DNA from: Porphyromonadaceae bacterium
GTDB taxonomy: Bacteria > Bacteroidota > Bacteroidia > Bacteroidales > UBA12481
Direction of reading: 5' to 3'
Assembly (NCBI GenBank): GCA_007280905.1
Contig: QYQM01000163.1
Coordinates: 1-36,170 of the forward strand
Length of the DNA: 36,170 bases
This document shows, piece by piece, positions 1-36,170 of the stretch. The position numbers were made by a program, and so were the translations under genes. The notes under the pieces are model-generated. The model was not told the origin of the DNA and ran no database searches. It saw only the letters and a program-made list of their open reading frames with translations. Position 1 is the stretch's first letter. Each line of letters begins with the position of its first letter.

Positions 1-206
1 CATAATTAACAGTATATCAGAATTTTAAAAATTATTAATAAATTATTTTCATATTTTTGAGCATCACGAAGCCCCTGAAATTGCTGGTGTTTTCGTTCTC
101 AGAAATGTTAGTTATTATTGTAAGAAAATCACTCTGAAAGAAATAAATCACCAATAAATCACTCCATTAATTTTGTTAATTTTGTTAACCTAAAAATGAA
201 AAAGTA
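1..206 (+). promoter_or_regulatory. AT-rich leader and promoter region of the copper island
   Basis: No gene was found here. The sequence is strongly AT-rich. Two overlapping TAATTTTG boxes (168-175 and 177-184) match the Bacteroidota -7 element TAnnTTTG and lie 20-40 bases before the DUF302 start at 207. An 11-base near-perfect tandem repeat, AATAAATCACC then AATAAATCACT, spans 142-163 just upstream and could bind a regulator. The promoter match is seen in the sequence; its use is inferred. Confidence 0.4.
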
Positions 207-593
207 ATGAAATACTATTTCAGCAAAACAATTGACGAAAGCTTCGACAACGCTGTTCAAAAAGTTACAGAAGCTCTCAAAGCTGAAGGCTTTGGCGTAT
301 TGACAGAAATTGACATACAAGCAACATTAAAGACAAAGCTTGATGTGGACTTTTATAACTATAAAATTCTGGGCGCCTGTAATCCGCCATTTGCCTACAA
401 AGCCTTACTGGCAGAGGATAAAATTGGGACCATGTTGCCTTGTAATGTGATAGTTCAGGAAAAAGTAGCAGGCCAGGTGGAGGTTTCTGCCATTGATCCA
501 TCAGCCTCGATGCAATCAATAGAAAATAAAGATTTGCATGTTATAGCCACTGAAATAAGAGCCAGGTTACAAAAAGTAATTGAGCAGTTGTAG
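207..593 (+). CDS. DUF302 domain protein
   Basis: A 128-residue protein that is essentially a single DUF302 domain. The typical core is visible: an N-terminal stretch with alternating polar and hydrophobic residues, an NPPFAYKAL segment near residues 59-67, and the LPCNVIVQE strand around residues 77-85 that holds a single cysteine. It has no signal peptide, so it is probably cytoplasmic. DUF302 proteins are small proteins of unsettled function that often lie near metal and redox genes. Here it opens a copper operon and may bind metal or sense redox state. The codons are AT-rich, unlike those of the efflux genes further on. Confidence 0.85.
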   Translation: MKYYFSKTIDESFDNAVQKVTEALKAEGFGVLTEIDIQATLKTKLDVDFYNYKILGACNPPFAYKALLAEDKIGTMLPCNVIVQEKVAGQVEVSAIDPSASMQSIENKDLHVIATEIRARLQKVIEQL

Positions 594-634
594 ATGTATA
601 TTAAGACGTAGTAAAGTAGTAATTTAAAAATAAA

Positions 635-1240
635 ATGATGAAAAAAATAATTTTCGGCTTAGCAATAGCAGCCACAACTTTGGCAGCCTGCAATAGCAAC
701 AGCAACAAATCAACAGAAAGCCAAAACAGGAGTAAAGATACACAGGCCAAATCACAAACTGATAATGCAACTATAACAACATCATCAGTTGCGGATGCAA
801 AGAACACAATTTCAATTAAAGAAATTGTAAGCACTTATTTACAATTAAAAAATGCCCTCACCAGAGACAATACCACCGATGCTGCAACCGCTGGAACAAC
901 ATTGGAAGCCGCATTTAAAAATTTCGATAAAACCGCTTTAACAGCAGCTCAAAAGAAAACATTTGAAGATGTGGAAGACGATGCAAGAGAACATGCAGAG
1001 CACATAGGCAAAAACGGCGGAAATATTGTACATCAACGGGAGCATTTTGTAATATTGAGCAATGACATTTACGATTTAGTAAAAACATTTGGTGGTGGGC
1101 AAGTTTTGTATAAAGTTTTTTGTCCAATGTACAATAATGGGAAAGGTGCTTTTTGGATAAGCGAAACAAAGGAAATTAAAAATCCCTATTTGGGTAAAGC
1201 AATGCCTACCTGCGGTGAAATTAAAGAAGAATTAAAATAG
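635..1240 (+). CDS. DUF3347 lipoprotein, putative periplasmic copper binder
   Basis: A 201-residue predicted lipoprotein. It starts MMKK, with a hydrophobic stretch ending in the lipobox LAAC near residue 19, then a long Asn/Ser/Thr/Lys-rich linker to about residue 55. The rest is a DUF3347 domain: a helical part beginning VSTYLQLKNAL and a C-terminal part with FCPMYNNGKGAFW, SNPY-like KNPYLGKAM and a final TCGE. The Cys-Pro-Met and Cys-Gly pair could bind metal. The same domain forms the C-terminus of the CusB-type protein at 9413-11140, with near-identical spacing (YCPMAFNNKGAYW ... TCGE), which ties this gene to copper handling. Two ATGs in a row (635 and 638) are possible starts. It ends two bases before the next gene. 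Confidence 0.85.
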   Translation: MMKKIIFGLAIAATTLAACNSNSNKSTESQNRSKDTQAKSQTDNATITTSSVADAKNTISIKEIVSTYLQLKNALTRDNTTDAATAGTTLEAAFKNFDKTALTAAQKKTFEDVEDDAREHAEHIGKNGGNIVHQREHFVILSNDIYDLVKTFGGGQVLYKVFCPMYNNGKGAFWISETKEIKNPYLGKAMPTCGEIKEELK

Positions 1241-1242
1241 CC

Positions 1243-1707
1243 ATGAGCTTTACAAAAAAGTTATTGTTAGCAATAGGCATTGCATTTATAGCCATTCAAT
1301 TTGTACAACCTGCCCATAACAAAAGTGATCACGCATTGTCAACTGATATTTTAAAAATAGTAAACATTCCTGATAGTGTAAATGCTATATTAAAAAATTC
1401 CTGTTACGATTGCCATAGCAATAATACGGTCTATCCATGGTATTCAAATATTCAGCCGATGGGCTGGTTAATGGCTAACCATATTAAACAAGGCAAAGAA
1501 GCGTTAAATTTTAGTGAGTTTGGCAGCTATTCACCGAGAAGGCAATTAAGCAAACTGAATGCAATTGCCAATAGCATTAGGGACGATATTATGCCCTTGT
1601 CGTCTTATAAATTGATGCACAAAAATGCACATCTCAGTACAAATAAAAAGACGATATTTATTAATTGGGCACAGCAATCAAAAGACAGCCTTTCGGGAAT
1701 AAATTAA
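1243..1707 (+). CDS. Haem-binding domain protein (Haem_bd family)
   Basis: A 154-residue exported or membrane-anchored protein. Residues 5-23 form an N-terminal hydrophobic segment after two lysines. A single CYDCH motif (CxxCH c-type haem site) at about residues 54-58 is followed by NNTVYPWYSNIQPMGWL, the signature of the Haem_bd family, a short domain of about 130 residues. The C-terminal half (PRRQLSKLNAIANSI, IMPLSSYKLMH) also fits that family. It starts two bases after the DUF3347 lipoprotein, so the two are probably cotranscribed. A role as a periplasmic redox partner in copper detoxification is an inference from context. Confidence 0.85.
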   Translation: MSFTKKLLLAIGIAFIAIQFVQPAHNKSDHALSTDILKIVNIPDSVNAILKNSCYDCHSNNTVYPWYSNIQPMGWLMANHIKQGKEALNFSEFGSYSPRRQLSKLNAIANSIRDDIMPLSSYKLMHKNAHLSTNKKTIFINWAQQSKDSLSGIN

Positions 1708-1763
1708 AAACTGTAATTGACAAACTTCATTAAATTATTCATGGAAATAAAAAACTATATTAT

Positions 1764-4097
1764 ATGGTATCGAATAGGAAGATAAGATACACCTGTCCGA
1801 TGAAGTGCGAGGGCACAAAGGTCTATGATCAACCCGGAAACTGCCCGGTATGTAAAATGCATCTGGTTCCTGTGGATGGGAATAACAAACAAGGCGGACA
1901 TCATCATACGGATATTCAACAAGAACATGGTCATGAAGCTCATGAGCAGAAAAAGGTTAAAAAAGAGAAAGGCATTACAACTGGTACCTTGATTTATACC
2001 TGCCCCATGCATCCACAGGTGAAGCAAAACAAGCCAGGCAGTTGTCCGATATGTGGTATGGATCTGGTTCCTGAAAAAGCACAGGATACCGGCGAAGAAG
2101 AAATTGCATACCGGAAGATGGCAAAGAAATTCCAGATTGCCGTGGCATTGAGTATTCCGGTATTTATTATAGCGATGTCCGATTTTATCCCTTTTCTTCA
2201 TCTTGAAACCAATGTTTCAAAAAAAGTGTGGAGTTGGATAGAATTCTTCTTAGCCACGCCTGTCGTTTTTTATTCCGGCTGGGAATTCTTCAAACGTGGT
2301 TGGAGTTCCATAATACGGTGGGTGCCCAATATGTGGACTTTAATTTCCATCGGGGTTGGTGCTGCGTATTTGTTCAGTGTATTTGGTCTTCTGGTGCCCG
2401 GGATATTTCCAGCGCAGTTTAAAGACATGCAAGGAAATGTTCATTTGTATTTCGAAGCCGCCGCCGTTATACTGACTCTGGTACTATTAGGACAAGTTTT
2501 GGAGTTAAAAGCCCACAGTAAAACCAATTCGGCCATGAAAGCCTTGCTTAATCTTGTTCCGCCGGTAGCACGAATAATTCGCGACGGGAAGGAAGAAGAA
2601 ATCCCTCTGGAACAAGTTAAAGCAGGTGATTTTCTGCGGGTGAAACCCGGTGAGAAGGTACCAGTAGATGGTGTTATCTCTGATGGCAACGCCTTTTTGG
2701 ACGAAAGTATGATTACCGGAGAGCCTATGCCTGTGGATAAATCGAAGGGTGATAAGGTAACCGGAGGGACTATCAATGGAAAGACCGTTTTTGATATGAG
2801 AGCTGAAAAAGTGGGTAACGATACCCTGTTGGCCCGGATTATCCAGATGGTAGATGAAGCTAGCCGATCAAGAGCTCCCATTCAAAAAATAGCCGATATT
2901 GTAGCAAAATATTTTGTTCAAATCATTATAGCAATATCACTGATTACATTTGGTGTATGGGCAATCTGGGGACCACAACCGGCTTTCGTTTATGCATTTG
3001 TCAATGCGATATCAGTCTTAATCATTGCATGCCCGTGTGCACTGGGTTTGGCAACCCCAATGTCCATAATGGTAGGAACTGGACGCGGGGCGCAATCGGG
3101 GATTTTGGTAAAGGATGCACGCGCTATTGAGGAAATGAATAAAGTTGATACCCTGATAATTGATAAGACCGGCACCATTACTGAAGGAAAGCCAAGCCTT
3201 AAAGGATTTAAATCCTTTGGTCAATTAAGTGATGAGGAAATTCTTATGCTTGCTGCTTCGATTGATACCAATAGTGAGCATCCTCTGGCAGAAGCCATAG
3301 TGAAAGGGGCAAAAGAAAAAAACATCGGATTGATAAAACTGGATAACTTTGAATCCATCACAGGCAAAGGAGTACAAGGGTTGTACAAGGGGAAAAAGAT
3401 TGGGCTTGGAAATCAATGGTTATTGGAAGACTTTAAGATATCTCTGAATAATGATCACAAGAAACTGGTCGAAGAATGGCAACTTTCAGGACAGACGGTA
3501 ATGTATTTAATTTTAGAAAACACAGTGGAAGGTATTATTGGCGTTACCGATAAAATTAAGGAAACTTCGGCCAATGCCATTCAATCATTACAAAAGATGG
3601 GTGTAAAAGTTATCATGCTTACCGGCGATAATGAAATAACTGCCAAAACCGTAGCTGGGGAGTTAAAGCTTGATGGTTTCAAAGCCGCATGTTTGCCAGA
3701 CGATAAATACAATAAAATAAAAGAATTGCAAAAACAAGGCCACATAGTGGCTATGGCTGGCGATGGTATTAATGATGCTCCAGCCCTGGCTCAGGCCAAC
3801 ATCGGAATAGCAATGGGTACAGGCACAGATATTGCCATGCAAAGTGCCGAAATTACACTTGTAAAAGGTGACCTGAATGGTATTGCCCGTGCAAAGGATC
3901 TTAGTGGTGAAGTCATGCGGAATATCAAACAAAATTTATTCTTTGCCTTTGTTTACAATGTACTTGGTGTGCCTATAGCAGCAGGATTATTGTATCCTTT
4001 GTTTGGAATTTTACTCAGCCCGATGATTGCAGCGGCAGCCATGAGTTTCAGTTCAGTATCCGTTATTGCTAATGCACTTCGCCTAAGAAAAAAATAA
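1764..4097 (+). CDS. copA: Copper-translocating P1B-type ATPase with two N-terminal heavy-metal-binding domains
   Basis: A 777-residue inner membrane ATPase that exports Cu(I) from the cytoplasm. All P1B motifs are present: TGEP in the actuator domain, the membrane site CPC (ACPCALGLATP, near residue 422), the phosphorylated aspartate in DKTGT (D467), the HP dipeptide in SEHPLAEAI, and GDGINDAP at about 666-673. Instead of an HMA domain the N-terminus has two heavy-metal-binding modules (residues 9-36 and 78-104) of the form YTCPM...CPxCxMxLVP, joined by a His-rich linker (HHH and HGHEAH, residues 46-60). This layout is the CopB/SilP-like branch, but the CPC site argues for Cu(I). An ATG at 1741 is in another frame and soon stops, so 1764 is the start. 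cusA follows after 10 bases. Confidence 0.95.
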   Translation: MVSNRKIRYTCPMKCEGTKVYDQPGNCPVCKMHLVPVDGNNKQGGHHHTDIQQEHGHEAHEQKKVKKEKGITTGTLIYTCPMHPQVKQNKPGSCPICGMDLVPEKAQDTGEEEIAYRKMAKKFQIAVALSIPVFIIAMSDFIPFLHLETNVSKKVWSWIEFFLATPVVFYSGWEFFKRGWSSIIRWVPNMWTLISIGVGAAYLFSVFGLLVPGIFPAQFKDMQGNVHLYFEAAAVILTLVLLGQVLELKAHSKTNSAMKALLNLVPPVARIIRDGKEEEIPLEQVKAGDFLRVKPGEKVPVDGVISDGNAFLDESMITGEPMPVDKSKGDKVTGGTINGKTVFDMRAEKVGNDTLLARIIQMVDEASRSRAPIQKIADIVAKYFVQIIIAISLITFGVWAIWGPQPAFVYAFVNAISVLIIACPCALGLATPMSIMVGTGRGAQSGILVKDARAIEEMNKVDTLIIDKTGTITEGKPSLKGFKSFGQLSDEEILMLAASIDTNSEHPLAEAIVKGAKEKNIGLIKLDNFESITGKGVQGLYKGKKIGLGNQWLLEDFKISLNNDHKKLVEEWQLSGQTVMYLILENTVEGIIGVTDKIKETSANAIQSLQKMGVKVIMLTGDNEITAKTVAGELKLDGFKAACLPDDKYNKIKELQKQGHIVAMAGDGINDAPALAQANIGIAMGTGTDIAMQSAEITLVKGDLNGIARAKDLSGEVMRNIKQNLFFAFVYNVLGVPIAAGLLYPLFGILLSPMIAAAAMSFSSVSVIANALRLRKK

Positions 4098-4107
4098 GTT
4101 CAGAACT

Positions 4108-7100
4108 ATGCTAAACAGAATTTTAAAATACTTTCTCGAGCACCGCCTGGTCTCCGTTTTGTTACTGGTCATTTTTGTGACCTGGGGATTGGTTACGGCT
4201 CCGTTCAACTGGAATTTGGGTTTCCTGCCGCGGGATCCCGTGCCGGTGGACGCCATTCCCGATATCGGGGAAAATCAGCAGATAGTGGCAACCGAATGGA
4301 TGGGACGATCGCCCCGCGACATTGAAAATCAGGTGTCATATCCGTTATCATCTGCTTTGCTGGGTATTCCCGGGGTTAAGACTATCCGAAGTACTTCCAT
4401 GTTCGGGATGTCATTCATCTATATCATCTTTAAGGATAATATTGATTTTTACTGGAGCCGATCCAGAATCCTCGAGAAACTCAATTCTCTGCCTCCCGGA
4501 ATTTTGCCGCAGAATGTTCAACCTACGCTTGGCCCGGATGCTACGGCACTCGGACAGATTTTCTGGTATACCCTTGAGGGCCGCGACCCCAAAACCGGTA
4601 AACCCACCGGCGGATGGGATCCGCAGGAACTCCGGACGATCCAGGATTATTATGTCAAATACTCCCTGGCTTCAGCTGAGGGTGTTTCAGAAGTGGCTTC
4701 TATTGGGGGTTATGTTAAGGAATACCAGGTAGATATCAATCCTGAAGCTATGAAAGCATTCGGGGTTTCCGTGATGGACATTATGAATGCGGTGAGTAAA
4801 AGTAACCTCGATATTGGGGCGGAAACCATTGAGCTTAACCAGGTTGAATATGTAATCCGGGGCCTGGGTTACATCAAAAACCTCGATGATTTAAGAAGTG
4901 CCGTGGTAGCTGTGCGCGACAATATCCCTGTGCGGATCAGCGATGTAGCCCGGGTAAGCTTTGGCCCTGCAACCCGCAGGGGAGGATTGGACAAGGGTGG
5001 CGCAGAAGCAGCCGGGGCAGTGGTAGTGGCCCGCTATGGATCCAATCCAATGGCAGTCATTAATAATGTTAAAGAAAAGATCAGGGAACTCGGACCCGGA
5101 TTGCCATCGAAAACCCTGGCCGACGGTACGGTTTCGAAAGTGACCGTGGTACCATTCTACGATCGCACCGGCCTGATCCAGGAAACAATCGGAACACTCG
5201 AATCTGCCCTCTCGCACGAAATCCTGATCAGCATCATTGTCATTATCCTATTGCTGATGAATCTGCAGGCTTCGTTCATCGTCTCCTTTTTGCTGCCGAT
5301 CGGGGTCCTCATGACGTTTATCCTGATGCGGCTGTTCGGTGTCGAAGCCAATATTGTGGCTCTTTCAGGAATTGCTATTGCCATCGGTATCATGGTGGAT
5401 ATCGGGATCGTGGACATTGAGAATATAAACAGGCACCTGGAGATGCCCGGAAATCGTCAGCTTCGGGGCAAAGATCTGCTTCAGCTCATCTATACAGGCA
5501 CTTCCGAGGTACGCGCTGCCGTAACTGTTGCGCTTGCCACAACAATTGCAAGCTTTCTGCCTGTCTTTGCCATGGAAGCATCTGAAGGAAAACTGTTCAG
5601 ACCTCTTGCCTTTACCAAGACTTTTGCTATCACTTCATCGTATGTTCTTGGAATGGTGGTACTACCGATGCTCGCTTATTATATTTACTCACTCGATTTC
5701 GATAGAGGGCGATGGCGGAAAATCTGGAATTACCTATTGATCCTTGCGGGACCAGCCGCGGTAATTTTTCTCGGAGCCTGGCCGGCCCTGGCACTCACCC
5801 TGATCGGGTTCAACAATGTTCTCAGCAATCGCTGGCCCGAGGCACGCAAGGAGATGCCCAAATTCATCAATATCGGACTAACCGTCTTTGTTGCCGTTTA
5901 TTATCTTACTGTTGAATGGCTTCCACTGGGAACCCACAGGGGAACAACCATCAACTTTCTTTTTGTGGCTGGGTTGATTGGGTTCATCTTGGCAATATTA
6001 ATGACCATGATTCATTATTATGAGCGAATACTTCGATGGTGCTTGCGCAACAAGTTCAAATTTCTGCTGGTACCAGTATTCACCACACTATTCGGCTTAA
6101 TGATCTGGCAGGGATTCGATAAATCATTTGGATTTGCGGGTAACGGTTTTGAGAAAATTGGTTGGAAAGTCAGGGAAACATCATTCTGGACCGGAGCCAT
6201 GAAAACCTTTCCGGGAGTTGGCAAAGAATTTATGCCTGCCCTGGATGAAGGCTCCTTCCTGTTGATGCCTACCAGCATGCCTCATGCGGGGATTGAGCGT
6301 AATATCGAATACGTTCAGCAACTGGATAAACGGCTTTCCACCATTCCCGAAGTGGATCTGGCAGTTGGCAAATGGGGACGGGTAAACTCAGCTCTGGATC
6401 CGGCGCCGGTGCAGATGTTCGAGAATACCATCAATTACCGTCCTGAATTCATCCTGAATGAGAATGGCCACCGAATGAAATTCAAGGTGGATAAGGATGA
6501 TAACTTTGTTCTGAAAGACGGAACCAAATACAATTGGCAGAAAGAGGAATTCAGGCTGATTCCGCGCGAAAACCTCATACCGGATGAAAGAGGGGAATAT
6601 TTCAGGCAATGGCGACCGCATATTAAAAGTCCGGATGATATTTGGAATGAGATCGTTAAGGTAACTAACCTGCCGGGACTCACCTCTGCACCAAAACTCC
6701 AGCCTATTCAAACGCGGTTGGTTATGTTATCAACCGGAATGCGGGCCCCGATGGGATTGAAAGTGTATGGACCCGATCTGGAATCCATTGAAAAGGCCGG
6801 TTTGGAGTTCGAACGGGTACTGAAAGAAGTCCCTTCGATTCAGGCAACATCGGTGTTTTACGACCGGGCTGTTGGCGCTCCATACATTGAAATCAAACTG
6901 AACCGGGAAGCCATTGCACGGTATGGCCTAACCGTCAATGAAGTGCAGGAAATCCTCCAGACTGCAGTGGGTGGCATGGCCTTGTCCACAACGGTTGAGG
7001 GCCGTGAAAGATTCCCTATCCGGGTTCGGTATGCAAGGGAATTGCGTACCTCACCCGAAGACCTGAAAAAGATCCTTGTACCCTCGATGACAGGCGTTCA

Positions 7101-7965
7101 GGTTCCTTTGGGTGAACTGGCCGATATCATTTATACGCGCGGACCTCAGATGATTCGAAGCGAAAATACTTTTTTGAACGGTTATGTCATTTTCGACAAG
7201 GTAGCTAATAAGGCCGAAGTGGATGTGGTAGAACAAGCCAGGAAATATGTCAATGAGAAAATAGAATCCGGCGAACTAAAGTTGGCATCCGGCGTATCCT
7301 TCAAATTTGCGGGGAATTATGAGCAGCAGATACGGGCGACCAAGCGGTTGGCCGTAGTAATTCCAATCAGCCTGATGATTATTTTCCTGCTTCTGTTCTT
7401 CCAGTTTAAAACAGTTACCGCATCAACGATTCACTTTTCCGGCGTTTTTGTTGCCTTTTCCGGTGGTTTTATCTTTTTATGGCTATACGGGCAACCCTGG
7501 TTCATGAACTTTGCGGTAGCCGGAATGAATATGAGGCATCTGTTTCAGATGCATGAAATAAACCTGAGCGTTGCGGTGTGGGTGGGTTTTATTGCTCTGT
7601 TCGGAATTGCCACTAATGATGGGGTGATCATGGGAACCTATATACACGATGTGTTCGAGAGGCGAAAACCTGCAACAGTGGATGCTGTTCGTGAGGCTGT
7701 GGTTGAAGCCGGAAAAAAACGTGTCCGACCTGCCATGATGACCGCTGCTACCGCCATTATCGCGCTGCTGCCGGTTCTTACATCCACCGGGAAAGGGGCC
7801 GATATAATGGTTCCGATGGCCATACCAACATTCGGCGGAATGACCATCCAGATTATGACCGTTTTCGTCGTTCCTATCCTCCAAAGCATTTGGCGGGAAA
7901 GGGCCGTTAAAATTGAAATCAGGAAAATTAAAGCTAATGAGGAGAATTTAAATGTTAATCAATAA
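4108..7965 (+). CDS. cusA: CusA/CzcA-family RND heavy-metal efflux pump, enlarged
   Basis: A 1285-residue inner membrane RND transporter, the proton-driven engine of a Cus-type efflux system. The family hallmarks are clear: an N-terminal helix and VPVDAIPDIGENQ, the porter domain, and TM4 with GIMVDIGIVDIEN (charged residues D431 and E438). It is about 240 residues longer than E. coli CusA (1047). Extra hydrophobic helices fill roughly 530-660, and a charged insert lies in the porter domain near 785-845. By remembered alignment, Met873 (RLVMLSTGM) and Met994 (PSMTG) match two of the three CusA cleft methionines, while the third place (RYGLT, residue 941) is leucine. It overlaps the outer membrane gene by 14 bases, implying translational coupling. 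Confidence 0.93.
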   Translation: MLNRILKYFLEHRLVSVLLLVIFVTWGLVTAPFNWNLGFLPRDPVPVDAIPDIGENQQIVATEWMGRSPRDIENQVSYPLSSALLGIPGVKTIRSTSMFGMSFIYIIFKDNIDFYWSRSRILEKLNSLPPGILPQNVQPTLGPDATALGQIFWYTLEGRDPKTGKPTGGWDPQELRTIQDYYVKYSLASAEGVSEVASIGGYVKEYQVDINPEAMKAFGVSVMDIMNAVSKSNLDIGAETIELNQVEYVIRGLGYIKNLDDLRSAVVAVRDNIPVRISDVARVSFGPATRRGGLDKGGAEAAGAVVVARYGSNPMAVINNVKEKIRELGPGLPSKTLADGTVSKVTVVPFYDRTGLIQETIGTLESALSHEILISIIVIILLLMNLQASFIVSFLLPIGVLMTFILMRLFGVEANIVALSGIAIAIGIMVDIGIVDIENINRHLEMPGNRQLRGKDLLQLIYTGTSEVRAAVTVALATTIASFLPVFAMEASEGKLFRPLAFTKTFAITSSYVLGMVVLPMLAYYIYSLDFDRGRWRKIWNYLLILAGPAAVIFLGAWPALALTLIGFNNVLSNRWPEARKEMPKFINIGLTVFVAVYYLTVEWLPLGTHRGTTINFLFVAGLIGFILAILMTMIHYYERILRWCLRNKFKFLLVPVFTTLFGLMIWQGFDKSFGFAGNGFEKIGWKVRETSFWTGAMKTFPGVGKEFMPALDEGSFLLMPTSMPHAGIERNIEYVQQLDKRLSTIPEVDLAVGKWGRVNSALDPAPVQMFENTINYRPEFILNENGHRMKFKVDKDDNFVLKDGTKYNWQKEEFRLIPRENLIPDERGEYFRQWRPHIKSPDDIWNEIVKVTNLPGLTSAPKLQPIQTRLVMLSTGMRAPMGLKVYGPDLESIEKAGLEFERVLKEVPSIQATSVFYDRAVGAPYIEIKLNREAIARYGLTVNEVQEILQTAVGGMALSTTVEGRERFPIRVRYARELRTSPEDLKKILVPSMTGVQVPLGELADIIYTRGPQMIRSENTFLNGYVIFDKVANKAEVDVVEQARKYVNEKIESGELKLASGVSFKFAGNYEQQIRATKRLAVVIPISLMIIFLLLFFQFKTVTASTIHFSGVFVAFSGGFIFLWLYGQPWFMNFAVAGMNMRHLFQMHEINLSVAVWVGFIALFGIATNDGVIMGTYIHDVFERRKPATVDAVREAVVEAGKKRVRPAMMTAATAIIALLPVLTSTGKGADIMVPMAIPTFGGMTIQIMTVFVVPILQSIWRERAVKIEIRKIKANEENLNVNQ

Positions 7966-9397
7966 CATACGACCGCGCATTATTTTCCTGATCAAACCTG
8001 TGTTGTGCATTGTTTTTTTAGCATCATGGGCCACAGCGGGTGCGCAGCAAGCTGATTCCCTCGCCGGATTCCTGAAGGAGGCCGCATTAAACAATCCTGG
8101 CTTAAAAGCCAAATACTCAGGTTATCTGGCAGCGTTGGAAAAAGTTCCGCAAGCAGGTGCTTTGCCTGATCCTGAGGTACAATTCAGCTTCTTTATTACA
8201 CCGATGGAACTTGTAGGAGGAAACCAGGTGGCTGATATCAGGCTCATGCAAATGTCACCCTGGTTTGGCACGTTAAGAGCCGCTAAAGATGAAGCATCAA
8301 AAATGGCACTGGCCCGCTTTGAAGAGATGAATAGTGCTAAGAATGAACTGTTTCTTCAGGTTAAAAGTTCGTGGTACCAGGTATACCGGACGAAGAAGGT
8401 GATCGTGGTAACTGAAAAGAATCTTGCCCTTTTACGATCGTTGGAACGGATGGCGCTGATCAGGTTTAAAGCAGCCGGTATATCATCATCAGGTGGAACA
8501 GGTGGAACTTCATCCGGTATGGAAACCGCTCAAAAAACCGGAAATTCAGGTATGGCTGGAGGCAATATGGGCAGCACATCCGCCAGATCCGGCGGGAAAA
8601 GTGCCGGCATGCCAAATTCATCGGATGCTTCAATGGGCAGCAGCAATCAGGGTGGATTGGTTAACATTTTAAGGGTTCAGATTGAAATCGGCTCGCTTGA
8701 AAACCGTCTTGCATTGCTTAAGGATCAGCTTATCACCGAAAAAACTCGATTTAACAGCTATTTGAACCGTAAACCGGATATCGAAGTCTTTGTAAGTGAT
8801 TCGTTGATGGAAGCCACCTTGCCCGGTTCATTAGCCCTTCTGGCCGACAGTATTGTGAACAACCCGATGATTAAGATGTATGAGGCCGATAGGGCGGCAA
8901 ATGAAGCCAAAATAAAAATGGTGACCCGGATGGGGTATCCCATGGTTGGGATCGGCTTAAACTATTCCCTGATACAAAAACGCCCGGATGCTACTTCCAT
9001 GATGAACGGTCAGGACATGATTATGCCGATGTTTACGGCTACTTTGCCCATTTACCGTAAAAAGTACAACGCCTTGCGCCGGGAGGCCGAATTCCTTCGC
9101 GATGCCTCTGCCGAATCAGCTCAAAACGTCCGGAATGAACTGACCGTTAATTATCAGGAGGTTGTACAGCTTTATAACGATGCCGACAGACGGGTGGAAC
9201 TATTTAAACGCCAGGCATCCTTAGCCGAGAAATCCATAACGCTTCTGATTGCTTCGTTTTCGGCAGCCGGTACCGATTTCGAAGAGATCCTTCGAATGCA
9301 GCAGCAATTGCTTGACTATGAGTTTAAACAGATTGAAGCACTGGTCGATCGGAATGTGGCAATTGCCACTTTGATATCAATCATTTCGTCTAAATAA
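7952..9397 (+). CDS. cusC: TolC-like outer membrane efflux protein (CusC role) with a Gly/Ser/Met-rich insert
   Basis: A 481-residue outer membrane efflux protein. A signal peptide ends at about residue 31 (ATAGAQQ). Two helical-hairpin repeats follow, beginning NNPGLKAKYSGYLAALEKVPQAGALPDPEV and NNPMIKMYEADRAANEAKIKM. Between them, residues 176-233 are low-complexity and rich in Gly, Ser and Met, with five Gly/Asn/Ser-Met pairs, replacing the short loop usual in TolC proteins. The start overlaps cusA and the end lies 15 bases before cusB, so the pump genes form one unit in the order A-C-B. The protein would be the trimeric exit duct. The symbol is assigned by role only, since similarity to E. 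coli CusC itself is low. Confidence 0.88.
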   Translation: MLINNIRPRIIFLIKPVLCIVFLASWATAGAQQADSLAGFLKEAALNNPGLKAKYSGYLAALEKVPQAGALPDPEVQFSFFITPMELVGGNQVADIRLMQMSPWFGTLRAAKDEASKMALARFEEMNSAKNELFLQVKSSWYQVYRTKKVIVVTEKNLALLRSLERMALIRFKAAGISSSGGTGGTSSGMETAQKTGNSGMAGGNMGSTSARSGGKSAGMPNSSDASMGSSNQGGLVNILRVQIEIGSLENRLALLKDQLITEKTRFNSYLNRKPDIEVFVSDSLMEATLPGSLALLADSIVNNPMIKMYEADRAANEAKIKMVTRMGYPMVGIGLNYSLIQKRPDATSMMNGQDMIMPMFTATLPIYRKKYNALRREAEFLRDASAESAQNVRNELTVNYQEVVQLYNDADRRVELFKRQASLAEKSITLLIASFSAAGTDFEEILRMQQQLLDYEFKQIEALVDRNVAIATLISIISSK

Positions 9398-9412
9398 TAT
9401 CGAGATAAATAT

Positions 9413-11140
9413 ATGAAAATCAATAAATTAATAAAGAATACCTACCTGCGGATGTCCCTGTTGCTAATTGCAGGTTTCTTTTCAGGTTGGCTGGTTTTTC
9501 ACCGGTCGCAGACTGTACAAAAATCGGAAACGGTTGTCAGCGAGAAGAAAAGCACGATCTGGACATGCTCTATGCATCCTCAGATCCGGCGGGATGCACC
9601 CGGGCAATGTCCGATCTGCGGAATGGATTTGATTCCATTAATACAGGATGCAGCTCAGATTGACCCAAACTCAATTTCCATGACCGAAGATGCGGCTAGG
9701 ATTGCCGAAGTGCAAACCACAGTCGTGACCAGGCAGGAACCGGTAAAAGAAGTACGGCTGTATGGAAAAATCCAGGCTGACGAACGGTTGCTTCAAACAC
9801 AGTCCGCCCATCTGGCCGGACGAATTGAACAGTTATTGATAAACTTTACGGGAGAAGAAGTCCGTAAAGGCCAAACCATTGCCCAGATTTATTCGCCATT
9901 AATGGTGACTGCCCAACAGGAATTATTTGAAGCGCTGAAAATGAGAGATACATCAATAATTTCAGCTGCACGCGACAAATTGAGACAGTGGAAATTTACC
10001 GACGGTCAAATTGCTGAAATTGAAAGGAGCGGAAATGTTAAAAGTGTTTTTGACGTTACAGCCACTGTTTCAGGTATTGTTACTGCCAAAAAGGTTAATA
10101 AGGGCGACTATGTACAGCAGGGATCAGCCCTGTATGAGATTGCCGATCTGAGTCATGTGTGGGCATTGTTTGATGCCTATGAAAGCGATCTGCCCTGGAT
10201 TAAGCAGGGTGACAAGGTCACCTTTACGCTGCAATCTTTGCCCGGCAAAGAGTTTAACGGTGTCATCGCATTTATCGACCCTGTGATTAATCCACAAACC
10301 CGGGTAGCCCGTTTACGCGTGGAGGTAGCAAATAGCGGTAATATCCTAAAACCCGAAATGTTTGCCACCGGCTATTTAAAAAACCGGCTTGCCTCACAAG
10401 GCAAAAGTTTGGTAATTCCTCAATCGGCTGTATTATGGACTGGAATCCGTTCCATTATTTACATTAAAGTTCAGGGAGCTTCCCAACCGACCTACATGAT
10501 GCGCGAAATTACGCTTGGACCGGATCTGGGAGACAGTTATGTGGTACTTGACGGGCTTGAAGAAGGTGAAGAAATCGTGACCAATGGTACCTTCAATATT
10601 GATGCTTCTGCCCAGCTTATGGCTATGCCAAGCATGATGAACCGTAAGAAGGATAGCACAATTGCCCCGGATGCAACGAAAAGAATTACAACTAATCCCG
10701 ATCTGCAAGTTCAGCTTGCTAACATGTATTCAGCCTATAAGGAATTGAAGAATGCGTTTGTAAATTCTGATGTGAAAAAGGCTTCTGCAGCAGCGGGTCA
10801 CATTACAGATAAGCTGAAAAAGGTTGACATGAATTTGATCGGGCAAGATCAGATGGACTCATGGATGGACCATGTTAAAACTCTTGAATCTGAATCACAA
10901 AGAATTATTAAAAGTTCTGATATTGACCAACAAAGGCAATCTTTTTCCGTTATCAGTAATGTCCTTTACAAGGTCTTGAAGAGTTACGGAACAAGTGAAC
11001 CTGTGTATTATCAATATTGTCCGATGGCATTCAATAACAAAGGAGCATACTGGTTAAGCGAATCCGATAAGATCTCTAATCCATATTTCGGTCAGTCTAT
11101 GCTGACCTGTGGAGAGACCAGGGAGATAATTAAGAACTAA
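9413..11140 (+). CDS. cusB: CusB-type periplasmic adaptor with heavy-metal-binding and DUF3347 domains
   Basis: A 575-residue membrane fusion protein. Residues 13-30 are a membrane anchor. A heavy-metal-binding module follows (WTCSMHPQIRRDAPGQCPICGMDLIP, about 49-75), ten lines of family sequence in little space. Residues 85-400 form the adaptor: a barrel-sandwich part (LAGRIEQLLINFTGEEVRKGQTI), a short helical hairpin (PLMVTAQQELFEALKMRD) and a beta-barrel (YDVTATVSGIVT-like, GDYVQQGSALYEIADLSHVW). The C-terminus (about 430-575) is a DUF3347 domain ending YCPMAFNNKGAYW ... TCGE. Both end domains are probable Cu(I) sites that hand metal to CusA. It lies 15 bases behind the outer membrane gene. 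It is longer than E. coli CusB (407) because of the two added domains. Confidence 0.92.
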   Translation: MKINKLIKNTYLRMSLLLIAGFFSGWLVFHRSQTVQKSETVVSEKKSTIWTCSMHPQIRRDAPGQCPICGMDLIPLIQDAAQIDPNSISMTEDAARIAEVQTTVVTRQEPVKEVRLYGKIQADERLLQTQSAHLAGRIEQLLINFTGEEVRKGQTIAQIYSPLMVTAQQELFEALKMRDTSIISAARDKLRQWKFTDGQIAEIERSGNVKSVFDVTATVSGIVTAKKVNKGDYVQQGSALYEIADLSHVWALFDAYESDLPWIKQGDKVTFTLQSLPGKEFNGVIAFIDPVINPQTRVARLRVEVANSGNILKPEMFATGYLKNRLASQGKSLVIPQSAVLWTGIRSIIYIKVQGASQPTYMMREITLGPDLGDSYVVLDGLEEGEEIVTNGTFNIDASAQLMAMPSMMNRKKDSTIAPDATKRITTNPDLQVQLANMYSAYKELKNAFVNSDVKKASAAAGHITDKLKKVDMNLIGQDQMDSWMDHVKTLESESQRIIKSSDIDQQRQSFSVISNVLYKVLKSYGTSEPVYYQYCPMAFNNKGAYWLSESDKISNPYFGQSMLTCGETREIIKN

Positions 11141-11169
11141 CATTTTGTACAACTAAAATTGTATTACTG

Positions 11170-11433
11170 ATGGCCGGTCTTTTACTGATCGGCATGGGAG
11201 TTTTTGCTATGGGAAAGAAAACTGAAAAGGTTAAAGTCTCGGGTAATTGCGGGATGTGTGAAACCAGAATCGAAAAAGCAGCAAAGGGTGTTAATGGGGT
11301 TAAAAGCGCGGATTGGGATCAGAAGACCAAACAGTTGGAAATTTCTTATGATGAGACAAAAACCAACATGGAAACAATCCGGAAAGCCGTCGCAACCGTT
11401 GGACATGACACCGGGAAGTTTAATGGTTTTTAA
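11170..11433 (+). CDS. Small exported HMA-domain metal-binding protein
   Basis: An 87-residue protein with a hydrophobic N-terminus (LLLIGMGVFAMG) and one HMA fold (about residues 20-85). The metal loop is GNCGMCETRIEKA, a CxxC site. The ferredoxin-like pattern follows (VNGVKSADWDQKTKQLEISYDETKT). It is probably a periplasmic Cu(I) chaperone for the Cus system just upstream. The start is doubtful: at 11170 the signal peptide lacks its basic n-region. The reading frame stays open upstream and would add K-I-V-L-L from 11155, but with no ATG, GTG or TTG there. A near-cognate ATT at 11158 or a lost start codon could explain this. Confidence 0.85.
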   Translation: MAGLLLIGMGVFAMGKKTEKVKVSGNCGMCETRIEKAAKGVNGVKSADWDQKTKQLEISYDETKTNMETIRKAVATVGHDTGKFNGF

Positions 11434-11496
11434 CAAATATTTAGCAGCCAGTGTTTTTAATATAATAATATTTACATGTTTCGTTTATCATTGTGA

Positions 11497-11865
11497 ATGA
11501 TAAGGAAAATTACAAATAGTGTGTTGGTTTTGGTCCTGTTATTAACAACAACAGGTTTTACCTACCATTATCACTATTGCTGCCATACACTGGTTAAGTT
11601 TTCAATACTTCACACCCCGAAACCGTGCTGTGAGAATCCGGAAGATTGCTGCAGCGATAAAGCGGTTACCTTGCAGTATAAGACTGATTACCTTTTAGCG
11701 GCGCATTTCCTTGATTTATCGGTTGCCGGGATTGACCTGCAATTGGTCGCGTTTGATCTAGAGGATATTCAACCAATAGAGGTTGACCAACAGAAATTTC
11801 CGGAGGAATCACCACCACCCAGAGTCAGTGTGCGGCTTGCCCTGCTGCAACAGTATCTTATTTAG
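11497..11865 (+). CDS. HYC_CC_PP family small exported protein
   Basis: A 122-residue protein of the HYC_CC_PP type, a poorly known Bacteroidota family common in copper loci. The naming motifs are visible: a hydrophobic start (VLVLVLLLTTTGF), HYHYCCH at about residues 24-30, CCENPEDCC at about 45-53, and a Pro run (SPPPRVS) near residue 105. The Cys and His clusters suggest metal binding outside the cytoplasm. Its function has not been established. It begins 63 bases after the HMA protein and probably belongs to the same transcript. Confidence 0.8.
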   Translation: MIRKITNSVLVLVLLLTTTGFTYHYHYCCHTLVKFSILHTPKPCCENPEDCCSDKAVTLQYKTDYLLAAHFLDLSVAGIDLQLVAFDLEDIQPIEVDQQKFPEESPPPRVSVRLALLQQYLI

Positions 11866-11988
11866 CCTCTAATTTTTAGCCAGTCCATTTAACGGCTGTT
11901 AAAGCGATTACCATATCCTGGCATTTATGATGTCTCATTAAATAAAAAACCATAAACTCAATTCAGTTAATCTTTAAAAAATAAACAA
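11866..11988. other. Intergenic gap with a small palindrome
   Basis: No gene was found. A six-base inverted repeat, TTTAAC-GGCT-GTTAAA (11888-11903), could form a weak hairpin or bind a regulator. There is no T-tract, so it is a poor terminator candidate. Confidence 0.3.
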
Positions 11989-12230
11989 ATGAAAAAAATC
12001 ATTCTTTCCCTATTCTCATTTGCAATGTTGTTTTCACTAACGCAATGCAAACAGAAATGATGAATAACATGATGAGCATGTGGAGCTCCGATTCTTCCAT
12101 GTGTAAAATGATGATGGGATCAATGCAATCACGCCCCAATGTGATGAAGTCAGCACAGGGTATGTGCGACATGAATGGAATGAAGATGGAACAAAAGAAG
12201 GAAGAGCATCTGCAGCATCATCAGCAATAA
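11989..12230 (+). pseudogene. Met-rich lipoprotein with a one-base frameshift
   Basis: Two pieces of one protein lie in different frames. The first (11989-12060) encodes 23 residues: a signal peptide MKKIILSLFSFAMLFSLTQC, whose lipobox cysteine is residue 20, then K-Q-K and a TGA stop. The second frame (12057-12230) continues directly with MMNNMMSMWSSD and a very Met-rich tail holding SMCKMMMGSMQ, GMCDMNGMKM and HLQHHQQ. Adding one A in the AAATGA run at 12055-12060 would join them into an 80-residue lipoprotein. Met, Cys and His clusters in a copper island point to a Cu(I)-binding lipoprotein. The break may be a real mutation, an assembly error, or the second part may be translated from its own ATG at 12045. 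Confidence 0.7.
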
Positions 12231-12326
12231 GTTTGACAACTCAATAATTCAGATAAATAATAACGCATGAAAGCATTAGTTTATCTTGGTCCCGGGAAAA
12301 AATTCTGGGAAGAGAAACGAAAAACA

Positions 12327-13424
12327 ATGAAATCACAAATTATCATTCTGAACACAATGCTCGTTTTTGTATTTTCTTTTGGTGTAATACATAATTGCAA
12401 CGCACAAATTATTCTTGATATAAACGATTTACCGGTTGCAAGCGATATACAAATTTCCATTAAAGTGAACGGTCTGCAGGCAGCAACCCTATCACCGGGA
12501 AACGCAGGGATAAATGTGCAATGGGATTTCAGCAACCTGAATCCCTGCTGCGGTACTCCCGAAGCATCATACGACACTGTTGTTTGGGGGGACCATGCCT
12601 CAACTGCCAACGCGGGCTATTTCCCGCTTTCAGATATAGTTAGGAAAGAAAATTGCTTTACCTATCATTCCCATGTTACTCATCAGGATGAAACACAATG
12701 TTATTTCAGCCACTATGTAAAGGACACAATGGGGTTATGGCGCTACGGCATGGAAGATCCTGTGAATTTTCTTTTCGTCTCATACTGGAATTTTTTTCCT
12801 TTGCTTTCCTTTGGGGATTCCCTTAAAACTATTACAAAGATTCACGTTCCTGTTTCTAATGACAACATTAGGGTTTATCACATTTTAAGTACTTCGGTGG
12901 CTGATGCATGGGGCGTTATTACCACTCCCGATACGACCGCGAATGTTATTCGTATTTATACGGCCGAAATAGTTTACGACAGTTTATATGTGAACGGCAA
13001 ACTTCAACAAAACGTAGTTTATGCCGGCAATTATTATTACAGATGGTATGCCAAAAATCTTGGCTTTCCGGTTTTGGAAATAGCTAAAGGAATGCAAACC
13101 CAACAGCCACCTTTTGATCAACAGGTACGATATTCTTCTCATCTCAATACTCTGCTTTCTGTTCCTGAAAATGATGTTTCTGATAAGGTTCGAATTTTCC
13201 CTAATCCGTTTTCATCTTTTATCAATATTTATTTTGGAGAAAACAACAAAAACTCATCACTTTCAATTTTTGATGCAACAGGTAAGACAGTTATGAAAAT
13301 AACAAGCGTCAATTCAGAATACAAAGTTCAGGCAAGTGAACTTTCACCGGGCATCTATTTCTATGAAATTGTCAACAAACAAAAAGAAATATTCCGAGGG
13401 AAACTCATTAAAAACAACTACTAA
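12327..13424 (+). CDS. Secreted protein of unknown function with a T9SS C-terminal sorting domain
   Basis: A 365-residue protein when started at the ATG at 12327, which gives a clean signal peptide (MKSQIIILNTMLVFVFSFG ... NAQ). An in-frame ATG at 12267 would add 20 charged residues and hide it. The last 80 residues are a type A T9SS sorting domain: VRIFPNPFSS, LSIFDATGKTV, LSPGIYFYEI and a basic end. The protein is therefore exported and anchored at, or released from, the cell surface. The middle part (about 25-265) matches no domain known to me. It has a cluster of possible metal ligands near residues 105-130 (CFTYHSHVTHQ, TQCYFSH) and a CC pair near residue 72. Its stop overlaps the next start by one base. 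Confidence 0.85.
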   Translation: MKSQIIILNTMLVFVFSFGVIHNCNAQIILDINDLPVASDIQISIKVNGLQAATLSPGNAGINVQWDFSNLNPCCGTPEASYDTVVWGDHASTANAGYFPLSDIVRKENCFTYHSHVTHQDETQCYFSHYVKDTMGLWRYGMEDPVNFLFVSYWNFFPLLSFGDSLKTITKIHVPVSNDNIRVYHILSTSVADAWGVITTPDTTANVIRIYTAEIVYDSLYVNGKLQQNVVYAGNYYYRWYAKNLGFPVLEIAKGMQTQQPPFDQQVRYSSHLNTLLSVPENDVSDKVRIFPNPFSSFINIYFGENNKNSSLSIFDATGKTVMKITSVNSEYKVQASELSPGIYFYEIVNKQKEIFRGKLIKNNY

Positions 13425-13813
13425 TGAAACACACAAATTTGTTCTTGCTGCTTCGCGCAGCATTCATTACTGCAATGATTGCAATATCTGTCGATGGTTT
13501 TTCCCAGTGTCACGGAGGCGGAACAAACCAAGGCAATCATTCTTCTCATTCGTCATCCCCCGGCAAATCAGGTAAATCCGGCACAACATCACTATATGTA
13601 TGTCCGATGCATCCTGAGGTGCAATCAGAAATTGCAGGTACATGCCCAAAATGCGGAATGACCCTGGAGAGGAAAAAAATTACCGGAAGCAAAGCCAGTA
13701 AAAGGATATATTACTACTGTCAGGAGCACCCATCTTACGAATCTGATAAAAAAGGCAAATGCAGTACTTGTGGAAAGAAACTGAAAAAAGCACAAGAGTT
13801 TTTTTATGAATAA
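13424..13813 (+). CDS. Exported heavy-metal-binding domain protein
   Basis: A 129-residue protein with a signal peptide (LFLLLRAAFITAMIAISVDGFS), a His/Ser/Gly-rich linker (CHGGGTNQGNHSSHSSS) and a heavy-metal-binding module at about residues 60-88 (YVCPMHPEVQSEIAGTCPKCGMTLE). A second, divergent copy follows (YYCQEHPSYESDKKGKCSTCGKKL). Each module has the Cys-x-x-His/Cys-x-x-Cys pattern also found in the CopA and CusB proteins here. It is probably a periplasmic metal scavenger or donor. TAATG joins it to the T9SS gene and its own stop overlaps the next reading frame. Confidence 0.85.
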   Translation: MKHTNLFLLLRAAFITAMIAISVDGFSQCHGGGTNQGNHSSHSSSPGKSGKSGTTSLYVCPMHPEVQSEIAGTCPKCGMTLERKKITGSKASKRIYYYCQEHPSYESDKKGKCSTCGKKLKKAQEFFYE

Positions 13814-14080
13814 ATCCAAGCCCGAAATGAATCAAAATCTGAAAAGCATCATTGACCAATATACAAAGCCGACAAGGAGTCGGTGTACAATACATGGTTT
13901 ATTAATAACGAAGAGCGCTTGAAAGCATTCCGTTCTATCCGTAGGGGTGTAATGCAGGTAATTGATGATATTAAAAATATCCGGTTCGGAAACGATTTCA
14001 AGGGTAGTTCACTGGAATTTGTGCTCAACTGTATTACCGGGCAAAAACAGGTATCAGTATTCCCAGAAGTCCATAAATAA
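13806..14080 (+). pseudogene. Frameshifted and truncated gene fragment at the island edge
   Basis: A broken reading frame. From ATG 13806 it reads MNKSKPEMNQNLKSIIDQYT and K-P, then shifts near 13869-13871. In the other frame it continues D-K-E-S-V-YNTWFINNEERLKAF up to about FVLNCITGQKQV (14048). One missing base between the two explains the shift. Past about 14050 the frame runs antisense into a membrane protein gene and ends with an unrelated tail at 14080, so the 3' part appears lost. I do not recognise the family. The visible part is a helical, charged N-terminal region of what was probably a larger intracellular protein. Confidence 0.6.
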
Positions 14081-14222
14081 CAGCTATTGCAAAGAATCCA
14101 AAATAGATTTTGCCTAAAGTCTCCCCGAGCCAGAAAGCCAAACCCAGGCTGGCAAAAAGAATGAATAAAAATAGAGCCGCCCTTTCAAGCAATGTCTCGA
14201 TATGCTTTCCAATATCTTCCAT
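14034..14222 (-). CDS. Small membrane protein, holin-like (DUF1469 type), probably truncated
   Basis: A 62-residue protein: a short helix (MEDIGKHIETLLERA) and two membrane segments (LFLFILFASLGLAFWLGETL and IYFGFFAIAVIYGLLGILIP). The second half looks like the Bacteroidota 'phage holin family' proteins (Phage_holin_3_6/DUF1469), which are housekeeping membrane proteins of about 110-120 residues rather than phage parts. Here the middle amphipathic helix seems missing and the protein stops soon after the second segment (VFAR). Its 3' end lies where the fragment from the other strand breaks off. It may be a remnant; short forms that still work cannot be excluded. Confidence 0.5.
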   Translation of the reverse strand: MEDIGKHIETLLERAALFLFILFASLGLAFWLGETLGKIYFGFFAIAVIYGLLGILIPVFAR

Positions 14223-14254
14223 TAATACATTTCCTTTGCTCTTAGATTAAAGAC

Positions 14255-15112
14255 TTATTGCAACTTGCTGCTATCGCGGTTTTCCCATACAAACTGTTCA
14301 TTCCTGACCACATGAAGTGCGGGAACCTTTCTGAAGAAATAATTGAAATAGATCCATTTACCTGATGCAAACCTGCGATAGGTTGGAGATCCCTTGGCTC
14401 CGGCAAAATCAAGAGCAATTCTATGTAATAACCTGGGAACCAAATTTTTAACCAGATTGCGACGACGAGTATCATCTAATTCGAGTGCTTTAACAACCTG
14501 GGGAGTAACATTGTCATTACCAGTAATTTGCAGCCCTGATCCCCCAAACTGTTTGAGAAGCTGGGGCATTTCATCCTTCCCGCGGAAATCGGTCAATAAG
14601 AAAATCCCATTTGGCCGCAGCAAACGCCTGACTTCCTCAAGAAACAGGTTCACATCTTCATAGCGGTGACTGGATTCGACATTGATGATCACGTCGAAAG
14701 AATTATCAGGCAATGACACAGCCTGAGCATCGCCCTGCATGAATGACAATCCGGGTTTGCCCCAGAAATTATTGCAGAATTCAATGGCAGAAGGGTCTCT
14801 GTCAATACCCACTGCCGATGAAGGCTTGAGAAGCTTGGCCAGAAAAGCCAAACCTCCACCCCGGCCGCAGCCGATTTCCAGAATATCCTTATTTTCCAGG
14901 TCGTGAGCCCTTACCAATTGATGGTAAAGCTGGATCGGGTATCTGTTTATCTCATCAGATGGTTCGAGGGGCATTTTGTGTGAGTCCTCGGCATATCCGT
15001 AATTCATAAAAATAATTTCAGCCTTCTTATCAACACTGTTTACGAAACGATACCATCTTCTGAAAAATCCCCCCACGAAAGTGTCAACGATGAGCTTTTT
15101 TATACCTCTCAC
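14255..15112 (-). CDS. SAM-dependent class I methyltransferase
   Basis: A 285-residue methyltransferase. Motif I is DILEIGCGRGGG at about residues 75-86. It is followed by an acidic residue after strand 2 (VGIDRD), motif II/III with GDAQAVSLPDNSFDVIIN, and RRLLRPNGIFLLTDF. The fold is Methyltransf_11/25. The C-terminal part (RFASGKWIYFNYFFRKV) resembles methyltransferases acting on lipids or polyketide-like substrates, such as the phthiotriol dimycocerosate enzyme, but the substrate cannot be read from the sequence. The start codon is GTG at 15112; the next in-frame ATG is at residue 36. It stands alone on the minus strand downstream of a gene remnant. Confidence 0.85.
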   Translation of the reverse strand: MRGIKKLIVDTFVGGFFRRWYRFVNSVDKKAEIIFMNYGYAEDSHKMPLEPSDEINRYPIQLYHQLVRAHDLENKDILEIGCGRGGGLAFLAKLLKPSSAVGIDRDPSAIEFCNNFWGKPGLSFMQGDAQAVSLPDNSFDVIINVESSHRYEDVNLFLEEVRRLLRPNGIFLLTDFRGKDEMPQLLKQFGGSGLQITGNDNVTPQVVKALELDDTRRRNLVKNLVPRLLHRIALDFAGAKGSPTYRRFASGKWIYFNYFFRKVPALHVVRNEQFVWENRDSSKLQ

Positions 15113-15224
15113 GATGCAAATTATTACTGTTACCTGTGTTAAAGAAACAGTACTTTATTGACAAAGCAAAATCAATCTTCGTTATTGAACCTTTTAACTG
15201 CCGGAATGGTCGCCTTTTACTTGT

Positions 15225-15422
15225 TCAAACACCATTATTGACTTCATTGGCATGGACAATCTTTTTCGAAAGCTGAACTCTTCCGTAATCTGCCGTTATA
15301 TCTAAGATTGCAAGATCCTTACCCGCTTTTATTTCATCGAATCGAAGAAAGAATTTTATTTGGTATTTACCTTTACCTAATGTAATGTCAGGACCGTAAA
15401 CCAAATGTTTTTCATTGCATAA
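15225..15422 (-). pseudogene. Start-less coding remnant directly behind nadA
   Basis: An open frame of about 65 codons on the minus strand that begins right after the nadA stop and in the same frame, but has no ATG or GTG near its beginning. It encodes HLVYGPDITLGKGKYQIKFF, then LRFDEIKAG and LAILDITADYGRVQLSKK, ending in TGA. The YGP-ITLGKGKY and LDITAD-GRV pattern looks like one beta-sandwich domain of a larger, probably glycan-related protein. The 5' part of that gene is gone, so this is most likely decay or deletion next to nadA. The rest of the 15113-15422 interval shows nothing else I can support. Confidence 0.55.
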
Positions 15423-16397
15423 TCAGGACCACTCCAGCATACGCCGGATAGGAATCTCGGCAAGTAGGCGAATATTTTCAGGAACAGTTACTTCCGGCCA
15501 TTCATATTTCAAGGTGAGATAGATTTTCTTCAGATTGTGAAGTTTCATGAATTTACAGTCATTGCAGGCACAGGTGCTGTCCTTCGGGGGTGCGGGAATA
15601 AAAAGCTTATCCGGGTTGGCTTTTTTCATCTGATGCAGGATTCCGGATTCAGTGGCGACAATATAAGTATCCCCGGCATCGCTTTTAGAGAAATTCAGCA
15701 AGGCCGATGTCGAACCGATAAAATCTGCAACAATCCGGATGGGTTTCTGGCATTCCGGATGGGCAATGATCTTTGCATCAGGGTATTCATTCTTCAGCAG
15801 CAATATCTTCTCTAGAGAAAATTCCTCATGCACATGACAGGCACCATCCCAAAGCAGCATTTCCCTGCCGGTCAAACTGTTCAGGTAGTTTCCGAGATTC
15901 CGGTCGGGGGCAAAAATGATTTTTTGATTTTCCGGAAAATGCTGAATAATCTGTACCGCATTGGTTGAGGTGCAGCAAACATCGGATAAAGCCTTGATGG
16001 CGGCACTGGTATTCACATAGGTCACTACCATGTGATCAGGATGTTCGTTGCGGAATACAGCAAATTCATCGGGCGGACAGGAATCAGCCAGTGAACACCC
16101 GGCCATCCGATCGGGTATCAGCACTTTTTTTTGGGGGGAAAGAATTTTAGCCGTTTCCGCCATAAAATGGACCCCGGCAAAAACAATCATATCTGCACTG
16201 GTTTCGGATGCCTTGCGGGATAAATCTAAACTGTCGCCCACGAAATCAGCAATATCCTGTATAGCTGCCTCCTGATAATAATGTGCCAGGATAACCGCAT
16301 TCTTTTCTTTGAGTAATTCCCTGATTCCATCGACCAGATTGATAAGGCTGTCGACAGGTTCATCAACGAATCCTTTTTTCACCCACGAATCTTTCAT
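15423..16397 (-). CDS. nadA: Quinolinate synthase A
   Basis: A 324-residue quinolinate synthase, which condenses iminoaspartate with dihydroxyacetone phosphate to quinolinate in NAD synthesis. The family signatures are present: AVILAHYYQ (residues about 34-42), VGDSLDLS, FMAETAKIL, and the 4Fe-4S cysteines in AGCSLADSC (C101), GACHVHEEF (C187) and the CACNDC cluster (C276-C281). Also visible are PDRNLGNYL, HPEC near residue 218 and GSTSALL. The length is normal for the short bacterial form. nadB and nadC are not in the window, so the gene is unlinked here. It precedes the remnant above and follows the ABC transporter genes on the same strand. Confidence 0.96.
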   Translation of the reverse strand: MKDSWVKKGFVDEPVDSLINLVDGIRELLKEKNAVILAHYYQEAAIQDIADFVGDSLDLSRKASETSADMIVFAGVHFMAETAKILSPQKKVLIPDRMAGCSLADSCPPDEFAVFRNEHPDHMVVTYVNTSAAIKALSDVCCTSTNAVQIIQHFPENQKIIFAPDRNLGNYLNSLTGREMLLWDGACHVHEEFSLEKILLLKNEYPDAKIIAHPECQKPIRIVADFIGSTSALLNFSKSDAGDTYIVATESGILHQMKKANPDKLFIPAPPKDSTCACNDCKFMKLHNLKKIYLTLKYEWPEVTVPENIRLLAEIPIRRMLEWS

Positions 16398-16436
16398 ATT
16401 CTTCTGTTGTACCTGAAATGCAAAAGTAGAAATAAA

Positions 16437-17264
16437 TCATTCCTCAACCGAACGTTTCTTCAAACTGCGGAAATAGTCTGAAACCATATTCTGATCCGCT
16501 TCATTGGTTCCTGTTCTGAAAGTGTCTTCAAAAGCTTCGCCGGCCATCAATTCTGCCGGCTTTCCCTGCAGCAGCACCCCGCCCTTTTGCAGCAGCCATA
16601 AGTGATCGGCAGTATGGATAGCCAGATCCAGGTCGTGCGTGGAGAACAGGATGCTTTTTCCGGTTTCATCGGCCAGGGTGCGTAATAACCGCATGATCGA
16701 TATCCGGTTGGACAGATCGAGGTGGGCTGTTGGTTCATCCAGAATGATCAGGGGAGTATCCTGTACCAGCGCTTTGGCCAGTAGAGTTCTCTGTTGTTCC
16801 CCGTCGCTCAGCTCATTGAAGAACCGGTTGGAATAGCTCTGCAGTCGCACCTGTTCAAGCGCGGTCCTGATCCGGTCATTGTCATTGCTGCCGGCACGGC
16901 CCAACCAGTCGGTGTACGGATACCTGCCCATCGAAACCAATTGAAATACAGTAAGATTCCTAACATCGATCCGATCAGTAAGAACTACGCTAAGCATTCG
17001 CGCTGTTTGCCGCACCTGGTTGCTCCGGATCGTTTGTCCCATCACTTTTACTGATCCGGAGATCGTTGGCTGCAATCCGGCCAGCGTTCGCAAAAGGGTT
17101 GATTTTCCCGATCCGTTAGGACCCAGCAAACCAATAACCTGCCCGCGTTCAATGGTCAGATGAAGATGCCGGGCCAGAACCAAAGGCAATCTTCCCGAAT
17201 AGAGATATCCGATCGCCAGATCATGCGATTCCAATACCATGTTATTTGGCTGGGGTTGGCTCAT
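16437..17264 (-). CDS. ATP-binding protein of an iron/haem/B12-type ABC importer
   Basis: A 275-residue ATPase of the FepC/FhuC/BtuD group. The Walker A GPNGSGKST lies at about residues 49-57, the signature as LSDGEQQR, the Walker B LIILDEPTAHLD and the H-loop STHD. It begins four bases before the permease stop, so the two are translated together. It energises uptake through the FecCD permease. Which ligand is carried (siderophore-iron, haem or cobalamin) cannot be told from this protein. The operon's upstream Fur-like operator favours iron or haem. Confidence 0.93.
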   Translation of the reverse strand: MSQPQPNNMVLESHDLAIGYLYSGRLPLVLARHLHLTIERGQVIGLLGPNGSGKSTLLRTLAGLQPTISGSVKVMGQTIRSNQVRQTARMLSVVLTDRIDVRNLTVFQLVSMGRYPYTDWLGRAGSNDNDRIRTALEQVRLQSYSNRFFNELSDGEQQRTLLAKALVQDTPLIILDEPTAHLDLSNRISIMRLLRTLADETGKSILFSTHDLDLAIHTADHLWLLQKGGVLLQGKPAELMAGEAFEDTFRTGTNEADQNMVSDYFRSLKKRSVEE

Positions 17265-18304
17265 GATTCAACAGGAGTTCGTCCGCGACGGTTTCTGAGA
17301 ATAACCCAAATGACTACCGGTGCTCCAAAAATAGCAGTGACTGTATTGATCGGCAGCACCTGGTTTGAGGCCGGAAGTTGGGCAAGAATATCACAAATGA
17401 GCATAATGATTGCTCCGCACATCAAAGTGGCCGGAGTCAACCGGCGGTGATCAGATGTTCTGAGGATAGCCCTGGCCAGATGCGGAACCGCAACGCCCAC
17501 AAAGGCAATCGGACCGGTAAAAGCAGTTATGGCACCGGTTAATAAACTTGTTATCAATATAATAACGATTCTCGACCGTTTAACATTAACACCGATTACC
17601 CTGGCATGGTTCTCACCTAAAAGTAAGGCATTGAGTGGTTTTCTAAGAATCAACCCAGCGAAAATCCCGGCAATTACCAATGGTGTCAAAAGTTTCAGAT
17701 GCGGAGCTGTTACCGCACTGATGTCGCCAAACGTCCAAACCAGAAAACTCTTAACCGTATCGGGATCAGCAAAATATTGCAACAGGCTGACGATGGCCCC
17801 GGTAGCGCTTCCGAACATCATTCCGATGATCAGGATGGATACCGAATCGGCTACCCTGACGGACACCAGGATCACAAAGAGCATGACAGCCAGAGCCCCG
17901 GCCATGGCTGCAATTACCATTCCCCAGTGACCAAAAGGTAGCGCCTGAACCAGGGCATTTCCGCCGAACCAGGATGAGGCCATAACCAGCAAAGCCACAC
18001 CCAGACTGGCACCGGAGCTGATACCTAGGACGAATGGTCCGGCCAATGGATTCCTGAAAAGGGTCTGCATAAGGAGTCCGCATAAGGCCAATCCCGAACC
18101 GGCAAGGATTGCCGTAATGGCTTTGGGCAATCGGAGGCTCCAAATAATATAATCCACATTCTGGTTATCTGATTTGCCAAGCAGAACATCAGAAAAATCT
18201 TTAAACGAAAGACGAACACTGCCGAACAGCAAATCCCCGATAAAGGCGAGAATCAATATTCCAGCCAGTACCGCGAAAATCCATCCGGATCGCTTTGATG
18301 TCAT
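17261..18304 (-). CDS. FecCD-family permease of the same ABC importer
   Basis: A 347-residue inner membrane permease of the FecCD/BtuC family, with about ten membrane helices. Typical motifs are RLPKAITAILAGSGLALCGLLMQTLFRNPLAGPFVLGISSGASLG (about residues 58-102) and, near the C-terminus, GPIAFVGVAVPHLARAI, the ATPase contact loop. An RxLP motif begins the core. Its stop overlaps the ATPase start by four bases and its start lies four bases after the binding protein stop. It would form a homodimer that takes substrate from the periplasmic lipoprotein. Confidence 0.94.
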   Translation of the reverse strand: MTSKRSGWIFAVLAGILILAFIGDLLFGSVRLSFKDFSDVLLGKSDNQNVDYIIWSLRLPKAITAILAGSGLALCGLLMQTLFRNPLAGPFVLGISSGASLGVALLVMASSWFGGNALVQALPFGHWGMVIAAMAGALAVMLFVILVSVRVADSVSILIIGMMFGSATGAIVSLLQYFADPDTVKSFLVWTFGDISAVTAPHLKLLTPLVIAGIFAGLILRKPLNALLLGENHARVIGVNVKRSRIVIILITSLLTGAITAFTGPIAFVGVAVPHLARAILRTSDHRRLTPATLMCGAIIMLICDILAQLPASNQVLPINTVTAIFGAPVVIWVILRNRRGRTPVES

Positions 18305-18308
18305 CTTA

Positions 18309-19544
18309 TTAATTAAATATCAATGGTTTATAATAATTCCACACATGATCAGGCATTAATCCCGGATGTGCAATAGCCAATAAATCGGCAAGGACCCTAT
18401 CAGGCCGGACTACAGCACTCTCCCAGAAATCATTTCCACCATGGGAATTAACGCGGTTAAACACGCTGAACACCCGGTGTTCTTTCAATGCACTGAAAAC
18501 GGAATATCGTGCCTCTGCCCCAATTAATTGAGAAAGAGATTCCACATTGACGTTGATCCAAACCGGCGCATCAGCCAATTGATACACAACGGATTCAAAG
18601 CTCAGCGCCAGACTGGCTGACTGGTCAGTATTCTTCCATAGATAGTCCATTCCGGCATCCTCAAAAAACCGGGCCATATAATTTTTCCCTCCGGGCATGT
18701 ACCAGGTGCCTTTAAACACGTTACCTGTAAGTACTTTGATCTTTTCCGAAGCTTCACGGCCCAGTTTAGCGCAGGCCAGGTAATTCTTTTCGATCAGATC
18801 AAAAAGTGAATCAGCTTCCCTGATCTTGCCCGTTATCATTCCGAAAACCTTGATCCATTCCGCCCGCCCAAGAGGGGTCGATTCCATCCATTCCAGCACA
18901 AACATCACCGGAATGCCCATCCTGGTCAATCTTGCATCGGGGTTAAACTGTCCGTCGATGCCCGTTTGTAAAACCAGATCGGGTTTACTGGCAATAAGGT
19001 ATTCCAAGTTATACTCCAGATCATGCCCCATGCGAACCAGATCACCTTTCAGAAACCGGTTGAACAACACAGTGTCGTATAATCTTTCCGGATTGTTGCA
19101 GCCGATAAGCTGATCACCTGCACCAATGGCCGACAGGAATCCGGCCTGAGTGGTGGAAGATGCAGCCAGGCTCTTCACCGGGACCACGATATCAGTATAA
19201 CCGTCCTTTGGTTTAACTCCGTATTTGGATTGAACAAGCCGGTAACGGGCAATCTCTTTCCCTGCTCTGATTGGATCAGATATTATCAGTATAGTTCCTG
19301 CCGCACTCCTTTCAAACCGGAAACCTTTTGCATAGGTAACCGACAGCAAAGAGGTATCCGGATTTCGGAAAGCTTTCGAAATATCCACCGCCGGCTGCTG
19401 CCTCCCCTGACACCCTGCAAGAACCAGAAAGACAATAATTACTGATATAAGCGCAAAGTACTTGTCATCCCCGCGAAGGCCGGGACCCCGTTGCTTACAA
19501 CGAATGCTTCCTTTGTCACCCCGTGACGCTGTACTTAGTCTCAT
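18309..19544 (-). CDS. Substrate-binding lipoprotein of the ABC importer
   Basis: A 411-residue class III periplasmic binding protein (BtuF/FepB-like). A hydrophobic segment FALISVIIVFLVLAGC puts the lipobox cysteine at residue 45. The lobe structure is marked by VKSLAASSTTQAGFLSAIGAGDQLIG, NLEYLIASKPDLVL and GNVFKGTWYMPGGKNYMARF. The first 28 residues are odd: arginine-rich, and encoded by DNA that includes one arm of the palindromic repeat found inside feoAB (19464-19489). The original start seems to have been replaced by repeat sequence, so ATG 19544 makes an unusually long n-region. The protein delivers an iron compound, haem or B12 to the FecCD permease. Confidence 0.9.
   Translation of the reverse strand: MRLSTASRGDKGSIRCKQRGPGLRGDDKYFALISVIIVFLVLAGCQGRQQPAVDISKAFRNPDTSLLSVTYAKGFRFERSAAGTILIISDPIRAGKEIARYRLVQSKYGVKPKDGYTDIVVPVKSLAASSTTQAGFLSAIGAGDQLIGCNNPERLYDTVLFNRFLKGDLVRMGHDLEYNLEYLIASKPDLVLQTGIDGQFNPDARLTRMGIPVMFVLEWMESTPLGRAEWIKVFGMITGKIREADSLFDLIEKNYLACAKLGREASEKIKVLTGNVFKGTWYMPGGKNYMARFFEDAGMDYLWKNTDQSASLALSFESVVYQLADAPVWINVNVESLSQLIGAEARYSVFSALKEHRVFSVFNRVNSHGGNDFWESAVVRPDRVLADLLAIAHPGLMPDHVWNYYKPLIFN
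19464..19489. repeat. Single arm of the feoAB palindromic repeat
   Basis: A 26-base match to the left arm at 19868-19893 with two differences. It begins GTCATCCCCGCGAA and ends GGGACCCC. The sequence downstream (to about 19540) has no matching second arm, so this copy is partial. It lies inside the 5' coding part of the binding lipoprotein gene. Confidence 0.8.
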
Positions 19545-19590
19545 TTCCTTTTTTGAGTCACGAAGATAATGCTTCGGATTTTATCATACC

Positions 19591-19605
19591 TTAGAATCAT
19601 TCTAA
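19591..19605. promoter_or_regulatory. Putative Fur operator between the ABC importer operon and feoAB
   Basis: A 7-1-7 palindrome, TTAGAAT-C-ATTCTAA, in the 92 bases separating the divergent starts. The layout equals the Fur 7-1-7 box (known enterobacterial form TGATAATnATTATCA), with a variant sequence. Its right edge lies about 15 bases before the -7 box of feoAB, where it would overlap the -33 region. It could control both directions. A DtxR-type regulator is an alternative. Confidence 0.6.
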
Positions 19606-19619
19606 ATAGTAAAAAAGGA

Positions 19620-19627
19620 TATCTTTG
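19620..19627 (+). promoter_or_regulatory. -7 box of feoAB
   Basis: TATCTTTG is a full match to the Bacteroidota -7 element TAnnTTTG. Transcription would begin near 19632, only about five bases before the ATG at 19637, so the transcript would be nearly leaderless. Confidence 0.6.
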
Positions 19628-19636
19628 CGATCGGTT

Positions 19637-22090
19637 ATGACATTAGCAGAACTTCAAACTGGTCAGAAAGGCGTGATCACCAAGGTGAAAGGCCGTGGTG
19701 TGTTCCGCAGGCGGATCATGGATATGGGTTTCATTCATGGCAAGGAAGTCACGGTGATTAAATCGGCTCCGCTTCAAGATCCCATTGAATATCTGATAAT
19801 TGGATATAATGTATCCTTACGGCGCTCCGAAGCTGAACTGATAGAAATAGTACCGGCCGGAGCTCCTGTCATCCCCGCGAAAGCAGGGACCCCGTCACGC
19901 TACACGGAGGCTAGCAAGGGAGTGAAGGAGCAAAGTGCATGGCACGAAAGAGTCCCCGAAATGAATGTCGTGGTTAGCGAGGGGGTCCCTGCCTTCGCGG
20001 GGATGACAAGTGCTCCAGTCAGCCCCGTGAAAACCATGATTGAGGTCGCCCTTGTGGGTAACCCCAATTGCGGCAAAACATCGATTTTCAACCTGGCCAG
20101 CAACTCACGGGAACATACCGGGAATTACGCCGGAGTGACAGTGGACTCCAAAATTGCTGAAATCCAAATAGATAATCAAACTTTCCAGCTCACAGACCTT
20201 CCGGGCACCTATTCCCTCAGTACATATAGTCCCGATGAATTATTCGTCCGTGATCAGCTTTTATTCGAACATCCGGATGTGGCCATAAATGTCATTGATG
20301 CTTCAAACATTGAGCGCAACCTTTATTTGACCACGCAATTGATCGATATGGATATTCCGGTTGTGATCGCGCTCAACATGTATGACGAACTTGAGCAAAG
20401 CGGCCATATACTCAATCATGAACTCCTCGGTAAAATGCTGGGAATCCCGGTGGTTCCAACTGTCGGTATCAAAGGAACCGGTATTGATCAGTTGTTCAGG
20501 AAAGTAATCGAGGTGATGGAAGGAAGGGATAGAATTACACGCCATATTCATATCCCGTATGATCCTGAAATAGAGATCAGTATAAAAAAAATACAAGATA
20601 AATTATGGGATTCACCTGATTTCTCCGACCGCTTTTCAAGCCGGTTCCTGGCGATAAAGTTGTTGGAGCACAATCCGGAGATCCTGAAATCGGTAAACGG
20701 GATAACAGCAACAGAGGAACTCACACAATTGGCAGATAAGGAAATCGCCCGCATTGAAAGCTTTTACAAGCAGGATGTTGAAAGCCTTCTTACCGATTCA
20801 AGATATGGGTTTATTTCAGGTGCTTTGCGTGAAACCCTGAAAAAGAAAGTGATCCCGGAAGACCGGAGAACTCCTACATCCAGAATTGATAGTATCCTGA
20901 CTCATAAGTGGTTAGGTTTTCCTATTTTCCTGCTGTTTCTGTGGATCATGTTTCAATCGACCTTTAACCTCGGAAAATATCCGGTTCAGGGAATTCAAGC
21001 TGCCGTTCAGGCTTTATCGGGATGGCTTCATCTTGCCCTCCCGATAGGTATTCTGAAAGATTTTCTGATTGACGGCATCATTGGCGGTGTTGGAGGAGTA
21101 ATCATATTTCTTCCTAACATTCTGATTCTCTTCTTTTTCATTTCATTTATGGAAGATACCGGCTATATGGCCAGGGTAGCGTTTATAATGGACAAACTGA
21201 TGCATCTGATCGGCTTGCATGGGAAATCCTTTATTCCGCTCATCATGGGTTTCGGATGCAATGTTCCGGCCATTATGGCAACCCGCACCATTGAAAACCG
21301 CGGCGACCGGCTCATGACGATGCTGATTCTTCCTTTGATGTCATGCAGTGCCCGCTTACCGGTATACATTTTGATTGCCGGGGTGATTTTCCCCAGCCAG
21401 GCAGCCAATGTAATTTTCGGACTGTACCTGGTCGGAATTGTATTATCCATTTTGATGGCATTGATTCTCAGGAACACCCTGTTTCGTCACCAGGAGGCGC
21501 CATTTGTAATGGAATTGCCGCCTTACCGCAGCCCCCATTCAAACGCCATCTTAAAACACATGTGGTTCAGAAGCCGCCTATACTTAAAGAAGATGGGCGG
21601 AGTCATACTAATAGCATCCATGATCATCTGGGCTTTGGGCTATTTTCCGAGAACCTCGGAAAATAAAACCCTGCAGTTGGAAGGTTCCGCGATCGGACAT
21701 ATTGGCCGTGCTGTTCAACCTGTGCTTGCTCCGCTTGGCTTCGACTGGAAAATGTCGGTCGCAGTGCTATCCGGAATCGCCGCTAAAGAAGTGGTTGTAA
21801 GCACGATTGGCGTTTTATATCAGGACGGAGATCCTAGCTCATCCATGCAAGACCGAATGATGAAATCGAAACATACCGAAGGCCGCTTGAAAGGTCAAAA
21901 TGTATTTTCCCTTCGGGCCGGACTGGCATTTATGCTTTTTGTCCTGATTTATGTTCCGTGCATCGCGGTACTTGCGGCAATCCGCCGGGAATCGGGAAAA
22001 TGGAAATGGTCGGCACTGATGATAGGCTACATGACCATTCTTGCCTGGATCGTTGCCAGGTTAGGCTACTTCGTCACCAGCCTCTTCTGA
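19637..22090 (+). CDS. feoB: Fused ferrous iron transporter FeoAB with an in-frame repeat insertion
   Basis: An 817-residue FeoA-FeoB fusion, the main Fe(II) importer of anaerobes. The FeoA SH3-like domain fills about residues 1-75 (GQKGVITKVKGRGVFRRRIMDMGF). The FeoB G domain starts near Met134: G1 GNPNCGKTS (141-149), G3 DLPGTYS, G4 NMYD. The membrane part holds the two gate repeats with GFGCNVPAI and, near the end, SGIAAKEVVVSTIG. Residues 78-124 are foreign: they are translated from a 140-base palindromic element and read VIPAKAGTPS at one end and GVPAFAGMTS at the other. A TTG at 19625 could start upstream but overlaps the promoter, so ATG 19637 is chosen. A Fur-like site precedes it and a hairpin terminator follows. 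Confidence 0.95.
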   Translation: MTLAELQTGQKGVITKVKGRGVFRRRIMDMGFIHGKEVTVIKSAPLQDPIEYLIIGYNVSLRRSEAELIEIVPAGAPVIPAKAGTPSRYTEASKGVKEQSAWHERVPEMNVVVSEGVPAFAGMTSAPVSPVKTMIEVALVGNPNCGKTSIFNLASNSREHTGNYAGVTVDSKIAEIQIDNQTFQLTDLPGTYSLSTYSPDELFVRDQLLFEHPDVAINVIDASNIERNLYLTTQLIDMDIPVVIALNMYDELEQSGHILNHELLGKMLGIPVVPTVGIKGTGIDQLFRKVIEVMEGRDRITRHIHIPYDPEIEISIKKIQDKLWDSPDFSDRFSSRFLAIKLLEHNPEILKSVNGITATEELTQLADKEIARIESFYKQDVESLLTDSRYGFISGALRETLKKKVIPEDRRTPTSRIDSILTHKWLGFPIFLLFLWIMFQSTFNLGKYPVQGIQAAVQALSGWLHLALPIGILKDFLIDGIIGGVGGVIIFLPNILILFFFISFMEDTGYMARVAFIMDKLMHLIGLHGKSFIPLIMGFGCNVPAIMATRTIENRGDRLMTMLILPLMSCSARLPVYILIAGVIFPSQAANVIFGLYLVGIVLSILMALILRNTLFRHQEAPFVMELPPYRSPHSNAILKHMWFRSRLYLKKMGGVILIASMIIWALGYFPRTSENKTLQLEGSAIGHIGRAVQPVLAPLGFDWKMSVAVLSGIAAKEVVVSTIGVLYQDGDPSSSMQDRMMKSKHTEGRLKGQNVFSLRAGLAFMLFVLIYVPCIAVLAAIRRESGKWKWSALMIGYMTILAWIVARLGYFVTSLF
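19868..20007. repeat. 140-base palindromic element inside feoAB
   Basis: Arms of 26 bases at 19868-19893 and 19982-20007 are inverted copies with one mismatch. They start GTCATCCCCGCGAA and end with its complement TTCGCGGGGATGAC. The type is the widespread 'CCCGCGAAAGCGGG' bacterial repeat. It has no stop in the feoAB frame. A further, partial copy lies at 19464-19489. Confidence 0.9.
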
Positions 22091-22122
22091 CTCCGGCATT
22101 CAATGCCCTACCGGAAATAAAA

Positions 22123-22144
22123 AAAAGGCGGTTGCCCGCCTTTT
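22123..22144. terminator. Bidirectional intrinsic terminator of feoAB and the RRM gene
   Basis: AAAAGGCGG-TTGC-CCGCCTTTT forms a nine-base-pair stem with a four-base loop. An A-run lies on one side and a T-run on the other, so it suits both convergent genes. Confidence 0.85.
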
Positions 22145-22154
22145 CGTTAATGCC

Positions 22155-22448
22155 TTATCGGTTGAATCGGGGATTCGGTCTCCTCGGTCCCTCGGCGGGT
22201 CCTTCAGTGCGCGGACGAGCCTTCTTAACAACGATCCGGCTACCTTTAAAATCAGTCTCATTCAGCTCATCTATAGCAGCTTGAGCTTCACGATCGTCAG
22301 GCATCTCCACGAAACCAAATCCTTTTGACTGGTTGGTATCGCGATCCATGATCACTTTAGCCGAATCAACGCGGCCGTAAGTTTCGAAAAGCCCTTGAAG
22401 GTCTTCACCTTGTGTGTCAGAGCTTAACTTTGCAACAAAAATGTTCAT
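22155..22448 (-). CDS. RRM-type RNA-binding protein
   Basis: A 97-residue single RNA recognition motif protein. RNP2 is IFVAKL (residues 3-8) and RNP1 is KGFGFVEM (about 43-50), with the betaalphabetabetaalphabeta pattern between and after them. The tail is rich in Arg, Pro and Gly (RPRTEGPAEGPRRPNPRF). Such short RRM proteins are common in Bacteroidota and bind mRNA, sometimes in cold response. ATG 22448 is chosen because the family begins MNIFVAKL; an in-frame ATG 16 codons upstream would add a hydrophobic stretch not seen in the family. The gene converges on feoAB at a shared terminator. Confidence 0.92.
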   Translation of the reverse strand: MNIFVAKLSSDTQGEDLQGLFETYGRVDSAKVIMDRDTNQSKGFGFVEMPDDREAQAAIDELNETDFKGSRIVVKKARPRTEGPAEGPRRPNPRFNR

Positions 22449-22612
22449 AATAAAGGGAAAAAAAGAGTTATTAAAAAATTGATAAACAAAGATCATGCTT
22501 TTTTAATTAATAACCATATCAAAGTCAAATTATTGGATTAAAGTTTTTTACAGAAAATTGATCAATCACTGGGAACTGACCGGGACCATGTTCCATGCTG
22601 ATGCTTTATTTT

Positions 22613-22620
22613 TATCTTCG
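22613..22620 (+). promoter_or_regulatory. Possible -7 box upstream of uvrB
   Basis: TATCTTCG differs by one base from the Bacteroidota element TAnnTTTG. It implies a leader of about 105 bases before the uvrB ATG at 22730. No clear -33 element was found. Confidence 0.35.
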
Positions 22621-22729
22621 CCCTAAACTGTACATGGATTTCATGGTCAACGAACTGGCTGACGAACGCCCGCCGGCCAACATTATGCATAAACCGACAA
22701 CTGACAACCGACAACCCATAACCGATCCA

Positions 22730-24739
22730 ATGGATTTCACCTTAACTTCTGAATTTCTTCCCACCGGTGATCAGCCTGATGCAATCCGTCAGCTGGTTGA
22801 AGGTGTTAATAGTTCAATCCCTTATCAAACCTTGCTTGGCGTTACCGGTTCAGGAAAAACCTTTACGATTGCCAATGTTATTCAGCAAGTTCAACGACCT
22901 ACCCTGGTATTGAGCCATAATAAAACATTGGCTGCTCAGCTTTATAGCGAGTTTAAGGCTTTCTTCCCGGAGAATGCCGTTGAATTTTTCATTTCTTATT
23001 ATGATTATTATCAGCCGGAAGCTTACCTGCCGATCAGCGACACCTATATCGAGAAAGATCTGGCTATTAACGACGAAATCGAAAAGCTCCGGCTGAGCGC
23101 CACCTCTTCCCTGTTATCAGGCAGAAGAGATGTAATTGTTGTAGCTTCCGTCAGTTGCATCTATGGAATCGGAAATCCGGATGATTTTCACAAGAATACC
23201 ATCACGATTCAACAAGGCCAGACCCTTTCACGAAACAAATTCCTGAGAATGCTGGTAGATAGTTTATACAGCCGGAATGAGGTTGAGTTCAGTCATGGGA
23301 ATTTCAGGGTCCGGGGAGATACCGTCGATATCCACATAGCATACGGCGACGTAGCCTACCGGGTGATATTCTGGGGCGATGAAATTGAAAGTTTAGAGAT
23401 TATTGACCCGGCATCAGGTTACTCCAAAGATAAACCTGATGCTCTGACTATCTACCCGGCTACTATCTTTGTGACAACCAAAGAGAGGATCAAGACTGCC
23501 ATTCACCAGATCCAGGATGATATGGTCCTACAGGCGGCCTTTTTTCATGAAATCGGCAAACACCTGGAAGCCAAACGATTGGAGGAGAGAACAACTTTTG
23601 ATCTGGAGATGATCCGCGAATTGGGACACTGCTCGGGTATTGAAAATTACTCGCGGTATTTTGATGGCCGTGCTCCGGGCACACGTCCGTTTTGCCTGCT
23701 CGACTATTTTCCCAATGATTTTCTGATGGTTGTTGATGAGAGCCACGTAACCATTCCTCAAATCCGTGCCATGTATGGCGGCGACCGTTCCCGGAAGCAG
23801 AATCTGGTGGAATACGGGTTCCGTTTGCCGGCAGCAATGGACAATCGTCCCCTGAAATTCGATGAATGGGAAGCACTTACTATGCAGACGATCTTTATGT
23901 CGGCTACGCCTGCACCCTATGAATTGGAAAAATCAGAAGGAATTGTGGTTGAACAGGTTATCCGCCCGACCGGACTGCCGGATCCGGTTATCGAGGTGAG
24001 GCCTTCAGGAAACCAGATCGACAACCTGCTTGGCGAAATCCGTTTACGTGTTAAACTGAATGAAAGGGTTTTAGTCACCACACTTACCAAAAGAATGGCC
24101 GAGGAACTAACCAGATACCTGAGTAAAATCAACATCAATTGCCGTTATATCCATAGCGATGTTGAAACGCTTGAGCGTGTGGAAATCATAGCCGGGTTGC
24201 GAAGCGGTCAATTTGATGTGTTGATAGGTGTTAATTTATTGCGCGAAGGATTGGACCTGCCAGAGGTATCATTGGTAGCCATACTCGATGCCGACAAGGA
24301 AGGATTTCTGCGTTCAGAGGTTAGTCTGACCCAGACTGCTGGACGTGCGGCGCGAAATCTGAACGGGCTGGTAATTATGTATGCCGACCGGATTACGCAA
24401 AGCATGAAGCGGGCAATGGATGAGACTAACCGCCGTCGGGAAAAGCAGCTGAAATACAATGAGATGAACGACATTACCCCGCAGCAGATTATCAAGGCTC
24501 AGCGGTCGGGTATTGCCGAACTGAAGGGCAAGCAAGGCAAGAAAGCTTACTTTGAAAGAGAAAAACCGGACATCGCTGCTGATCCTGTAATCAGGTATAT
24601 GGATAAATCCGCACTGGAATCCCTCCTGAGCCAAACCAAAGCAATGATGAAAAAGGCGGCAGCTGATCTCGACTTTATCGAAGCCGCGCGGTTACGTGAC
24701 GAGATGTACGCGATAGAACGAAAGATCAAGGGAGCGTAA
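22730..24739 (+). CDS. uvrB: UvrABC nucleotide excision repair subunit B
   Basis: A 669-residue UvrB, the helicase-like damage-verifying subunit that loads UvrC. Walker A GVTGSGKT is at residues 37-44. The DNA-gripping beta-hairpin is YYDYYQPEAYLP (near 90-101), helicase motif II is VVDESH, and motif VI is QTAGRAARN. The C-terminal UVR domain (ALESLLSQTKAMMKKAAADLDF and EAARLRDEM) contacts UvrC. The start is ATG 22730 (MDFTLTSEFLPTGDQP), matching the family; the upstream in-frame ATG at 22595 would add 45 low-quality residues and lies before the likely promoter. It converges on the sigma factor gene 13 bases away. Confidence 0.97.
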   Translation: MDFTLTSEFLPTGDQPDAIRQLVEGVNSSIPYQTLLGVTGSGKTFTIANVIQQVQRPTLVLSHNKTLAAQLYSEFKAFFPENAVEFFISYYDYYQPEAYLPISDTYIEKDLAINDEIEKLRLSATSSLLSGRRDVIVVASVSCIYGIGNPDDFHKNTITIQQGQTLSRNKFLRMLVDSLYSRNEVEFSHGNFRVRGDTVDIHIAYGDVAYRVIFWGDEIESLEIIDPASGYSKDKPDALTIYPATIFVTTKERIKTAIHQIQDDMVLQAAFFHEIGKHLEAKRLEERTTFDLEMIRELGHCSGIENYSRYFDGRAPGTRPFCLLDYFPNDFLMVVDESHVTIPQIRAMYGGDRSRKQNLVEYGFRLPAAMDNRPLKFDEWEALTMQTIFMSATPAPYELEKSEGIVVEQVIRPTGLPDPVIEVRPSGNQIDNLLGEIRLRVKLNERVLVTTLTKRMAEELTRYLSKININCRYIHSDVETLERVEIIAGLRSGQFDVLIGVNLLREGLDLPEVSLVAILDADKEGFLRSEVSLTQTAGRAARNLNGLVIMYADRITQSMKRAMDETNRRREKQLKYNEMNDITPQQIIKAQRSGIAELKGKQGKKAYFEREKPDIAADPVIRYMDKSALESLLSQTKAMMKKAAADLDFIEAARLRDEMYAIERKIKGA

Positions 24740-24752
24740 GAAAGGAAGTTAC

Positions 24753-25613
24753 TTATCCTAAATAAGTCTTCAGCAGTTTACTCCGCGAAGTATGCCTTAA
24801 ACGGCGGATGGCTTTTTCTTTGATCTGGCGGACGCGCTCACGGGTTAGTCCGAATTTTTCCCCGATTTCCTCCAGGGTCATTTCAGAGCAGCCAATACCA
24901 AAGAAAAGCTTTATAATATCCTGTTCGCGTTCCGTAAGAGTGGCGAGGGCGCGATCGATTTCCCGGCTGAGTGACTCATTAATAAGAGCGTGATCCGCAT
25001 TCGGCGAATCATCGTTGATCAGGACATCAAGCAGGGAATTAGCCTCGCCTTCAACAAAAGGAGCATCAACGGAAATATGCCGCCCTGAAACCCTGAGAGT
25101 GTCAGAAATTTTTTCAGCCGGAAGATCCAGAACAATCGACAGTTCTTCGGCGGATGGCTTTCTTTCATTCTCCTGTTCGAAACGGGAGTAGGCTTTGTTG
25201 ATTTTATTGAGTGATCCAACCTGGTTCAATGGAAGCCGTACGATTCGTGATTGCTCCGCAAGAGCCTGAAGGATGGATTGGCGAATCCACCATACCGCAT
25301 AGGAGATGAATTTAAATCCACGGGTTTCATCAAACTTTTCAGCAGCTTTAATCAATCCCAGATTTCCTTCGTTGATAAGATCCGGTAAACTTAATCCCTG
25401 ATTCTGATATTGCTTGGCCACTGATACAACAAACCGAAGGTTGGCTTTGGTGAGTTTTTCTAACGCTTTCTGATCACCCTTCTTGATCCGCTGTGCCAAT
25501 TCAACTTCTTCTTCAACCGTAATAAGCTCTTCCTTACCAATTTCCTGAAGATATTTATCAAGCGATGCACTCTCACGATTGGTAATGGACTTGGTGATTT
25601 TTAGCTGCCTCAT
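24753..25613 (-). CDS. rpoD: Primary sigma factor, Bacteroidota short form
   Basis: A 286-residue sigma-70 factor, the usual size of the Bacteroidota housekeeping sigma. It lacks region 1.1 and starts in region 1.2 ([16 protein letters not shown]). Region 2 has [18 protein letters not shown] and the -7 recognising helix [12 protein letters not shown]. Region 3 follows, then region 4 with [21 protein letters not shown], the -33 helix-turn-helix. It directs the TAnnTTTG-type promoters seen in this window, and its own promoter has that form (25642-25673). It is a single gene on the minus strand, facing uvrB. Confidence 0.96.
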
Positions 25614-25641
25614 AGAATGATTTTGTGGAAAAAAATGTGCG

Positions 25642-25673
25642 CAAAGTTAGCCCTTTAACGTCTAATATCCAAA
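25642..25673 (-). promoter_or_regulatory. Promoter of the primary sigma factor gene
   Basis: On the minus strand TTTG (25673-25670) is followed after 20 bases by TAACTTTG (25649-25642). This matches the Bacteroidota TTTG/TAnnTTTG pair. The leader to the ATG would be about 25 bases. Confidence 0.7.
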
Positions 25674-25712
25674 AAGGTTTCAAACCTGCTTCTATAAGAG
25701 AAAAAACAAGAA

Positions 25713-25733
25713 CTGCCGGCAAAATTCCGGCAG
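25713..25733 (-). terminator. Intrinsic terminator of the DegP-like gene
   Basis: CTGCCGG and CCGGCAG form a seven-base-pair stem around a seven-base loop. On the minus strand it is followed by a T-rich run, so it ends the protease transcript. Confidence 0.75.
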
Positions 25734-25756
25734 CCCTTATTTGATTTTATAATATC

Positions 25757-27232
25757 CTATTTCCTAAAATAATAGTCATTCTTGCCGTCAGGGCCGATCC
25801 CTTCGATAAAAACACCACCCGTGATCCGTTCGATATAAGATCTTACATCCTGTACATCCTGAACCTCGGCACGGTTGATATTGGTGATCACAAACCCTTC
25901 GGGAATACCAGCATCTTTAAATTTACCATCGTGGATTTTGGTTACACGGACTCCGCCATCGATGTTTAACTTTTCAAGGTCCTTATCGCTCACTTTTTCC
26001 AGATCGGCTCCCAGGTAAGCCCAGAATTCTGAAGAACCAACCGTTTTGGTATCGCCCGACTGAGTTTTAAGGATAACTGTAAATTCTTTCTCGTCACCTT
26101 TACGATCAACCATTACAATAACCTTGTCTCCCGGACGGTGAGGCACAATCTGCTCCTGAAGGTCGCCCATGGAAGTTATTTTTGCACCATCCAACCCAAT
26201 GATAACATCCCCTGATTTCAAACCGGTCTTGAGGGCCCCGCCATCCTGGGTAAGATCAGTAACATAAACTCCTTTATTAACTTTAAGATTCTCCTTGTCA
26301 ACCAATTCCGGAGTAACTGTTCTGCCCTGGATACCAATTACCACCCGCTGAACTTCACCAAACTCAATAATATCGCTGACCACCTTGCGGACAATGGTAA
26401 CCGGAATAGCAAACGAGTAGCCGGTATAGGACCCGGTTTGAGAAGCGATGGCCGTATTAATACCAACCAATTCTCCTTGAAGGTTGACCAAAGCTCCGCC
26501 ACTGTTCCCCGGATTTACCGCAGCATCCGTCTGAATAAAGGATTCAATCCCGGTGCGGTTCTGTGCCTGGTTTGGATTTTGTCTTTCAAAGGGATTATTC
26601 GACTTGCTTCCGATAATACTGATATTACGGCCCTTTGCACTGACAATCCCGGCTGTTACAGTAGAAGTAAGATTAAATGGATTTCCTACCGCTAAAACCC
26701 AGTCACCTACCTGAAGCTCATTCGAATTGCCGAAAGTGAGGAATTGGAGATCATCGGCCTTTATCTTGATGACCGCTACATCCGTCTGAGGATCGCGTCC
26801 CACGATCGTGGCTTTTAAAACCCGTCCGTCATTCAGGGTCACTTCGATGCTGTTGGATCCTTCAATTACATGATTATTGGTTATGATATGTCCCTCAGCA
26901 TCAATTATTACACCCGATCCGTACCCGGTCATCTCGCGGTTCATTTGCCTTGGGTTGCCAAAGAACCAATCCTGAATATTATCATATCCGTATTGCTTAA
27001 CCTGGCTTACTGTTTTTACGTGAACCACCGCATGAATGGATTTCTCAGCCGCCAACCTGAAATCAGGGGCAGCAAAAGTGGAAGCGGGCAACCCTGTATA
27101 TTGAACAGGGGTTTGCTCTCCCTTTTGTACGATGACTGTTTTTGAATGATCAAACCGGGAATAGATTCCTATTCCGATCAAACTACCGACTATTGCTATC
27201 AGTAGTGTTCCAAAAATTCTTTTCGAGTTCAT
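25757..27232 (-). CDS. degP: DegP/HtrA-family periplasmic serine protease
   Basis: A 491-residue Do-like protease/chaperone of the envelope. An N-terminal membrane segment or signal (IFGTLLIAIVGSLIGIGIY) is followed by the trypsin-like domain with H121 (TNNHVIEGS), D151 (TDVAVIKI) and S244 (NPGNSGGAL). Two PDZ domains fill about 300-390 and 410-490 (GVYVTDLTQDGGALKTGLKSGD). The length is typical. It degrades or refolds damaged exported proteins. A palindrome ATACAATTTTGTAT (27238-27251) lies just before the start and may be a regulatory site; its partner is unknown. A terminator follows. Confidence 0.94.
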   Translation of the reverse strand: MNSKRIFGTLLIAIVGSLIGIGIYSRFDHSKTVIVQKGEQTPVQYTGLPASTFAAPDFRLAAEKSIHAVVHVKTVSQVKQYGYDNIQDWFFGNPRQMNREMTGYGSGVIIDAEGHIITNNHVIEGSNSIEVTLNDGRVLKATIVGRDPQTDVAVIKIKADDLQFLTFGNSNELQVGDWVLAVGNPFNLTSTVTAGIVSAKGRNISIIGSKSNNPFERQNPNQAQNRTGIESFIQTDAAVNPGNSGGALVNLQGELVGINTAIASQTGSYTGYSFAIPVTIVRKVVSDIIEFGEVQRVVIGIQGRTVTPELVDKENLKVNKGVYVTDLTQDGGALKTGLKSGDVIIGLDGAKITSMGDLQEQIVPHRPGDKVIVMVDRKGDEKEFTVILKTQSGDTKTVGSSEFWAYLGADLEKVSDKDLEKLNIDGGVRVTKIHDGKFKDAGIPEGFVITNINRAEVQDVQDVRSYIERITGGVFIEGIGPDGKNDYYFRK

Positions 27233-27403
27233 AATTTATACAATTTTGTATTGTCAACTAAATTTTATTCACTTTACCAGGTTTTCAAAAAGCATGCCTT
27301 TCAGGATCTAGAACGTTCAAATAGGGTGAAGAGTTGCACAGGGAGGCTGAAGTTTAACAAAACTTAAATCTAATGGCGGATTTCCTTAACAGATTTTAAC
27401 ATT

Positions 27404-28228
27404 ATGAGCACTATACATTTCCAGAAATGGCAGGGGGCAGGCAATGATTTTATCATCATAGACAACCGGGACAACCAGTTTGTTGCGCTTAATCCAAATC
27501 TGATCAGCCGGTTATGCGACCGTCATTTTGGCATAGGAGCCGACGGAGTCATGCTGGTCGGTCCATCAAAAGATTTTGATTTTGAAATGATCTTCTATAA
27601 TTCCGATGGCTATCCTGCCGAAATGTGCGGAAACGGCGGACGGTGCATTGCTGCGATGGCCTCACAATCGGGAATATTTACCAAGCAAACCAGATTTCTC
27701 ACCACAGATGGCCCGCATGAAGCAGAGGTAACCAGCGAAGGTTGGATCAGGCTGAGGATGACGGAAATTAATGATATTGAATTGGTTAAAATCAAAAAAC
27801 TGGAACCTTACGCTATGGGGAACGCCGCCTGGCTCAATACCGGAGTTCCTCATCTGGTGGTTTTCGTCAGTGATCTGGATGCAGTGAATGTTGAAAAAGC
27901 GGGCAGAACCTACCGCAACCTTGATCACTTTTCACCCGCCGGCACCAACGTCAATTTTGTAAAAGTTGCCGGCCAGGCTTTATATGTCCGAACCTATGAG
28001 CGCGGGGTAGAAGGCGAAACCCTCGCTTGCGGAACCGGAAATGTTGCAGCAGCAATTGCTACCGAATGGATCTTTAATTCCGGATACACAGAATATGATT
28101 GTGTAGCCCTGGGTGGCAGGTTGAAAGTATCATTCAAGCGCCAGGGCAAGAACAAGTTTACTGAAGTATGGCTGGAAGGGCCGGCGGTTAAGGTATATGA
28201 AGGGACAATTGTGTTACCAGATAAATAA
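27404..28228 (+). CDS. dapF: Diaminopimelate epimerase
   Basis: A 274-residue DapF that interconverts LL- and meso-diaminopimelate for lysine and peptidoglycan synthesis. The two catalytic cysteines are seen in EMCGNGGRC (C75) and TLACGTGN (C209). Other signatures are FQKWQGAGNDFIIIDN at the N-terminus and FHSPAGTNVNF-like HFSPAGTNVNFV near residue 180. The length is normal. It is transcribed away from the protease gene, with a 171-base gap in which no clear promoter was found. Its stop forms the edge of a large palindrome shared with gyrB. Confidence 0.96.
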   Translation: MSTIHFQKWQGAGNDFIIIDNRDNQFVALNPNLISRLCDRHFGIGADGVMLVGPSKDFDFEMIFYNSDGYPAEMCGNGGRCIAAMASQSGIFTKQTRFLTTDGPHEAEVTSEGWIRLRMTEINDIELVKIKKLEPYAMGNAAWLNTGVPHLVVFVSDLDAVNVEKAGRTYRNLDHFSPAGTNVNFVKVAGQALYVRTYERGVEGETLACGTGNVAAAIATEWIFNSGYTEYDCVALGGRLKVSFKRQGKNKFTEVWLEGPAVKVYEGTIVLPDK

Positions 28229-28316
28229 ACCACGGAGACACGGAGAACACTAAGTTACACGGAGGTTTTAATAAATTTTATCCGTGTTTCTCTGTGTTCT
28301 CCGTGTCTCCGTGGTT
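28228..28316. repeat. Nested 89-base palindrome between dapF and gyrB
   Basis: Outer arms of 23 bases (28228-28250 and 28294-28316) are perfect inverted copies, built on CCACGGAGACACGGAG. Inner arms ACACGGA (28257-28263) and TCCGTGT (28281-28287) add a second stem. The dapF stop codon touches the left edge and the gyrB stop lies five bases past the right one. It may end both transcripts. The sequence type is a dispersed repeat in many environmental genomes. Confidence 0.85.
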
Positions 28317-28321
28317 ATTAT

Positions 28322-30349
<2,028 letters not shown>

Positions 30350-30354
30350 TTACC

Positions 30355-32097
30355 TCAAAAAATCCAGGACATTCCAGCAATAAGATTTATCCTTTGCATA
30401 GGATAATTCTGCCAGATAAAATACTTGTCTGAAAGAAGGTTGTTGATCTGCGCAAAGGCCGACATCCAGGAGGTAATTCGATATTCGGCGGCCAGGTTTA
30501 CATCAACAAGCCCGTTAAGTTCCTTAACCTTACCGATTAAAGGATCCGGTTCAGGAACGCTGTATTTTCCATATAGGAACAAATCGGCTTTAATCACCAG
30601 TTTTTTCTTCCAGGCATACCTGGTAGTAAAGTTCAGATCCCATCCGGGTTTATGCCAGGGCGCATCTAAAGAATCCAATGTATACTGATAATAGTTCCCT
30701 TTCATTATAAACGACAGGTTATCGCTCTGCCGCAGGGAAATTTCGCCGCCTGTCTTTAGAATGCTCCCATTATCATAAACAGCAAGAAACTTATTTCTCA
30801 GCGGGGATGATACATCCGGAATATAAAAGAACAAATCGCGGACATCTTCCCATGATACTGACAGGTTAAAGGCCACTGCGGGAGCAATACGCCCCCTCAA
30901 CCCTCCGTAAGCAATGAACCGGTGGTTGGTAGGCTTGATCTCGGTATTGTCAACTATATATGGGTTCTCCCTGGTTATCGACCGATAGGTGTTGTTTTCA
31001 TAATACCCGTTTAATCCAAAATAAGGAACCAGCAAATTGGTAATATTGATTTCTACGTTCATCCGGGGATAAAACAGAAACTTCTCCGCATTCCGGTCCA
31101 TCGCCACTTTTGGTCCGGCCAGCAGTTTGACGAATTTCCAGTTAAACCCGATCCAGGGATCGAAGTTGGCTACCACATAACTCAGAGTATCGGGCTGATG
31201 GGTCCGGTTAATATAATCGCCCCCGATTTCTCCCCCCACAGAGAATTTTTCAAATTCCTTGGATAAGGCAACATCCAGTTTGCCTTCATGCTCCATCGTT
31301 TGCCGGTCATCCGGGAGAAATTCTAATCCGCCATTAACCCTGCCCATGAGAAAATCATATCCCCCATCAATCCGGTATTGCCAGCTATTATTGCTTTTTT
31401 GATTAGAGCGCAATGACAACTTGGTACCCAGGATGATAAACCGCTGAAAAGGAACTGAATCCTTCTGGGTAACCCTGAAAATCATCGGGGTTACCGGTGT
31501 TCCGTTCTTCAGTGAATCAGTGCTATAGCCATATAGATAATGATGATCTTCAGAGAAATAGACATCCGAAGCAAATGTCGACCTTGGAAGAAACCTCTGC
31601 CCGTATATCCGAACCCTGCTATCACCATAGCCGGCATAGATTTTCCGCTCATCAGCCATTTTTACAGATCCTTGCGAAGACTGATGGCTGGCATCCACAC
31701 CCAGACTCATTTTTTGATTCCGGAGGGTATTCAGGGATAGTTTTCCCATCGGAGTCCAGTAATTTCCAAAACCCAGAGTGATTTGTGAAGGTTTCAGGTC
31801 ATCGGGTGGTAGGGGCCGGTAATCAGTAGCATCCAGATCTTTTAGCCGCAACAAAGGATTAATTCTGGCAGCCTGGATGAAATAATCAAAATGGGTTGGT
31901 ACCTGAACCGAATCATCCAACCTGGGTATAAACCGCGTTTTAAAGGCATCGCCAATGGTTGGGCTATAGGGCCTCACCACATTAACTTCCTTATTCATAC
32001 CCTCCTGGGCTTTCAAACCTGGCAATTGAGAAACCAGTAAAAGGAGGATAAAACAATATTTACAATACCCATATAATCCAATATTCATTCGTGTCAT
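30355..32097 (-). CDS. Outer membrane beta-barrel protein, TonB-receptor-like without plug
   Basis: About 580 residues. A signal peptide (FILLLLVSQLPGLKAQ) is followed by a short N-terminal stretch (NVVRPYSPTIGDAF), then many alternating-residue strands with aromatic ends to the C-terminus. The final segment (SAFAQINNLLSDKYFIWQNYPMQRINLIAGMSWIF) is typical of TonB-dependent receptor barrels. No carboxypeptidase-like or plug domain is seen. This protein type is usually paired with a large TPR protein, as here. ATG 32097 is chosen, five bases behind the TPR stop; an ATG at 32088 is an alternative. The substrate or role is unknown; a part in envelope assembly or transport is an inference. Confidence 0.75.
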   Translation of the reverse strand: MTRMNIGLYGYCKYCFILLLLVSQLPGLKAQEGMNKEVNVVRPYSPTIGDAFKTRFIPRLDDSVQVPTHFDYFIQAARINPLLRLKDLDATDYRPLPPDDLKPSQITLGFGNYWTPMGKLSLNTLRNQKMSLGVDASHQSSQGSVKMADERKIYAGYGDSRVRIYGQRFLPRSTFASDVYFSEDHHYLYGYSTDSLKNGTPVTPMIFRVTQKDSVPFQRFIILGTKLSLRSNQKSNNSWQYRIDGGYDFLMGRVNGGLEFLPDDRQTMEHEGKLDVALSKEFEKFSVGGEIGGDYINRTHQPDTLSYVVANFDPWIGFNWKFVKLLAGPKVAMDRNAEKFLFYPRMNVEINITNLLVPYFGLNGYYENNTYRSITRENPYIVDNTEIKPTNHRFIAYGGLRGRIAPAVAFNLSVSWEDVRDLFFYIPDVSSPLRNKFLAVYDNGSILKTGGEISLRQSDNLSFIMKGNYYQYTLDSLDAPWHKPGWDLNFTTRYAWKKKLVIKADLFLYGKYSVPEPDPLIGKVKELNGLVDVNLAAEYRITSWMSAFAQINNLLSDKYFIWQNYPMQRINLIAGMSWIF

Positions 32098-32102
32098 GGT
32101 TA

Positions 32103-35100
32103 CTATTTTTCTTGGTTTTGGGTGGCAATCCATTTGAGTTTCTCATCTACAATAGTCATAATACCATCATCCTGCCGGGTGTAATTCTCCTTCAGAATCT
32201 GCAGGGTAGCTTTGGCCTGGAAAAGATCACCGCGTTTAAGATAGATCTCCGACCACAGGATATAGGCTTTGGCCAGCCAATATTGATGGGTGGTATTCTG
32301 GTCCAGAAATTCCAATATCTCTTTCTCTGCCTGATCTACCTGTCCCTTCCTGAACATAATATCGGCAATGAGATATTTCGATTCCGCTCCTTCCACATTC
32401 TTAACATCCCTGGCGACCCCCGAAAGGACATCCAGCGCCTTTTCCTGATCACCGGTTTCCATATATGCCTTTCCCAGCTTGTAAGATGCCTCGCGGACAA
32501 TCTCTTCCGGCACCTTATCGGTTGAAAGCACATTCTTTGCCGATTGGATTGCCGTTGCGTAATCTTTTTGCTTAAATGAACATCGCATAATTCCAATCCG
32601 GGCATCCAGAATATTTGAAGGAACCTCTGCCTGCTGCAGCAATTGCTGATATAACACCAGGGCCTGGTCGAAATTGGACTGCTGGTAACTGATTTCACCG
32701 GTTCGGGCCAGGGCCACTTCAGAAAACTCATTCCTTCCCCTGGCCAAAATAAAGGAATAGGAACTAAGGGCCTTGTCGAGCTCGTTTGCTCGATAGGTGC
32801 AATCTCCGATATAATAATGGGCATTCAGAACAAATTGTCCCTGTGGAAAACGTGCGATATACTGCTCAAGATTCTTCATGGCCTTTTCGCAGTTTCCCTG
32901 CATGTATAAATTCTCAGCAGCCTGGTAGACAAGGCTATCTTGCTGCGACAATGATATATCGGTAATTCTTCCGGTAGATTGTACGTATGTCAGATATTCA
33001 TCTACCTGATTATTATCAACATAAATATTTTTTAACCCATTGAGTGCATCCACCGATTCCTGCGAATCGGGCCAGGTGGATACCACTTTCTTATACATGG
33101 CCATGGCTTCTTCATTCCGGTTGGAATTGAAATAGATTAACCCCAGCTGTACATAGGATTTTCTCACATAGGAACTGTTCGGATATTTGTTAATCAGGTC
33201 TTTAAAGGTCTGTATGGCGTCCAATGGCTGATTGAGGTCGATGTATGAACGCCCGATCTCATATAGGGCATCATCTATATAAGGAGATTTCGGGTAGTCT
33301 TTAAGCAGCTTGTTCAACACTTCGATTTTCTGTGCGGATTTTTTCACCAACCCGAGCGAGAATCCTTTTTGGAAGATAGCATATCCGGCGTCCTCAGTTC
33401 GCAGGGTAACTGCTTTGTCGTAATATTCAATAGCCTGCCAGTAAGTCCGGCCCATGAAGTAACAATCACCGATCCGGTTATAGGCATCGGCCATCAGTTT
33501 ATCCTGCTTTTTAACGCTTCCCGTAAAACGGCGGAACCAATTTGCTGATTCGACATAATTTTCCTGGTTAAACCAGGCGTAGCCCATCCCATATTGGGCC
33601 AACTGATATTCAGGCATCTTGTTAGCTCCGGGACAATTCAGAAACCGATCGTAACTTACAGCTGCTTTGTCATAGGCTTTGATATTATACCATGCCTCCC
33701 CTTGCCAGTAAAAGCAAAGAGCACGGATATGATCATCATAATTTCCGTACTCCAGTGACCGGTCAAACAAATCAATGGCCTCCCGGTATTTAAGATTATT
33801 TAAAAGTTCGAGCGCACGGTAATAGGCAATCCGCTGATAGGCTTTCCTGACTTCGGGATTCTTATTTTTGATTTTATCCAACGCAACCAGTGCCTCTTGG
33901 TAATTGCGGGTATTCATGAATACCTTAACCATATAATCATACACTTCATCCTGATATTTGGAGTCCGGGAAAGTGCTGAGAAATTCCTCAAATGCACGAA
34001 GGGTTTCGCCCGAGATCGATAAATCGAAATTTAATTTGGCATAATTGAGCAATGCCTCCTCCTGAAGGGTTTTGTCGAGAGTTAAGGAAGCTGCCTTACG
34101 AAATGCGGACCTTGCTTTCAGTTTGTCGTTCATTTCAACCAGGATTCCACCAAGCAAATGGTTTGAGGATTGAGTCAACAGATCATTTGCATCGCTGATC
34201 AGTTCAAGTTCCTTAATGGCTTCCGGATTTTGATGATTCATATAATAGGCATATCCCAATGCGTAATGTTCATCCCGGGTAATGGTTTTAGTGCCCTTTC
34301 GATATTGCTCCAGATATGGAATCGCTTCAGCAAACCGGTTAAGCCTGAAATAGGAATCACCTATGATTCTGGCCATTTCATTCTGCTGATCGGGTTTTGC
34401 ATTCCGGACCAGCGGCGATGCCAATGCAATTACCTCGTCAAATTTTTCCTGAGCATAATAAATCTGGGCAACATAAAAGCGTGATGAGTTGCCAAACTCT
34501 TTGCTGGTTTTGAGGCCAAGAAAACCCTTCAGCGCTTTGTCATAATTTTTGTCCTGATAAACAGCGTAATAATAATAGTAGGTAGCGGCCTCCCTGAAAT
34601 CACCATCGGCATTCATAACCTGTTCGAACAGAGGTTGTGCTTTTTTATAGGCTTTATCAACAAAAAAACAATACGCTGAATAGAATTGATATTCGGTATG
34701 ATATTCCGTTGCAAGTTTTTGAATCTTTACCTGCTGCAACCAGCCGGAAGCCCGCTTAAATTTCTTATTTACAAACAATACTTTGCCCATTTCAAAGCGG
34801 GCAAGGTTTGCTTTTGAGCTCTCGGGATACTTCTCCAGAAAGCCCTCCACCAAAGATTCTCCGTTATCATGATCCAGTTGAATGGCACAGATCGCCTGGT
34901 AAAAGGCTGCGTCTGCACGGGAGGTGGCTTCCTGACCCTCCGTCCTGCGAAGGTATTCGGTGAACCTGAGTTGTGCTGCTCCAAACTGGGATTTATGAAA
35001 TAATTCCAACCCTTCTTTCAGATCGGCATCCTGATCACGGTAAATGGCTGATTGCTGGGCATGTACCGAACCATTGAGCAGGATCAGCAACAAAATCGGA

Positions 35101-35126
35101 ACAAGGACTAATCGATAGCGATTCAT
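32103..35126 (-). CDS. Very large periplasmic TPR protein
   Basis: A 1007-residue exported protein: a signal peptide (LVLVPILLLILLNGSVHAQ), then tetratricopeptide repeats along almost its full length. Helix pairs such as AEAIPYLEQYRKGTKTI, KALKGFLGLKTSKEFG, AIEYYDKAVTLRTED and AMAMYKKVVSTWPDSQ recur at about 34-36 residues. Some resemble BamD and YbgF units. Such a superhelix gives a large binding surface for other proteins. It is the first gene of a pair with the outer membrane barrel, five bases apart, so a joint envelope complex is likely. The partner and function are not known to me. Confidence 0.8.
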   Translation of the reverse strand: MNRYRLVLVPILLLILLNGSVHAQQSAIYRDQDADLKEGLELFHKSQFGAAQLRFTEYLRRTEGQEATSRADAAFYQAICAIQLDHDNGESLVEGFLEKYPESSKANLARFEMGKVLFVNKKFKRASGWLQQVKIQKLATEYHTEYQFYSAYCFFVDKAYKKAQPLFEQVMNADGDFREAATYYYYYAVYQDKNYDKALKGFLGLKTSKEFGNSSRFYVAQIYYAQEKFDEVIALASPLVRNAKPDQQNEMARIIGDSYFRLNRFAEAIPYLEQYRKGTKTITRDEHYALGYAYYMNHQNPEAIKELELISDANDLLTQSSNHLLGGILVEMNDKLKARSAFRKAASLTLDKTLQEEALLNYAKLNFDLSISGETLRAFEEFLSTFPDSKYQDEVYDYMVKVFMNTRNYQEALVALDKIKNKNPEVRKAYQRIAYYRALELLNNLKYREAIDLFDRSLEYGNYDDHIRALCFYWQGEAWYNIKAYDKAAVSYDRFLNCPGANKMPEYQLAQYGMGYAWFNQENYVESANWFRRFTGSVKKQDKLMADAYNRIGDCYFMGRTYWQAIEYYDKAVTLRTEDAGYAIFQKGFSLGLVKKSAQKIEVLNKLLKDYPKSPYIDDALYEIGRSYIDLNQPLDAIQTFKDLINKYPNSSYVRKSYVQLGLIYFNSNRNEEAMAMYKKVVSTWPDSQESVDALNGLKNIYVDNNQVDEYLTYVQSTGRITDISLSQQDSLVYQAAENLYMQGNCEKAMKNLEQYIARFPQGQFVLNAHYYIGDCTYRANELDKALSSYSFILARGRNEFSEVALARTGEISYQQSNFDQALVLYQQLLQQAEVPSNILDARIGIMRCSFKQKDYATAIQSAKNVLSTDKVPEEIVREASYKLGKAYMETGDQEKALDVLSGVARDVKNVEGAESKYLIADIMFRKGQVDQAEKEILEFLDQNTTHQYWLAKAYILWSEIYLKRGDLFQAKATLQILKENYTRQDDGIMTIVDEKLKWIATQNQEK

Positions 35127-35209
35127 AGCTTGTGGTGTTTCATCTAGAAAGAATAACTATAATTCCGGGGTTTTATTTTTACTTTAGCAAAGATATAATC
35201 TCCACAAAC

Positions 35210-35920
35210 ATGGAATCCGTTATCGACCTCCATCATGCTTCGGTTTATCAACAAATGAATCTCGTTCTGGATAATGTCTCACTCAACGTAAATTCCGGAG
35301 AATTCGTTTACCTCATCGGTAAAGTCGGTACAGGTAAAACCAGCCTGCTGAAAACTCTCTATGCTGAATTACCTTTGCGCGACGGCCAGGGATATATCGC
35401 CGGGTTTGATCTTAAAAACATAAAGCAAAGGGATATACCAAAACTTCGCCGGAAAATCGGTATGGTTTTTCAGGATTTTCAGTTGCTCGACGACCGTAGT
35501 GTTTATCAAAACCTGGCCTTTGTTCTCGGTGCAACCGGATGGAAAGACCGGCAAGCCATCAAAAGAAGGGTGGCTGAGGTTCTCGCCCACGTCGACCTGC
35601 ATTATATAGACGATAAGCATCCGCACCAGTTGTCGGGCGGGGAACAGCAGCGTGTGGTTATTGCACGGGCCCTGTTGAATGATCCTGAAATTATTCTGGC
35701 CGATGAACCTACCGGTAACCTCGATCCGGATACCAGCGAAGAGCTGATGCGCCTCCTTATCAGTATCAGCCAAAGTGGCCGGGCTATTCTGATGGCAACC
35801 CACGATTACAATATGATCCGTAAATTCCCCTTCAGAACCGTCAGATGCGAAAGCGGCCGTCTGGATCCGTTAGAACCCTCGCAAAACTACTTCGATTTCG
35901 AGAAGGTGATGAGGATATAA
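35210..35920 (+). CDS. ftsE: FtsE-like cell division ABC ATPase
   Basis: A 236-residue ABC ATPase of the FtsE/LolD group. The Walker A is GKVGTGKTS (about residues 37-45), the Q-loop [20 protein letters not shown] (the QDF-LL-DRSVYxN pattern favours FtsE), the signature LSGGEQQRV, the Walker [13 protein letters not shown] and the H-loop THD. FtsEX controls peptidoglycan hydrolases at division. ATG 35210 is chosen since the family begins just before a first beta strand; an ATG at 35132 adds 26 unlikely residues. ftsX does not follow in this window. A weak -7 box (TACTTTAG, 35180-35187) precedes it. LolD is the alternative assignment. Confidence 0.85.
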
Positions 35921-35991
35921 GAACGTGAAGGACGTGAGGACACGGGGGAGATATTGCAGGGTGCCCATTATCAGTTGGGGGGGTGGGACAA

Positions 35992-36163
35992 AATGCTAAT
36001 AACTTTAGCATTCCAGAGAGACAAAATGAATTCTCTTATCAATTGCCACTAGCTTTAGCTAGTGGATTGAATTGATCCTCAGAATCTTATGGCCTTTAGG
36101 CCAATTTTCTCACAATATTGATCAAATTTTATATCAGCAATCAAGAAATTGGGCTAAAGCCCA
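35992..36163. repeat. Cluster of short hairpins, REP- or IS200-flank-like
   Basis: No gene lies in 35921-36170. Four hairpins follow each other: AATGCTAA/TTAGCATT (35992-36012), CCACTAGC-TTTA-GCTAGTGG (36046-36065), TGGCC-TTTA-GGCCA (36090-36103) and TGGGC-TAAA-GCCCA (36150-36163). The loops of the second and third are TTTA, and that of the last is the complement, so it is in opposite orientation. This is typical of REP sequences around tyrosine REP transposases. The transposase itself would be beyond the window. Confidence 0.6.
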
Positions 36164-36170
36164 TAAATCA

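Follow-up and report, generated by a model that had tools for sequence, protein, structure and literature searches.

The gene for the binding lipoprotein of an ABC-type iron importer in genome G000, the source of contig QYQM01000163.1 whose 36,170 nucleotides form the window analysed here, probably carries an old and tolerated REP-like insertion just behind its start codon. The repeat would have entered before several species of the genus diverged, and it lies in frame. Sequence comparison among G000 and its relatives (G001-G008, G010 and G040) shows the insert at a site shared between species, together with an open frame, a start at conserved spacing and weak constraint on the amino acids. 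In favour of this reading we count the same place of the repeat in the carriers, the spacing of the start, the open frame, the absence of the arm from five of five repeat-free orthologues, the pN/pS values and the tree. Against it we count the small set used for constraint, one part of which looks constrained, internal starts, differing arm subfamilies and the appearance of one origin in only 66% of bootstrap trees.

The lipoprotein ORF (18309-19544, minus strand; ORF and domain search) encodes 411 amino acids with a Peripla_BP_2 domain (PF01497), and is followed by genes for a FecCD permease and an ABC ATPase. Its divergent neighbour is a FeoA-FeoB fusion (19625-22090, plus strand), listed with a TTG start and with an ATG at 19637 also in frame, whose linker holds two arms. 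Pattern match and translation confirmed the preliminary description in placing a 26-nt repeat arm, GTCATCCCCGCGAAGGCCGGGACCCC, at 19464-19489 (plus strand), in frame within the lipoprotein ORF (19544-18309, minus strand) and before the signal peptide; in pattern match and folds the arm is a TGTC-tagged palindrome with one stem mismatch. The flank at 19490-19541 (plus strand) looks, by eye, like the tails beside other copies (GTTGCTTACAACGAATGC, GTGACGCTGTACTTAG); its outer limit is approximate, and the lipoprotein ATG abuts this tail-like sequence. GTACTT at 19458-19463 and 19531-19536 is a candidate target-site duplication, similar letters of which recur in tails of the family, and no clear duplication was seen in the filled/empty comparison of IspG.

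The translated lipoprotein begins with MRLSTASRGDKGSIRCKQRGPGLRGDDKY and continues with FALISVIIVFLVLAGC. The extension before FALISVIIVFLVLAGC takes up residues 1-29 (19458-19544, minus strand) and includes 5 Arg, 3 Lys and 3 Asp, so the odd N-terminus described earlier is real, and its length is 29 instead of about 28 arginine-rich residues. The hydrophobic core and lipobox follow at 19410-19457 (minus strand); the lipobox LAGC ends at Cys45 (codon 19412-19410), which is invariant in nine aligned orthologues. Codon 1, the ATG at 19542-19544 (minus strand), is the only in-frame ATG, GTG or TTG among the 44 codons ahead of this cysteine in G000. Upstream stands the box TTATCTTCG (19561-19569, minus strand), a putative Bacteroidetes -7 element, and it is kept in G000, G001, G002, G003, G004 and G006. 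Between the divergent genes and outside the insert lies a palindrome, TTAGAATCATTCTAA (19591-19605), alike in G000, G001, G004 and G006, which on comparison might be an operator, possibly a metalloregulator site. Rfam gave no match at gathering thresholds for window positions 18000-21000, and RNA structure was unremarkable in five stretches (z-scores -0.65 to -1.48).

The lipoprotein was found in 39 of the 60 genomes searched, own genome counted, and 5' ends were read at ten loci (L001 to L010) out of the matched genomes. Besides G000, the same repeat family occupies the same place in G001, G004, G006 and, in degenerate form, G003; a fuzzy arm search found the arm in four of these five carriers and missed that of G003, which is too decayed. 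None of the repeat-free orthologues in G002, G007, G008, G010 and G040 had an arm in the fuzzy search around their 5' ends, and all five begin with a usual short signal peptide. The proposal that repeat DNA provides the N-terminal extension is thus upheld, since the arm is in frame and the same extension is seen in none of the five orthologues lacking the repeat. G005, of the same genus, gave no match to the lipoprotein. In G003 (contig C422, L200 2296-2363) much of the signal-peptide core (VVMVVMVVM) is encoded by a 9-bp tandem repeat, GGTTGTAAT, in 7.6 copies, and the length of this core could therefore change in three-residue steps.

The arms at the lipoprotein site belong to different subfamilies in different species, and what fills the IspG, PrmC and RND-lipoprotein sites likewise varies among several species. 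Both points would suit separate insertions at one favoured site, or later replacement of the arm by family members, which we hold to be possible but doubtful. Against it, G001, G004 and G006 align without gaps from box to core, and the spacer GCATTCGTTGTAAG, or one close to it, stands beside the arm in G000, G004 and G006, though this spacer is itself common across the family. In a tree of nine mature sequences a single branch (support 69/94) sets the five carriers apart, so that one state change suffices, and one change was found in 66% of bootstrap trees. This tree leaves four of its six inner branches open and includes three long rows. A single origin of the insertion fits these data and is not proven by them.

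The preliminary description held that the native start codon was lost and that the frame now begins in or beyond repeat DNA. The distance from the box TTATCTTCG to the start is 16 nt in G000, 18 nt in G001, 18 nt with GTG in G003, 18 nt in G004 and 15 or 18 nt in G006, and in the repeat-free G002 the start lies 27 nt behind the box. Because this spacing is conserved, start-codon loss is not our leading view, and the claim is not supported: in all five repeat-bearing orthologues read, 15-18 nt separate the box from a start that lies outside the arm. What stands of the second claim is the position at the edge of the repeat, not a start inside the arm. Destruction of the native start, with recruitment of a new one in or beyond repeat DNA, would agree with an ATG that abuts tail-like repeat sequence and with native codons between start and core that are unreadable in G000, but the spacing kept in five of five carriers makes it unlikely.

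From the start to the lipobox Cys the frame is open in five of the five carriers (G000, G001, G003, G004 and G006), as it is in G002, and within the box-to-Cys stretch of the carriers the two alternative frames hold 3 and 3 stops in G000, 8 and 3 in G003, 6 and 3 in G004, 5 and 2 in G006, and 4 and 4 in G001. A single stop interrupts the Cys frame ahead of the start in each of G003, G004 and G006, but G000 and G001 have no stop there. Further in-frame ATG or GTG codons lie near the core in G001, G003, G004 and G006, so translation of the extension is less certain in these four species. Such codons could mean that the repeat is an untranslated leader in most carriers, with internal starts by the core and an open frame by coincidence. 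The accessible text of PMC3733652 points out that many REPs assigned to protein N-termini may in truth lie outside genes, owing to misannotation, and this is the main caution for the N-terminal placement here. We nevertheless regard an untranslated leader as quite improbable: G000 has no internal codon of this kind, the repeat frame is open in all five carriers with the other frames closed, and the internal starts of G004, G006 and G001 would leave no basic residue ahead of the core. An assembly or binning artefact around the multicopy repeat, suggested by the 185 contigs of G000 and by relatives that are mostly MAGs, is hardly credible, as the same arrangement occurs in four other assemblies with different sequence.

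Constraint was compared over 24 codons of the extension in three species, with G000 and G003 left out because of length differences. The pN/pS values of the extension were 0.35/0.33 (G001-G004), 0.25/0.30 (G001-G006) and 0.21/0.27 (G004-G006), and those of the mature part were 0.14/0.74, 0.05/0.29 and 0.13/0.75 for the same pairs. Codons 10-24 in the G004-G006 pair look constrained (pN 0.06 against pS 0.28), and the pS of the extension is lower than that of the mature part in two of the three pairs, for which we offer no explanation. These values suggest weak constraint on the amino acids of the extension with the frame kept, in a sample too small to prove neutrality.

An ancestral insertion kept in frame could be pictured as follows. 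A REP-like palindrome resembling the CGTC/TGTC-tagged kind would have entered behind the start codon of the lipoprotein gene in the ancestor, leaving the promoter-like box, the shared palindrome and the position of the start outside the insert. The gene would then be read through the repeat in frame, so that an extended basic n-region precedes an ordinary lipobox, and after lipidation signal peptidase II would cut before Cys45 and the extension would be discarded. This discarding, as we infer it, may be the reason why the frame rather than the sequence has been kept. One ancestral insertion, use of the ATG at 19542-19544, and export and cleavage of the product are the inferred parts of this scheme.

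The divergent iron gene bears the same repeat family, as had been noticed at the outset, with arms in both the lipoprotein ORF and the feoAB linker. The two copies were described as one element, and this is right for the family and not for the layout. A two-armed copy (19867-20007, plus strand; pattern match and domains) lies in frame between the FeoA and FeoB domains; one of its arms occupies 19868-19893, with 2 mismatches, and the other 19982-20007 on the minus strand, with 1. The copy in the lipoprotein gene consists of a single arm and, after it, tail sequences which are also found beside other arms. Residues derived from the family are present in the FeoAB linker of G000, G001, G004 and G006, four of the five carriers at the lipoprotein site. 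Repeat-free FeoAB linkers are histidine-rich in G007, G010 and G002, and the repeat-bearing species have no such linkers; the linker of G008 is short. No feoAB was found beside the lipoprotein gene at the G003 and G040 loci.

Three arm matches occur in the window, and 100 shuffles gave a mean of 0.00. Across G000 there were 31 matches to a first pattern and 63 to a second, different pattern, with 0 for the reversed-pattern control both times; the 31 and the 63 are different sets, and the feoAB arms (reading GCAGG) fit the first pattern and not the second. We examined 55 of the 63 second-pattern arms for residence in ORFs. Twenty of them are spread over 18 ORFs that are 190 aa or longer, although in three of these ORFs the arm does no more than lend the first ATG, and the remaining 35 lie in shorter ORFs or in none that is gene-like. 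The 18 ORFs were sorted by eye with Pfam and congeners, and the numbers are raw counts. In seven the arm is well inside a conserved protein: IspG, a PrmC-like protein, GH92, an Fe-S/NAD oxidoreductase, an E2 acyltransferase, an M1 peptidase, where the arm precedes the Por tail, and a TMEM260-like protein, where only one domain is over the cut-off. Two have the arm at a signal peptide (the binding lipoprotein and an RND/HlyD lipoprotein), and in six (topoisomerase, PorZ, lumazine-binding protein, a lipoprotein, a permease and one without Pfam match) the protein probably begins only after the arm. Three of the 18 could not be sorted.

The insertions of IspG (L206, L207) and of the PrmC-like protein (L214-L221) sit in conserved loops, and congeners differ in whether these loops hold an insert. 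G000 and G004 have a filled IspG loop, the latter with a second insert nearby, and G005 has an empty one; the G001 contig ends within repeat sequence, that of G006 just before it, and the G002 and G007 pieces fall short. The PrmC-like protein has residues of the family in G000, G003 and G004 and none in G002, and in G006 (L216, L220) the loop that is repeat-filled in other species holds a low-complexity insertion of CALRLEPS type. In the RND/HlyD fusion lipoprotein (L157 1377-2546) the signal peptide is preceded by residues of the family, as seen in G000, G001, G004 and G007.

A Y1 transposase was considered as a dedicated mover of the element and is not favoured. At two G000 copies (C168, L052 about 1955-1995; C102, L053 about 1764-1804) a CCACTA...TAGTGG hairpin encloses an arm; at a third place, C92, nothing but the outer edge is shared. 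The arm was adjacent to the transposase at C168 and C102 only, and among the matches listed it stood beside the transposase at none of the 19 loci examined from other genomes, so hitchhiking is likelier than a dedicated mover.

CGTC-tagged REPs, as far as the accessible text of Di Nocera et al. 2013 (PMC3733652) goes, have a terminal unpaired CGTC, TGTC or CCTC tag, a stem of 8-9 bp with complementary A and T at its first and second positions, a loop of 4-5 nt and a 3-bp tail that is mostly CCA; head-to-head dimers predominate, with no transposase association. The same text names Bacteroidetes among the phyla with CGTC repeats, reports intragenic, in-frame REPs, and considers that REP residues may be neutral where they fall in linkers or at the ends of proteins. 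Our element shares the TGTC tag (here 19463-19466), the intragenic units and a 4-nt loop in folds of the window arm. It differs from that description in the tail, mostly CCC in the window arm and 27 printed pattern matches instead of CCA, and in the first stem pair, which is A-C in 55 of 63 G000 arms instead of A-T. An A-T first pair occurs in 8 of the 63 G000 arms and 15 of 17 G007 arms, by a pattern that allows only C or T there, and the second stem pair is kept. The consensus stem has 8 bp, but in the commonest G000 arms pairing extends over 7 bp in addition to the first pair, and the window arm has its mismatch inside the stem. Exact inverted arm pairs about 110-130 bp apart were seen only at C47, C51, C71 and C168 (8 of 63 arms), plus feoAB, a count which degenerate partners would escape. 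Because the tail and the first stem pair depart from the description, we do not class the element as a full CGTC-tagged REP; it resembles this group and may be called REP-like.

Rickettsia palindromic elements, by their description in the accessible parts of PMC10969869 and PMC3733652, also lie in frame within unrelated protein-coding genes, as the present element does in FeoAB, IspG, the PrmC-like protein, GH92 and others. They are a functional parallel (PMC10969869); the host here is an uncultured Bacteroidales genus. GTAG REPs with RAYT transposases, as outlined in PMC3733652, are likewise short dispersed hairpins, and G000 has Y1 transposase genes (PF01797), but there is no GTAG tag here and, among the loci examined, adjacency of arm and transposase is limited to C168 and C102 of G000. 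A conserved position within a lipoprotein signal peptide was not found in the accessible text of PMC3733652, and no in-frame REPs of this genus were described in the portions of open-licence literature searched. In-frame REPs themselves are already known (PMC3733652, as accessible), and what appears new is the place, the persistence and the host genus.

The insertions are common to several species and part of a genome-wide pattern, which the preliminary description had missed. We see about even chances that this Bacteroidales genus is home to a system of palindromic elements that code for protein. Its copies would settle repeatedly at the same tolerant sites, namely n-regions of signal peptides, linkers between domains, and loops in core enzymes (IspG and PrmC among them), and there the frame would be kept but hardly the amino acids. 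This broader reading is graded lower because four of the five carriers have internal starts and one sub-comparison of constraint is contrary. If it is true, the element system keeps feeding new segments into proteins. A dispersed palindrome would now be part of a lipoprotein signal peptide and persist across several species, and gene starts called beside these repeats need checking. In this genus filled and empty versions of one gene can be compared, which is relevant to the mobility of such elements and to their tolerance by genes.
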